Both the position numbers and the translations under genes were made by a program. Of a DNA stretch of 64,000 nt, positions 1 to 64,000 are shown in pieces. Source of the DNA: Elusimicrobia bacterium GWF2_62_30. GTDB lineage: Bacteria > Elusimicrobiota > Elusimicrobia > Elusimicrobiales > UBA9959. The notes under the pieces are model-generated. The model did no database searches. It was not told the DNA's origin and worked only from the letters and a program-made list of their open reading frames with translations. Every line of letters begins with the position of its first letter. Within the stretch, counting starts at the first letter, position 1. The stretch covers positions 45,875 through 109,874 of the forward strand of contig MGUK01000039.1 in assembly GCA_001799995.1 (NCBI GenBank), written 5' to 3'.

Positions 1-930
1 AGGCGGGTTGTTGATGAGGTGCACCACGGCCCGGGTATAGGAGAGCACGTCACCGGGCTCGACTATCAGCCCGCTGCGCTCGTTGATGGTAAAATCGCTC
101 AGCCCGCGCAGGCGCGGTATCACGCAGGCTACTCCCGACGCCTGAGCCTCGATCAGCGACAGGGACATGCCCTCCCGGGCGGCGGTCTTCGCGTAAATGT
201 GCATCATCGCCATCACTTCCGGCATATCGTTGCGCTCCCACAGCACGTCCACCTTGTGGCTGATGTCCAGTTTGCGGGCCAGGTCGCGGATGCGCTCGTC
301 CTTCTGCCCCACAAGGAGGAAATTGGTATTGGGCTGCACCGCCAGCACCTCTTTGGCCATAAGCAGGAAAAGTTCCTGCTCCTTGAAAGTGGGGTCCATG
401 CTGACGGTCCCGACCCGGTAGGGGCGCTTGAGGAACATGGCCGGCTTTATCAGCATGGCGCTTTCCCAGCGGCCGGTGTTTATGGCGGGGGGGACCATGA
501 AGACCTTGCGCTGGTTCACGCCGAACTTATAGAACTCCTCCTGGACGGAATTGCAGGCGGCCACGTAGCGGTCGATATACGGTTCCAGGCCGGCCAGCTT
601 TTCGAACGCGCGCTGGCCGCCCAGCTTCATCTGCGTCACGAAGATCTTCGACGAAGCCCGGGCTTTCTTAAGCGCCAGCGGGTTTAGCGCGGAGGGGTTG
701 TAGAAATGGACGATGTCCCAGCCTTCCGTCTCGAAAAAACCGAATTTTACGCCGAGGGTTATCGGGCGCGCGTTGATCTTCAGCTTCTGGCATTCCTCGT
801 AGAGCCGGCTCTTCTTGTTGCACAGGACGGCGGCGTTATGCCCCGTCTTAAGGAAGCGGGCGGCCGTATGAAGGGCCTGGTAGGAGACGATGTCCCAGTC
901 CTCGCTGTCGCAGATGTTGAGGATGTTCAC
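1..930 (-). CDS. Glycosyltransferase, group 1 / GT4-like (3' end cut by window edge)
   Basis: Reverse-strand frame open to the left edge from GTG at 930: MNILNICDSEDWDIVSYQALHTAARFLKTGHNAAVLCNKKSRLYEE...VNQRKVFMVPPAINTGRW...VGTVSMDPTFKEQELFLLMAKEV...EGMSLSLIEAQASGVACVIPRLRGLSDFTINERSGLIVEPGD. The GTG overlaps the TGA of the upstream gene (GTGA). Absent from the ORF track because it is truncated. Confidence 0.85.
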   Translation of the reverse strand, partial: MNILNICDSEDWDIVSYQALHTAARFLKTGHNAAVLCNKKSRLYEECQKLKINARPITLGVKFGFFETEGWDIVHFYNPSALNPLALKKARASSKIFVTQMKLGGQRAFEKLAGLEPYIDRYVAACNSVQEEFYKFGVNQRKVFMVPPAINTGRWESAMLIKPAMFLKRPYRVGTVSMDPTFKEQELFLLMAKEVLAVQPNTNFLLVGQKDERIRDLARKLDISHKVDVLWERNDMPEVMAMMHIYAKTAAREGMSLSLIEAQASGVACVIPRLRGLSDFTINERSGLIVEPGDVLSYTRAVVHLINNPP

Positions 931-1673
931 CTTTTTGAGGTTCTCCCTTTAAGTTTTTCCAGCTCCCGCGCCGCGTTGCGCAGATAGGCAGGGTCCTTCG
1001 TCGTCACCAGGATGTCCGCGTAGATGGCCGCGGCCGCGGCGTAATTGCCGGCGCGCTTGTTCAGGAAAGCGGCGAGCTGCTTGAGCATCACGGGGCAGTC
1101 CGGGTCCTTCAGCATCGGGGCTATGGCCGAAGCCACCGCGTTCGGGTCCTTCGCTTTTGTATACCCTATAGCCGCCAGCACGGAAAGGTATTTCCATTCC
1201 TTCGGGGAATATCTCAGCCCGTAATTCAGCACGGCTTCGGCTTCGTCCGGGCGCTCCAGGTTGAAAGCGAGGGAGGCCGCGCTGTAAAGGCAGGCCGCGG
1301 TAAAACCGGGGTCAAGCTGGAGGATATGCAGGGACATGGGCAGGAAGTCGGGATACCTGCCCTTGCCGAAATCGGCGCCATGGTGGCAGTGATGTCCCGG
1401 CTTCCCGTGGCTTTCCAGCTCCTCTTGTTCCTCGTCGTCCGATAGTTCCCGGGTGCCGTAATACTGCATCAGGCGCACGAACCACAGGTCGGCGAAGAGC
1501 CGCCGCGCGCCAAAAGCCAGCGCGAACATATCCGCCGGGGCCCCGCCGCCTGCTTGCTTGATCTCGCCGGGAGGAGGGAACTGCGTGCGGTACCCCCGGA
1601 AGGCGGCCGAAGAGCCGGCGCCCCAGGCCAGGAGCGCCGCGAGCAGCAGGAATAGGCCGGCTCGCTTTTCCAT
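927..1673 (-). CDS. TPR-like membrane-anchored protein with HHCHH cluster
   Basis: Trimmed from the 927..1823 ORF to the internal ATG (MEKRAGLFLLLAALLAWGAGSS...), which overlaps the stop of the permease gene. N-terminal signal/TM, then TPR-like helices (ACLYSAASLAFNLERPDEAEAVLNYGLRYSPKEW). Confidence 0.7.
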   Translation of the reverse strand: MEKRAGLFLLLAALLAWGAGSSAAFRGYRTQFPPPGEIKQAGGGAPADMFALAFGARRLFADLWFVRLMQYYGTRELSDDEEQEELESHGKPGHHCHHGADFGKGRYPDFLPMSLHILQLDPGFTAACLYSAASLAFNLERPDEAEAVLNYGLRYSPKEWKYLSVLAAIGYTKAKDPNAVASAIAPMLKDPDCPVMLKQLAAFLNKRAGNYAAAAAIYADILVTTKDPAYLRNAARELEKLKGRTSKR

Positions 1674-2437
1674 CAGAATTCCTTGCGCCGCAGCAGCCAT
1701 AGCGCGGCCAGGTATGAGCCGCCGACCCAGGCGGCTGCGGAAACGAAGGCCGGGGCGCCCAGCACGCAGGCGGAGCCCGAAACATCCCGGGCGTTGAAAA
1801 GCTGCAGGTTCGGGATCAGCCATACGGCAGCGTTAAGAGCGGTGCCCTTAAGGCCGCCCGCCTGGTCCGCCAGGAACCGCGTTTCCGGCACGAAATGCCC
1901 CAGGGTCCACAGGATGCCGGAGATGACCAGCGTGGAGACCGGGGAAGTTGAGAACAGGGAGACGAAAAAAGCGAAAGAGGTTATCACCGCCAGTTTCAGG
2001 AAGGAGCCGCCCAGCGCCCAGGCGTAGAAGGGCGGGACGCCGAACCCCCTGAAGGACAGCAGGAGCAGGTGCATCAGCCCCATGACCGCGAGCATGAATG
2101 CGGAAGTGAGCAGCACGCCGGCCAGTTTCCCGGCCAGGTAGCTCCAGCGCGGTACCGGCCGGGAGAATACCAGGTAGATAGTCTTGGTTTCCGCCTCCTT
2201 GAGCAGCGAGGAGGAAGCGGAGAACAGCGCGTAAGCCAGGGCCGTAAGCTCGATGAGGGCCAGGCCCATGTCCGCCAGCACCCGGCCTTCCTGGTCCACC
2301 GCCATTACCCCGGCGAGCACGGAGGCGTAGATGGAAGTAAAAGCGAACACGGCGAAGAGGGTGAAGAAGCGGTTGCGCACGCTTTCCCTGAAGGAGTTGG
2401 AGGCGACCGCGGCGGCCGCGTACAGGGTATTTTTCAT
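1673..2437 (-). CDS. ABC-2 type transporter permease
   Basis: 254 aa, about 6 hydrophobic helices, ABC-2 style (KEAETKTIYLVFSRPVPRWSYLAGKLAG). Adjacent to an ABC ATPase. Confidence 0.85.
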   Translation of the reverse strand: MKNTLYAAAAVASNSFRESVRNRFFTLFAVFAFTSIYASVLAGVMAVDQEGRVLADMGLALIELTALAYALFSASSSLLKEAETKTIYLVFSRPVPRWSYLAGKLAGVLLTSAFMLAVMGLMHLLLLSFRGFGVPPFYAWALGGSFLKLAVITSFAFFVSLFSTSPVSTLVISGILWTLGHFVPETRFLADQAGGLKGTALNAAVWLIPNLQLFNARDVSGSACVLGAPAFVSAAAWVGGSYLAALWLLRRKEF

Positions 2438-3171
2438 TTCACCGTCTCCACGAAAATGGCTTCAAGGCCCCCGGGCGCGGCTTCCCATTCCGCGCGCGTC
2501 ACCGTGCGGGCGAGGCTGCCGCGGACCATGATCAGCACGCGGGAGCACAGCTTCTCCACTTCGGAGATGCTGTGGGAAGAAAGAAAGATGGTGCAGCCGT
2601 CGGCGTTAAGGGCGGCCAGCAGGCCGCGGATGTCGTGGATGGCCAGCGGGTCCAGGCCGCTTACCGGCTCGTCGAGGACCAGCAGCCGCGGCTTGTGGAG
2701 CAGCGCCTGGGCGAGCCCGAGCCGCTGGAGCATGCCCTTGGAGAATTCGGAGATGCGCTTGCCGGCGTGGGGTTCGAGGCCGGTGCGCCGGAGGGCGCCC
2801 TCTACGCCCGCGGCCAGATCCGGCCCGCCAAGCCCCGAAAGGCGCCCGTAATAGGCGAGCACCGCCCCCGGTGATTCCTGGGGAGAGAAATACGGCAGTT
2901 CTGGCAGGAAGCCCACGCTCCCCTTTGCCGCCCGGCTGGTGGGGGGGAGCCCGAAGATCTCTACGGAGCCTGCGGTGGGGAACAGCAGGCCGGTGATCAG
3001 CTTCATTATCGTGGTCTTGCCCGCCCCGTTAAGGCCGAGCAAGCCGGTAACCTCGCCGGCGGGGATCTCGAAGGAGAGCTCTTTGACCGCGGTATGGTAC
3101 ACGGCGCCCAGGAGCTGGGGGCGCCTGTAGGTCTTTTCCACGCCGCGGAAGGAAACGGTCGGCCCGGTCAT
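2434..3171 (-). CDS. ABC transporter ATP-binding protein
   Basis: Walker A GLNGAGKTT, signature-like FSKGMLQRLGLAQAL, Walker B LLVLDEP. 4-nt overlap with permease. Confidence 0.95.
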   Translation of the reverse strand: MTGPTVSFRGVEKTYRRPQLLGAVYHTAVKELSFEIPAGEVTGLLGLNGAGKTTIMKLITGLLFPTAGSVEIFGLPPTSRAAKGSVGFLPELPYFSPQESPGAVLAYYGRLSGLGGPDLAAGVEGALRRTGLEPHAGKRISEFSKGMLQRLGLAQALLHKPRLLVLDEPVSGLDPLAIHDIRGLLAALNADGCTIFLSSHSISEVEKLCSRVLIMVRGSLARTVTRAEWEAAPGGLEAIFVETVK

Positions 3172-4967
3172 CTGATTATTTTCTTCTCTTCCGCTTTCTG
3201 CCGCTTCACTTCCTCCTGTATCCTGTCGATCGGGATCTCGCCCATCTTCAGGAACAGCGTGTGGAACTTGCGCAGGTCGAAATATTTGGCCTCGGTACGC
3301 TCGTAATAGCGGCGCATTTCAAGTATCCTGTCGAGCCCGTAGACGTACGAGAAGCCGTCGGTCGGCGTGTGGGAAAGCTTCAGCACCTCGTTGTCCGCCT
3401 GCGTCTTGGTCATGAAAAGATTTTCCTGGAAGAACTCCGCGGCTTCCGTCTTGGTCCATTTCCTGGTATGCAGCGCCGTATCGGCATAGGCGCGGGCGCA
3501 GCGCAGCGCGCGCACGTAGCAGCGCAGGAAGCGGGACCAGTACGAAGAATAGAAGCCCATTTCCTCGGCCAGCAGCTCGGCGTAGCAGGCCCAGCCGTTG
3601 GTAACTACCGGCTGATGCGAAGCGCGGCGGATGCGGGAACGGTTGGAAGAGGCCTGGAAGCTGTGCAGGTGCAGCCCCGGCATAATGGCGTAGGCCGTAA
3701 GCAGCTCTATCTGCGAATAATTGAACCCGGCGGCCAGCACTTTCTCTTTAGCCGCTTCCGGGGTCCCGTCGGGGGGAAGCAGCACGAAAAGCTCGGAGAT
3801 GCGGGTATCGTCCAGCGAGAAGGAAGGAGCGTAGAAGACGTAAGGCAGCACCGACGCCATGAACCCGGGCATGCGCTTTATCAGCAGGCGCTGGCGGGGG
3901 AACTCCACCACCTTGTGCTCGTCGAAGTGCTGGTAGGCCCTGTCCATCTCGTCCTGGAAGACTTTAAGCACGTCGGTAGCCGGCGGGTGCTCCTTGGGAA
4001 GCTTCTCCATCACCCCTTTCCAGCCTTTTTCCCTGGCGAGCAGCGCGTCGACGCTCAGCGCTTCCTTAGCAAGCTCCTTCATCGCCGTCTTGAAGGCCGC
4101 TTTGGAATGGGAATAGGCCGCGCCGGGCGTCATATCCAGGGAGTGCAGGCGCTCCAGGTAAAAGCCGTACTCGGCGGAACCGGAGCGGAAATCCCCGTCG
4201 GAAACCGGCAGGATGTCCTTTTCCAGGAAAGCCGCGTACCTGACGAGCGCCGCCTTGACCTTCTCCATGGTATCGTCCACCTGCGTTTTTAGCAGGGGGT
4301 CGTACCTGGTGTAGGTGCGGAAAACCGCGACGAAATCGGAGATATTATTGAGGGAATCGTTGGACTGCTTTATGGCCTGGCGCGTCCAGATCTCAGGCGG
4401 CCGGGAAAGGTTCCTCTCGGCCTGCTCCAGCACGGCGGGCAGGGACTTCAGGCGGGAGAGCGCGTTGGCGGCGCGGGTGTTGTAATCCTCGTAGTCCTTG
4501 CTCATCATCTGGAAGACGAGAAAAAGCGGTTCCAGGTAGTACTGGGGCCGCTTGCCGAGCCGGTCGAGGTTCTCCATCTCGTAGATGTCGACCTCCATCA
4601 TGTGGTTCAGCGCTTCGTGGTCCACCTTCTGGGCCGGGTACATGGGGGCTTTATTGACGGCCAGGAGCTTGGTGCGCAGGTTGCGGAGCGCGGCCAGGTG
4701 CTTGCCGACCCGTTCCGGGGTGCGGGAGGTCAGGTAGGAGTCGGCGCCGTGCAGGCCCATGCGGGTGGCGTTCTCCGGATCGAACATCTGGACCGTGGCC
4801 AGGTACTGCTCGAAGATCTCGTTAAGCTTGGTGTTCTCCAGGGTGCCCTGGATATCCTCGGTGGTCAGCGTATCCTCGTAGGCGGGGACGGCGGGGGGCA
4901 AGCAGAGGGCGGCGGCGGACAAAAGTATACCTATGGAAAACTTTCGTCCGCTAAGTGAAGTTTTCAT
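3168..4967 (-). CDS. DUF885 family secreted protein
   Basis: 599 aa with signal peptide. DUF885-like text (DPENATRMGLHGADSYL...; GWACYAELLAEEMGFY; FFQENLFMTKTQADNEVLKLSHTPTDGFSYVYGLDRI). Confidence 0.75.
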   Translation of the reverse strand: MKTSLSGRKFSIGILLSAAALCLPPAVPAYEDTLTTEDIQGTLENTKLNEIFEQYLATVQMFDPENATRMGLHGADSYLTSRTPERVGKHLAALRNLRTKLLAVNKAPMYPAQKVDHEALNHMMEVDIYEMENLDRLGKRPQYYLEPLFLVFQMMSKDYEDYNTRAANALSRLKSLPAVLEQAERNLSRPPEIWTRQAIKQSNDSLNNISDFVAVFRTYTRYDPLLKTQVDDTMEKVKAALVRYAAFLEKDILPVSDGDFRSGSAEYGFYLERLHSLDMTPGAAYSHSKAAFKTAMKELAKEALSVDALLAREKGWKGVMEKLPKEHPPATDVLKVFQDEMDRAYQHFDEHKVVEFPRQRLLIKRMPGFMASVLPYVFYAPSFSLDDTRISELFVLLPPDGTPEAAKEKVLAAGFNYSQIELLTAYAIMPGLHLHSFQASSNRSRIRRASHQPVVTNGWACYAELLAEEMGFYSSYWSRFLRCYVRALRCARAYADTALHTRKWTKTEAAEFFQENLFMTKTQADNEVLKLSHTPTDGFSYVYGLDRILEMRRYYERTEAKYFDLRKFHTLFLKMGEIPIDRIQEEVKRQKAEEKKIIR

Positions 4968-5010
4968 GGAACAAACCTCTTTGACGCGGCCGGTCCTGCC
5001 CGGCCGGGAT

Positions 5011-7380
<2,370 letters not shown>

Positions 7381-7423
7381 GTAAAAATATCTCCAGCAGC
7401 AACCGAGGGGGAGAGGCCCCGTA

Positions 7424-8029
7424 TTATTTCTTTTTGAAATCCAGTACGCCGTCGATGATGCCGTAGTCCTTGGCCTCGGAGGCGGAGAGGTAAAAATTCC
7501 TTTCCATGTCCGCGCGCATCTTTTCGGGAGACTTGCCGCAGTGCTTGGACAGGATCTCGATAAGGCGGGTCTTGTTCTCCTGCATCTCGCGGCTCTCTAT
7601 CTCGATGTCGGTGGCCTGACCTGAAATGCCGCCGCCGAAAATGAGGGGCTGGTGGATCATTATCCGGGCATTGGGCAGCGCGTAGCGCTTGCCCTTGGAG
7701 CCGGCGGCCAGCAGCACGGCGCCGAAGCTCATGGCCATGCCCATGCAGATGGTGGAGATGGGGGCCTTGATGAACTGCATCGTGTCGTACACGGCGAGGC
7801 CCGCGGTGACCATGCCGCCGGGGGAGTTGATGTAAAGATTGATATCTTTATCCGGGTCCTCGGCGTCGAGATACAGCAGCTGGGCTATCACCGTATTGGC
7901 CGAAGCCGTGGAGACCGCGCCCTCGGGATCGCCGAAGAAAATGATCCGGTCTTTCAGCAGGCGCGAGAAGATGTCGTAGGACACCATCGAGCCCTGGTTC
8001 CATTTTTCAAGAATTGTAGGTATTATCAT
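7424..8029 (-). CDS. clpP: ATP-dependent Clp protease proteolytic subunit
   Basis: [45 protein letters not shown]. Confidence 0.97.
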
Positions 8030-8051
8030 AGTTCCTCCCGGTTCTAAAACT

Positions 8052-9323
8052 TCAGGCCTGGGCCTTCTCTTCCTTGATCACCGCTTTTCCCTTGACCAGG
8101 TCCATGGTCTTGTTCTCCACCATGGAAGCCCTGATATATTCCCTGCGCTTCTCGAAAAGGTCGCGGCCTTTCGTTTTCTCGTCTTCCGTGTTAAGGCGCG
8201 CCAGCACCTTGTCCAGCTCCGCGCCCAGCTCGGCGTCGGTCGCCTCTATCTTTTCCTTCTTGGCGATGTGGTGCAGTATATAGGTAAGGGAAAGGTTGCG
8301 CTCGGCCACCGGGCGCAGGCGCTCCAGCAGCGCGTCGTCGGCGATGTTCTGGTCGGGGGGGAGGCGCTTCTTATAAAGTTCCACCAGCTCCTGGGCCTCC
8401 TCCTTCACCAGCGTCGGGGGGAGGGTGAACGGGTTGCTCTTTATCAGCGCGTCCTCTATCTGGCCGAGCAGGTCCTTCTCGGTCTTTTCGGCCGCGTTGT
8501 GCTCGAGCATTTTGCGCACGTTGGACTTTAATTCCTCCACCGTCTTTACGCCCGCTTCCTTCAGGAAATTCTCGTCCAGCTCGGGGACCACCTTTTCCTT
8601 TATCTCGACGACGACCACTTTAAAAAGGGCCTTCTTGTCGCCGAAAGGGGCGGTGAACTCCCGGGTCTCGCCTTTCTTGGCGCCGATCACGGCCTCGGCC
8701 AGGCCGGCGATGGTCTGCGGGGTGGAGAGATCCACGATCTCGCCTTTAACTTCGCCGCCGGGCACTTTCACGCCGTTCTCCCAGGTCTCGTAATCCACTA
8801 TCACAAAATGGTTCTTCGCCACCGGCGCGGCCTCCGGGACGGGTTTGAGGTAGGCGTTATATTCGCGCACCTGGTTGATATACTTCTCGACGTCCGCGTC
8901 CTCTATTTTTTTCGTGCGGCGCGTAGCGGCGATCTTCTCGTAGCCTTTCGGCTCTATCACCGGGGAACATTCGAACTGCAGTTCGAAGGACATCGCGCGG
9001 CCCGGTTCGTACTTGAGGCTCTTGACGAGCGGGGCCACGACGGGATTTATGGCGGCGCCCTTGATTATTTCCGGCAGCGCGGCCTTCGCCGAGATATCGA
9101 GCACCTCGTCCTTCACCATGGAAGGGAACTGTTCCTTGATCATCGAAAGCGGGACCTTCCCGACGCGGAAACCCGGGAGGGTCACCACGCTCTGAAGGCG
9201 CACCAGCGCCTCCTGCGAAGCTTCTCCCAGTATTTTGTCGTCGAGCGTGACCGAGAAGACGTGCACGCAGCCGTCCTGTTTGACTTTTTTTATCTTGTCG
9301 TTGAAGCCTAAAGTAATGCCCAT
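8052..9323 (-). CDS. tig: Trigger factor
   Basis: tig-clpP-lon synteny. [20 protein letters not shown] and [18 protein letters not shown]. Start trimmed to the internal ATG ([16 protein letters not shown]). Confidence 0.92.
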
Positions 9324-9363
9324 GATTCCTCCGCCTTTAATTTGCTGGATCAAAACTGCATTA

Positions 9364-9447
9364 TGTCGGGACGGGGACTTGAACCCCGACGGGTGTAACC
9401 CCACATGGTCCTAAGCCATGCGCGTCTGCCAATTCCGCCATCCCGAC
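9364..9447 (-). tRNA. tRNA-Leu (anticodon TAG)
   Basis: Reverse complement GTCGGGATGGCGGAATTGGCAGACGCGCATGGCTTAGGACCATG...GTCGGGGTTCAAGTCCCCGTCCCGACA: 7-bp acceptor, D-arm, CATGG-CTTAGGA-CCATG anticodon arm, long variable arm, T-arm. No encoded CCA. Confidence 0.95.
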
Positions 9448-9559
9448 CCGGAAAACCGGCCAAAAAAAAAGAGCAATGAGTAATTGAGTTTTCCGGGAAG
9501 GCAGACCCTTCGCCCTGTACTCGCCAGATATTACCCACTACTCTCGCCGAAAAACTGTT

Positions 9560-9631
9560 TGGGCCATACGGGATTCGAACCTGTAACCTTGCGCTTAAGA
9601 GGCGCCTGCTCTACCGTTGAGCTAATGGCCC
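9560..9631 (-). tRNA. tRNA-Lys (anticodon CTT)
   Basis: GGGCCATTAGCTCAACGGTAGAGCAGGCGCCTCTTAAGCGCAAGGTTACAGGTTCGAATCCTGTATGGCCC + A. Loop CTCTTAA gives anticodon CTT. One G-A mismatch at the anticodon-stem base. Confidence 0.93.
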
Positions 9632-9747
9632 GCGTATTTATTATACATAAAACTTTCCGTAGATTTCAAAATCTTCCTCAAAAAAACGCCGCGCGCCGCC
9701 CGGCACGGCCTTGTTAGCCGGGACCGCTAATTGCTACATTTACTGTA

Positions 9748-11790
9748 ATGATAAAGAAATACCTTATCCTCTGTTTTGCCGCGGCCCTCTGCTCCCCCGC
9801 GGCGGACCTGCGCGCGCAGGAAGACCTGGGAAAGCTCTATTCCGACTCTTCCGCGCAGTGGCTGGACGGCCGGCCGGAAGACGCCGCCGGCGCGCTCAAA
9901 TACGTCGCGTACCGCGCCACCGATACCGCCCTCACGCTGGCGGCGATGAAAGACCTCGCGGTCCTGTTCGCCGAGGCGGGCAAGAACAGCGAAGCGCTGG
10001 CTCACCTCGCGAAGGCCGAGATCCTGGCGCCGGAAGATTTCTACGTGCAGTTCGAAAAGGGCTGGAACCTCCTTTGCCTTGAAAAAGACCAGGACGCGCG
10101 CGCCGCGTTCGAAAAGTCCCTCACTCTTACCGCCGACCCGTCGCTGGTCATCCAGACCCGCTTCGCGCTGGCCCTGACGGAGGCCAGGCTCTCGGGTCCG
10201 GCCGCCGCGGTGGACCAGCTGCGGTCCGTCTACACCCGCTATCCTTACCTGCTCTCCCCGTCGGCGCAGATGATGGCCTTCTACCTGGAGAAGATGAAAA
10301 AAAAGCCGCACGCGCTGAACTTCATGAAAGAAGCCCTTTCCTACGATCCGCGCAACCTGCAGGCGGAAATAGACCTGGCGCGCCTCTACGAGGAGACCGG
10401 GTTCAATATGCCGGCCTGGCAGACCTACTACACGCTTTACGACCTGGACCCGGAGGAGCCCGCGTTCAGCGAGAAGATCAAAAAACTCTCCAAATATGTA
10501 AAAGGGAAAGCGGAAGACCTGCTCTACTGGGCGCGCATGGCCTGGCCGGCGCATAAGAACCCGATAGGCGCGGTATCCGGCCCGTCGATAAAGATCGCCC
10601 TGTACGCCGGGCGCGGCGGCGCGCCCGCGGCCGTCAAAAGCTTCAGCTTCATCGTCACCTCCGATTTCGACATGATGGACGCGCGCCTCGGGCGGATCTT
10701 CACCGGCCGGAGCGGCGTGCAATGGACCTTCGCTTACAACGAGATGAACCGTCTCTACGAATTACGGGACAACTCCGGGGCGGTGACCCATACCACGGCG
10801 AACAACGTGAGGATAGTGCCCAAGTCGGCCACCGCGGTCATACTTATTAAGAGCCCGGAGCTGCCGGAAGCGCACGGCGTCAACCGCAGCGACAAGGAAG
10901 TGGCAGGCGAAGTCCTGATCCTGACGCGCGAAAAAGGCTTCTGGCTTATAAACGAAACCGCGGCCGAATATCTGGTCAGCCCGGTGACCGCTTCCCTTTC
11001 CGACAGGAACAAGCTGCCCGAGTATATGAAGGCCCTGGCGGTAACGGTACGCACGCGCCTGGCCTGGCTGGCGGCTTCGGTGCGCCACGAAAGCCGTGAG
11101 TACCAGCTTTGCGATTCGGCCCACTGCCTGGTCTACCCCGGCCTGCAGGCGGAGAATGACGCGTCGGCGGAGGCCGCGAAGGCGACACGAGGCGAGGTGC
11201 TGCAGCTGGCCGGCGCCACGGCCCCGGCGGAATTCCACCGGGCGTGCGGCGGGATCACCCGCGAGGGGGTCAACGATTCAGGCCGCCCGGCGGTCAAAAC
11301 TACGCCTTTCGGGATCTACTCCAGGAGAGTGGAGGCCCCGCCCGACGGGCTGTTCTGCATGCCCGAGGACAAGACCGAAAGCGCTGACGTCTCCTGGACG
11401 CTGATGCTCGCCCCCAAATGGATAGAATCGCGCCTGAACCGGAAATACAAGGTAGGCTACCTTAAGGCCCTGGTCCCGCTGGCGCGGGAAGCGGACGGGC
11501 GCATAAGATCGATGAGGGCGGAGGGAACCGCCGGGACCGCGGTCATAGAAGGGCCCGCCGCGATAGCCGAAATGCTGACCGCCGGCACCCTGCGCTCGAC
11601 GCTGTTCAGCATCCGCCCCATCTACCGCGGCAAATTCCCCGAGTTCTTCATGCTGCGCGGCACCGGGACCGGCGACGGCACCGGACTGTGCCTGATGGGC
11701 GGGCGCGGGATGGCGAAGAACCTGGGCGCCAAATACCTGGCGATACTTTCCCGGTATTATCCCTACTATAAGGTAAAGAAGGTCCGCTGA
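9748..11790 (+). CDS. TPR + SpoIID/LytB-domain protein
   Basis: Signal peptide, TPR region, then SpoIID-like motifs (LSDRNKLPEYMKALAVTVRTRLAWLAASVRHESREYQLCDSAHCLVYPG; EFHRACGGITREG; GDGTGLCLMGGRGMAKNLGAKYLAILSRYYP). Confidence 0.8.
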   Translation: MIKKYLILCFAAALCSPAADLRAQEDLGKLYSDSSAQWLDGRPEDAAGALKYVAYRATDTALTLAAMKDLAVLFAEAGKNSEALAHLAKAEILAPEDFYVQFEKGWNLLCLEKDQDARAAFEKSLTLTADPSLVIQTRFALALTEARLSGPAAAVDQLRSVYTRYPYLLSPSAQMMAFYLEKMKKKPHALNFMKEALSYDPRNLQAEIDLARLYEETGFNMPAWQTYYTLYDLDPEEPAFSEKIKKLSKYVKGKAEDLLYWARMAWPAHKNPIGAVSGPSIKIALYAGRGGAPAAVKSFSFIVTSDFDMMDARLGRIFTGRSGVQWTFAYNEMNRLYELRDNSGAVTHTTANNVRIVPKSATAVILIKSPELPEAHGVNRSDKEVAGEVLILTREKGFWLINETAAEYLVSPVTASLSDRNKLPEYMKALAVTVRTRLAWLAASVRHESREYQLCDSAHCLVYPGLQAENDASAEAAKATRGEVLQLAGATAPAEFHRACGGITREGVNDSGRPAVKTTPFGIYSRRVEAPPDGLFCMPEDKTESADVSWTLMLAPKWIESRLNRKYKVGYLKALVPLAREADGRIRSMRAEGTAGTAVIEGPAAIAEMLTAGTLRSTLFSIRPIYRGKFPEFFMLRGTGTGDGTGLCLMGGRGMAKNLGAKYLAILSRYYPYYKVKKVR

Positions 11791-11799
11791 CCCCCGGCT

Positions 11800-12936
11800 A
11801 TGGTAAAGGTAGTGCACATAATAACGCGGCTGGATTTCGGGGGGGCGCAGGGCAACACTCTCTACACGGCCTCGCACCTGGACCGCGCGCGGTTCGACGC
11901 GGCGCTGTGGACCGGCGCGGGCGGCCTGCTCGACGAGAAGGCGCCCCGGGGCCTGCTTACGCACGTAACCGGCCTCGGCCGCGAAATAAATCCCTTCCAC
12001 GACCTTCTCGCGCTGTACCGCCTCTACCGCCTGCTCAGGCGCTCGGCTCCCGACGTTGTGCACACCCATTCCTCCAAGGCCGGCATCCTCGGCCGCCTGG
12101 CCGCCGCCGCGGCGCGCGTGCCGGTGGTCGTACACACCTTCCACGGTTTCGGCTTCCACCCGTTGCAGAGCCCGCTCAAGCGCGGCTTCTTCATCCTGCT
12201 GGAAAAGTTCTGCGCTCTGTTCAGCGACGCGCTGATCTTCGTCTCCCGGGATAACATGGAAACGGCGCGGGCCGCTGGCATCGGCTCCCCGGAAAAATAC
12301 AGGCTGATCCGCAGCGGGGTAAAACTTGCCGGCTACCCCGCGCAGGTCTCCCGGGCGGAAAAGCGCGCCGCCCTCGGGCTGCCGGAGTCCGCCCTGGTCG
12401 TAACCGCCATCGGCAACGCCAAGCCGCAGAAGAACCCCGGCGATTTCATAAAGGCCGCGGCGCGCCTGCTGCCGTCCCGCCCGGACGCGCGCTTCGTTTT
12501 CGTCGGCGGCGGGGAGGCGCTGGAAGCGCTGCGCGCCGAGACCGCCGCGCTCGGCCTCGCGGACCGCTGCCTCTTTACCGGCTGGAGGGAGGACTCCGGC
12601 GAAATACTGGCGGCCTCTGATATTTTCGCGCTCACCTCGCTGTGGGAAGGCCTCCCGCGCAGCCTGGTGGAAGCCATGAAGACCGGCCTGCCCTCCGTGT
12701 GCTACCGCGCCGACGGAGTGGCGGACATCCTTAAAGCCGGCCTTAACGGCTTCCCCGTAGAAAAAGGCGACCTGGACGGCTTCTGCTCCTCGCTCGCCCG
12801 GGTAATGGACGACGGGGCGCTGCGCGCGCGCCTTGCCGCCGGCGCGGCGGGAACGGACCTCGCCGAATTCGATATCGATACCATGGTGAAACAACAGGAA
12901 GAACTTTACACCGCCCTGCTGGCGGCCCGGAAATAA
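11800..12936 (+). CDS. Glycosyltransferase family 4 / group 1
   Basis: VVHIITRLDFGGAQGNTLYTA, HTHSSKAGILGRLAA, ARFVFVGGGEALEALRAE, TSLWEGLPRSLVEAMKTGLPSV. Confidence 0.93.
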   Translation: MVKVVHIITRLDFGGAQGNTLYTASHLDRARFDAALWTGAGGLLDEKAPRGLLTHVTGLGREINPFHDLLALYRLYRLLRRSAPDVVHTHSSKAGILGRLAAAAARVPVVVHTFHGFGFHPLQSPLKRGFFILLEKFCALFSDALIFVSRDNMETARAAGIGSPEKYRLIRSGVKLAGYPAQVSRAEKRAALGLPESALVVTAIGNAKPQKNPGDFIKAAARLLPSRPDARFVFVGGGEALEALRAETAALGLADRCLFTGWREDSGEILAASDIFALTSLWEGLPRSLVEAMKTGLPSVCYRADGVADILKAGLNGFPVEKGDLDGFCSSLARVMDDGALRARLAAGAAGTDLAEFDIDTMVKQQEELYTALLAARK

Positions 12937-12939
12937 TTT

Positions 12940-13890
12940 ATGACAAAGCTCTCCGTAGTTATCCCGGTACTGAACGAAGCGGAGGCCCTGCCGCGCCTCG
13001 CCCGCGAACTTACGGCGGCCCTCGATTCGCTCGGCCTGCCCTGCGAAGCTATCTGGGTGGACGACGGCAGCACCGACGGCTCCTTCGCCGCGCTCAGGGA
13101 ACTGGCCGCCGCCGACGCGCGCCACAAGGCCCTGCGCCTTTCGCGCAACTGCGGCCAGACGGCGGCCCTGGCGGCCGGCATAGCCGAAGCCTCCGGTGAA
13201 TGGATAGTCACGCTCGACGCGGACGGGCAGAACGATCCGGCCGACATCGCGGCGCTCCTGGCCCGGGCCCGCTCGGGCTACGACGTGGTGAGCGGCTGGC
13301 GCAAGGACCGGCACGACGCTTTTTTCTCCCGCATCCTCCCGTCGCGCGCGGCCAACGCGGTGATCTCCGCGGTCACCGGGGTGCAGCTGCACGATTTCGG
13401 CTGCACGCTGAAGATCTACCGGGCCTCCCTGCTCAAAAGCGTGGACCTTTACGGGGAAATGCACCGCTTCCTCCCCGCCCTGCTCAACTACGCCGGCGCT
13501 TCCATCTCCGAGCTGGAAGTCAACCACAGGCCCCGCGAGACCGGCCGTTCTAAATACGGCCTGGCCCGCACCTTCAAGGTGCTGCTGGACCTCCTCACCG
13601 TTAAATTCATGGGCGAGTTCATAACCAAGCCCATCTATCTTTTCGGGGGGATCAGCCTGGCCCTCCTGGCCGCTTCAGCGGCGATGGCCTGCTACACCCT
13701 CTATAACAAGTTCTTCAACCATATCTTCGTGAAGGACCAGCCGCTCTTCCTGGTGGCGATCTTCTTCGCCCTGGTAGCGGCGCAGTTCGCCTTCATGGGA
13801 CTGATAGCCGAAGTGCTGATCCGCACCTACCACAGCGCCAACCGCAAACCGCCGTACACCGTGGCCGAAAGGTCCCAGGCCGTTGACTAA
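12940..13890 (+). CDS. Glycosyltransferase family 2 (polyprenyl-phosphate glycosyltransferase-like, two C-terminal TM)
   Basis: LSVVIPVLNEAEALPRL, WVDDGSTDGSFAAL, VTLDADGQNDPADI, two C-terminal TM helices. Confidence 0.93.
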   Translation: MTKLSVVIPVLNEAEALPRLARELTAALDSLGLPCEAIWVDDGSTDGSFAALRELAAADARHKALRLSRNCGQTAALAAGIAEASGEWIVTLDADGQNDPADIAALLARARSGYDVVSGWRKDRHDAFFSRILPSRAANAVISAVTGVQLHDFGCTLKIYRASLLKSVDLYGEMHRFLPALLNYAGASISELEVNHRPRETGRSKYGLARTFKVLLDLLTVKFMGEFITKPIYLFGGISLALLAASAAMACYTLYNKFFNHIFVKDQPLFLVAIFFALVAAQFAFMGLIAEVLIRTYHSANRKPPYTVAERSQAVD

Positions 13891-13920
13891 ACCCCGCAGA
13901 GTTGATATCTTATACCCGGC

Positions 13921-14418
13921 ATGCACGCAAAAGACCCGCTGATATTTAAAGCCCTGGAGATACGCGAAAGCCGGGGGCTGGACATTTCCCTGTCGCCGCC
14001 CCTGGAGTTCTACGCCGACGCTTTCACGGAGCCGGGCACGCTGAAAAGCCTCAAGGTCACCCTGTCGTTCTCCGTCGGGGGGGACGAGCTGCTCCTGACC
14101 GGACGGACGGACGCGGAACTGGCCCTGCGCTGCGCCCGCTGCGACGCGCCGATAGCCCGCCGCCTTTCCGACACTTTTGACGAGGCATACCCGGATTCAG
14201 TAGAATATATAGATACGCGCGATATTATCAGGGAGACCGTGGCCCTGCTCGCGCCGCTGAAAGTTTTGTGTTCCGAAACCTGCAAGGGACGGTGCCCGCT
14301 GTGCGGTGTTGACCGCAACGCGACGCCCTGCACCTGCAGCATGGACAAGGCGACTCCTTTCGAGGCGCTCAAAGGCCTCAAGATCAGGAAGCCCGACGAT
14401 AAAGGACGCAAACAGTAA
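13921..14418 (+). CDS. DUF177 / YceD family protein
   Basis: Immediately precedes rpmF. LRCARCDAPIARRLSDTFDEAY, TCKGRCPLCGVDRNATPCTC. Confidence 0.9.
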   Translation: MHAKDPLIFKALEIRESRGLDISLSPPLEFYADAFTEPGTLKSLKVTLSFSVGGDELLLTGRTDAELALRCARCDAPIARRLSDTFDEAYPDSVEYIDTRDIIRETVALLAPLKVLCSETCKGRCPLCGVDRNATPCTCSMDKATPFEALKGLKIRKPDDKGRKQ

Positions 14419-14434
14419 AAAAGAGGAATAGAAA

Positions 14435-14647
14435 ATGCCGAATCCCAAAAGAAAACATACCCGTTCCCGCAGAGATTCACGCCGCTCCCAGAACTGGAAG
14501 CTGGAAGTGAAAGAACTTGTACCCTGCGGCCAGTGCGGCGCGCTCCGCATCCCGCACCGCGTCTGCCCGTCCTGCGGCTTCTATAACGGCAAGCTCGAAG
14601 TGGCCAAGAAAGCCCCGAAGCAGGAAGAAGGCGAAGAAAAGAAATAA
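14435..14647 (+). CDS. rpmF: 50S ribosomal protein L32
   Basis: MPNPKRKHTRSRRDSRRSQNWKL...CGQCGALRIPHRVCPSCGFYNGK. Confidence 0.97.
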   Translation: MPNPKRKHTRSRRDSRRSQNWKLEVKELVPCGQCGALRIPHRVCPSCGFYNGKLEVAKKAPKQEEGEEKK

Positions 14648-14656
14648 CGACGAGAT

Positions 14657-15703
14657 ATGCGAATAGCGCTCGACGCTCACGGCGGAGATTTCGGACTGAA
14701 GCCGAACCTGGAAGGCGCCCTGCTGGCGGCTAAAAAGCTGCCGCACGAAGTGATCCTGGTAGGCCGCGATCCCGAGATACGGGAGGAACTGCGCCGCCTC
14801 GGCGCGGAGAATCCCGAGCGCATCAGCATAGTGCACGCGCCCCAGCTGATAGACATGGGAAGCGACCCGGTAGCCGAATGCCGGGCCAAGCAGGACTCCA
14901 CGCTCATGGTCGGCGCGGGCCTGGTGCACGAGGGCAAGGCGGACGCGTTCATCTCCGCGGGGAACTCCGGCGCCATCATGGTCGCCTCCCTGCTGAAGAT
15001 AAAGCGCATCCCCGGAGTGATACGCCCGGCCATAGCCGCGCCGCTTCCCACGCTGAGAGGCACGACGCTGCTGCTGGACGCCGGCGCCAACATGGACTGC
15101 AAGCCCTGGCACCTGGCGCAGTTCGCCGTGATGGGCTCCCTCTACATGAAGGCGATCTTCAAAGTGGAAAATCCCACGGTAGGCCTGCTCTCCATCGGCG
15201 AGGAAGAGACCAAGGGCAATGCGCTGGTGCAGGAAACGCTGCCGCTGATAAAGGCCGTGGGAGTCAACTTCCATGGCCCCGTAGAGGGGAGGGATATCCC
15301 CGCGGGCCTGACCGACGTGATAGTGGCCGACGGCTTTACCGGCAACGTGGCGCTGAAACTTTACGAAGGCGCCGCCAAGACGATCTTTAAAATGCTCAAG
15401 GACCAGATACAGCGCAAGTTCACCTACAAGATAGGCGCGATGCTGATGCGCAAGCTCTTCACGGACATGAAGAAGAAAATGAACGTGGACGAGCTGGGGG
15501 GCGCGATGCTCCTGGGCGTGAACGGCGTGGTGCTGGTCTGCCACGGCAAGGTCAGCCCCAATACGATCTTTCACTCGGTGCGCGTCGCCGGCGAAATGGC
15601 GGAGTCCGGCCTGGTGCCGCACATACGCAAGCAGATAGAACTCGTGAGAGACCAGATCTCCGCGGCCAAAGACGAAGACGCTTCCGGCGCGGAGGTCAAA
15701 TGA
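14657..15703 (+). CDS. plsX: Phosphate acyltransferase
   Basis: MRIALDAHGGDFG, GNSGAIM, ADGFTGNVALKLYEG. Follows rpmF. Confidence 0.97.
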   Translation: MRIALDAHGGDFGLKPNLEGALLAAKKLPHEVILVGRDPEIREELRRLGAENPERISIVHAPQLIDMGSDPVAECRAKQDSTLMVGAGLVHEGKADAFISAGNSGAIMVASLLKIKRIPGVIRPAIAAPLPTLRGTTLLLDAGANMDCKPWHLAQFAVMGSLYMKAIFKVENPTVGLLSIGEEETKGNALVQETLPLIKAVGVNFHGPVEGRDIPAGLTDVIVADGFTGNVALKLYEGAAKTIFKMLKDQIQRKFTYKIGAMLMRKLFTDMKKKMNVDELGGAMLLGVNGVVLVCHGKVSPNTIFHSVRVAGEMAESGLVPHIRKQIELVRDQISAAKDEDASGAEVK

Positions 15704-16446
15704 AGGCGCTGGAAGGGAAAACGGCCCTGATAACGGGCTCGGCCCGCGGCATAGGTTTTGAGATAGCCACGCTGTTCGCCGCCGAGGGGGCCTCGGTGGC
15801 AGTAGCCGACCTTTCCGAGGAAGCCTCGAAAGCCGCCGCGGCCGACATAGCCGCTAAGACGGGCGCCAAGACCCTCGGGCTCGGCCTCGACGTCTCGAAA
15901 GAGGCGGATTGCGAGAGAGCGGTGGAAGAAGCGGTGAAAGCTTTCGGCAAACTGGACGTGCTGGTAAACAACGCCGGGATAACGAAGGACAACCTCGTCC
16001 TGCGCATGAAGGAAGCGGATTTCGACGCGGTGATGTCGGTGAACCTCAAAGGGGCCTTCCTGATGTCGAAGGCGGCCGCCAAACTTATGCTGAAAGCCCG
16101 GACCGGCCGCATCATAAATATTTCCTCGGTGGTCGGGCAGAGCGGCCAGGCGGGCCAGGCAAACTATTCGGCCTCGAAGGCCGGCCTCATCGGCCTCACC
16201 AAGTCGCTGGCGCGGGAATTCGCGCCGCGCCAGGTGCTCGTCAACGCGGTGGCCCCGGGCTTCATACGCACCCGCATGACCGAAGGGCTCAAGGAAGAGG
16301 CGAAAACGAAAGTTTACGAGATGATCCCGCTGGGCCGCATGGGCGAACCGGCGGAAGTAGCTAAAGCCGCGCTGTTCCTGGCGGGCGACGGTTCCGCTTA
16401 CGTTACGGGCCAGGTGCTGGCCGTGAACGGCGGGCTGTACATGTAA
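15700..16446 (+). CDS. fabG: 3-oxoacyl-ACP reductase
   Basis: SDR signature ALITGSARGIGFEIA, NNAGITKDNL, NYSASKAGLIGLTKSLARE. Between plsX and acpP. Confidence 0.95.
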   Translation: MKALEGKTALITGSARGIGFEIATLFAAEGASVAVADLSEEASKAAAADIAAKTGAKTLGLGLDVSKEADCERAVEEAVKAFGKLDVLVNNAGITKDNLVLRMKEADFDAVMSVNLKGAFLMSKAAAKLMLKARTGRIINISSVVGQSGQAGQANYSASKAGLIGLTKSLAREFAPRQVLVNAVAPGFIRTRMTEGLKEEAKTKVYEMIPLGRMGEPAEVAKAALFLAGDGSAYVTGQVLAVNGGLYM

Positions 16447-16485
16447 ATTTCTGCGGACCCATACTATCAGCAGGAGGGCAACGTA

Positions 16486-16740
16486 ATGGCAGTGACCGAA
16501 AACCTGGAAGAAAGAGTCAAGAAGATAATCATCGAGCAGCTTGCCGTGGATTCATCCGAAGTCGTGGAAAAGGCGCAGTTCGTGCAGGACCTTGGCGCCG
16601 ATTCCCTCGACACCGTTGAACTGGTCATGGCGCTCGAAGAGGAATTCGACATCGAGATCCCGGACGAAGACGCCGAGAAGATCAAGACCGTCGGCGAAGC
16701 GATCAGCTACATAAAAGACAAGGCCGGAAAGAAAGACTGA
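16486..16740 (+). CDS. acpP: Acyl carrier protein
   Basis: 84 aa with [35 protein letters not shown] phosphopantetheine site. Confidence 0.98.
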
Positions 16741-16754
16741 TTTCCCGCGCGGAA

Positions 16755-17438
16755 ATGGCTTTTCTTGAAGAAGTAATAGGATACAAATTCAGGAACCCGA
16801 AGCTGCTGGAAGAAGCTCTCACGCATAAGTCACATTCTGCGGAGAGCGGTTCGCCCAGCGACAATGAACGCCTGGAATTCCTGGGCGACAGTGTGCTCGG
16901 CCTGATCGTATCCTATTATCTTTTCCGGACCCACCCGGACAAGGACGAGGGCTTCCTGTCAAAAGCGAAATCCGCGCTGGTCTCGCGGGCCAACCTGGCC
17001 CGCCTGGCCGCCGGGATGGGGCTTGGCGAACACCTCTTCCTGGGCACAGGCGAGTACCAGAGCGGCGGCAAAAGCCGCCACAGCATACTGGCCAACGCCC
17101 TTGAAGCCGTGCTCGGCGCGGTCTACCTCGACGGCGGGCTTGCCGCCGCCGAAAAGATGGCCGCCCCGTGGCTCACCGCGCTGCCGGAGAACCTGGAGGC
17201 CGACCACAAGAGCGAATTGCAGGAGTATATCCAGAAACGCCACAAGCAGCCTCCGGATTACGAGCTGATGGAAGAGGAAGGGCCGGAGCACAACAAGCGC
17301 TTCACCGTCCGGGTCTGCATAGGCAGGAAAACGCTCGGCCTGGGCGGCGGCAAAAACAAGAAAGAGGCCCACCAGGCCGCCGCCAAGAACGCTCTGGAAT
17401 ACCTGCGCAGCCACGAGGTCAGGGGAGATGAGCTCTAA
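16755..17438 (+). CDS. rnc: Ribonuclease III
   Basis: NERLEFLGDSVLGL, LEAVLGAVYLDGG, C-terminal dsRBD (KNKKEAHQAAAKNALEYL). Confidence 0.97.
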   Translation: MAFLEEVIGYKFRNPKLLEEALTHKSHSAESGSPSDNERLEFLGDSVLGLIVSYYLFRTHPDKDEGFLSKAKSALVSRANLARLAAGMGLGEHLFLGTGEYQSGGKSRHSILANALEAVLGAVYLDGGLAAAEKMAAPWLTALPENLEADHKSELQEYIQKRHKQPPDYELMEEEGPEHNKRFTVRVCIGRKTLGLGGGKNKKEAHQAAAKNALEYLRSHEVRGDEL

Positions 17439-18048
17439 ATCCCGCGGCGGCATATCCCCCGGCAGCGGGGAGAAAGAACACAACGACAGAACCTTCGACG
17501 GGCTTGCGCTGAAAGGCAAGGCCGTAACCTCCAAACACTTTTCCGGCTGCGTTTTCAGGAACTGCGACCTGACCGGGCTCACGTTCCGCTTCTGTAAATT
17601 TACGGACTGCCGCTTCGAAAGCTGCAACCTCAGCCTGCTGAAGGTGCCCGGGACCGTTTTCAGCGGCGTCTCGTTCAAGGATTCCAAGCTGGTGGGGGTG
17701 GACTGGACGCAGGCTTCCTGGCCCAAAATAAAGCTGGCGGCGCCCCTCGCTTTCGCAGGCTGCCTGCTCAACGATTCCAATTTCCTGGGCCTTGCCCTGG
17801 CCGGCACGGCCATGACCGGCTGTCTCGCCCGGGACGCGGACCTGCGGGAAGCGGACCTGGCCGGTTCGGACCTGACAAAGACGGATTTCTCGGGCGCGCT
17901 TTTTTCGAACACGAACCTGGCGGGGGCCGACCTCACGGGGGCGCGCAACTACGCCATACGCATCTCGGAGAACAAGGTAAAGGACGCGAAGTTCTCCCTG
18001 CCGGAAGCCATGGACCTGCTCTACTGCCTGGACATAAAAATAGTATAA
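17428..18048 (+). CDS. Pentapeptide-repeat protein
   Basis: FRNCDLTGLTFRFCKFTDCRFESCNLS... DADLREADLAGSDLTKTDFSGALFSNTNLAGADLTGA. Overlaps the rnc stop. Confidence 0.9.
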   Translation: MSSKSRGGISPGSGEKEHNDRTFDGLALKGKAVTSKHFSGCVFRNCDLTGLTFRFCKFTDCRFESCNLSLLKVPGTVFSGVSFKDSKLVGVDWTQASWPKIKLAAPLAFAGCLLNDSNFLGLALAGTAMTGCLARDADLREADLAGSDLTKTDFSGALFSNTNLAGADLTGARNYAIRISENKVKDAKFSLPEAMDLLYCLDIKIV

Positions 18049-18066
18049 GGACGAACGGGCCGCCAT

Positions 18067-19146
18067 ATGAAAAACCACGCGATCTTAACTCTCCTTGCCG
18101 TACTTTTCCTCGCCGCCCCGGCGCGGTCGGCCGGGCCGCAGGACGGGGTTGGGACGGCGCAGAACGCCGCCTCCGCGCGGCTTACCGGCGCTATTCTGGT
18201 GGAAGTGGAAGGCTTTGCCGACCCCAAGGGAGACATCCCCTGCGCCAGGAATTCATTTTCCTTCGCCTGGCACTACAAGTTCTACTCGCCCGCGTCCAGG
18301 GAATGGCTGCTGGTGAACGCCTGCGGCTCCCGGCTGGTCAATACCTCCAGGCATTTCCCGTCCATGAACGTGGCAGAACCGACCACCCGCGTCCCTTTCG
18401 ATTTCGCCGACTCGGCCGCAGTACTGGAAAAACTCGCCAAGGCGGGGGCTTTCAAAGGCACCGGGAGCGCCAAAGAACGTGAAATACTTATGAACATGCG
18501 CATCCAGCCGGCGAAGAAGGGCGCCGCACCTGCCTGCCACTGGACGGTCTCGCAGGGCAGGGCGAAAGCCGTGATAGACTGCGCCGGCGAGAAGATAATA
18601 ACGGCGCCGGCCAAGCCCGCCGCCCCGGCAGGTAAGGGCGCCGGTGGAGCGGTGATAAAAGGCAAGGATACCGCCGGCAGGTATATAGCCCAGGCCCTGA
18701 GCGCCGTGGGCAGGAAGTACCCCAGGCTGGCCCTCCTGAACATCGAGACCCTGGCCGACAAGACCGGCAGCGCCAAATGCATAGTCGCGGCGGAAGGCGA
18801 CGGCTGGAGTTTCAATTTCTACGGGCCGGGAAAGCCGGACACCGTTACTTATAGCGCCTGCAAGGGCAAAACGCTGCTCCAGGAAATGAACTTCGCCGGG
18901 AAGACCGTGAACATCACCCGCCTCTCCCCGATCCCGGGAAGTTTCAAGAACAGCGACGAAGCGATGACGAAGATCCCGAAGAGCTGCCTGGCCTCGCATT
19001 CCACGTTCACGATGCGGCTGAATAATTTCGCCGCGGCAAAGACGCCGGTAACGGGGCATAACCTGCTTTGGACGGTGGAGTGCGGAACGCTCAGGTACTA
19101 CGTAGACGCGGCCACGGGCCGCTTCCTGGGCGGCGGCGAGAAATAA
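18067..19146 (+). CDS. Secreted protein of unknown function
   Basis: Signal peptide MKNHAILTLLAVLFLAAPARSAG. No family recognised. Confidence 0.7.
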   Translation: MKNHAILTLLAVLFLAAPARSAGPQDGVGTAQNAASARLTGAILVEVEGFADPKGDIPCARNSFSFAWHYKFYSPASREWLLVNACGSRLVNTSRHFPSMNVAEPTTRVPFDFADSAAVLEKLAKAGAFKGTGSAKEREILMNMRIQPAKKGAAPACHWTVSQGRAKAVIDCAGEKIITAPAKPAAPAGKGAGGAVIKGKDTAGRYIAQALSAVGRKYPRLALLNIETLADKTGSAKCIVAAEGDGWSFNFYGPGKPDTVTYSACKGKTLLQEMNFAGKTVNITRLSPIPGSFKNSDEAMTKIPKSCLASHSTFTMRLNNFAAAKTPVTGHNLLWTVECGTLRYYVDAATGRFLGGGEK

Positions 19147-19161
19147 CGGGGGAGTAAAAAA

Positions 19162-19911
19162 ATGAAAACATCAAAAAAAGAAGGCAGGCCCGGGCTCTCC
19201 CGGCTGGAGAGCGCGATAAGCGTCGTCGAGGAGCGGACCGCGCGCGGCAAGTCGACGCTGGCCATCTTCGACCTGGACGGCACGCTGTTCGACAACCGCA
19301 CCCGCACCATCTTCATCCTGCGCGAGATCTCCGAGAAATTCTGCGCGAAAGCGCCGGGGCTTTCCAAGGCTTTCGAGGCCTTCCAGGACCTGGCGGCGGT
19401 GGATTACAGCCTGGATATCACGCTGGACCGCCTCGGCGTGAAGCATCCCGCGGAGGTCGCCTTCATAAAACAGGAATGGGCGAAGCGGTTCTTCTCCGAC
19501 GAATACCAGCGCTACGACATGCCGATCCTCGGCGCGAAAGCCTATGTCGAGCGCGTCCACAAGGCCGGCGCCACCGTGATCTACCTGACCGGCCGCGACG
19601 TGGGCCGCATGCTGGTCGGCACCACCGAAGTGCTGCGCCTCTACGGCTTCCCGGTCGGCGTGGCGGGCACGATGACGATAGTTAAGAAGGAATTCGAGCA
19701 GGACGACGAGATCTTCAAGAAGGAAGTGAGCGAGTACATCGACCGCCTGGGCGAGGTGGTGGCCATCTTCGAGAACGAGCCGGCGAACTCCAACATCCTC
19801 CAGGCCCGTTTCCCGAAGGCCGCGTCGTTCTTCGTCCAGACCCAGCACAGGCCAGGCGCCCCTGCCCTGGCCCCCGGCATCCACAAGCTCAAGGATTTCC
19901 GGATCAAGTAG
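19162..19911 (+). CDS. HAD-superfamily hydrolase
   Basis: LAIFDLDGTLFDNRTRTIFI motif I, VIYLTGRDVGRML motif II. Confidence 0.88.
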   Translation: MKTSKKEGRPGLSRLESAISVVEERTARGKSTLAIFDLDGTLFDNRTRTIFILREISEKFCAKAPGLSKAFEAFQDLAAVDYSLDITLDRLGVKHPAEVAFIKQEWAKRFFSDEYQRYDMPILGAKAYVERVHKAGATVIYLTGRDVGRMLVGTTEVLRLYGFPVGVAGTMTIVKKEFEQDDEIFKKEVSEYIDRLGEVVAIFENEPANSNILQARFPKAASFFVQTQHRPGAPALAPGIHKLKDFRIK

Positions 19912-19933
19912 AGCAATAAGCGGCGGCAAGGCA

Positions 19934-19968
19934 AAAAAATACCCTCCGGGAGCCGGAGGGTATTTTTT
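19934..19968. terminator. Bidirectional intrinsic terminator
   Basis: AAAAAAATACCCTCCGGGAGCCGGAGGGTATTTTTT hairpin between convergent genes. Confidence 0.92.
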
Positions 19969-19983
19969 CAGTTCAGACGCCGC

Positions 19984-20472
19984 CTACAGCAGTACAGCCA
20001 GCAGTACCAGCGCCACTATTACGCCGGCCACTATCAGCATGGTAGTGCCGTCCATATCGCCCACTACGACAGGGGTGGTGTTGTGGTGATGGGGATACGG
20101 GTTGACCACCACGGGCGGGTGATGGGGGTGCGGGGGATTGTACGGGGGATGCACAACGGGCGGGTGATGCGGCTGCGGGGGATGGTACGGGGCGGGAGGG
20201 GGATTATAGCCGGGGTGATGACCGCCGTTCCCGCCGTGATTGCCGTTTCCGCCATGATTGCCGGGGTTCCCGCCGTGGTTGCCGTTGTTGCCGTGATCGG
20301 GTTTCCCGTTGAACGGCTTGCCCGCGTTCACGCGCGCTTTCTCAAGGTCCGAAGTGGAAACAGCCGAAACGCTCAGGTCCTGCACGAGGCTGAGGGTGTT
20401 CGAGGCCGTCTGCGCCGAAGCCACCGCGGGTATGGCCGCGAGGGCCAGACTGATACTAAGTAATATTTTCAC
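19984..20472 (-). CDS. Low-complexity His/Pro/Gly/Asn secreted protein with C-terminal hydrophobic tail (paralog A)
   Basis: Signal peptide; HGNNGNHGGNPGNHGG...HHPPVVHPPYNPPHPHHPP; C-terminal TTMLIVAGVIVALVLLAVLL. GTG start with AGGAGG SD. Confidence 0.8.
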   Translation of the reverse strand: MKILLSISLALAAIPAVASAQTASNTLSLVQDLSVSAVSTSDLEKARVNAGKPFNGKPDHGNNGNHGGNPGNHGGNGNHGGNGGHHPGYNPPPAPYHPPQPHHPPVVHPPYNPPHPHHPPVVVNPYPHHHNTTPVVVGDMDGTTMLIVAGVIVALVLLAVLL

Positions 20473-20634
20473 TTTATTCCTCCTGCGATTTTTTAACTTC
20501 GAATTCGTTTCCTAACCTCACATTACAATCTTGCCATTTTCACCGGTTGCTTCAGATGAGCCGAATGGGGAAAAATTAAAAGTTATTGGACCTACTATTT
20601 ATTGCCTTAAGGACCCAGACACGAACGCGCACCC

Positions 20635-20667
20635 AAAAAAAACGTCCCCCGGAAAGCGGGGGACGTT
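20635..20667 (-). terminator. Intrinsic terminator downstream of paralog B
   Basis: Minus strand AACGTCCCCCGCTTTCCGGGGGACGTTTTTTTT. Confidence 0.92.
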
Positions 20668-20685
20668 CTTAAGCTGTCGGTCCTA

Positions 20686-21231
20686 TTAAAGGAGGACCAG
20701 CAGCAGGACCAGCGCCACCACGGCTATCACGCCTATCACTATGGCGGTGGTGCTCATGGGGCCGGAGACCACGGGTGTCGTGGTGGTGTGACCGGGATTG
20801 ACCGGAGGATAATAGCCGGGATGGCCGGGATGGAAGGGATCGTGGTAGCCGGGGCCAAAGGGGTCATTGTAACCGGGGCCGTACGGGTTGTGCGGGGGGT
20901 TGTAAGGCGGATTGTACGGAGGATGCACGACCGGGGGGTTCACCGGGTGAGTGCCGGGGTTGTGATGGCCGGGGTTATTGTGGTTGCCGGGATTGTTAGT
21001 GTGGCCGGGGGGATTCGCGGGAGGAGTATTGTGGCCGTTATTGCCGCCATGCCCGGGATTATGCTGATTCCCGTTGAACGGCTTGCCGGCGTCCACGCGG
21101 GCCTTCTCGAGGTCAGCGGTGGTACCAGCTGAAACGCTGAGGTCCTGGACCAGGTCGAGCGTCTTGGATACGGTCTGTGCGGAAGCTATGGCCGGAATGG
21201 CCGCAAGGGCTAAACTGAGTAATATTTTCAC
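20686..21231 (-). CDS. Low-complexity His/Pro/Gly/Asn secreted protein with C-terminal hydrophobic tail (paralog B)
   Basis: Same layout as 19984..20472: MKILLSLALAAIPAIASAQTVSKTLDLVQDLSVSAGTTADLEKARVDAGKPFNGN + repeats + TTAIVIGVIAVVALVLLLVLL. Confidence 0.8.
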   Translation of the reverse strand: MKILLSLALAAIPAIASAQTVSKTLDLVQDLSVSAGTTADLEKARVDAGKPFNGNQHNPGHGGNNGHNTPPANPPGHTNNPGNHNNPGHHNPGTHPVNPPVVHPPYNPPYNPPHNPYGPGYNDPFGPGYHDPFHPGHPGYYPPVNPGHTTTTPVVSGPMSTTAIVIGVIAVVALVLLLVLL

Positions 21232-21387
21232 TTTTCCTCCCCCGATATTTAAGTTTTGCTGCTATTACGCTAGTATTGTGCCATTAAGCGGCCCTGCCTG
21301 ATATGAAGCTAATGGGGAAAAGCGGAAATGTCATTGGACCCATATGGAAATAGGACCATTAGCCGCGCAACACACTGTTTTTAAGCG

Positions 21388-21413
21388 GTCCCGCCGCGAG
21401 GTCCCGCCGCGAG
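21388..21413. repeat. Two-copy 13-bp tandem repeat GTCCCGCCGCGAG
   Basis: GTCCCGCCGCGAGGTCCCGCCGCGAG in the intergenic region before nuoA. Confidence 0.8.
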
Positions 21414-21437
21414 CCGCGCTTTCCGGATAACATTTAG

Positions 21438-21443
21438 TATAAT
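21438..21443 (+). promoter_or_regulatory. -10 box of nuoA promoter
   Basis: Exact TATAAT 9 nt before the nuoA ATG. Confidence 0.55.
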
Positions 21444-21452
21444 TAATTCACC

Positions 21453-21806
21453 ATGCGCCAATACCTGGCAATTATATTAACGGCGGCCTTCGGTCTGATA
21501 GTCGCCGCCGCCATGGTGCTCCTGTCCGTACTGTTCGGCCCCAAAAAGAAAACCCCCGTAAAGCAGGAAGCTTTCGAGTGCGGCATGCCCCCGGCCATGG
21601 AGCCGCGCGGCATGGCCAGGGTCAATTTCTACCTCGTGGCCGTGCTCTTCGTCATGTTCGATATAGAAATAGTATTCCTCTATCCCTGGGCGGTCTCTTT
21701 CCAGCTGCTCGGCCGCGGCGCTTTTTACGCGATGTTCTTCTTCCTGGCGGTGCTCTTCGCGGGGCTGGTCTACGCCGTAAAGAAAGGAGCCCTGGAATGG
21801 GATTAG
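21453..21806 (+). CDS. nuoA: NADH-quinone oxidoreductase subunit A
   Basis: AFECGMPPAMEPRGMARVNFYLVAVLFVMFDIEIVFLYPWAV. Confidence 0.96.
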   Translation: MRQYLAIILTAAFGLIVAAAMVLLSVLFGPKKKTPVKQEAFECGMPPAMEPRGMARVNFYLVAVLFVMFDIEIVFLYPWAVSFQLLGRGAFYAMFFFLAVLFAGLVYAVKKGALEWD

Positions 21807-22282
21807 AAACTCTGTTCGGACACTCCTACCTTACCACCCGCCTGGACGAGGCCGTCAACTGGGCCCGGAAATATTCCTTTTTCAACTACCCGTTCGTCAC
21901 GGCCTGCTGCGGCATGGAATTCATGTCCACCTTCGCGTCCACTTACGATATCGCCCGCTTCGGAGCGGAATACCCGCGCTTCTCGCCGCGCCAGGCCGAC
22001 GTGCTGTTCGTGGTGGGCACGGTCAACGAGAAGCTGGCCCCGGTGCTCAAGCGCGTCTACGACCAGATGTGCGAGCCCAAGTGGGTGGTCTCCTTCGGCG
22101 TCTGCGCCACGTCGGGCGGCTTCTACGACAATTACGCCACCGTCCAGGGCATAGACAAGATCATACCGGTGGATATCTACATCCCCGGCTGCCCGCCGCG
22201 CCCGGAAGCCGTGCTTGACGGGCTCCTGAAGCTGCAGCAGAAGGTCTCCACAGAATCCGTGCTGGACCGGAAATACAGATGA
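21797..22282 (+). CDS. nuoB: NADH-quinone oxidoreductase subunit B
   Basis: Internal ATG of the 21578..22282 ORF. TACCGMEFM, YIPGCPPRPEAVLDGL. Confidence 0.96.
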   Translation: MGLETLFGHSYLTTRLDEAVNWARKYSFFNYPFVTACCGMEFMSTFASTYDIARFGAEYPRFSPRQADVLFVVGTVNEKLAPVLKRVYDQMCEPKWVVSFGVCATSGGFYDNYATVQGIDKIIPVDIYIPGCPPRPEAVLDGLLKLQQKVSTESVLDRKYR

Positions 22283-22752
22283 GCAGCTACCTTATTGAAA
22301 CCCTCAAGACCAGGTTCCCGGCCGCCGTGCTGGAAACGCATGATTTCCGCGGCGACGAGACCGTGCTGATAAAGAAGGAAGCGCTGCCGGCAGCGGCTGC
22401 CTTCCTCAAGGACGAACTGGGCTTCGACTTCCTGATGGACCTGACCGTGGCGGACTACCTGCCGCGCGAGCCCCGCTTCGAGCTGGTCTGCCATTTTTAC
22501 TCCTCCAAACATAACTACCGCCTGCGCCTGAAATGCCCCGTAGCCGGAACGGACGCGCGAATAGCGTCCCTCACTCCCTTCTGGGCGGGGGCCAACTGGT
22601 TCGAGCGCGAAGCCTACGACATGTTCGGCATAAATTTCGAAGGGCATCCCGACCTGCGCCGCATCCTGATGTACGACGGCTTTGAAGGCCACCCGCTGCG
22701 CAAAGATTACCCGCTCAAGAAGCGGCAGCCGAGGATACCCCACAGGGATTAA
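22279..22752 (+). CDS. nuoC: NADH-quinone oxidoreductase subunit C
   Basis: NWFEREAYDMFGINFEGHPDLRRILMYDGFEGHPLRKDYPL. Confidence 0.96.
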   Translation: MSSYLIETLKTRFPAAVLETHDFRGDETVLIKKEALPAAAAFLKDELGFDFLMDLTVADYLPREPRFELVCHFYSSKHNYRLRLKCPVAGTDARIASLTPFWAGANWFEREAYDMFGINFEGHPDLRRILMYDGFEGHPLRKDYPLKKRQPRIPHRD

Positions 22753-23969
22753 TGGAAACGAAGAAAGCCGAACTCCCCAGGAACTGGGAACTGGAAAAGC
22801 TGGCCGACGGGCGCATGGTGCTCAACATGGGGCCGTCGCACCCGGCCATGCACGGCATCGTGCGCGTGCTCTTGACCGTGCAGGGCGAGCGGGTCATGGA
22901 CGCCGACGTGGAGATAGGCTACCTGCACCGCGGCTTCGAGAAGACCTGCGAGAGCGTGACCTACAACCAGTGCATTCCCTACACCGACCGCCTCAATTAC
23001 GTTTCTCCCTTTATAAACAACGTGGGCTTCTCGCTGGCCGTGGAAAAGCTGATGGGAATAGAGGCCCCGCCGCGCTGCCAGTACATCCGCGTGATCATGA
23101 GCGAGCTGTCGCGCCTGACCGACCACCTCACCTGCATCGGCGCCAACGCCATGGAGATGAGCGCCTTTACCGTCTACTTCTACCTGATCAACGCCCGCGA
23201 GGAGCTCTACCGCCTGGGCGATTCCGTGGCCGGCGGGCGCATCACGCCGGCTTACACGCGCGTTGGGGGGCTTACCCGCGACCTTCCGCCTGATTTCAAG
23301 CAGGCCACGGCCGAAGTTTTCAGGATGGTGCGCAAGAATATCTCCGACGCGGACAAGCTGCTGACCCGCAACCGTATCTTCTACGACCGGCTGCACAACA
23401 CCGGCCACATCTCCAAGGAAGACGCCATCTCGCTTTCCTTCACGGGCCCGGCGCTGCGTTCCACCGGCGTGCCGCTGGACGTGCGAAAGGCCACCCCCTA
23501 CCTGGTCTATGACCGCTTCGATTTCGACATCCCCGTGGGCTCCAACGGCGACAACTACGACCGCTACCTGGTGCGCATGGAGGAAATGAACCAGAGCATG
23601 CGCATAGTGGAACAGGCGCTGGCGCAGCTGCCCGACGGGCCCATCAACCATCCCGATTTCAACGTGATCCTGCCGCCCAAGGGGGAAGTCTACGGCAATA
23701 TCGAAGCGCTGATGGCCCACTTCAAACTGACCTTCGAAGGCGTCAAGCCGCCCAAGGGCGAGGTTTACCAGGCGGTGGAAGGCGGCAACGGGGAACTGGG
23801 CTTCTATATCGTGAGCGACGGTACCGGCAACCCCTGGCGGGTGCGGGTGCGCCCGCCGTGTTTTTCGCTCACCGGCGGCCTGTCGCAGATGATAAAGGGC
23901 GGCTACATCGCCGATATCATAGCCACTTTCGGCCAGATCAACATGATAGGCGGGGAGCTGGAAAGATAA
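22752..23969 (+). CDS. nuoD: NADH-quinone oxidoreductase subunit D
   Basis: NMGPSHPAMHGIVRV, GYLHRGFEKTCE, final FGQINMIGGELER. Confidence 0.98.
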   Translation: METKKAELPRNWELEKLADGRMVLNMGPSHPAMHGIVRVLLTVQGERVMDADVEIGYLHRGFEKTCESVTYNQCIPYTDRLNYVSPFINNVGFSLAVEKLMGIEAPPRCQYIRVIMSELSRLTDHLTCIGANAMEMSAFTVYFYLINAREELYRLGDSVAGGRITPAYTRVGGLTRDLPPDFKQATAEVFRMVRKNISDADKLLTRNRIFYDRLHNTGHISKEDAISLSFTGPALRSTGVPLDVRKATPYLVYDRFDFDIPVGSNGDNYDRYLVRMEEMNQSMRIVEQALAQLPDGPINHPDFNVILPPKGEVYGNIEALMAHFKLTFEGVKPPKGEVYQAVEGGNGELGFYIVSDGTGNPWRVRVRPPCFSLTGGLSQMIKGGYIADIIATFGQINMIGGELER

Positions 23970-24466
23970 TGCCCTTCCTGACCGACGAATTCAAGGAGAA
24001 AGCGGCGCGCCTGTGCGCTAAATACCCGCGCAAGGACGCGGCGCTCATCCCGCTGCTGCTGGAGCTGCAGAAGGAAAAAGGGTTCGTGGCGGAAGACGCC
24101 ATGGACGCGCTGGCCAAATTCCTGGAGCTGCCTTACGCGCGGGTCAAAGGCGTGGTCACCTTTTACACGATGTTCAACCGGGAGCCGGTGGGGAAATACC
24201 ACCTGCAGGTCTGCCGCAATATTTCCTGCCACATGGCCGGGGCGCCGGACATCCTAGCGCACCTGAAAGGGAAACTCGGCATAGCCGAGGGGGAAACCAC
24301 CCGGGACGGCCTGTTCACTCTTTCCACCGTGGAATGCCTGGGCGCCTGCGGCGCCGCGCCCGTGATGCAGGTGAACGACGACTATTTCGAAAGCCTGACG
24401 GTAGAAAAGCTTAACACAGTACTTGATGATCTGAAACATGGCCGTCTGAGGGCCAGAGGCCTTTGA
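23969..24466 (+). CDS. nuoE: NADH-quinone oxidoreductase subunit E
   Basis: Internal ATG of the 23858..24466 ORF. Thioredoxin-like 2Fe-2S VCRNISCHMAG and VECLGACGAAP. Confidence 0.95.
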   Translation: MPFLTDEFKEKAARLCAKYPRKDAALIPLLLELQKEKGFVAEDAMDALAKFLELPYARVKGVVTFYTMFNREPVGKYHLQVCRNISCHMAGAPDILAHLKGKLGIAEGETTRDGLFTLSTVECLGACGAAPVMQVNDDYFESLTVEKLNTVLDDLKHGRLRARGL

Positions 24467-24527
24467 TACGGCACCTGCATAGGTCGTCTGATGGGCATAG
24501 CCCTAGATACGGCACAGCCATAGGCTA
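24440..24527. repeat. Two tandem units of a short structured repeat (GYCGTCT..stem-loop..TACGGCAC + second hairpin)
   Basis: Unit 1 GGCCGTCTGAGGGCCAGAGGCCTTTGATACGGCACCTGCATAGGT. Unit 2 GGTCGTCTGATGGGCATAGCCCTAGATACGGCACAGCCATAGGCTAGC. Related unit at 42108..42151. Confidence 0.8.
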
Positions 24528-24530
24528 GCA

Positions 24531-25775
24531 ATGGAAAACATCCTCTTAAGAGATAACGTCGCCGACCTCGAAGGCTATTTCGCCTGCGGCGGCTACAAGC
24601 CGCTGAAGAAGGCGCTCACCGCCGGCCCGGCCGCCGTGATAGAGGAAGTGAAGAAGTCCGGCCTGCGCGGGCGAGGCGGGGCCGGTTTCCCGGCCGGCCT
24701 CAAATGGTCTTTCATCCCCAGGGACGCGCAGGGGCCCCGCTACCTGGTCTGCAACGCCGACGAGGGCGAGCCCGGCACCTTCAAGGACCGGGAGCTGATG
24801 ATAAAGAACCCGCACGCGCTGATCGAAGGCATGGCCATCGCCGCCTTCGCCATCGGAGCGTCCCACGGCTACATCTATATCCGCGGCGAATTTTTCGCTG
24901 AGACCGAGATACTGGAGAAGGCGATAGCGGCCGCCCGCGCCAAAGGCTTTATCGGCAAGAACATCCTGGGCTCCGGCTTCAACTTCGAGCTGTTCGTGCA
25001 CCGCGGCGCCGGCGCCTATATCTGCGGCGAGGAGACCGCCCTGCTGGAATCGCTCGAGGGCTTCAAGGGCCAGCCGCGGCTCAAGCCTCCCTTCCCGGCG
25101 GTAAAGGGCCTGTTCGGCGGCCCGACCATAATCAACAACGTGGAGACCCTGGCCGCCGTTCCGGCCATCATCGAGCATGGCGGGGACTGGTACGCCGCCA
25201 TCGGCGTGGGCAAAAGCACGGGCACCAAGCTTTTCTGCGTCAGCGGGCCGGTCAACAAACCCGGCGTCTACGAACTCCCGCTGGGCGTCCCCTTCAAAGA
25301 CTTCCTCGAAAAGAACTGCGGCGGGATGAAAGAGGGGAAGAAGCTCAAAGCCGTGATACCCGGCGGGTCGTCCACGCCCGTGCTTACCGCGGCGGAAGCC
25401 ATGGCGGTAAAGCTGGATTACGAATCCCTCGCCGCCGCCGGCTCCATGCTGGGCTCCGGCGCGGTGATCATCATCGACGAGTCCCAGTGCATGGTAAAGC
25501 TCCTGCAGGTGCTTGCGCGCTTCTATCACCATGAATCCTGCGGCCAGTGCACGCCGTGCCGCGAAGGCTGCGGCTGGATCGAGAAGATCCTCAACCGCCT
25601 CGAAGCCGGCAAAGGTTCAGTCAAAGATATAGATACCCTGTATTCGGTGGCGGACTCCATGCTGGGCCGTACCATCTGCCCGCTGGCCGACGCCATGGCC
25701 ATGCCGGCGATGAGCTTTGTGACCAAGTTCCGCTCCGAATTCGAAGCGCACGCGGCCGGGAAATGCTGCGAATAA
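24531..25775 (+). CDS. nuoF: NADH-quinone oxidoreductase subunit F
   Basis: [56 protein letters not shown]. Confidence 0.98.
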
Positions 25776-25776
25776 G

Positions 25777-27258
25777 ATGCCGAAACTGACCATCGACGGT
25801 AAAACCATTGAAGTAGCGAAAGGGACCACCCTCCTGGAGGCGGCCCAGCAGCTTGGCGTCTATATCCCGCGCTATTGCTACCATCCCAGGCTTTCCGTCT
25901 CGGGCAACTGCCGCATGTGCCTGGTGGAAGTGGAGAAGGCGCCCAAGCTGGTCACCGCCTGTTCCACGGAAGCCGCCGAAGGCATGACCGTGCGCACCGA
26001 TTCCGAAAAAGTGAAAGCCGCCCGCAAGGACGTGCTGGAATTCCTGTTGATAAACCACCCGCTGGACTGCCCCATCTGCGACCAGGCCGGGGAATGCGGC
26101 CTGCAGGATTACTACATGGAGTACAGCCTGAAAAAGAGCCGCTTCAGCCGGGAGGACAAGGTGCGCCGCGGCAAGCGCCGCCCGCTCGGACCCAACCTGG
26201 TGCTGGACAACGAGCGCTGCATCCTCTGCACGCGCTGCGTGCGCTTCTGCGCGGAAGTCACCAAGACCTCCGAGCTGGAAGTGATGGAGCGCGCCGATCA
26301 TTCCTTTATAGACCTCAAGGAGGGGAAAGCCCTGGACAACGGCTACACCCTCAACATCGCCGACATCTGCCCCGTCGGAGCCTGGACTTCCCGCGACTTC
26401 CGCTTCAAACAGCGCGTGTGGTTCCTCAAAAAAACCCCTACGGTCTGCCTGGGCTGCGCCACCGGCTGCCAGATAGAAGCGCACCACAACGACAATACCA
26501 TCTACCGAATAATGCCGCGCCCCAACGCCGAGACCAATACCTGGCTTTGCGACCAGGGCCGCATGACCTACAAAGCCGTGCAGGCCGGCGACAGGCTTTC
26601 GAAGGGCGTCATCCGCAACGGCGTCATAGACCTGGAGCCCGCGCTGCGCGAAGCCGCCACCCGCATAGACGCCGCGCATTCCGCGGCGGCGGTGGCCGTG
26701 CTCGGCTCGCCATGGCTTTCCGTGGAGGATAACGCGGCCCTTGCCCGCCTGGCCAAGGACGCGATAAAAACGGAATCTTTCTGCTTCGATCTCGCCGCGG
26801 AACAGGGGATAAAGGACGGGATCCTTATAAACAAGGACGCCGCGCCCAATACCGCCGGCGTCGCGCTGGTGAAGGCGGCTCACGGCGGTATTTCGCTGGG
26901 CGAGCTGGCCAGCCGCCTGGCCTCCGGGAAGATAAAAGTGCTGGTGACCGAGGCACGGGCCGCGGCCTTCCTTAAACCGGTACTCGCCTCCGCCAAACCC
27001 CTGCTCATCGTCTTCGCCACCAACCGCGCCCAGATACCGCCGGAGGCCTACGCTACCCTTGCCTACGCCTCCTATTTCGAGACCCCCGGCACTTTCGTGA
27101 ACTACCAGGGCCTGCGCCGCACTACGGAGCCCGCCGTCAACGCCCGGGAAGGCGTAAAGCCGCTCTGGACCCTGGTAAGCAAGCTGGCCGCCTACAGCGG
27201 GGCGTCCCTGAAGCTTGATTCGCCGGAAGACGCGCTCAAAGGCATAGATTTTAAATGA
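25777..27258 (+). CDS. nuoG: NADH-quinone oxidoreductase subunit G (short form)
   Basis: 2Fe-2S/4Fe-4S N-terminus (YIPRYCYHPRLSVSGNCRMCLVEVE, HPLDCPICDQAGECGLQDY), 493 aa. Confidence 0.94.
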   Translation: MPKLTIDGKTIEVAKGTTLLEAAQQLGVYIPRYCYHPRLSVSGNCRMCLVEVEKAPKLVTACSTEAAEGMTVRTDSEKVKAARKDVLEFLLINHPLDCPICDQAGECGLQDYYMEYSLKKSRFSREDKVRRGKRRPLGPNLVLDNERCILCTRCVRFCAEVTKTSELEVMERADHSFIDLKEGKALDNGYTLNIADICPVGAWTSRDFRFKQRVWFLKKTPTVCLGCATGCQIEAHHNDNTIYRIMPRPNAETNTWLCDQGRMTYKAVQAGDRLSKGVIRNGVIDLEPALREAATRIDAAHSAAAVAVLGSPWLSVEDNAALARLAKDAIKTESFCFDLAAEQGIKDGILINKDAAPNTAGVALVKAAHGGISLGELASRLASGKIKVLVTEARAAAFLKPVLASAKPLLIVFATNRAQIPPEAYATLAYASYFETPGTFVNYQGLRRTTEPAVNAREGVKPLWTLVSKLAAYSGASLKLDSPEDALKGIDFK

Positions 27259-28373
27259 TGGAATTGATAGAGGCCAACAAGGACATGCTCCTCTTCACCG
27301 CCGCGGCGGGGGTGAAGGTGCTGGCTTTCCTCGGCGCCATCATGGGCTTTGCCGGCCTCCTTACGCTGGCCGAACGGAAAGTCAGCGCGCTGATGCAGGA
27401 CCGCATAGGCCCCAACCGCGCCTCGGTCCTGGGCTTCACGCTCAACGGGCTGTTCCACCCGCTCGCCGACGCCATCAAGATGATCTTCAAAGAGGATTTC
27501 GTGCCGGCGCGCGCCGAAAAACTCCTCTTCACGCTGGCGCCCATGTTCGCCCTCGTGCCCGTCCTCGCCCTGTTCGCGGTAATACCCTTCGGCGACTACG
27601 TGATGGTGTTCGGCTACCAGCTGGACCTGCAGATCGCCGACGTGCCGCTGGGCATCTTCTTTGTGCTGGCGCTGTCGGGCCTGGCCATCTACGGCGTGTT
27701 CCTGGCCGGCTGGGCCTCCAAGAACAACTTCGCGCTGCTGGGCGCCATGCGCGGCGCGGCGCAGATGGTCTCCTACGAAGTGGTGCTCGGCCTGACCATG
27801 GTCGGCCTGCTGATGATCTACGGCTCCGGCAGCCTGCAGGACATGGTGCGGGCGCAGGGGAAACTCCTGTTCGACTTCATCCCGGCGTGGGGCATAGTCC
27901 TGCAGCCTTTCGCCTTCGTCCTTTTCCTCACCGCCGCCATCGCCGAGAACAAGCGCACCCCGTTCGACCTCGTGGAAGGCGAATCCGAGATCATCGGCTA
28001 CTTCATGGAGTACAGCTCCATGCGCTTCGCCGCCTTCATGTTCGCAGAGTTCGTAGAGATAATCCTGGTCGCCATGCTGGCCTCCACCCTGTTCTTCGGC
28101 GGCTGGCAGGTGCCTTACCTCTACGACACCGGCTTCATCTTCCCCGGCGGCGGCGCGCTCGAGCTCGACCATTACCTGGTAGCCGCGCTGCAGGTTGGCT
28201 CCATCATCGCCAAGACCATTTTCTTTTCCTGGTTCCTTTTAGTCGTGCGCTGGACGCTGCCGCGCTTCCGCTTCGACCAGCTTATGAGCCTCTGCTGGAA
28301 AGGCCTGCTGCCGCTGGCCCTGCTCAACATCCTGGTGACGGGCGCGGCCATGCTGCTGCTGGGGAAGATATGA
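27255..28373 (+). CDS. nuoH: NADH-quinone oxidoreductase subunit H
   Basis: ERKVSALMQDRIGPNRA, RTPFDLVEGESEIIGYFMEYSSMRFA. Confidence 0.98.
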   Translation: MMELIEANKDMLLFTAAAGVKVLAFLGAIMGFAGLLTLAERKVSALMQDRIGPNRASVLGFTLNGLFHPLADAIKMIFKEDFVPARAEKLLFTLAPMFALVPVLALFAVIPFGDYVMVFGYQLDLQIADVPLGIFFVLALSGLAIYGVFLAGWASKNNFALLGAMRGAAQMVSYEVVLGLTMVGLLMIYGSGSLQDMVRAQGKLLFDFIPAWGIVLQPFAFVLFLTAAIAENKRTPFDLVEGESEIIGYFMEYSSMRFAAFMFAEFVEIILVAMLASTLFFGGWQVPYLYDTGFIFPGGGALELDHYLVAALQVGSIIAKTIFFSWFLLVVRWTLPRFRFDQLMSLCWKGLLPLALLNILVTGAAMLLLGKI

Positions 28374-28930
28374 TAAGCGTAAAGAAAGTGGACAACAGAA
28401 CGCTGAACTTCCTGGAGCGGATCTATATCTGGGAGATCGCCCGCGGCATCGCCGTGACCTCCCGCCATTTCTTCATCAACCTCTTCAACCCGAAAAAGAT
28501 AATGACGGTGCAGTACCCTGAAGAGAAGCTTGCGCTGCCCGCCAGCGCCCTCCTGCGCACCCGCCACCGCCTAAAGGTGCGCGCCGACGGCTCGCCCAAA
28601 TGCGTGGCCTGCTTCATGTGCCAGACCGCCTGCCCCGCTTTCTGCATAAAGATAGAGTCCGCGGAGTATCCCGATAACTCCGTGGAGAAATACCCGGCGG
28701 TTTTCGACATCGACCTGTCACGCTGCGTGATGTGCGGCATGTGCGTGGAGGCCTGCCCCGAAGACGCCATCTCCATGGACACCGGAGAAATACCCGGCGC
28801 GGCCGTCACGCGCTCCGCCCTGCTGCTGACGAAAGAGGACCTGCTGCGCAACCTCCCGGGAGAGCCCTCGGTCCTGGGCGCGGCCAACGCCCTGGCCAAC
28901 GAATACCTGCGGTCGCGGGGGGAAGAATGA
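28370..28930 (+). CDS. nuoI: NADH-quinone oxidoreductase subunit I
   Basis: Internal ATG of the 27887..28930 ORF. Two 4Fe-4S motifs CVACFMCQTACPAFC and CVMCGMCVEACPEDA. Confidence 0.96.
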   Translation: MISVKKVDNRTLNFLERIYIWEIARGIAVTSRHFFINLFNPKKIMTVQYPEEKLALPASALLRTRHRLKVRADGSPKCVACFMCQTACPAFCIKIESAEYPDNSVEKYPAVFDIDLSRCVMCGMCVEACPEDAISMDTGEIPGAAVTRSALLLTKEDLLRNLPGEPSVLGAANALANEYLRSRGEE

Positions 28931-29427
28931 TCGTAACCGCCTCCGTCTACCTGTTCGGCGGCCTGGCCGCGCTGGCCACCCTGCTGATGCTTTTCCAGCG
29001 CAACCCGGTCAAGGCCGCCATGCTGATGCTCACGGCCCTGCTCGCCACGGCCGGGCTGTACCTGGCCCTCAGCGCGCAGCTGCTGGCCGTGCTGCAGATC
29101 ATCCTTTACGCCGGCGCCATCATGACCCTTTTCATCGTAGCCCTGACCGTCACCCCGCAGGCCCTGCACGACAAGCCTTCCGCCGGCCACCTCAAGAAGG
29201 TGCTGGGCCTGGCCGCGGCGGCCCTGATACTTGTGGAACTGGTCAAGGTCTCGGCCGCGCTGCGCGGGTCGCCTTTCTCCACGGCGTTCTCGGATGCCGG
29301 CACGCTGGACCTGGCCCGCCAGCTTTTCGGCCGTTTCGCCTATCAGTTCGAACTCTTGTCGCTGGTGATACTCGCGTCCATAGTGGCCGCGGTGACGCTG
29401 GCCGCCGCAAGGAAGGTGGAGAGATGA
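28927..29427 (+). CDS. nuoJ: NADH-quinone oxidoreductase subunit J
   Basis: Internal ATG of the 28732..29427 ORF. FQRNPVKAAMLMLTALL, AVLQIILYAGAIMTLFIV. Confidence 0.94.
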   Translation: MIVTASVYLFGGLAALATLLMLFQRNPVKAAMLMLTALLATAGLYLALSAQLLAVLQIILYAGAIMTLFIVALTVTPQALHDKPSAGHLKKVLGLAAAALILVELVKVSAALRGSPFSTAFSDAGTLDLARQLFGRFAYQFELLSLVILASIVAAVTLAAARKVER

Positions 29428-29713
29428 CCGCCCATACGCCCGCCGTCATAAGCTTCGTCCTCTTCGCCATAGCCGCGGCGGGCTTCCTCACCTGCGGCAG
29501 CCTGGTCCGCATGCTGATGTTCCTGGAGCTGATGCTCAACGCGGCCAATATAGCTTTCGTGGCGCTGGGCCCGGCGGTAAAGTCGCAGGCCTACGCGGTG
29601 CTGCTGTTCGCCATAGCCGCCGCCGAGGCCGGGGTGGGCCTGGCGCTGATAATAGCGCTGGCTTCGGCGTTCAAGACGCTGGACGCCGGCGGCATAAAGG
29701 AGCTCAAGGGCTG

Positions 29714-29714
<1 letters not shown>
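29424..29714 (+). CDS. nuoK: NADH-quinone oxidoreductase subunit K
   Basis: LMFLELMLNAANIAFVALG, AAAEAGVGLALIIAL. Confidence 0.96.
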
Positions 29715-31602
<1,888 letters not shown>

Positions 31603-31606
<4 letters not shown>

Positions 31607-33150
31607 TGGAATTCTTAAGCAACCCCCTTTCGGCCCTGATACTGCTGCCCGCCGCGGCGGCGCTGGCGCTGCTGGCCGTGCCGGAGCGCAACGGCGCCCT
31701 GCTCAAGAACCTGGCCCTCCTGGCCTCGGTGCTGGTCTTCGCCGTTTCCGTCAGGCTTTACCTGGGCTTCGACCCGTCGCTGGCCGCCATGCAGTTCCAA
31801 CTCGACCGGCCCTGGCTGCCCGCCTACGGCATACACTACTATCTCGGCATCGACGGCATAAGCCTGCTGATGATCCTGCTCACCACGCTGCTCACGCCCA
31901 TCGCCATCCTGGCGTCGTTCAACTATATAAAGGAAGCGCAGCGCGCCTATTATATCTGCCTGCTTTTCCTGGAAGCCTCCATGATAGGCGTCTTCGCGGC
32001 GCTGGACCTCTTCGCCTTCTACCTCTTCTGGGAAGGCATGCTGATCCCGATGTATTTCCTGATAGGCGTCTGGGGCGGCCCGCGGCGCATCTACGCGGCG
32101 CTCAAGTTCTTCATCTATACCATGGCCGGCTCCGTGCTGATGCTGGTGGCCATCCTCTGGCTGGTCTCGGCGCGGCACGCCATCGACGGGGTCTGGACCT
32201 TCTCCATCCCGGCGCTGTACGGCACGCCGCTGGAGCACCAGGCGCAGTTCTGGCTGTTCGCGGCCTTCGCGCTGGCCTTCGCGGTGAAGGTCCCGCTGTT
32301 CCCGTTCCATACCTGGCTGCCCGACGCGCACGTCGAGGCCCCGACCGCCGGCAGCGTGCTGCTGGCCGGCGTGCTGCTGAAGATGGGCGTGTACGGCTAC
32401 CTGCGGCTGGCGGTCCCGCTGTTCCCGCAGGGGGCGGCCGAGTTCGCGCCCTGGCTGGCGGTGCTGGGCGTAACGGGCATAATCTACGGCTCTCTGGTGG
32501 CCTGGACCCAGCGAGACATGAAGAAGCTGGTGGCCTATTCTTCGGTGGCGCACCTGGGCATCGTGATACTCGGCGTCATGGCTTTCGAGCCGGCCGCCGT
32601 GGCCGGCGCGGTGCTGCAGATGGTCAACCACGGCCTTTCCACCGGCGCGCTGTTCCTGCTGGTGGGCGTGCTTTACGAGCGCCGCCATACCCGCATGATA
32701 GAGGATTACGGCGGGCTGGCCAAGTCCATGCCGATGTTCTCCGTCGTACTCATGATAGTCATGCTTTCTTCCATCGGCCTGCCGGGCCTCAACGGTTTCG
32801 TGGGCGAAGCGCTCATCCTGTTCGGCTCGTTCAAGGTCTATCCCTGGCTGGCCGGCGCGGCCGTGGCCGGCGTGATCCTTTCGGCGGTGTACATGCTCGG
32901 CATGTACCAGGCCGCCGTCTTCGGACCGCTCCGTCATACCGAGAACAAGATCCTGCCCGACCTCAGCGTGCGCGAATGGCTTTACCTGGCGCCGCTGCTG
33001 CTGTTCATCGTGCTTATAGGCGTGCGGCCCAACCCGTTACTGAAGCTGGCCATGCCCGCGGTCAATAACTACATAACCATGTCCCAGAGACAGACCGCCC
33101 CGGTACTTCCCGGCATCAGCCTCAGCGTCGGAAGGGGGGAAGAAAAATGA
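31603..33150 (+). CDS. nuoM: NADH-quinone oxidoreductase subunit M
   Basis: FYLFWEGMLIPMYFLIGVWGG, HTWLPDAHVEAPTAGSVLLAGVLLKMG. Confidence 0.98.
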
Positions 33151-34559
33151 GTCCCGAGACGATAACCTCCTACGCCGCCTCCGCCCTTTCAGGGCCGCTG
33201 TTGCTGGTGCTGGCCGCCTTCGCCTGCCTGCTGCTGCCCCTTTTCGTGAAGGCGCTGCGCGGCACGCAGGGGCTGATAGCCCTGGGCGCGCTGGTGGTGG
33301 CGCTGCTGTTCCTCAGGCGCGCGCCTTCGCTGGAGCTTAACCTGTTCCACGGGGCCCTGCTGCTCACGCCGCTTTCGGCCTACCTGTGGGCCTTCGCCAT
33401 GGGCGCGCTGGCCCTGGTAGTCCTGCTGTCCTTGTCGCGCCCTGCCGCGCCGGAAGACAGCCAGGGCGAATACTATTTCCTGCTTTTCATGGCGACCATC
33501 GGCTTCATGGCGCTGGTGGCGGCGGGCGACCTGTTCACCGCTTTCATCGCGCTGGAGCTGCTCAGCCTGCCGGTGTACGCGCTGGCCGGGATCAGGCGCT
33601 CCAAGCCCGGACTGGAAGCGTCGTACAAATATTTCATGTTGGGCGCCTTCGGCTCCGGCCTGACGGTAATGGGCATAGCCATCCTCAACGCGCTGTACCC
33701 CGAACTTTCCTTCGCGGCGCTCAAGGGCGCGTCCGCGCCGGCGCTGGCCCAGGCCGGCTTCCTGCTGGTGATCTCGGGCTTCGCTTTCAAGACGGCCCTG
33801 GTGCCTTTCCATATGTGGGTGCCGGACGCCTACGAGGGCGCGCCCACGCAGGTCTCGGCTTTCATGGCCGCGGCGGTCAAGGCCGGCGGCGTAGTGGTGC
33901 TGTGGCGGCTCTTCAGCCTCTTCGAGGGCGGCCCGGTGCTGGAAGTCTTCTGGTGGCTGGCGGCCATTACGGCCGTTACGGCCAACCTGATGGCGCTGGG
34001 GCAGACCAGCCTCAAGCGCCTGCTGGCTTATTCGAGCGTGGCCCATGCCGGGTACATAGCCGTGGCTTTCTTCGGCGGGGCGCGGGGCTTCGGCGCGGTG
34101 CTGTATTACCTGCCCGTTTACGCCATGGCGACCATCGGCGCCTTCGCGGTGGCGCTGGCGCTGGAGAAGGACGAGAAGGGCCCGAAGCTGGACGACCTGG
34201 CCGGCCTTTCAAAAACGCGGCCCTGGCTGGCCGCGGCGATGGCGGCCTTCATGTTCTCGCTGGCCGGCGTGCCGCCCCTGGCCGGCTTCTTCGCCAAGTT
34301 CTACGCTTTTGCCGGCGCGGTCAATTCCGGCTACACCGGGCTGGTCGTCATCGCCATCATCATGAGCGCCGTGTCCATGTACTATTATTTAAAAGTTACC
34401 GTCGTGATGTACATGAAGCCGGCCCCGGCGGACCAGCACCCGGAGCCGCTCGGCCTGACCGGCCTCGTCATCTTCCTGATGGCCCTCGGCGTCATCCTCG
34501 CCGGCGTTCTCTCCCGCCCGCTCCTCACCCTCGCCATAGAAGCCTCACGCTGGTTCTAA
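33147..34559 (+). CDS. nuoN: NADH-quinone oxidoreductase subunit N
   Basis: FHMWVPDAYEGAPTQVSAFMAAAVKAGG, LLAYSSVAHAGYIAV. Confidence 0.98.
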   Translation: MSPETITSYAASALSGPLLLVLAAFACLLLPLFVKALRGTQGLIALGALVVALLFLRRAPSLELNLFHGALLLTPLSAYLWAFAMGALALVVLLSLSRPAAPEDSQGEYYFLLFMATIGFMALVAAGDLFTAFIALELLSLPVYALAGIRRSKPGLEASYKYFMLGAFGSGLTVMGIAILNALYPELSFAALKGASAPALAQAGFLLVISGFAFKTALVPFHMWVPDAYEGAPTQVSAFMAAAVKAGGVVVLWRLFSLFEGGPVLEVFWWLAAITAVTANLMALGQTSLKRLLAYSSVAHAGYIAVAFFGGARGFGAVLYYLPVYAMATIGAFAVALALEKDEKGPKLDDLAGLSKTRPWLAAAMAAFMFSLAGVPPLAGFFAKFYAFAGAVNSGYTGLVVIAIIMSAVSMYYYLKVTVVMYMKPAPADQHPEPLGLTGLVIFLMALGVILAGVLSRPLLTLAIEASRWF

Positions 34560-34582
34560 AAGAGCAGCGCTGGGTTTTAATT

Positions 34583-34610
34583 ACCGCCGGGGAAACCCGG
34601 CGGTTTTATT
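34583..34610. terminator. Intrinsic terminator after nuoN
   Basis: ACCGCCGGGGAAACCCGGCGGTTTTATT. Confidence 0.88.
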
Positions 34611-34629
34611 ATTGGAAGGAAGGGGCCTG

Positions 34630-35577
34630 TTACTTCCCCTGTTCGAAACGCTCAAAGTCGCATTTAGGGTCGGTACCCGGGCCGTAGGTGCCGAAGAATT
34701 CATCGATGGGCACGCAGAGGTGCTGAATGCAGCCGTCCCGGATCTTGTCGATGCCGGTAGCGGCGGTTTGCAGGCAGTCCAGGCAGGCTTTGGCGTCGCC
34801 TTTAGAACAGCTTATGCACTTGAAAGCCCCCATGCCTACCTTGAAGAAGGCGTACTGGCAGTGGGCGTCCTCCGGCATGAACTTCACCACATAGCCGTGC
34901 CCGCTGTTGTAGGTGCGCACGCTGCCCTTATCCTCGTAGGTGCATTTGCAGGGCCGGGGGCCGGGCTGGGTCAGGAAGGTAACGGAGCGGGTGAACGGGA
35001 AGGCCGGGAAATTGGATTCTTCGGCCATCTTCTTAGCGACCCAGTCGGAGCAGATGTCCTTTATCTCCTTGTCGCTGTAGCGCACGCTGGTATGGTCGGA
35101 GTACTGGGAATTCTGCGGGGCGGTCTGCAGGGCCAGGGTGCAGTCTTTCCAGTAGCCCGAATACCTGGAATCCTTCGTCAGGCCTTTGGGCAGCTTGAAA
35201 GGTTTGGGGGGAGGCAGCAGGCTGACGCCGACGGAATTTTTGCGGACGATCTCAAGATACTGCGAGCAGAGGGAACTCCCCTTGAACTCCGCGGAGGCGC
35301 AGACGGTCTTGACGCTGCGGTATGTGCGGGGAATGGTTACGGAATAAGCGCTTTCCCATTCCGGCAGGCAGACCGCGAGATAAGAGGAGCTTTCATAGCC
35401 CTTGGCCATCTCCGCCGGGTCCCAGCAGGTACTCGCTGCGGTCTTTTCCGCCACGGGCTGCTTCAGCACCTGCTGCTTCCCGGAACCTAGCTGGGAAACG
35501 GCGTCCTCCGCCGCCAAGAGCGGGGCAGCTCCCAGCACAGCCGAGAGAAGAACGGTCCTGATAATGTACGGGGCCAT
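34630..35577 (-). CDS. Secreted Cys-rich protein of unknown function
   Basis: Signal peptide MAPYIIRTVLLSAVLGAAPLLAAED. Many cysteines including PCKC and CISCSKGDAKACLDC. Confidence 0.75.
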   Translation of the reverse strand: MAPYIIRTVLLSAVLGAAPLLAAEDAVSQLGSGKQQVLKQPVAEKTAASTCWDPAEMAKGYESSSYLAVCLPEWESAYSVTIPRTYRSVKTVCASAEFKGSSLCSQYLEIVRKNSVGVSLLPPPKPFKLPKGLTKDSRYSGYWKDCTLALQTAPQNSQYSDHTSVRYSDKEIKDICSDWVAKKMAEESNFPAFPFTRSVTFLTQPGPRPCKCTYEDKGSVRTYNSGHGYVVKFMPEDAHCQYAFFKVGMGAFKCISCSKGDAKACLDCLQTAATGIDKIRDGCIQHLCVPIDEFFGTYGPGTDPKCDFERFEQGK

Positions 35578-35583
35578 AGTTAA

Positions 35584-35612
35584 AGTCTACCAGCGCCGGG
35601 TTGACTTGTCAA
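35584..35612 (-). promoter_or_regulatory. Sigma-70-type promoter, leaderless start of 34630..35577
   Basis: Minus strand TTGACA - 17 nt - TAGACT - 6 nt - ATG. Confidence 0.8.
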
Positions 35613-35723
35613 GGCGGGGGCGGAGAATTACGTTCCCGGCAGTTGGTCTCCGGCGGCCCGCCGGCGCCGCCGCTTTCACAGGGCAAACCACACGGAGCCC
35701 GGATTTTTTGTTAGAATAGTCGC

Positions 35724-36128
35724 ATGGCTGAAGCGGCGAAGATAAAAGTCCTGGCGGTGGATGATGACGAGTCTATCCTGGAAACCTACCAGGCGGGCCT
35801 GGTCAGGCATTTTGAAATAAAGACCTTCAGCGACCCCAAAAAAGCCAAAGATTTCATGGACTCGGCCTCGCCCGAAGAAATGCCGGACGTGATCCTGATG
35901 GACATCATGATGCCCGGCATAAGCGGCCTGGTACTGATGACCCACCTGCACTCCATGCTGAAAACGGCCCATATCCCGGTGATAACCGTAAGCGGCAAGA
36001 GCGACGACGCGGTGGTAAAGGACGCCCTGCTGTTCGGCGCCGCGGATTTTGTAGCGAAACCTTTCGATTTCCTGGACCTCAGGGAGAAGATAAAGAAAGC
36101 CTTCGCAGCCTCGAAGAAGTCCTCCTGA
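35724..36128 (+). CDS. Single-domain response regulator (receiver)
   Basis: VLAVDDDESILETYQ, VILMDIMMPGISGL, GAADFVAKPFD. Confidence 0.93.
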   Translation: MAEAAKIKVLAVDDDESILETYQAGLVRHFEIKTFSDPKKAKDFMDSASPEEMPDVILMDIMMPGISGLVLMTHLHSMLKTAHIPVITVSGKSDDAVVKDALLFGAADFVAKPFDFLDLREKIKKAFAASKKSS

Positions 36129-36159
36129 CCAGGAGACAATTCCCAATCGCGCGCATTTA

Positions 36160-36190
36160 CCGCCGGCTGACCCGGCGGTTTTCTTTTTAC
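36160..36190 (+). terminator. Intrinsic terminator
   Basis: ACCGCCGGCTGACCCGGCGGT followed by TTTCTTTTT. Confidence 0.85.
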
Positions 36191-36249
36191 CTCGGGGCGC
36201 CGGCACAAGGCTATATAACCGCGCTTCGTCGACTTGTATAATATTGTGG

Positions 36250-38370
36250 ATGGACGATAAAGCGCCTATAGTTCCCGGGTGGGTCTATTTTATCCTTGCG
36301 GCCACGGCCGCCATGCTCAGCTTCCACCTCAACGTGCGGCAGTGCCTGAACCTGCCCGCCTATTCGCCTTCGGACGACACCGCTTATTTCCAGTCCGAAA
36401 GCGCCTTCCAATACCGCTACGCGCGCCTGCTGGCCGCCGGGGAAACGGTTCCCGTGATAGATACCCGCGCGCAATATCCCGAGGGCGTTAAAGTCGGCCG
36501 CGAGCTCAGCCTCTGGATGGAGCGCGCCACCGCCGCCGCCAGCCGCCTCCTTTATGAAAAACCGCCGGCGCCTTATCATACCTTCGTAATTTTCTGGGTC
36601 TGCGCCGTCTCCGCCCTGTCCGTGCTTTCCTGTTACCTGCTGGGGCTGGCGCTGCTCGGCTCCGCCCCCGCGGCCCTCGCGGCCGCGCTGCTCTTCGGGG
36701 TTTGCTGGATAGGTTCCTCTCTCACTGCGCAGGCCTACGGCTTCCAGGCCTTCGCCCTGCCGCTGCTTTTCTTTGCTACCGCCGCCTTCGCCGCGGCCCT
36801 GAACAAGGAACGCGCGCACCCCGCCGGTTGGCTCGCCGCCGGGGCGGCCGCCTTCGCCATAGCCCTTGTTTCCTGGCATTTCGCTCGGTTTTTCCTGATA
36901 GCCTTCTGGCTGGCCCTGGCCTACGCCGCCTGGCGCGGCCGCGCAGATGACGCGCTGCTCAAAAGACTGCGCCTTTGCGCCGGGGTTCTGCTGGCCGCCT
37001 GCGCCGCGGCAGGCCTCGGGTTTCCCGTCCTGCGCGACACCCTGTTCATCGCCTCTCCCGCTTTCCTGGCCGGCTGCGCGCTCCTCGCCGCCTTATCCCT
37101 GCGGGGCTGGCGCCTGGCGGCCGCCCTGGCCGCCCTGCTGGCGGCGGCGTTCTGGCAGACGGGCAGGGAAGCGGCCGGGTACGGACATGTTTACGCGCTG
37201 TTGTGGGACAAACTGCGCTTCGCTCTGGCAAAACCGGCAGACCCGCTGAAACTATCGCAGCAGGCCAGGCTGCTGTGGACCGGGCCCTTCAACTCTCCGC
37301 AAGCCGGGTTCCTGGTCTTCTCCCTGCTGCCGCTGGCCCTTGCCGCCGCGCCCAGGGCCTGGCGGGCCGTTAAAGGGCCGGCGGTCAAAGATCCGGCCGG
37401 GGCGCTCTGCGACGCGCTGCTGCTGCTCTTCGCCGCCGGCACTGTGCTGGTGGAGCGCCTGGCCCCTATCTTGGCTTTCTTCCTTTGCGCAGCATCCCTG
37501 CGCCGGGGGGGCCGGCCCGGCAAAATATGGCTGACCGCCGGCCTGGCCGGGCTCGCGCTGCTCGAAGGACTTAAAACCGCGGCCCCGCAATCGCCCCTGA
37601 ACCTGGTAATGCCACTGGCGGCTTCCTTCAGACCGGCCGAAGCGCAGCCAAAGCCTTCCCTGGAAAACCAGCGCGCGGCGCTGAAATGGCTGGACCGGCA
37701 GGCCGCAGGGAGCCCCGTGGCCGCCGACTTCGGCCTTTCCGCCTCGGTGCTGGCGTATACACGCTCACCGGTGCTGCTGCACCCCAAGTTCGAGTCCCCG
37801 GTCATCCGCGCCAAGACCGCCGAATACCTGGCCGCGCTTTACTCCGACGAAGGCGCTTTCCTCGCTTTCTGCCGCAAATACGGCGCGCGGTATTTCCTGT
37901 ACGGCGCCGCCGGTATCACCGACGGAACAAAGGACGGCGCGCGCTATATGGCGGGCATACGCGCACTCACCGGGGACATGGCAGCCGTCCGCTTCCAGTT
38001 CTTCCCGGCAAAGTTAAAGGACTTCAAACTGGTCTACGAGAACGGCGACTACCGCATCTTCGAAGTCGCGGCCAACCGCGCGGGTAAGCCCGCCGGGCCC
38101 GCCGCGCCGATCTACGACCTGGCAAACTTCGCTCCCAGGCAGGAAAAAGACGGGACCCTCACCCTGGACACCGCCGACGTCCTCAAACGCCGGGTCGACA
38201 GCTCCCGCAGCCTGTACCTCGCCCGGCTCTACCTCAGCCGCGGCCGCCCGCAGCAAGCCCTGCAAGCCTACGAAGCCGCCTTCGCCGCCTGGCCCCCCGA
38301 CGACAAGATCAACGAAGACTACCTAAATTTAAAAGCCGCATTGAACCAGACCAAACCAAGACTCCACTGA
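36250..38370 (+). CDS. Polytopic membrane protein, GT-C/STT3-like, C-terminal TPR-like
   Basis: About 12 hydrophobic helices. N-terminal SPSDDTAYFQSESAFQYRYARLLAAG...RAQYPEG resembles the first loop of GT-C enzymes. Preceded by TATAATATTGTGG. Confidence 0.55.
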   Translation: MDDKAPIVPGWVYFILAATAAMLSFHLNVRQCLNLPAYSPSDDTAYFQSESAFQYRYARLLAAGETVPVIDTRAQYPEGVKVGRELSLWMERATAAASRLLYEKPPAPYHTFVIFWVCAVSALSVLSCYLLGLALLGSAPAALAAALLFGVCWIGSSLTAQAYGFQAFALPLLFFATAAFAAALNKERAHPAGWLAAGAAAFAIALVSWHFARFFLIAFWLALAYAAWRGRADDALLKRLRLCAGVLLAACAAAGLGFPVLRDTLFIASPAFLAGCALLAALSLRGWRLAAALAALLAAAFWQTGREAAGYGHVYALLWDKLRFALAKPADPLKLSQQARLLWTGPFNSPQAGFLVFSLLPLALAAAPRAWRAVKGPAVKDPAGALCDALLLLFAAGTVLVERLAPILAFFLCAASLRRGGRPGKIWLTAGLAGLALLEGLKTAAPQSPLNLVMPLAASFRPAEAQPKPSLENQRAALKWLDRQAAGSPVAADFGLSASVLAYTRSPVLLHPKFESPVIRAKTAEYLAALYSDEGAFLAFCRKYGARYFLYGAAGITDGTKDGARYMAGIRALTGDMAAVRFQFFPAKLKDFKLVYENGDYRIFEVAANRAGKPAGPAAPIYDLANFAPRQEKDGTLTLDTADVLKRRVDSSRSLYLARLYLSRGRPQQALQAYEAAFAAWPPDDKINEDYLNLKAALNQTKPRLH

Positions 38371-38379
38371 CGAGCAGGG

Positions 38380-38520
38380 CAGTCGGGGTGGCCGCGGGGA
38401 CCGGAACGCAAAACGCGTTCGCCCACACCGTGGGCTCACTCATCCTCCTCCCTCGCCGCTTACGCAAGGCTCGGTCGTCGGAAGGTTTTGCTTATCCGGT
38501 TCCCGCGTCCGCCCCGACTG
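38380..38520. repeat. 141-bp imperfect inverted-repeat element
   Basis: Left CAGTCGGGGTGGCCGCGGGGACCGGAACGCAAAAC matches the reverse complement of the right arm CAGTCGGGGCGGACGCGGGAACCGGATAAGCAAAAC. About 70-bp core with GCCCACACCGTGGGC hairpin. Confidence 0.85.
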
Positions 38521-38537
38521 GGGCCGCGCGAAAATAA

Positions 38538-39140
38538 TTACAGAAACCCGTTGTCTTTGAGGAATTCTTTGGTAATGCCCGGCGTGCGGGCGGAAGCGTA
38601 TTTACCGAGGATGTCGTATTCGATATTGAGCACCGCGCCCGGCTTCAGCCCCTTCAGCGCCGTGTGCTCCCACGTATGCGGGATCACAGCCGCCTTGAAC
38701 GAGCCCGCCGTAACGCCGTAAACCGTCAGGCTGATGCCGTTGAGCGCCACCGAGCCCTTCTCCACCATCACCGCCCCGGCGTCCTTCTCCACTTCTATCA
38801 CAACGCTGTTGCCGTCGGAGCGCGCCGCCAGCAGCCGCGCCGTTCCGTCGATATGCCCGGTAACGAAATGCCCGCCCAGCCGCGCGCCCACTTCCAGCGC
38901 CCGCTCCAGGTTCACCGCCGCGCCCGGCCTCAGCAGCCGCAGCGCTGTCTTCGCAAAGGTCTCCGGGCTTACCGCGAAGGAGGCCAGCCCCGGCTTGAAG
39001 CCCGTAACGGTCAGGCAGGCCCCGTTCACCGCCACGCTCTCGCCGTTGGCAAGCTTCCAGGACAGCGGCACGCAGACATGCAGCCCGGCCGGGGAAACAG
39101 CTTTAACTTTTTCTACGGCTTCTATTATACCCGTGAACAT
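38538..39140 (-). CDS. ribE: Riboflavin synthase, alpha chain type
   Basis: MFTGIIEAVEKV, duplicated GSVALNGISLTV / GESVAVNGACLTV lumazine-binding repeats, GGHFVTGHIDG. Confidence 0.96.
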   Translation of the reverse strand: MFTGIIEAVEKVKAVSPAGLHVCVPLSWKLANGESVAVNGACLTVTGFKPGLASFAVSPETFAKTALRLLRPGAAVNLERALEVGARLGGHFVTGHIDGTARLLAARSDGNSVVIEVEKDAGAVMVEKGSVALNGISLTVYGVTAGSFKAAVIPHTWEHTALKGLKPGAVLNIEYDILGKYASARTPGITKEFLKDNGFL

Positions 39141-40232
39141 TTAAAACCTCAGGTCCAGCATCAGGTCCGCGCCGGCGTGGCCTATGGACGCTATCCTGGC
39201 CTTTATCCCCAGCTCTTTGCGCGCCGCGTTGAGGGCGTCCGGCCACACCATGGAATTGCGCGAAGCCGTGCCGCCGATTATCAGCGGCGAGACGAAGCAG
39301 ATGAAGCGGTCGGCCAGCCCCTCGCTGATGAACGAGCCGGCCACCTTGCCGCCGCCCTCCACCAGCACATGGCCCACGCCCAGGCCGGCCAGCGCCCGCA
39401 ACAGGGCCGGCAGCGAAACGCGGCCCTTTTCCGACGGGAGCACCAGTATCTTCGCGCGCCGCGAGAACCGCTTCATGGCGGTCACCGAAGCCTTATGGGT
39501 AGTGGCCACCACAACCCGCGCATTGCCGAAGAGCCGTGCGCCGTGCGGCACGCGGAACGTCGAATCCAGCACCACCACCCAGGGCTGCCGGAACGTCTTA
39601 ACGCCGCGCACGTTCAGGAGCGGGTCGTCGGCCAGCACCGTGCCGATGCCGGCCACCACCGCGTCCGCCTCGGCCCGCAGCTTATGCGCCTCATGCCGCG
39701 CCTCCGGCCCCGAGATCCAGCGCGAGCGCCCGGCCGCGTCGGCTATCCTGCCGTCGAGGCTCTGCGCTATTTTGACCGTAACATAAGGAAGGCCGGTGCG
39801 CATGAACTTGTTGAAAGCCGGGTTAAGGGCCTCGCACTCTTTCCGGAGCAGGCCGACCCTGACCTTGAGCCCGGCCTTCCGGAGCAGCGCGGCTGACTTC
39901 CCGCCGTTGGCGGGGTTCGGGTCCAAAGCGCCGATATACACGGCTTTTATCCCGGCCTTGATAAGCGCCTGCGTGCACGGGGGGGTTTTGCCGAAGGTAG
40001 AGCAGGGTTCCAGCGTGACGTAGACGGAGGCGCCCTTCGTACCGGCGCGGCAGGAACGCAGGGCATTGACCTCGGCGTGCGCGCAGCCGAAGCGCAGGTG
40101 CGCGCCTTCGCCGATGACGCGCCCGTCCTTGACCACGACCGCGCCTACCATCGGGTTGGGGTGCGCGCCGTAAAGTCCCCGGCGCGCCAGTTCGACGGCG
40201 CGGGACATGAATGCCTTATCTTTGTTCACCAT
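39141..40232 (-). CDS. ribD: Bifunctional diaminohydroxyphosphoribosylaminopyrimidine deaminase / reductase
   Basis: HAEVNAL and CSTFGKTPPC deaminase motifs, C-terminal reductase. Start trimmed from 40259 to MVNKDKAFM. Confidence 0.95.
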   Translation of the reverse strand: MVNKDKAFMSRAVELARRGLYGAHPNPMVGAVVVKDGRVIGEGAHLRFGCAHAEVNALRSCRAGTKGASVYVTLEPCSTFGKTPPCTQALIKAGIKAVYIGALDPNPANGGKSAALLRKAGLKVRVGLLRKECEALNPAFNKFMRTGLPYVTVKIAQSLDGRIADAAGRSRWISGPEARHEAHKLRAEADAVVAGIGTVLADDPLLNVRGVKTFRQPWVVVLDSTFRVPHGARLFGNARVVVATTHKASVTAMKRFSRRAKILVLPSEKGRVSLPALLRALAGLGVGHVLVEGGGKVAGSFISEGLADRFICFVSPLIIGGTASRNSMVWPDALNAARKELGIKARIASIGHAGADLMLDLRF

Positions 40233-40278
40233 AGTAATAACAGTGCGCGGCTGGCGCAAAAAACCCGCTGCGTACCGC

Positions 40279-40737
40279 TTACAGGTTCTTGAACAGGTTC
40301 GCCATCTCTATCGCGGACATGGCGGCCTCGGAGCCCTTGTTGCCGTGCTTGACGCCGGCGCGCTCAATGGCCTGCTCCAGCGTCTCGGTGGTTATCACGC
40401 CGAACGCCACGGGGACCTTGTGCTTCATGGAAACGGCGGCTATGCCCTTGGCCGTCTCCTGCGCGACGAAGTCGAAGTGGGGGGTATCGCCTTTAATGAC
40501 CGCGCCCAGGCAGATGATGGCGTCGTAGGGCCCGGCGGCGAGCTTCTCGCACACCACGGGGATCTCGTAAGCGCCGGGCGTCTTGACCACGGTGATGTCC
40601 TTCTCGTCCGCGCCGTGGCGCTTGAGCGTGTCCACCGCCCCGTCCAGCAGCCGGCTGGTGAGGAAGTCGTTGAAGCGCGACACCACTATCGCGAATTTAA
40701 GCTTGCCCGCGTTGAAACCGCCTTCTATAGTTTTCAT
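40279..40737 (-). CDS. ribH: 6,7-dimethyl-8-ribityllumazine synthase
   Basis: [46 protein letters not shown]. Confidence 0.97.
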
Positions 40738-41954
40738 TTTTTCTCCTGTCCGCTCCCGATAAGATGCCCCATTTTATCTTTCTTCGTCTTCAGGTAACGC
40801 GCGTTGTGCCGGTTGGGGCCTATTACCAGCGGCACGCGCTCCTTGATCTCCAGGCCATAGCCTTTCAGGCCCACTATCTTGCGGGGATTGTTGGTTATAA
40901 GCCTCAGGCGGTGAAGCCCCAGCGAGCAGAGTATCTGGGCGCCTATGCCGTAATCGCGCAGGTCGGCGGCAAAGCCGAGCGCCTCGTTGGCGGTGACGGT
41001 ATCGTAGCCCTTGTCCTGCAGGCTGTAGGCCTTGATCTTGTTGCCCAGGCCTATGCCGCGCCCTTCCTGCCGCATGTAAAGGATGGCCCCGGCGCCTTCA
41101 GCCGCTATCAGGCGCATGGCGGCCTGCAGTTGGGGGCCGCAGTCGCAGCGGCGGGAGCCGAACACGTCGCCGGTCAGGCATTCCGAGTGCACCCGGACCA
41201 GCGCCGGGTCGCCTATCCTGCCCAGAGTAAGCGCCACATGTTCCAGGCCGGTCAGCCTTTCCTTATATATAGCGATATCGAAAGTGCCGTACTTGGTGGG
41301 CAGGGTGGAAACGGCCGTTTTCTCCACAAGGGTCTCCTTGCGGCGGCGGTAGGCGATAAGGTCGGCGATGGTGCCCAGTTTCAGCTTGTGGCGCGCGGCG
41401 AAGCGCGCCAGCTCGGGCAGCCTGGCCATGGTGCCGTCGGGGTTCATGATCTCGCAGATCACGCCCGCGCCGGGCAGACCGGCCAGTTTTATCAGGTCGG
41501 TGCAAGCCTCCGTATGGCCGGCCCTGGCCAGCACGCCGCCCTTGCGGGCCTTGAGGGGGAAGATGTGCCCGGGCCGGGTGAGGTCCGAAGGCAAAGCGCC
41601 GGGATCGGAAAGTATCTTAAGGGTGCGGGCCCGGTCCGCGGCGGAGATGCCGGTAGTCACGCCCTCGGCGGCATCCACGGAGATCAGCCAGTTGGTCTTG
41701 TACGGGTCGGTATTGTCGCGCTCCATCTGGAACAGGTTCAGGGCGGAGGCCCGGTCCTCTTCCAGCGGGGCGCAGATAAGGCCGCGCCCGTATTTAGCCA
41801 TGAAGTTGATCTTGCCCGCGGTAGCGAAACGCCCGGCCAGGACCAGGTCGCCTTCGTTCTCGCGCGCCTCGTCGTCGGTCAGTATCACCATCCGGCCGCG
41901 CCGGATCTCGCCGATTATCTCTTCCGCGGGAGAGAACATGTTCATTTTAGTCAT
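40734..41954 (-). CDS. ribBA: 3,4-DHBP synthase / GTP cyclohydrolase II
   Basis: [58 protein letters not shown]. Confidence 0.96.
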
Positions 41955-41985
41955 AAAAAAAGCCCTGAAGAACCGTCTTCAGGGC
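41955..41985 (-). terminator. Riboswitch expression-platform terminator
   Basis: Minus RNA GCCCUGAAGA-CGGU-UCUUCAGGGC-UUUUUUU directly before the ribBA AUG. Confidence 0.9.
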
Positions 41986-42045
41986 CGCAACGCAGTCCGG
42001 GTAAGCGGCAAGGCGGCTTAATGCCCGCCCTGCCTTACGCCGCTC

Positions 42046-42209
42046 GTTCTTCTTTCATCCGGACTTTACCGTCGGCCCCGGAATTTAACCGGGTCTGCCG
42101 CGGGCTTGGCCGTCTTGCGCATAGCGCTTGGTACGGCACAGCCATTGGCTTGCGGGCTTCCATCGCTGGTTACCGCCGGTGGGGAATTTCGCCCCGCCCT
42201 GAAGAACTT
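42046..42209 (-). promoter_or_regulatory. FMN riboswitch aptamer
   Basis: Minus strand AGTTCTTCAGGGCGGGGCGAAATTCCCCACCGGCGGTA...AAGCCCGC...GCAGACCCGGTTAAATTCCGGGGCCGACGGTAAAGTCCGGATG...GAAGAAC, upstream of ribBA. Confidence 0.96.
42108..42151. repeat. Third unit of the structured repeat, inside the FMN aptamer variable arm
   Basis: GGCCGTCTTGCGCATAGCGCTTGGTACGGCACAGCCATTGGCTT. Flanked by 8-bp direct repeats GCGGGCTT (42100-42107 and 42152-42159). Confidence 0.75.
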
Positions 42210-42239
42210 ATTTAATTATACAAAAAACACCGCCGCCGG

Positions 42240-43265
42240 CTACCGGCTGGCTTTGACCGAGCGGTCCACTTCCTTGTACACGTAGGCCGAGACGGATTTT
42301 ATATACGCCTCCAGGCGCTCCAGGCTGCCGCCCTTGGCCATTACGCACAGCAGATAAGGCCGCCGTGAATAATAGATCACGCCGCAGTCCTGCAGCTGAC
42401 GCTCGCCGCCAAGGGTGCCGCCTTCGCCGTATTTATGGGAAACCACCGTGCCGGCGGGCACTCCGGCTACAAGGCCTTCGTTGAACTCGGACTGGCTTAA
42501 ATGCCGCAGCAGTTTTTCGGAATTCCGCCTGCTGAGGTAGGAGGCGTTGAAAAGAATACGATAAAAAGTAGCGAAAGAGCGGATGGACAAAGTGCCGTCT
42601 ATTTTCTCAAGCACGTCCTTTTCCACGCCCAGGGCCTTGTACAGTTCGGTAAGATAGGTGCCGGGGATCGCGCCGAAAAGCAGGAAAAGCGCCTGGTTGT
42701 CCGAATGCCTGATCATAGCCTCGATCAGGTAGTCCACGGTATATTCCCGGCCGAGCTGTATCTGTTGTTGCGGCACTATCGCCTGAATCCTGTCGGGCGG
42801 CAAAGGCACTTCCTTCTCATACTTCAGCTTCCTGGAGAGTATAGAGGGGTCCTCCTCGGCGGCCTTATAGAAGGACATGGCGATCGGGATCTTCAGCAGG
42901 CTGGCGGGGCGGAATTTCTGATTCTCGTTTATTCCGAACCAGGGCCCGTTGTTCATATCCCTGAAGTAAAGCGCGGAACCGGTGATAGTCCCGCTTTTGC
43001 GGCTGGAGGCGTCCAGGGCCACCAGCCCGTCCTTGAAGGAGCGGATAAGCACGTTCAGGCGCCCCTCGCTCTTTTCGCACTCGAGCAGCGGGTTGATCAG
43101 CTGATAGCCCTCCTGGCGCACCTCCACATCGTCCCCGGCGTCCGCCTGCGGCAAGGGGTGAACGGCCTTAAGGAAATATCCGGCCAGGATACCGGCGGCG
43201 AAAGCGGGTACCAGGGCCCAGTAACGTTTTATGGGATTCGCTCCCTCGGACTTTGTCTGCTGCAT
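42240..43265 (-). CDS. Serine hydrolase, class A beta-lactamase-like
   Basis: RPASLLKIPIAMSFY (SxxK), RHSDNQALFLL (SDN), SHKYGEGGT (KTG-like). N-terminal TM. Confidence 0.8.
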   Translation of the reverse strand: MQQTKSEGANPIKRYWALVPAFAAGILAGYFLKAVHPLPQADAGDDVEVRQEGYQLINPLLECEKSEGRLNVLIRSFKDGLVALDASSRKSGTITGSALYFRDMNNGPWFGINENQKFRPASLLKIPIAMSFYKAAEEDPSILSRKLKYEKEVPLPPDRIQAIVPQQQIQLGREYTVDYLIEAMIRHSDNQALFLLFGAIPGTYLTELYKALGVEKDVLEKIDGTLSIRSFATFYRILFNASYLSRRNSEKLLRHLSQSEFNEGLVAGVPAGTVVSHKYGEGGTLGGERQLQDCGVIYYSRRPYLLCVMAKGGSLERLEAYIKSVSAYVYKEVDRSVKASR

Positions 43266-43352
43266 AAGATCTCCGCCGGCGGCCGGCTCGCTCAGGAACC
43301 GTCATGGCATCCAAATTCTACTATATCAGGGCGCCCGGCAATGGTATTTTAT

Positions 43353-43402
43353 AAAAAAAAGGCGCAGAAAACCCGACACTACGTTGTCGGGTTCGTCTGC
43401 TA
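43353..43402 (-). terminator. Intrinsic terminator of MBL gene
   Basis: Minus strand GCAGACGAACCCGACAACGTAGTGTCGGGTTTTCTGCGCCTTTTTTTT. Confidence 0.85.
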
Positions 43403-43458
43403 AGCTATATGCGTATCCAGGCGCTTAAGGAGGAAAGATGCGGGCTCCGGTCAGGAAC

Positions 43459-44451
43459 TTAGTTCAGGGAAACCACTCCCCCGGCGCTGGCCAGCAGGGC
43501 CGCGAAGGGGGAATATTCCAGGGTCCCGTCGAGGTCGGTGCGGAAGATCTGCGCGCCGGCGGCCGCCAGCCTGTCCAGGGCGGCCGGGGTCGGATGGCCG
43601 TAATTATTCTTACCTACCTCTATATAGGCCTTGGCCGGCTTCACAACGTTAAGAAAGGCCTGGGAGGAAGAATACTTGCTGCCGTGGTGGCCCACCTTGA
43701 GAACGTCCGCCTTAAGTTCGCTGCCGAAAGCGGCCACCATCCGGGCTTCTATCGCGGCGGAAGCGTCCCCGGTAAAAAGCACGGAGGCGCCCCGGTAAGA
43801 AAGTTTAAGGACGATGGAACAATCGTTAACGTTCTCACCGGAACTTTTCTGCTGGGCCGGGCAGGAATTAAAAACTTTAGCGCCTACGCCGCCCGCGCCC
43901 CATGAGAGGCTGTCGCCGGGGGCGGGATAAACGGTGTTGACGCCCAAAGAGCTTACCTGGTCGCGCAGCTTATTGTCGGTGGAGGCGCCGGTATTATCCA
44001 GGCGGGTATCATAGAAGTTGCCGACGCTGAGATTGGAGAAAACGTACTGAAGTCCGTTGTAATGGTCGGAATGGGGGTGGGTGAGCACGACATGGTCTAT
44101 TTTGGTAACGTTCTTGCCGGCAAAAAAAGAAGCCAGGCCGGCGCCGGAGGCGGAGGGGCCGCCGTCAATAAGGGCGTTCTGCCCGTTGGGCAGTTCAATG
44201 TAGATCGCGTCGCCCTGGCCCACGCTGAGGAAATATACATTAAAGCCGGGCGCCGCGGTGTAGCGGGTAGCCTCGGAAGGCGCGGGAGCCAGCGGCACCT
44301 CTGTCCCGGAAGCCGAAAAGGCCAGCTGGCTGAACGCCTGCGCGTTCAACCGGGCGGGGGAGAGCCATAGCGCGGAGAGAAGCAGGAACAAAGCCGCGGT
44401 CTGGGCTTTGCGTATAACGGGTGCTGGAGAATTAAGTGTCACACGATGCAT
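43459..44451 (-). CDS. Secreted MBL-fold hydrolase, ComEC C-terminal-domain-like
   Basis: VYFLSVGQGDAIYIELPNGQNALIDGG, VVLTHPHSDHYNGL, LFTGDAS, VLKVGHHGSKYSSS. ATG at 44451 has GGGAGG SD. Confidence 0.9.
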   Translation of the reverse strand: MHRVTLNSPAPVIRKAQTAALFLLLSALWLSPARLNAQAFSQLAFSASGTEVPLAPAPSEATRYTAAPGFNVYFLSVGQGDAIYIELPNGQNALIDGGPSASGAGLASFFAGKNVTKIDHVVLTHPHSDHYNGLQYVFSNLSVGNFYDTRLDNTGASTDNKLRDQVSSLGVNTVYPAPGDSLSWGAGGVGAKVFNSCPAQQKSSGENVNDCSIVLKLSYRGASVLFTGDASAAIEARMVAAFGSELKADVLKVGHHGSKYSSSQAFLNVVKPAKAYIEVGKNNYGHPTPAALDRLAAAGAQIFRTDLDGTLEYSPFAALLASAGGVVSLN

Positions 44452-44560
44452 ATCCACCTCCCGAAGCGCGCAGGCGTTTACCGAACCGAGGCCTGCGTCG
44501 CTGCAGTGGTGAATCCGGATTAAGGTCCGGAGGTGGATACTCCCCGGCCTATCCCGGGGA
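44451..44560 (-). promoter_or_regulatory. Structured 5' leader sequestering the SD of the MBL gene
   Basis: TATCCACCTCC (44451-44461) is perfectly complementary to GGAGGTGGATA (44529-44539), covering the SD. Extra hairpins at 44469-44497 and 44541-44560. Confidence 0.6.
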
Positions 44561-44676
44561 TTACACAGCAGCTGGGTATACGATAACTCCAGGATTGATT
44601 TTGCTCAAGGGCCAAAGGACCTATGCCAATATAGGCCCTAAGTCCTATTTTCGAAAGCTGGGCCTGTGGTGGCGGC

Positions 44677-47600
44677 CTACCAGCAGGATTCCAGGCCCCT
44701 GGAGCCGGCCAGGGCCCATTGCCCCGACAAAGTCCCCGTCGCCACGCAGAGGTCGGCAATGGTCGAATTGCCCACCACCTGCCCGCTGGCGCCGGGAGCC
44801 AGGGACTGCAACTGCGCGGAGGTCAGCCAGCGGGGCTGCCAGTAGCCTTCCGCGGTAATGGTGGAACGGTTGACGCCGCTGCCGAATACCGCCGCGCCAT
44901 TTACGTCCAGGGTCAGGGCCGGCGAAACGGTGCCGATACCGACCTTGCCGTCCATTTTCACGTTGAACGTGGACCCGGCCAGTTTAAAGAGGTCATCCGA
45001 AGCCGACAGGTACTGACCGGTAACCACAAAGGAGGACCTGACGATCAATCCGCCGCCGACGTCCAGCTTCCTGTCCGGCACCGTGGAACCTATGCCGATA
45101 TTGCCGCTCCTTGCTATGCGGTAAGCTTCCACGCCGCCGACCCCGCCCTCCAGCGTGTCCGTATTCGACCGGAAGATAAAGTCATAAGTCCCGCTCAAGG
45201 TCCCCATTACCGCTTTTTTAGGCGCGGCGGCTTCCTCGAAGACTATCGAACTGCTGGAATCGGTGTAATCAGAAGGGTTCAGGCGTATGCGGGCCGGCCC
45301 GGAAAGGTTGCTCCCGTCGTAGCCCACGTACATGTCGCCGACGACGTGCAGGGAGGCCCTGGGGACCTTAACGCCTACGCCGACGCGCCCCGCCGTGGTC
45401 ACCACCAGGTCGTAATCTATGCCCTCGGTGGGATTGGTGCCTATGACCATAGTATAGGTTTCGGCGCCGGTCTCGGACACGCCGAAGCGCGCGCCGGGGG
45501 TCTGGGTGCCCACGCCCAGGACACCGCTCACGTAGGAAGTGGGCGCCGCCAGCGTCAGCACGCCGCTCTGATTGCCGTAATAGCCGCCGCGCGCGCTGAT
45601 GGTTGACGTAGCCATTATGTCGCCGACCACGGTAAGCTTGTGGGTGATGGTCGTAGTAGCAATGCCGACCCCTGAGGAGGCGGTGCTTATGTACATTATC
45701 GCGCCCGCTACCGACGGGCCGAAGAGCGTGGCCACATTTATATTAAGGCTTCCCACCGGGCTGGCGGTGCCTATGCCGTACTGCCAGTTGCCGGAGCTGT
45801 CCGCTTTTACGCGGAAAACCTCCTGGCCGCCGGTAGCCGGGTCCGAGCCGGCCGCCCGGTAGACCAGGTCGCGCCCGCCCGCCGGGAAGCCCAGCGCGCC
45901 CTGGCTCGTGGTCACGGACAGGGATTCGTCGGCCCAGCGCACATAGCCTGGCGCGGCGTTCGCGTAGATATAAAGGCTGGCCGGGCTGGCGGCCGCGTTT
46001 GAGATCTTTATCTGCCTGTTAACCTCAAGAGGCGCGGAGGGGGCGGCCACCTGCACCCCCACATTGCCGCCGGTGGTAACGGAAAGGCTGTAGGCGCTCA
46101 TGGCCGCGGCGCTGGAAGCCGTGAAGGCATAGAACTGGCCCGCGCCGGAAACCACCGCCAGGCTGGAACCGGTCACGCTAAGGCTGCCCGTCATGGAATC
46201 GCCGGCTTTCGAGACCCTGGAGGAGTCCGTGCCCAGCACCCCGCTCAGCAGCGAGCCGTTGCCCGCGAAGAAGGGCGCGCTTACCGTGCCGCCCGCGGTA
46301 ATTCCCGACGAGGTCTGGACGCTGTCTCCCGCGACGTTGGTAAACACGGCGCTGGACGCCGTCACGGTCTGGGCGAACACGCCCGAGCCGGCGCTGACCG
46401 CCCCCTGCACGGAAAGCGGGCTGGAGGGGGAAGCCGTCCCGATGCCAACATACCCCCGCGTGGAAACATAAAGATGGTAGACGGACAGCGAAGGGTCCGA
46501 CGTAACGGCGAAGGAGAAGGGGTCGGCCGCGTTCGTGTTCACCACGGTAAGGCTCGATCCCGCTATGCGCAGTGGACCTGTCATGGTATCCCCGGCCTTC
46601 AGGACCGCGGGCAGGCTGGTAAGGCCGGCGCCGCTGCCGTAATATACGGCCCCGGGCGCCAGGTACATATGGCTGGAAATATAGACGCCGCCGTAATTGG
46701 CCTGCGAGGCGGAAGAGAGCTCGACGTTGGCCGCGAACTTCACCTTCGGCGACGCCGTCCCGAGCGCGGAGGTGACCGTTAGGCTGGAGCCGGACAGCGT
46801 GAACTGGCCGGTCATGGTATCGCCCGCCTTCCTGATCAGGCCGGTCAGCGTCGTGCCGTCGCCGTAATAAGAAGACGAATGAACGCTACCCTGGCCCGTG
46901 ACGCGGAACACGTCCGCCGTCCCTGTGGTGACGAGTATGATATTGCCCGAAGTTCCTGCCGCCGAATAGATATGGAAGCGGGCCTGCGGCACGCCGGTGG
47001 AAATACCGACGTTGCCGTCGTTGGTGCTGTAAAGGTCGATGCCGTCCACTTTCCACATGGTGTCGCCGGCCGCATGGGTCTGGATAGAGCCGTCGGGGAA
47101 CATGAACCCGTTGCCCTCGCCGCGGCTTTCCACTATGCCCGCCACGCTCAGCTTCTGGCCGGGCGAAATGGAACCCACGGAAATGCCGCCCTGCACGTAC
47201 AGGTTGGTGGAAATGGTTATACCGCCGTTGGCCGTGACCGACAGCGCCGAAATAGTGTCCGCGGGAAAGACCGGGATCGCAGCGGCGGCGGTGGAGGCGT
47301 ACAGGGAGCTAAAGGCGTAAGGGGAGGCCTGCAGCCGCACGCGCGGGGACATGCCCTCGTACGCGCCGGAGCAACTGCCGTCGGCGTCCAGCTGTATCTC
47401 CAGCCAGAGGTCCTGATACCCGGTAAAGACCGAGGCGGGGATGCCGCCGGAAGCGCTGCCTATCTCCACGTCGTAGCGGCCCTTCGCGAGCGGCACGTCG
47501 CAGCGGCTTTCGGTGAAAAGAACGGCTCCTCCGGAAGCGGCGTCGTAGAAGACGAACTTTATGTCCTGGGGGGCTTCCAGCGGCAGGTTCGAGACCCGGC

Positions 47601-47748
47601 TCATCAGGAAGCCCTGGTAATTTATGGTCTGGGTAATGCCGGCCCGGGCCGGGCCCGGCAGCAGCGCCTGCGCCGCCAGCAGCGCGGGGGGGAGCAGTTT
47701 CCGCAGCAGGCCGACCGCGATATTTTTCCAGGATCTTTCTTGGTACAT
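44677..47748 (-). CDS. Large secreted repeat-rich surface / tail-fibre-like protein
   Basis: Signal/TM N-terminus. Repeats KAGDTMTG.L.I.GSSLTV and VGIGTASPSSPLSVQGAV-type blocks through 1023 aa. Confidence 0.75.
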   Translation of the reverse strand: MYQERSWKNIAVGLLRKLLPPALLAAQALLPGPARAGITQTINYQGFLMSRVSNLPLEAPQDIKFVFYDAASGGAVLFTESRCDVPLAKGRYDVEIGSASGGIPASVFTGYQDLWLEIQLDADGSCSGAYEGMSPRVRLQASPYAFSSLYASTAAAAIPVFPADTISALSVTANGGITISTNLYVQGGISVGSISPGQKLSVAGIVESRGEGNGFMFPDGSIQTHAAGDTMWKVDGIDLYSTNDGNVGISTGVPQARFHIYSAAGTSGNIILVTTGTADVFRVTGQGSVHSSSYYGDGTTLTGLIRKAGDTMTGQFTLSGSSLTVTSALGTASPKVKFAANVELSSASQANYGGVYISSHMYLAPGAVYYGSGAGLTSLPAVLKAGDTMTGPLRIAGSSLTVVNTNAADPFSFAVTSDPSLSVYHLYVSTRGYVGIGTASPSSPLSVQGAVSAGSGVFAQTVTASSAVFTNVAGDSVQTSSGITAGGTVSAPFFAGNGSLLSGVLGTDSSRVSKAGDSMTGSLSVTGSSLAVVSGAGQFYAFTASSAAAMSAYSLSVTTGGNVGVQVAAPSAPLEVNRQIKISNAAASPASLYIYANAAPGYVRWADESLSVTTSQGALGFPAGGRDLVYRAAGSDPATGGQEVFRVKADSSGNWQYGIGTASPVGSLNINVATLFGPSVAGAIMYISTASSGVGIATTTITHKLTVVGDIMATSTISARGGYYGNQSGVLTLAAPTSYVSGVLGVGTQTPGARFGVSETGAETYTMVIGTNPTEGIDYDLVVTTAGRVGVGVKVPRASLHVVGDMYVGYDGSNLSGPARIRLNPSDYTDSSSSIVFEEAAAPKKAVMGTLSGTYDFIFRSNTDTLEGGVGGVEAYRIARSGNIGIGSTVPDRKLDVGGGLIVRSSFVVTGQYLSASDDLFKLAGSTFNVKMDGKVGIGTVSPALTLDVNGAAVFGSGVNRSTITAEGYWQPRWLTSAQLQSLAPGASGQVVGNSTIADLCVATGTLSGQWALAGSRGLESCW
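46147..46838 (-). repeat. Intragenic repeats encoding KAGD(T/S)MTGxxxxxGSSLxV
   Basis: Three related segments near 46150-46206, 46549-46606 and 46785-46838. Confidence 0.75.
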
Positions 47749-47763
47749 AATTCCTCCGCCGCG

Positions 47764-49386
47764 CTAGCGTATTACCGTGACCGTGCCGTTATAAACCTTG
47801 GCGCCGGCCGTTATCTGGTAGATATAGATCCCGCCCGGCACGGCGCTGCCGCCGGACCTGGGGTCCCAGATGAGCGAATTGCCGATGGGCCCCTGCGTCA
47901 TGGCCGCCACACGCGTGCCGCGCAGGTCGTAGATGGCGCCCTTTACCGTATTTCCCTGCGGGTTATCGTAAATAAAAACCATCGTATCATTTTTGCCGTC
48001 GCCGTTAGGCGTGATGAGGCGGTTCAGGAGCCCGGCCGCGTCGGCGGAGAAGCCGCCGCTGCGCTCGGTGCTGCGCAGCTGGTAGCGCCCGAGGAAGGAA
48101 GTCTGCAGCTGCACGCTGCGGTCCTCCGCGCTGACGGCGCCGTACATCTGCAGCCACCTGCTGCCGTTATAAAAGAACATGCTCAGCGCGCTGGCGTCCG
48201 GCACCGCGGACGGGACTATGTCATCCCCGGACTTGTGGTAATACAGCTTCACCCGCGCCTTCTCGGTCAGCCTGAAATTAGGGTCCGCCTGCATGCCGCC
48301 GCGGTAGGCGGTAAACTCCACCGACTTCAGCACGCGCCCGCCCAGGTCGGCGGCATTGGTGGTGATCTCCACGCTGTAAGACTGCATCGGGTCCCCGCTG
48401 CTGGAAAAGAAGGCCGCGCCCGCCGAATCCGGTATCTCCAGGCTGGTCTCGTTGTCCGGCCCCAGGAAGTACAGGCCCCCGGCGGCGGCGTTGCGCGCGT
48501 AAGACGCCAGCGAAGCGCCGGCCTGGTTCACGGAGCGGGCGTGGTAATAATAGCCGCCGTCCCCCGCCGCGGCGTCGGTCCAGGAGAAAGTGTCGGAAGA
48601 AACCTCCTGCATGAAATCCCAGGCGGCCCCGGCGGGCGCCGTGGCCCGGTAGAGGCGGTAAGCCTTTATCTCGTAGGGATAGACGGGATGGAACCGGTCG
48701 CTGAACGGGATGCGGTTCTGGTAGCCGGCCGGCGCTATCCAGCTCAGCACTACGGAAGTTCCGGAACGCGCGGCCGCGAAATTCATGGGCGCCAGCGGGG
48801 TAAGCGCGTAGGCCGCCGCCTGGTTGGAAACTTCCGAACGGAGGCCGTGCGCGTTGTAGGCCTCTATCGAAAAGTAATAAGTGGTGCCGGGGTTAAAGCC
48901 GGTCAATACCCGGCTCTCGGCCTCGCCGGGGCCGGCCGGCGTCCAGGACTGGGCGAAGGCCGAAGCGGCATAGAACTCGTCGTCGGTGGAGATGAAAGCG
49001 TAGGTATTATAGCGCACGACATAGGACTCGGCCGTGCCGGCGCCGGCGGACATGTCGGCGGCAGGCGCCGTCCAGAGCAGCCGCACCGACGAGCTTGAGA
49101 TGGTGATTATCGCGAGGTTGGCCACGCTGCCGGGGGCGGGGAAGAACGAGAGCTTGCCGGAGCGCTGCGCGAACGAAGCGGAATTCCGCGTCGAGACAGC
49201 CACCTCCTGCAGGTTGGAATCCAGGCTGAAAGAGGAAGAGTATCCCTGCGCGGAGCCGTACCCGCAGGCGCCGCTGAGATCGGCGAAATTCGCCGAAGCC
49301 AGTTTAGAGGCGCGCGAAGGCGCGGCGGCCAGCAGCAGGGCCGAACAGAAGACAGCGGCGTAAGTCGGGCGCTTCATATAGTTCAA
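47764..49386 (-). CDS. FN3-domain secreted protein with CHU_C/T9SS-like C-terminal domain
   Basis: Signal peptide, FN3-like segments, C-terminal LLNRLITPNGDGKNDTMVFIYDNPQGNTVKGAIYDLRGTRVA...GGIYIYQITAGAKVYNGTVTVIR. Confidence 0.8.
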   Translation of the reverse strand: MNYMKRPTYAAVFCSALLLAAAPSRASKLASANFADLSGACGYGSAQGYSSSFSLDSNLQEVAVSTRNSASFAQRSGKLSFFPAPGSVANLAIITISSSSVRLLWTAPAADMSAGAGTAESYVVRYNTYAFISTDDEFYAASAFAQSWTPAGPGEAESRVLTGFNPGTTYYFSIEAYNAHGLRSEVSNQAAAYALTPLAPMNFAAARSGTSVVLSWIAPAGYQNRIPFSDRFHPVYPYEIKAYRLYRATAPAGAAWDFMQEVSSDTFSWTDAAAGDGGYYYHARSVNQAGASLASYARNAAAGGLYFLGPDNETSLEIPDSAGAAFFSSSGDPMQSYSVEITTNAADLGGRVLKSVEFTAYRGGMQADPNFRLTEKARVKLYYHKSGDDIVPSAVPDASALSMFFYNGSRWLQMYGAVSAEDRSVQLQTSFLGRYQLRSTERSGGFSADAAGLLNRLITPNGDGKNDTMVFIYDNPQGNTVKGAIYDLRGTRVAAMTQGPIGNSLIWDPRSGGSAVPGGIYIYQITAGAKVYNGTVTVIR

Positions 49387-49488
49387 TGGAAATTATAGTT
49401 AACCCATGCGACTAAAATATTTCGGATAGATTGCATTTCCCCCGGCAAAAATCCATAAAATCGAAACAAAACAGTCACAATTGAAAAG

Positions 49489-49494
49489 TAGAAT
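49489..49494 (+). promoter_or_regulatory. -10 box of a leaderless start
   Basis: TAGAAT, 6 nt, then GTG at 49501. Confidence 0.5.
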
Positions 49495-49500
49495 TATCTT

Positions 49501-49875
49501 GTGAAGATACCACTGCTCCCGCTGCTGGCCTTGACCGCGCTCTTACTGGCGCCGGCGGCGCCTTTTTGCGCGCCCTATCCCAACGGCGCGTCGCAGGCCC
49601 TGAACCGCCTGGTAACGCCCAACGGCGACAGGAAGAACGACACTTTCATTTTCAGGTGCTACAACCCGCGCTACTCGGCCGTGGACGGGACGATCTACGA
49701 CCTGGCCGGCAGGCAGGTGGGCACGATGCGCGTGAAAAGCGCCAACAACCCCGATTCTTTCGACGTGCTGGAATGGAACCCCGACAGCGGGGGGAAAAAG
49801 CCGGGCGGCGTCTACGTCTACCGCATCCGCATCGAGAAGACGGTATATAAGGGAACAGTAACAATAATAAGATGA
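49501..49875 (+). CDS. Stand-alone secreted CHU_C/T9SS-like C-terminal domain
   Basis: Signal peptide, then ALNRLVTPNGDRKNDTFIFRCYNPRYSAVDGTIYDLAGRQVG...GGVYVYRIRIEKTVYKGTVTIIR, homologous to the C-terminus of 47764..49386. Confidence 0.8.
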   Translation: MKIPLLPLLALTALLLAPAAPFCAPYPNGASQALNRLVTPNGDRKNDTFIFRCYNPRYSAVDGTIYDLAGRQVGTMRVKSANNPDSFDVLEWNPDSGGKKPGGVYVYRIRIEKTVYKGTVTIIR

Positions 49876-49882
49876 CGGTTTT

Positions 49883-51907
49883 ATGACGGACAAAGAACTG
49901 ACCACGGGCGTGAGCTGGCGGCGGGGCGCGTTAAGCGTCCTGGGGGCGCTTCTTTTCTACGCCTGCTGGCCGGGCGCGGGCGCCTCTTACGCGGCGTTCG
50001 ACGACCTGGGCTTCGGTGCCCGGGCGCCCGGCATGGGCGACGCGTTCAGCGCGGTGGCCGACGACGTCTCTTCCGTCTACTACAACCCGGCCGGGCTCTC
50101 CGTGCTGGAGCGCCCCAAGGCCATGGCTTCCCACTCGATGCTTTACAACGGGCTCAGCGACGGCTCGAACATAGGCCTGAGCGCCGCGGCCTTCACGGTG
50201 CCGCTCTCGGCGGGCAACGGCGTGCTCGGGGTCTCCTGGCAGCAGCTGCAGCTGTCCGGCGTCTATTTCGAAAAGACGGCCGGCCTCGCCTGGGGCTACC
50301 GCTTCCCGGAAAAGTCGCCGTACCGGAAATTCTCGGTGGGCGCCTCGCTGAAATACCTTAACCACGGCTTCACCCGCCTCGATGAGGCGTACAACGCCGT
50401 GGAGAACGATATGCTGCAGTACGGCAGCGCGGACCCCGTGCTGGCCGGTTCCAATTCCAAGTCCGCGTTCGACGCCGACGCCGGCCTCCTTTACCGCGTG
50501 AACAAGCGCTGGACCGTGGGCGCCGCGGCGCACAACCTGCTGCAGGCCGACGTGGCTTTCAGCGGCGCCGACAAGGACCCCGTGCCCATGAAGACGAGCC
50601 TGGGCGCCTCGTACAAAAGCCTCTGGACGGTCCTGTCCTGCGAGGCGCGCCTGCAGAAAGCGCCCGGCGGCGGGGCGGATAACCAGTTCATCGCGGCGGC
50701 GGAAAAGATCTACCCCAGCCTGGACAAAGGGGACGTCGGGGTACGCGGCTCGCTGGGCGCCGGCACCAACGACTTCCGCCAGTTCACCGCCGGGCTCTCG
50801 TACAAGATCCAGAAGATCCAGTTCGACTACGCTTTCCTGCTGCCGCTCGGCACCATAAAGGATACCGCCGGCACCCACAAGCTGGCGCTCACCTATCATT
50901 TCGGCTCGGCCACCGCCGCGGAGGCCACGGAGCGCGAGCTCCTGGACCAGCAGCGGCAGGTGGAGGCCACCCGGGAATACAAGAGCCCCGGCGGCGCCGC
51001 CACGCTCAACGATCCCAGGCTGGCCGAAGTCAAGACGCAGGCCGACGCCGGCAACTATGCCGCGGCCCATAAACTGCTGCTGGAAAAAGCCGGCGACCTC
51101 CTGCCGGACACCTCGGTAGTGGACCTTTCGCGCCGCCTGGCGACAGTAGCCGCTTTCTATCCCGCCCTGGCCCCCGCCGGCAGCGGGCGCGAGCGCTGGG
51201 CGGAACTGCTCTTCTCCGCCACCAAGGACCTTATCGCCGGCGCAGATACCCGGGCGATGCGCAAGCTGGCCTACGCCCAGAGCCTGAACCAGCGCGACAC
51301 CGTGCTCTCCAATTTCATGGACCGCGCCGGCGAGCTTACGCGCGTGACCCCGGACCGCGTACCCGCGGACTTCGGACAGGGCCTGGTAGAGTACAAGATC
51401 AAGGAATCCGACGACAGCTACTCTAAAAAGAGCTACCCCGAAGCCCTGCGCAGGCTGGAAGAGGCGCTGGAGCTGGAACCGTCACACCTGGCGGCGCTCA
51501 AGAAGAGCGGCTCCTGCAACTACCTGCTCGGCAATTACGCCCGCGCCCTGGCCAACTGGGAAAAGGCGCTGGGCCTGGAAACCGACCCGGAGGATAAGGC
51601 CAGGATCTCCAAGATGACCGACGAGGCCCGCGCGAAGCTGGGGAAGCCGGGCGGCTGGGAACCCCCCGTGGAACAGCCCAAGGCGGCCGAGCCCCCTGCG
51701 CCGGCGCCCGAGGCCGCAGTGAAACCGGCTCAGCCCGGCAAACCGGACGCGCGGGAGATAGAAAAGTACTACCAGGCCGGCGCGGACCAGTACTCCAAGG
51801 GCGACTACGGCAAAGCGGCGGACAACTTCAGGAAGATACTGGTCCTGGACCCGCAGAACACCCAGGCGAAGAAGGCCCTGGAACGCATCATCAGGCTTTC
51901 GCAGTAG
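49883..51907 (+). CDS. PorV/UPF0164-like outer-membrane protein with C-terminal TPR
   Basis: FGARAPGMGDAFSAVADDVSSVYYNPAGLSVLERPKAMASHS N-terminus; TPR tail (YYQAGADQYSKGDYGKAADNFRKILVLDPQN). Confidence 0.8.
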   Translation: MTDKELTTGVSWRRGALSVLGALLFYACWPGAGASYAAFDDLGFGARAPGMGDAFSAVADDVSSVYYNPAGLSVLERPKAMASHSMLYNGLSDGSNIGLSAAAFTVPLSAGNGVLGVSWQQLQLSGVYFEKTAGLAWGYRFPEKSPYRKFSVGASLKYLNHGFTRLDEAYNAVENDMLQYGSADPVLAGSNSKSAFDADAGLLYRVNKRWTVGAAAHNLLQADVAFSGADKDPVPMKTSLGASYKSLWTVLSCEARLQKAPGGGADNQFIAAAEKIYPSLDKGDVGVRGSLGAGTNDFRQFTAGLSYKIQKIQFDYAFLLPLGTIKDTAGTHKLALTYHFGSATAAEATERELLDQQRQVEATREYKSPGGAATLNDPRLAEVKTQADAGNYAAAHKLLLEKAGDLLPDTSVVDLSRRLATVAAFYPALAPAGSGRERWAELLFSATKDLIAGADTRAMRKLAYAQSLNQRDTVLSNFMDRAGELTRVTPDRVPADFGQGLVEYKIKESDDSYSKKSYPEALRRLEEALELEPSHLAALKKSGSCNYLLGNYARALANWEKALGLETDPEDKARISKMTDEARAKLGKPGGWEPPVEQPKAAEPPAPAPEAAVKPAQPGKPDAREIEKYYQAGADQYSKGDYGKAADNFRKILVLDPQNTQAKKALERIIRLSQ

Positions 51908-51932
51908 ACGGCCGCCTGTCCGGCGTACTTCT

Positions 51933-53261
51933 ATGAAGATCTTCCACAAGCTCAGCGCGACGATGATCGCCGCGGCGTTGACGGCCTCGGCGCTGCTTTC
52001 CATCATCTTTTTCAGTTTCCAGCGCGGCACGGTGCGGTCCGCACAGGAGGCAAGGCTGGTGACCCTGTCCCGCGCGGCCGAAGCCATGCTTTCGGAAGCG
52101 GCGCTGGCGGGTGACCCGCTGATGGCGGTGGATTACCTCAGCGATTTGGCCTCTTCCAGGCCCGAGCTGGCCTCCTGCGAACTGGACATCGGGCGGGGCA
52201 TGGTGCCTGTAAAGACCCGGCGCAAAGCCGGCGCGCCGCCGGGCGGGCCGTTCATCACCCGGCGGATAGCGGCCGGCAGGTTCTCGGCCAGGCTGAATTT
52301 TTCTTCCGCCTTCCTTGAGACGGAAAGGAAGACGCTGCTGTCGGCGGTGTACCGCGACCTGGCCGGCGCCTTTCTGGGCGCCATGGCGGCGGCGGCCTTG
52401 CTGGCTTTAGGCATCTCGTGGCACTTCACCCGCAGGCTCAAGCGCCTGGCGGCGGAGGCGGCCGCCATAGGCGAAGGGCGCTTCGGCGTGAAGGCCGACG
52501 CGGCGGGCTCCGACGAGATAGCCGAGCTCGGTGCGGCCTTTAACAGGATGTCGGAGAAGCTCCTGGAACTGGAGAACGTGAAGAAGCAGTTCACGGCGTC
52601 CATCACGCACGAGCTCCGTTCGCCGCTGGGGGTCATAGAAACTTACGCCGGGCTGCTGCTCAAGGAGAAGGAGCGCTTTACCGAGGAAGACGCGTCCGTC
52701 TTCCTGCGCATAAAGGAGAACGCGGCGCGCCTGGCCAACTTCGTTACCGCCATGCTGGACCTGGCGAAGATAGAGCGCGGGAAAATGGAACTGCGACTGA
52801 GTCCCGAAGACCCGCTGGCCATCGCAAAGGACGCCGCGGATTTCTTCCGGGCCAAGGCCGGGGAGAAGAACATAAAACTGCTGCTCGAACCCGCCGGGGG
52901 GCCGGCCAAGGTACGGCTGGACCGGGAGCTGATAACCCATGTGCTGAGCAATTTCATCTCTAACGCCCTTAAATTCACACCGGAGGGAGGCACGGTGACG
53001 GTACGGGCTTCGCTGGGCGGCTCCGGGTTCAGGACGGAGGTGTCGGATACCGGGCCCGGGCTGGCCCCGGGCGAAGCCGAAAGGCTGTTCTCCGCATTCA
53101 CACAGGGCAGCGCCGCGCCAGGGCACGGAGGCACAGGTTTGGGACTAGCCCTGGCCAAGGCCATTGTTGAGCTCCACGGGGGGAAAACGGGCTGTCTTAA
53201 CTCCGGGGAAGGCGGGGCCGTCTTCTGGTTCGAAATTCCGCCCGAAATGTCCCCGCAATAA
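51933..53261 (+). CDS. Membrane sensor histidine kinase (HAMP-HisKA-HATPase)
   Basis: FTASITHELRSPLGVIETYAGLLL H-box, LSNFISNALKFTPEGG N-box, DTGPGLAPGEAERLFSAFTQ, GTGLGLALAKAIVELHGG. Confidence 0.95.
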   Translation: MKIFHKLSATMIAAALTASALLSIIFFSFQRGTVRSAQEARLVTLSRAAEAMLSEAALAGDPLMAVDYLSDLASSRPELASCELDIGRGMVPVKTRRKAGAPPGGPFITRRIAAGRFSARLNFSSAFLETERKTLLSAVYRDLAGAFLGAMAAAALLALGISWHFTRRLKRLAAEAAAIGEGRFGVKADAAGSDEIAELGAAFNRMSEKLLELENVKKQFTASITHELRSPLGVIETYAGLLLKEKERFTEEDASVFLRIKENAARLANFVTAMLDLAKIERGKMELRLSPEDPLAIAKDAADFFRAKAGEKNIKLLLEPAGGPAKVRLDRELITHVLSNFISNALKFTPEGGTVTVRASLGGSGFRTEVSDTGPGLAPGEAERLFSAFTQGSAAPGHGGTGLGLALAKAIVELHGGKTGCLNSGEGGAVFWFEIPPEMSPQ

Positions 53262-53280
53262 CTTTGTAACCTGTATCGGA

Positions 53281-53286
53281 TAAAAT
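53281..53286 (+). promoter_or_regulatory. -10 box of a leaderless start
   Basis: TAAAAT, 6 nt, then GTG at 53293. The context AATTATCTTGTG is shared with 49501. Confidence 0.5.
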
Positions 53287-53292
53287 TATCTT

Positions 53293-54723
53293 GTGCCTAT
53301 GAAAGCTTTTATCCCGTTGCTATTAGCGCTGACCCTGGGGGCGGCCGTGCCTTGCGCCGCGCAGGAACAGCAGGAACCGTCTCCCGGAACGCAGGCGGCG
53401 GAGATCTCCGCGCGCGTACAGGAGGACGTTACGCGCCTTCTCTCGCAGCTGGTGGGGGAAGGCCGCGCCCGCGCTTTCGTCACGGTGGAGGGGGAACTTT
53501 CCCTGAAAAGCCGCACCGACGTGGAAACCCCCGAGGACGAGCGCCTGGCCCTGCCCGGGTATACCACGCTGAACATTCTCGAGAAGACCGGCCAGTACCT
53601 GAAGCAGCAGAACCAGCGCACGGAGCGCACCACGGAATTCCGCGTCAAGAAGATGGCGGTCGCGCTGGTCTTCGACCGCTCGGTCCCCGAAGGCAGGGTT
53701 AACGCCATAAAAATAATAGTCTCGGACCTGCTCCGCCTTTCCGAGGCCCGCGGCGACTCGATAACGACCACCAGGACCGAGATGGTCTCCTGGTGGAAGA
53801 ACGCGCTGAATTCCGCCGGGGACAGGCAGCTGCTCATCGCGGTCGCGGCGTCCGCCTTCATACTTTTCGCGCTGCTCATATTCGCCTACCTGCTCGCCGG
53901 CAGGCTGATCTCCACCCTGGCCGGCCACGCCCGCGCCAACGCCGGCCCGCTCCCAGGGGCCGCGCCCGCCGCCGGCGCCCAGGCCGCTGAGGGGGAAGAG
54001 GGCGGCATCATCGACATGGAGGCCCGCTCCTCGTCGGGCGCGCTGCTGGAAAGCGGCACCGGTTTCGATTTCCTGGAAAAACTGCAGCCGGCCGCGGCCG
54101 CCGAGCTGCTGGCCGAGTCCGCGGAAGAGGACGCCGCCATCGTGATAGCCAATCTGACCGACCGCAAGCCTCATATTTCCTCGAAGATACTGCTGGCCTT
54201 CACCCCGGCCAAGCGGCAGGCGATCGCCGCCGGCATGGTCAGCCTCAAGCAGGCCGAACCGGAACGGGTCTTCGAGATAGAGAACGAGCTGCGCCTCAGG
54301 ATGGAAAAGACCCTGAAAGGGGCCGACAAGCTCGGGCACCTGCTCTCCATCGTCAACGAAGCCCAGCGCAGCGAGATCATGGACGGGCTCACCCGCGCCA
54401 ACCCCAAAGCTTCCGAAGAGCTGCGCCGCACCATGATCACTTTCGACTCCCTGTGCGGCCTCGACGAAAAGAACCTGCGGCCTCTCGTCATGGCCATCCC
54501 CTACGCCGACTGGGGCACGGCGCTGTGGGGCCTCACCCCGGCCGCTTCCGCCAATATACTGCGCCTGTTCCCCGACGACGTCCGCGCGATAGTCAAGGAT
54601 ATGATGGCCTTCCGCCCCGAGGACGAAAAACTGCTGGGCACCAGGGCCAGGATCATCTCCGCCGCCGCCGAACTGGCCGCGAAAGGCCGCATAGAGCTCG
54701 CGGCCCTCAAGGAGGCCGCGTGA
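53293..54723 (+). CDS. FliF C-terminal periplasmic domain - TM - FliG (middle/C-terminal) fusion
   Basis: FliF-like: VTRLLSQLVGEGRARAFVTVEGEL...RTTEFRVKKMAVALVFDRSVPEGRVNAIKIIVSDLLRLSEARGDSITT. TM: LLIAVAASAFILFALLIFAYLL. FliG-like: LSIVNEAQRSEIMDGLTRANPKASEELRRTMITFDSLCGLDEKNLRPLVMAIPYADWGTALWGLTPAASANILRLFPDDVRAIVKDMMAF. Confidence 0.75.
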   Translation: MPMKAFIPLLLALTLGAAVPCAAQEQQEPSPGTQAAEISARVQEDVTRLLSQLVGEGRARAFVTVEGELSLKSRTDVETPEDERLALPGYTTLNILEKTGQYLKQQNQRTERTTEFRVKKMAVALVFDRSVPEGRVNAIKIIVSDLLRLSEARGDSITTTRTEMVSWWKNALNSAGDRQLLIAVAASAFILFALLIFAYLLAGRLISTLAGHARANAGPLPGAAPAAGAQAAEGEEGGIIDMEARSSSGALLESGTGFDFLEKLQPAAAAELLAESAEEDAAIVIANLTDRKPHISSKILLAFTPAKRQAIAAGMVSLKQAEPERVFEIENELRLRMEKTLKGADKLGHLLSIVNEAQRSEIMDGLTRANPKASEELRRTMITFDSLCGLDEKNLRPLVMAIPYADWGTALWGLTPAASANILRLFPDDVRAIVKDMMAFRPEDEKLLGTRARIISAAAELAAKGRIELAALKEAA

Positions 54724-56723
54724 ACGGCCCGGCCGAAGCTTTCAATTCCGACCTGGATTATCTCTGGGAGGCCATGCGCCACGCCCAGGATATTTCGGCG
54801 CGCGCCGAGCTGGCCCGCACCGCGGCCGCCACGGGGCTTGAGCGCACGGCGCAAAGGGTCAGCGACCTCGAACGCCAGCTGGAGCGGGGCGCGGCCCGTG
54901 AGCGCGAACTGGCAAAAGAGATCGCGGCGCTTAACTCCGCCCTTGAAAAGGACCAGGCCCTGCTGTCGGAGGCGGCCAGGCAGGCCGCGGCCGGCAAGCT
55001 CCAGGCGGAGAAGTCCGCCGCGGCGCAAAAAGAACTGGCCGGGGCCGGCACCCGCGAAGCTTTACTGCAGGCCAGGATCTCCGGCCTGGGCGCGGAAAGC
55101 GAAGCCCTCAGGGCCGCGCTGAAAAGCCGCGAAAGCGAAGTGGAGGCGCTCAAGAATAATCTTGCCGGGCTCGCCGCCCTGCCGGAACTTGCACGCCTCC
55201 TGAAGGAAGAATCCCAGGCTTCCGGAAAACCCAGGAATTTATACGACGAACTGGTGGCGAACCTCGAAGAGCAGAAACGGCGCACCGCGGACGCGGCCGC
55301 GCGGCTGCAGAAAGCCTCGGCGCAGGCGGCGCTCCTCGGCGAGAAGATGGCCGCCGTCGAAAGGGAGAATTCCGCCCTGAGGGGCACGATAGCGGCAAGG
55401 CTGGCCGAGATCACGCGGCTTGAGGGAGCGCTTTCAAGAAGCCTTTCCGAAGCCGGCATCTCTTCGGGAGAACATACCGCCCTGGCCGCAAGGACGGCGG
55501 AGCTGGCCGCGGGGCTGGGAAAAAGCGAAGGCGCGCTGGAGCAGGCGTCCGCCAGGGAGAACACACTCCGCCGCCAGCTGCAGGACGCCGCGGCCGAGGC
55601 GGAAAGGCTGCGCCGCGCCGCCGACGAACAGGCCCTGAGGGCCGACGAGCATAAAAGCAATTTTGCGGGCGCCGTCGCCCAGGTGTTCGAGCTGCAGAAC
55701 AAGGCGGCCGCGCTGCGCGCCGCGCTCGAGGCGGAAAAAGAGAAGAACGCGGAGCTCTCGGCCGCGCTGGAGGCCACGCAGGCCGGTCTTGAAAAGGTCA
55801 ACACCCTGCTGCTCGGAGCCAAGACCGGGCTAGCTTCGGAAAAAGAGGCGTCCAGGCGCGCGCTCGCCAAGATCAAGACCCTTGAAGCCGCGATCGAAGA
55901 GCTTAAAACGAAAATGGCCGCTTCGGAAGACTATTCCGGCAAGCTGCTGCACGCCATCGAGGAGCGGGACCGCCGCATCCTCCAGCTTAAGACGGACCTT
56001 AAGCAGGTGGACGTCCTGAAAGCCGAAAAGGACGACCTGCTGCATAAGAACCTGCGCTTTACCGGGCTGATAAGACATGAGCAGGCCGATTTCAACACCC
56101 GCATGATAGCGTCGCTGGAAAAGACCGCCGCCGGCGTTAAGATGTTCAATTCGCGGGTGGCCCCGGAACACCGCAAGGGGCTGGAGCCGGCCCTGAAGAA
56201 CCTGCTGGGCGCCGTTGACCTGCTGAAGGGCTGGAAAGAGTACCTGGACGATGACGTCCCCGAATTCCGCGAAACGGAGCTGGGCCCGTTCTGCCTGGGC
56301 GAGGTGCGCAAATGGGAGCGGCAGTTCAAGCAGCGCGGCATCTCGCTGTCCAGCGCCTGCGCGTCCGCCAAACTGGGCGCCGCCATAGACCCCGCGCGCA
56401 TAAAGCTCCTGATCCACAACCTGGTGAAGAACGCTTACGACCATCTTGCCTACGGCGGGAGCCTGCGCGTGCTGCTTAAAGCCTCCGACGACGGGGCGCA
56501 GGCGGTGCTGACGTTCGAGGATACGGGGCCCGGCCTGCCGCTGGAAACCCTGCAGAAGCTCTTCATGCCTTTCAATACCACGGAAAAGGCCAGGTCAGGC
56601 ATAGGCCTGGCCGTAGCGCACCGCATAGCGCAGAAGCACGGCGGCACGCTCGCAGTCTCCAACCGCAAGGAACGCGGAGCGCTGGCGGAAGTGCGCCTGC
56701 CGCTTTCCGCGCCCGCCAAGTAG
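54720..56723 (+). CDS. Long coiled-coil protein with C-terminal HATPase_c domain
   Basis: GTG start overlapping the upstream stop (GTGA). About 450 aa coiled coil, then LLIHNLVKNAYDHLAYGG, FEDTGPGLPLETLQKLFMPFNTTEKARSGIGLAVAHRIAQKHGG. Confidence 0.85.
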   Translation: MNGPAEAFNSDLDYLWEAMRHAQDISARAELARTAAATGLERTAQRVSDLERQLERGAARERELAKEIAALNSALEKDQALLSEAARQAAAGKLQAEKSAAAQKELAGAGTREALLQARISGLGAESEALRAALKSRESEVEALKNNLAGLAALPELARLLKEESQASGKPRNLYDELVANLEEQKRRTADAAARLQKASAQAALLGEKMAAVERENSALRGTIAARLAEITRLEGALSRSLSEAGISSGEHTALAARTAELAAGLGKSEGALEQASARENTLRRQLQDAAAEAERLRRAADEQALRADEHKSNFAGAVAQVFELQNKAAALRAALEAEKEKNAELSAALEATQAGLEKVNTLLLGAKTGLASEKEASRRALAKIKTLEAAIEELKTKMAASEDYSGKLLHAIEERDRRILQLKTDLKQVDVLKAEKDDLLHKNLRFTGLIRHEQADFNTRMIASLEKTAAGVKMFNSRVAPEHRKGLEPALKNLLGAVDLLKGWKEYLDDDVPEFRETELGPFCLGEVRKWERQFKQRGISLSSACASAKLGAAIDPARIKLLIHNLVKNAYDHLAYGGSLRVLLKASDDGAQAVLTFEDTGPGLPLETLQKLFMPFNTTEKARSGIGLAVAHRIAQKHGGTLAVSNRKERGALAEVRLPLSAPAK

Positions 56724-56730
56724 AACTTCT

Positions 56731-57423
56731 TTATATTTTAAAAATGTAGCCCAGGCCGAAAACGGTGCGTATCGCCGCGCCCGCCGGGCCCAGCTTGGAG
56801 CGCAGGACCTCTATGCGCTTGTCCACCGACCGGGGGCCGGGGTCCGTCCCGCCTTTCCACACCTGTTCCAGAAGCACGCTCCGCGAGATAACCCTGCCCT
56901 GGGTGCGCAGAAAATACGCCAGCAGGTCGAACTCGAGCGCCGTAAGGTTCAGGGCTTTGCCGCCTACGGCCACTGTGCGCGCCTCCGGGGAGATCACCAG
57001 GCCGCCGAACCGGAATTCGCCCGGGGGCGGGGGGAGGCTGGCGCCGCGGCCGCGGGCCAGCAGGTTAAGCAGCCGGGCGCGGAAAAGCCCCGGCTCGGGC
57101 GGAAAATCGAAATAGTCGTCAGCCCCGTTCTCCAGGCCCAGCGAGATCTCCGCCGGGGAACTGCGCGGGCCTCCGAGCAGCACCAACAGCAGCGAGGAGG
57201 CCGAGATCTCCCGGCGCAGCGCGGCCGCGAGGTCGCGGCCCGACATATCGGGGAGGGCCTGGTCGAGGACGGCCAGCCTGGAAACCGGCGAGGGACATTG
57301 GCCAAGGAAAGCCGCGGCGGACGGGTAGAATTCAGGACGCAGGGCGTGGAGAGCGGCTTTGAGAAAATCTCGCTTTTCCGGGGCCGCCGTAACGCACGCT
57401 ATGCGCGGTCCGCCCGGCTTCAT
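56731..57423 (-). CDS. OmpR-family response regulator with degenerate receiver
   Basis: C-terminal winged helix LTALEFDLLAYFLRTQGRVISRSVLLEQVWKG...RSVDKRIEVLRSKLG. Receiver lacks the N-terminal acidic pair and the conserved Lys. Confidence 0.88.
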   Translation of the reverse strand: MKPGGPRIACVTAAPEKRDFLKAALHALRPEFYPSAAAFLGQCPSPVSRLAVLDQALPDMSGRDLAAALRREISASSLLLVLLGGPRSSPAEISLGLENGADDYFDFPPEPGLFRARLLNLLARGRGASLPPPPGEFRFGGLVISPEARTVAVGGKALNLTALEFDLLAYFLRTQGRVISRSVLLEQVWKGGTDPGPRSVDKRIEVLRSKLGPAGAAIRTVFGLGYIFKI

Positions 57424-57797
57424 GACGGGAGGACCGCCTCGCGGATGCGGCGCTCCAGGTCGTCGGGGTCGAAAGGCTTCAGCACATAGCCGACCTTGGC
57501 CAGCGAGAGCCCTTCGCGGACCATATCCAGCTCGGAACGCACGGTAAAAAAGATGACCGGAACCGACGACAATCTCTTCTCCCGGCGCAGCGCGCGGGCG
57601 GCGTCGAACCCGCTGCCGTCGGGAAGGCCGACGTCCATCAGCACCAGGTCCGGTAGTTCCCTGGCGCCGAGGGCCACGCCCTCGGCGGCGGTAGCCGCTG
57701 TCACCACGGCGCAGCCGGCGCCGGCCGCTATCTTTGCGGCTATCCGGAGATAATCCGGTTCGTCGTCCACGATCAGGACTTTCGGCTGAGGGGTCAT
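57420..57797 (-). CDS. Single-domain response regulator
   Basis: Internal ATG of the 57420..58193 ORF. VLIVDDEPDYLRI, DLVLMDVGLPDGSGF, YVLKPFDPDD. Confidence 0.92.
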   Translation of the reverse strand: MTPQPKVLIVDDEPDYLRIAAKIAAGAGCAVVTAATAAEGVALGARELPDLVLMDVGLPDGSGFDAARALRREKRLSSVPVIFFTVRSELDMVREGLSLAKVGYVLKPFDPDDLERRIREAVLPS

Positions 57798-58171
57798 GGC
57801 CGTTTGAGCGCCACTGCCTCTACTTTTTTCTCCAGGTAGGAAAGTTCCACGGTCTTGCTCATGAACTCTCGGCAGTTGGTTTCCTGCTTGAAAAGCTCGC
57901 TCATGTTCTTGTCGAAGAAAGAGCCGGTAATGACCAGCACCGGGATTATGCGCGTCTCGTCTTCCGTCTGCAGCGCGCGCAGCACTTCTATGCCGCCGAT
58001 GTCGGGCATCATCACGTCCAGCAGTATGATATCTGGCCTGATAGCCCTGGCCTTGGAGAGGCCCTCGCGCCCGTTGCCGGCTATCTCCACCGTATATTCC
58101 AGGTCCGTGAAATAATCGGAGACCATTGTGCGGAATTCCACGTTGTCGTCTATTATGAGCATCAGTTTCAT
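57794..58171 (-). CDS. Single-domain response regulator
   Basis: LMLIIDDNVEFRTMV, DIILLDVMMPDIGGIEV, FMSKTVE. Confidence 0.92.
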   Translation of the reverse strand: MKLMLIIDDNVEFRTMVSDYFTDLEYTVEIAGNGREGLSKARAIRPDIILLDVMMPDIGGIEVLRALQTEDETRIIPVLVITGSFFDKNMSELFKQETNCREFMSKTVELSYLEKKVEAVALKRP

Positions 58172-58231
58172 TGATAATACCCCTGTGCCGCACTGTACAT
58201 TAGTGAAGTATAGTGCAAATCCCCGTTAATT

Positions 58232-60373
58232 TCAAGAGGCCGGCGCGGGGGGAGGCGGCGGAGCAGGCGGAGGCGGTGGCGGCACGGCCAGCCGCTTGGA
58301 CACGGTGAACGTGAACTTGCTGCCTTTTCCCACCACCGAATCCACCCAGATGCGCCCCTTGTGCAGGTCCACGGTCATGCGGCACATCGCCAGGCCGAGC
58401 CCGAAACCCATGCTCTTATGCTCCTCCAGCTGCGAGTACTTCTCGAAAATGCTGAGCCGCTTGTCTTCCGGGATGCCCGGGCCGGTGTCTTCCACCACGA
58501 AGCAGATCTCCTCGGCGGTTTCGGAGCACGAAAGCGTAATGGTCCCGCCCGAAGGCGTGAACTTCAGGGAATTGCCGATAAGGTTGGTTATCACGCGCTC
58601 CAGCAGTATGGGGTCGCCAGTAAAATTTATCTTCGCGGGCGGGACCAGCTCCACCAGCTTGATGTTCTTGGGCCCGGCCACAGGCTCGTGGTTCTCGCGC
58701 ACGCGGGTCACCAGGGCCCCGCCGTCCACGGTGTCGAGCTGCATGGTCATCGTGCCGCGCTCCAGCTTGGTGGTGTTGAGGATGTCGTCGATCATACCGC
58801 GCAGCCGGCGCGAGGAGTAGAGCATGCTCTTCAGGTATTTGTCCGTGGTCGGAGACGGGGGGATCTTCTTCATGAGCATCTCGGTATAACCCTGCAGCGT
58901 GGAAAGAGGGGCCCTCATATCGTGGGTGATCATGTGGAAGAATTCTTCCTTGGCTTTCTCTATCTCCTTTTCGGCGCTGATATCGCGGAAGATCAGCACG
59001 CGGCCCGGCTTCTTGAGCGTGGTGAGCTGGAACTGGCTGGAGATGATGCGGAAGCTCTTCTGGGTGGTGGAAGTCTCGCTCGACAGCGGGGCTTCCAGTT
59101 CCGTAGTGAAATATTTTTCTTTAGAGGCCATGGTCTCGGTAAGCGCCGTTAAAAAAGCCTCGTTCTTAACGGACCGGGGGATCATCACTTCGGCGGACAT
59201 CTTGGGGATCCCGAGGAGCCTGAGGGAAATGCGGTTGGAGTAGATCAGCCCGCCGCGGTCGTCGAGCAGCAGCACGCCGTCGGGGATCGTCTCGATGAGC
59301 GCCTGCGCCTTGCCTTTCTCCTCTACTATCTGGTTAAGCTGGAAAGCGCGGTAGGCCTGCAGTTCCAGCATAAGGCGGTTAAGCACGCCCACCAGGCTCT
59401 TGATCTCGGGCCAGCCCTCCTGGGGGATCACCGATTTAAGGCTCTTCTCCTTCAGGAACTGCTTAACCCCGCTCATCATGTTGTTAATGGGGCGGATGAT
59501 CCGGTTGGAAATAAGGAACACCACGAACAGCGTGACGGCAAGGATGGCGACGGTGAGCAGGCTGAACACCAGGATGGATTTGCGCTGTTTGCCGTAAAGT
59601 TCGTCCTCGGATTGAAGGGAGACCGCCGCCCAGTCGAGTTTATCCACGGCAGAATAGGCGCCTGAATGATCTTCGCCCGCCAGCCGAAACGCGCTCAGCG
59701 TGCTGTTGCGCCCGTTGGCGCGGAATATCTTTTTAAGGTCTTCCGGCGTATAGCTCAGGCCCTCGACATTCTGGCAGGGGAGGGGCCTGCCCTGCCCGTC
59801 GGCCAGGAACACCTTGCCGCTCCGCCCGGCGTGCTGGGAGTTGATCTTCTCGAGCAGGGAGTTCATGGAAAAATGGAAAACGACCACCCGGCCGTCCACC
59901 AGCGGGTAGGCCAGGGGGAAATAGGCGTGGCTGGAGAAACAGACCGGGTTGCCGGAAGTAACGAGCCCGCTGTCACGGGCGCGGGAAGACAGGTCCACCG
60001 CGAAGGAAGCCAGCGGGCGGTCCGATCTCACCTTCTCGCTCTGCAGGTAGAACTCCTCTTTGCCGTCCTTGCCCAGCATGCTCAGCGACATGATGTCGGA
60101 ATTTATGCGCACGGCCTGGTGGACCACCTTGGACTCGTCCACCTTCCTGGCCTGCAGCGGGTTCTCCACCTCGTAAAGGAAGGCCAGGTTCCGGTTGACG
60201 TGCAGGAACCATTCGTCCACGTTCACCGCGGAAAGCCGGGCCATGCTTTTGTGCAGCTCGAAATAGGTAGCTACGGAGGAATTGTACTGGTAGATGTTCC
60301 AGCTCACGGAAAGCAGAAGCGGGAGCACGGCTATGCCCAGGAGGATAAGCAGGAATCGCGTTGTCAGCTTCAT
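58232..60373 (-). CDS. Membrane sensor histidine kinase (extracytoplasmic sensor, HAMP, PAS, HisKA, HATPase) with Pro-rich tail
   Basis: FFHMITHDMRAPLSTLQGYTEML, LIGNSLKFTPSGG, DTGPGIPEDKRLSIFEKYSQ, C-terminus PPPPPPAPPPPPAPAS. Confidence 0.95.
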   Translation of the reverse strand: MKLTTRFLLILLGIAVLPLLLSVSWNIYQYNSSVATYFELHKSMARLSAVNVDEWFLHVNRNLAFLYEVENPLQARKVDESKVVHQAVRINSDIMSLSMLGKDGKEEFYLQSEKVRSDRPLASFAVDLSSRARDSGLVTSGNPVCFSSHAYFPLAYPLVDGRVVVFHFSMNSLLEKINSQHAGRSGKVFLADGQGRPLPCQNVEGLSYTPEDLKKIFRANGRNSTLSAFRLAGEDHSGAYSAVDKLDWAAVSLQSEDELYGKQRKSILVFSLLTVAILAVTLFVVFLISNRIIRPINNMMSGVKQFLKEKSLKSVIPQEGWPEIKSLVGVLNRLMLELQAYRAFQLNQIVEEKGKAQALIETIPDGVLLLDDRGGLIYSNRISLRLLGIPKMSAEVMIPRSVKNEAFLTALTETMASKEKYFTTELEAPLSSETSTTQKSFRIISSQFQLTTLKKPGRVLIFRDISAEKEIEKAKEEFFHMITHDMRAPLSTLQGYTEMLMKKIPPSPTTDKYLKSMLYSSRRLRGMIDDILNTTKLERGTMTMQLDTVDGGALVTRVRENHEPVAGPKNIKLVELVPPAKINFTGDPILLERVITNLIGNSLKFTPSGGTITLSCSETAEEICFVVEDTGPGIPEDKRLSIFEKYSQLEEHKSMGFGLGLAMCRMTVDLHKGRIWVDSVVGKGSKFTFTVSKRLAVPPPPPPAPPPPPAPAS

Positions 60374-60403
60374 ATTAAAAAACGGGCCTTGTGAGCGGCG
60401 GCC

Positions 60404-61030
60404 TTAGATCTCGTGCCTGACTATGTGTATCGCTATGCGGCGGTTAATGGCGCGGCCCTGGGGCGTATCGTTCGCTCTTACAGGTTTATACTCGCCGTAA
60501 CCCACCGCGGAAAGCTTTTCGGGCGCTACGCCCTCCTGCACGAAGAACTGCAGAACCGAGAACGCCCTGGCCGAGGACAGTTCCCAGTTGGACCGGAAGC
60601 GCGAGGAGCGGCCCAGGGGCCGGTTGTCCGTGTGCCCCTCTATCTGTATGGGATTGGGCAGGTCCTTGAAGATAATGCTCAGCTTGTGCAGGTGGGGCAG
60701 CGAGGAGGCTTTTAGCCTGTCGCTGCCCGGGTCGAAAAGTATCGGTTCGGAAAAATTTATATTTATCCTGCTGGCGGAGATCTCCACCTGCGCTATCTGC
60801 TGGATGCCGTTCTTGGAAAAAAGCGTGCTGACCACGGAATTGTCCTTGCCGAAGGTCTCCTCTATGCTCTTGGCGCTGAACTGCGTGTTGATGTTCTTGG
60901 AGCTGTAGAAAGCGAACAGCACCATGAAGAAGATCATCAGGTAGCTCATCATGTCGCCGTAGGTGATGGCCCACAGCGCGCCGCGGTTCAGCTCGTTCTC
61001 GAGCTCGTCCTCGCGTTCGTAAAAGCGCAT
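60404..61030 (-). CDS. motB: MotB/OmpA-domain stator protein
   Basis: WAITYGDMMSYLMIFFMVLFAF plug/TM with conserved Asp; OmpA-like IQIEGHTDNRPLG...NWELSSARAFSVLQFF. Confidence 0.9.
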   Translation of the reverse strand: MRFYEREDELENELNRGALWAITYGDMMSYLMIFFMVLFAFYSSKNINTQFSAKSIEETFGKDNSVVSTLFSKNGIQQIAQVEISASRININFSEPILFDPGSDRLKASSLPHLHKLSIIFKDLPNPIQIEGHTDNRPLGRSSRFRSNWELSSARAFSVLQFFVQEGVAPEKLSAVGYGEYKPVRANDTPQGRAINRRIAIHIVRHEI

Positions 61031-61032
61031 GG

Positions 61033-61812
61033 CTACCGCCCGGCCGGGGAGCTTTCCCCGGCGGCCCCGGTCATAGTGTAGCCGCGCAGATGCATGCCGA
61101 TAAGGTGGGGGGATTTCCCGGCCATGATGTCCAGGACCCCTTCAAGGATCAGCTGCAGCGACAGCGTTTCCTCCATGGCGCGCAGGCGGATCTTGTTCGC
61201 CACCGGCACGAAAAGCATGTTGGAAAGCCCGATCCCGAAGAGGGCCGAGCTGATGGCCACGGCCATGGACCTGCCGATCATGGCCGGGTCCGAGATGTTG
61301 CTCAGGGTCTGGATGATGCCGAAAAGCGTTCCGATCAGCCCGAACATCGGCGACAGCACGCCCATGGTGCGGTAGAAGTTGGCGTCCTCCTGGAAGTCCA
61401 GGCGGCGGCGGCGGATCTCCTCTTCCAGCATGTCGCGCGTCTCGCGCGACTGCGCGCTTATCATGGCCACGCTGACCGCGCGTTTGAGAAAGCCGCCGGC
61501 GAAGACGGGATCGGGGTTGGAAAGGGCCAGGATGCCGCCCTGCCGCTGGGCCGTGTCGGCCATCTGCAGGATCAGCTTCACCACTTCCTCCGCCGTCGGG
61601 GTGCGCGGCGTTGCAAAGATAGCGCCGAAAGCCCTGACTCCGGAAATGAAGCGGCGCAGCGAAGTATTGACGATGGTTGCGGCCAGCGTTCCGCCCACGA
61701 CCAGCACTATGCCGTGCATATTCAGCAGCTTGTCGCTGATGCCCGAGGCATAAACGCCCCAGGTCATCACAACCCCTCCGAGCAGAAAGCCAATGATCGT
61801 CATCACATCCAT
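61033..61812 (-). CDS. motA: MotA-type stator protein
   Basis: Four TM; VVGGTLAATIVN; TMGVLSPMFGLIGTLFGIIQTL with conserved Pro; AISSALFGIGLSNMLFVPVANKI. Adjacent to motB. Confidence 0.9.
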   Translation of the reverse strand: MDVMTIIGFLLGGVVMTWGVYASGISDKLLNMHGIVLVVGGTLAATIVNTSLRRFISGVRAFGAIFATPRTPTAEEVVKLILQMADTAQRQGGILALSNPDPVFAGGFLKRAVSVAMISAQSRETRDMLEEEIRRRRLDFQEDANFYRTMGVLSPMFGLIGTLFGIIQTLSNISDPAMIGRSMAVAISSALFGIGLSNMLFVPVANKIRLRAMEETLSLQLILEGVLDIMAGKSPHLIGMHLRGYTMTGAAGESSPAGR

Positions 61813-62027
61813 ATTAATATCCTCTGGAACCGGTCCGGGGCGCTGCCCGGCATCTGCAGATAGTTTAGCAAGGGCATGTTAACTAATTTTGTCTTAAATA
61901 TAATATAAAAAATGCGTTCCAGTTGATAACGCAAGTTGGCTATAATATCCATTAACCGGCCGGAACCCCGTTCCTGCCGGCGCATTTTCGGCCGGGACGC
62001 CGCTTTCTGCGGCACTAAGGAGGGGAC

Positions 62028-62726
62028 GTGACAACTGGACGCATGGTTCTTATCGGTTTCCTGCTGATTGCAGGCGTTTTTGCCGGACTGACGGTGTACC
62101 CGTCCGTATTCTTCGCCAATACCCTCAACGCCAGGAACATGGTCGTATATTCCCGGGAGCCTATCGATATGTCCTCCGCCGACCTGCTGGGAAGGGTGCG
62201 GGACAAGGTGTTCGCCGACGAATTCGCCGACGCCGGGCAGACTTTCGAGGTCTACCTGGGCTCCGGCTACGGCAAGTACGCGCTGCTGGCCCCCTTTTGC
62301 GGCAAAACCTTCGCCTGCATGCACCCGCTCAGCGGCAAGATCTTCGTCGCCCTGGCGGACATGCAGAAGAACCAGGCCCTTGACCCGGCCGACCCCTCAA
62401 GGACCCGCGTGCTGGAGCATGTCATAGCGCATGAGGCCGTAAAGGCCCAGCTGCGCAACAAGCTCGGCCCCCTGAAATACTTCACGCTTAAAGAATGGCA
62501 GACGGACGGTTACGCGGAGCATGTGGCGATGGAAACGGCCGACGCCGACCCCGCCCTGATCTGCCAGGGAGCCGCTGCGCGGGATCCCCGGGCGCTTTTT
62601 TTTAAACACCGGCTGGTCATCGAAGACCTGAAAATGATGGAAGACCTTACCTACCCGGCCATCATGGAAGGCAACCGCACGCCCGACAAGTCCATCAAGA
62701 ACGTAACGCAGAAATACTGCCGGTAG
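62028..62726 (+). CDS. Membrane-anchored protein with degenerate gluzincin-like motif
   Basis: N-terminal TM; VIAHEAVKAQL followed by EWQTDGYAEHVA. Confidence 0.6.
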   Translation: MTTGRMVLIGFLLIAGVFAGLTVYPSVFFANTLNARNMVVYSREPIDMSSADLLGRVRDKVFADEFADAGQTFEVYLGSGYGKYALLAPFCGKTFACMHPLSGKIFVALADMQKNQALDPADPSRTRVLEHVIAHEAVKAQLRNKLGPLKYFTLKEWQTDGYAEHVAMETADADPALICQGAAARDPRALFFKHRLVIEDLKMMEDLTYPAIMEGNRTPDKSIKNVTQKYCR

Positions 62727-62804
62727 CCTGCGCCCCCGACGGACTTTTTGGTATCATAGGCATACGGCCGCGCCGGAAAACAACTTTTGCAAGGAGTTCA
62801 TTAT

Positions 62805-63959
62805 ATGGATTACATGCTCACCGATACGCAGGCGATGATACGCGACCTGGCCCGCAAGATAGCGCAGGAAAAGATAAAACCCGTGGCGGCGCATTACGAC
62901 GAAACCGAAGAATTCGCCTGGCCGATAATGAAGATCCTGGCCGAAAGCGACCTTTTCGGCGTCTATATCCCGGAGCAGTACGGCGGCCTGGGCGGCGGCA
63001 TCCTGGATATGTGCCTGGTAACGGAAGAGCTGTCGCGCGCCTGCGGCGGCATAGCCCTGGGCTACGCCGGCACCGGCCTGGGCACGCTCCCCATCCTGCA
63101 GCACGGCTCCGAAGAGCAGAAAAAGAAATATCTCCCCGACATAGCCAAAGGCAAGCGCCTGGCGGCTTTCTGCCTGACGGAGGCCGAGGCCGGCTCCGAC
63201 GCCGGCGCGATAAAGACCACCGCCCGCAAAGAAGGGGACAAGTACATCCTCAACGGCACCAAGCAGTGGATAACCAACGCCGGAGAAGCCGAGATCTACA
63301 CCGTTATCGCCATAACCGATAAAGCCAAGGGCATCCGCGGCGCCAGCGCCTTCATCGTGGAGAAGGGAACCAAGGGCATGGAATTCGGCAAGAAGGAAAA
63401 GAAGATGGGCATCCGCGCCAGCGCCACGCGCGAAGTGATCTTCACCGACTGCGAGGTACCCGCGGCCAACCTGATCTCCCGCGAAGGCATGGGCTTCATC
63501 GTGGCCATGAAAACGCTCGACACCTCACGCCCCGGCGTGGCCGCGCAGGCCGTCGGCATCGGCCAGGGCGCGCTGGACTGCGCGCTGGACTATTCCCGCA
63601 CCCGCGTGCAGTTCGGGGTTCCGATCTCCAGTTTCCAGGCCGTGCAGCACATGCTGGCCGACATGGGCACCCAGATAGAGGCCGCCCGGGCGCTGGCCTA
63701 CTCGGTGGCGCGCATGGCCGACGCGGGCGTAAAGTCCATGTCCAAGGAATCCGCCATGGCCAAGCTTTTCGCCAGCGACGTGGCGATGAAGGTGGCCGTC
63801 GACGCGGTGCAGATCATGGGCGGCTACGGCTATATGCGCGACTACCCGGCGGAGAAGTTCATGCGCGACGCCAAGATAACCCAGATCTACGAAGGCACCA
63901 ACCAGATCCAGCGCAACGTGATAGCCGCCAACATGATAAAGGAGACGCTGAAGAAGTAG
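62805..63959 (+). CDS. Acyl-CoA dehydrogenase
   Basis: MDYMLTDTQAMIRDLARKIA; AFCLTEAEAGSDAGAIKTTA; QIMGGYGYMRDYPAEKFMRDAKITQIYEGTNQIQRNVIA. SD AAGGAG upstream. Confidence 0.95.
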   Translation: MDYMLTDTQAMIRDLARKIAQEKIKPVAAHYDETEEFAWPIMKILAESDLFGVYIPEQYGGLGGGILDMCLVTEELSRACGGIALGYAGTGLGTLPILQHGSEEQKKKYLPDIAKGKRLAAFCLTEAEAGSDAGAIKTTARKEGDKYILNGTKQWITNAGEAEIYTVIAITDKAKGIRGASAFIVEKGTKGMEFGKKEKKMGIRASATREVIFTDCEVPAANLISREGMGFIVAMKTLDTSRPGVAAQAVGIGQGALDCALDYSRTRVQFGVPISSFQAVQHMLADMGTQIEAARALAYSVARMADAGVKSMSKESAMAKLFASDVAMKVAVDAVQIMGGYGYMRDYPAEKFMRDAKITQIYEGTNQIQRNVIAANMIKETLKK

Positions 63960-64000
63960 GTTCTTTTAGGGCGCAACGGCGGGGGTATGGGCCCGGCGGG

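Follow-up and report, generated by a model that had tools for sequence, protein, structure and literature searches.

The window analysed here is the whole 64,000-nt stretch of contig MGUK01000039.1 from Elusimicrobia bacterium GWF2_62_30 (genome G000). Its minus strand carries the ribBA gene (40734–41954; DHBP synthase and GTP cyclohydrolase II), the first gene of a regulated rib operon that continues 3′ with ribH, ribD and ribE. Upstream of ribBA is an FMN riboswitch aptamer (42043–42210, minus strand), which matches the RF00050 covariance model with 115.7 bits and an E-value = 2.8e-26, above the gathering threshold of 66.2. An intrinsic terminator with the sequence GGCCCTGAAGACGGTTCTTCAGGGCTTTTTTT (41961–41986, minus strand) is situated between the aptamer and the ribBA start codon and forms the expression platform. 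The terminator is strong, and the P1 5′ strand UCUUCAGGGC recurs in its 3′ arm, which would fit a terminator/antiterminator platform. Both the terminator and the rib genes are intact. The position as a rib gene leader with a terminator agrees with the assignment as an FMN riboswitch, and the locus resembles the standard RFN element (RF00050) in its full aptamer, its place upstream of rib genes and its terminator platform. It differs from the standard in that the variable arm is partly built from a dispersed repeat.

P4 is the variable arm of the FMN riboswitch and lies outside the FMN pocket, as is also evident from the Rfam alignment. In G000 this arm holds a repeat element of 44 nt (42108–42151, minus strand), which is 46 nt long in the sister genome G004; the G000 copy has lost 2 nt. 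The element stands between two perfect copies of an 8-bp sequence, GCGGGCTT, at 42100–42107 and 42152–42159 (AAGCCCGC in the RNA sense). The 5′ copy (42152–42159, minus strand) is the conserved 3′ strand of P3, and the 3′ copy (42100–42107, minus strand) is the 5′ strand of the native P4 hairpin. The native 3′ base of P4 (GGC) is found at 42097–42099, minus strand. The initial annotation had given exactly these positions for the repeat and its flanks and had placed the insertion in a peripheral arm with the core left intact; the RF00050 alignment bears this out, since its core positions have a high posterior probability and the variable arm takes up the insert. It had also likened the insert to a repeat unit at the nuoE/nuoF junction, and the likeness is real (81% over 48 positions). 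Against the covariance model of the repeat family the FMN copy has an E-value of 1.2e-14 and the nuo copy one of 5.8e-15.

The nuoE/nuoF junction displays two tandem, diverged copies of the element (24434–24530, minus strand). The first supplies the end of NuoE, with the last residues HGRLRARGL and the stop codon. In relatives this junction is found in empty, single-unit and degraded versions.

A plain sequence search shows copies of the repeat on contigs C6, C98, C95, C39, C80 and C48 of G000. The covariance model (A1; R1), built from ten copies, finds about 18 copies in this genome with an E-value of 1e-3 or better, in agreement with the spreading repeat that had been proposed from the window. 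All 32 genus members carry the repeat, as do 52 of the 59 family genomes listed, with up to 68 copies per genome in a fuller search. Outside the family there is one weak match among 176 other genomes of the class, and an exact-pattern scan of genome contigs gives matches in Elusimicrobia MAGs only. The repeat is specific to one Elusimicrobiota family and is essentially absent elsewhere in the class. An Rfam scan yields no family match at the element itself.

The repeat consensus, in the riboswitch sense, is (C)AAGSCTATGSCNGTGCCGYATCAAGCGCTATGCGCATCAGACGGC(CAA). It folds into two hairpins, with stems of 3 and 4 bp plus a 5-bp stem; a GSC-TAT-GSC hairpin is followed by GCCGY...RCGGC around a 4-bp hairpin whose loop is TAT. 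Among 56 distinct copies 98.8% of cells are paired and there are 87 double changes. The covariation is 0.346 versus 0.102 when shuffled and 0.083 or less when slid, and is compatible with an RNA structure and with a single-stranded DNA structure alike. Other genomes carry tandem arrays with an exact 46-nt spacing, e.g. G016:C56 67471/67517/67563. The element, which is short, structured, present in many copies and mostly intergenic, is REP-like in the broad sense.

The 46-bp unit is also found embedded in larger composite repeats with pairing outer arms (L245–L250, L254–L260, L082, L091–L093, L096, L102, L281 and L283). Beside the element copy at L053:1535–1580 the 8-mer AGACGGCC is present four times in tandem. 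Another kind of structured repeat, which has hairpins with GCGCATAGCGC and CCCGCTATGCGGG, is found around positions 1480–1570 of L012, L014 and L015 and is possibly related to the element through its TAT loops. In the reverse sense the element consensus GGCCGTCTGA is similar to GCCGTCTGAA, the DNA uptake word of Neisseria. This likeness is probably a coincidence, since the matching stem base covaries in the element.

FMN aptamers of genus relatives are mostly 116–127 nt long. The arm of the nearest relative, G004, reads GGGAGCCCGC[AAGCCTATGGCTGTGCCGTATCAAGCGCTATGCGCATCAGACGGCC]AAGCCCGCAGGGGCAGA, where the insert is exactly 46 nt. Three relatives with the same arm type (G018, G021 and G155) are empty and read AAGCCCGCAAGCCCGC(A/G)AGGGCAGA; here AAGCCCGCAAGCCCGC is a tandem of two native strands, that of P3 in the core and that of the P4 hairpin. 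The initial annotation had called for a search for such empty sites in relatives, and had reasoned that an arm shared by all relatives would speak against an insertion; the relatives differ. The element has been inserted as a unit in the riboswitch arm, as confirmed by the empty relatives. The G000 and G004 copies of the element differ by two substitutions and the 2-nt loss in G000. One substitution is in a loop and the other in a joiner, the 2 nt were lost from the joiner, and the element stems are unchanged. The native P4 hairpin of G000 has lost 3 nt relative to G004. Rfam scores of the aptamers with an insert are 115.7, 113.9 and 106.1, and those of empty genus relatives are 107–120, in keeping with an intact core.

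Empty and filled sites are found elsewhere as well. The rplN-rplX junction, compared in 30 genomes, is filled in G000, G003, G004, G011, G019, G021, G027 and G030 and reads empty in the others. The change is GAAGTAATTTA[46 nt]ATAAGGCGG, with a TA repeat of at most 2 bp and with the rplN stop kept; the G004 junction contains several element units. At the intergenic locus L066 G000 has the element and relatives lack it; the flanks are TTG/TTG. The insert length is 46–47 nt at five sites, the FMN, rplN-rplX and L066 sites among them.

The G019 riboswitch carries an element copy at the same arm position (AAGCC...AAGCC). In a RibBA protein tree G000 and G004 are paired (100/97) and G019 belongs to a clade (100/98) in which all the other genomes are empty; a tree built from DNA gives G019 no firm place. 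In G033, which belongs to another genus, a diverged reverse-sense copy is situated in the P3 extension loop (23 bits, E-value = 0.0013). The FMN riboswitches of G000, G004, G019 and G033 all precede ribBA. All genomes compared are MAGs, with the G019 and G033 inserts each taken from one assembly, and among them the element has entered the FMN riboswitch independently at least twice and probably three times.

Element copies are also seen at riboswitches of other kinds. At L106:1501–1614 (G014) a copy and the 5′ strand of P1 in a 2dG-II riboswitch overlap; at L105:1990–2118 (G002) the start of a copy is one base past the 5′ end of a c-di-GMP-I aptamer. Three successive copies are found upstream of the G035 FMN riboswitch (L048:509–791). 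The G034 FMN aptamer (L049) displays in its last arm a long GC-rich hairpin of another kind (GACGGT...TAAAGTCC). The window itself contains a 2dG-II purine riboswitch (44501–44571, minus strand) upstream of a metallo-beta-lactamase-fold gene (43459–44457). It could be supposed that the family prefers hairpin loops of structured RNAs as safe landing sites and that in G000 the element has become a working strand of P4. The sites behind this joint reading are FMN P4 twice, FMN P3 once, the 2dG-II P1 base and the position beside c-di-GMP-I; the clustering of copies at riboswitches is a post hoc observation, the case having been found from one riboswitch, and the reading as a whole is quite doubtful.

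The perfect 8-bp flanks suggest a classical MITE- or IS-type transposition, and the initial annotation had seen in them a footprint like that of a target-site duplication, with the suspicion that one copy might be native. The suspicion was right as to native sequence, but it is both copies that are native and not one, because the tandem pair is present in relatives without any insertion. The 8-bp footprint is not seen at other copies either, a result that the initial annotation had named as evidence against its reading. The flanks of 54 simple copies agree over no more than 2–4 bp, typically CAA...CAA; the trinucleotides flanking the 43-nt core are equal in 19 of these copies (CAA/CAA) versus 11.2 when shuffled, a difference confounded by relatedness. 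Copies inside genes or gene remnants show a 3- or 4-bp flank match, CAA or CAAA. MITE terminal inverted repeats (15–30 bp) are absent from the aligned copies inspected, the ends sharing approximately 4 complementary bases. The native tandem and the flanks of the simple copies lead us to reject an 8-bp target-site duplication, and transposition of this type is very improbable. The junction is short and CAA-like, without an 8-bp duplication. The CAA may be a duplicated target or, equally well, a target with which the element also ends; in IS200/IS605-type insertion the target also forms the element end. FMN variable arms vary in length among relatives, so the enlarged arm might be thought an old, vertically inherited feature from which the dispersed repeats derive. 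However, the aptamers of most genus members are short and lack the element, and the repeat occurs family-wide, also in genomes with an empty riboswitch. This distribution makes it hardly credible at all that the repeat arose from the riboswitch arm, and that reading is rejected.

As to how the unit moves, none of 30 Y1_Tnp loci has an element copy with an E-value below 0.08 within 1.5 kb, and linkage to a RAYT/Y1 transposase is rejected on this ground. Y1_Tnp genes are common in the genus, and the copy-rich genomes G003 and G015 show no Y1_Tnp match. An IS91/Y2 transposase was considered on account of copies in putative decayed IS91-type genes (G004 and G027, read from protein fragments) and of CAAG-like targets. 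Four element copies lie near 16 Y2 loci. Y2_Tnp is found in only 8 of the 37 genomes searched and is absent from G000 and from the copy-rich G006; this candidate is rejected because Y2_Tnp is missing from most carriers. A mobilising enzyme was thus not found among the Y1_Tnp and Y2_Tnp loci examined. Spread without a transposase, by replication template switching or gene conversion through microhomology (CAA, AAGCC) combined with tandem slippage, agrees with the lack of a linked transposase, with sites at CAA-like microhomology whose overlap varies from 2 to 4 bp and with the tandem arrays of exact units. But a unit of constant length (46–47 nt) whose ends are the same at five unrelated sites looks enzyme-recognised, as do the conserved hairpins, and such a route is possible rather than probable. 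The strong covariation, and the stems that stay the same in G000 and G004 while loop and joiner differ, would also suit an element that is retained because it serves the transcript, by binding a protein at its hairpins, by affecting RNA stability or by attenuation. Its copy in the riboswitch would then be a second control of the rib mRNA. The reverse orientation in G033, the empty sites of most relatives and the copies in decayed genes make this unlikely, and the covariation is equally expected if mobility needs a single-stranded DNA structure.

The locus is very probably explained by the insertion, as a unit, of a family-specific REP-like 46-bp repeat into the P4 arm of the ribBA FMN riboswitch. 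This explanation is built on the repeat family, the covariation of its fold, the empty and filled sites and the independent repeats of the event. The repeat would have entered the arm in the common ancestor of G000 and G004. It would act as a REP-type non-autonomous element whose single strand folds into the two covarying hairpins, which spreads to intergenic sites, forms exact 46-bp tandems and appears to prefer a short CAA/TTG-like target. Tentatively, a trans-acting enzyme that works on the hairpin single-stranded DNA might mobilise it. The junction would re-create the arm base, since the target had CAAGCC and the element starts with AAGCC. In the transcript the insert may then lengthen P4 into a single rod, and with the rod outside the FMN-binding core the aptamer and the terminator should still work. 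A later 3-nt deletion in G000 would have removed the native P4 hairpin.

Predicted folds of the G000, G004 and G019 aptamers keep P1, P2, P3, P5 and P6. The predicted rod of G000 and G019 consists of the P4 base GCC/GGC, followed by GGCU/AGCC, GCCGU/ACGGC and GCGC/GCGC. The GGCU/AGCC pairing would be formed by the element and the downstream native AAGCC (in G000, GGCU at 42140–42143 and AGCC at 42103–42106). For the whole G004 aptamer the minimum-energy structure shows three hairpins, whereas the isolated arm prefers the rod; which of the two forms appears to depend on context in these models. In G000 the rod is favoured and the element GCC strand (42147–42149) is predicted to close P4 with the native GGC, because the 3-nt loss breaks the native hairpin. 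By these predictions, one of the two strands of the lengthened P4 rod in G000 would come from the element.

The element shares with REP elements of the GTAG type, which are associated with RAYT/TnpA-REP (PMC8266576, PMC3733652), its short length, intergenic position and single-strand fold, its occurrence as singletons, inverted pairs and tandems, and a genus-level spread. It differs from them in having no GTAG tag, two hairpins rather than one palindrome and no Y1_Tnp neighbour; an unpaired GTAG tetranucleotide at one end is absent from the consensus and from the aligned copies. For the CGTC-tagged REPs, which include Rickettsia RPE-4/RPE-6 and Neisseria dRS3, a dedicated transposase is not known (PMC3733652). 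Like these, the element is a small palindromic repeat without a dedicated transposase, and RPEs also enter genes. One end of the element carries GGCCGTC in the reverse sense, as in CGTC REPs. However, its CGTC forms part of a covarying stem (GCCGT/ACGGC with GCCGC/GCGGC), and it is a fixed 46-bp two-hairpin unit, while CGTC REPs have an unpaired tag and a single stem of 8–9 bp. The paper on CGTC REPs makes no mention of Elusimicrobia (PMC3733652). The element is a REP-like repeat family which fails the tags of both named REP superfamilies and is new to Rfam and to the literature searched, which yielded no paper that describes this repeat in Elusimicrobia and none on a riboswitch aptamer that contains a repeat.

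Among published cases the nearest one found is a pneumococcal BOX element that stands upstream of trp with a T-box on either side (PMC3049150). Both are mobile structured repeats that form a composite leader with riboswitches. The BOX element lies between riboswitches, whereas the element reported here lies inside an aptamer arm, and the two sequences are unrelated. The phylum is little studied for repeats, and the family adds one whose unit length, fold and insertion footprint are clear. The empty and filled sister riboswitches are a natural experiment on how a ligand-binding RNA may tolerate a mobile repeat and make it part of itself. Should the riboswitch still be functional, this would be one route by which riboswitch variable arms arise.
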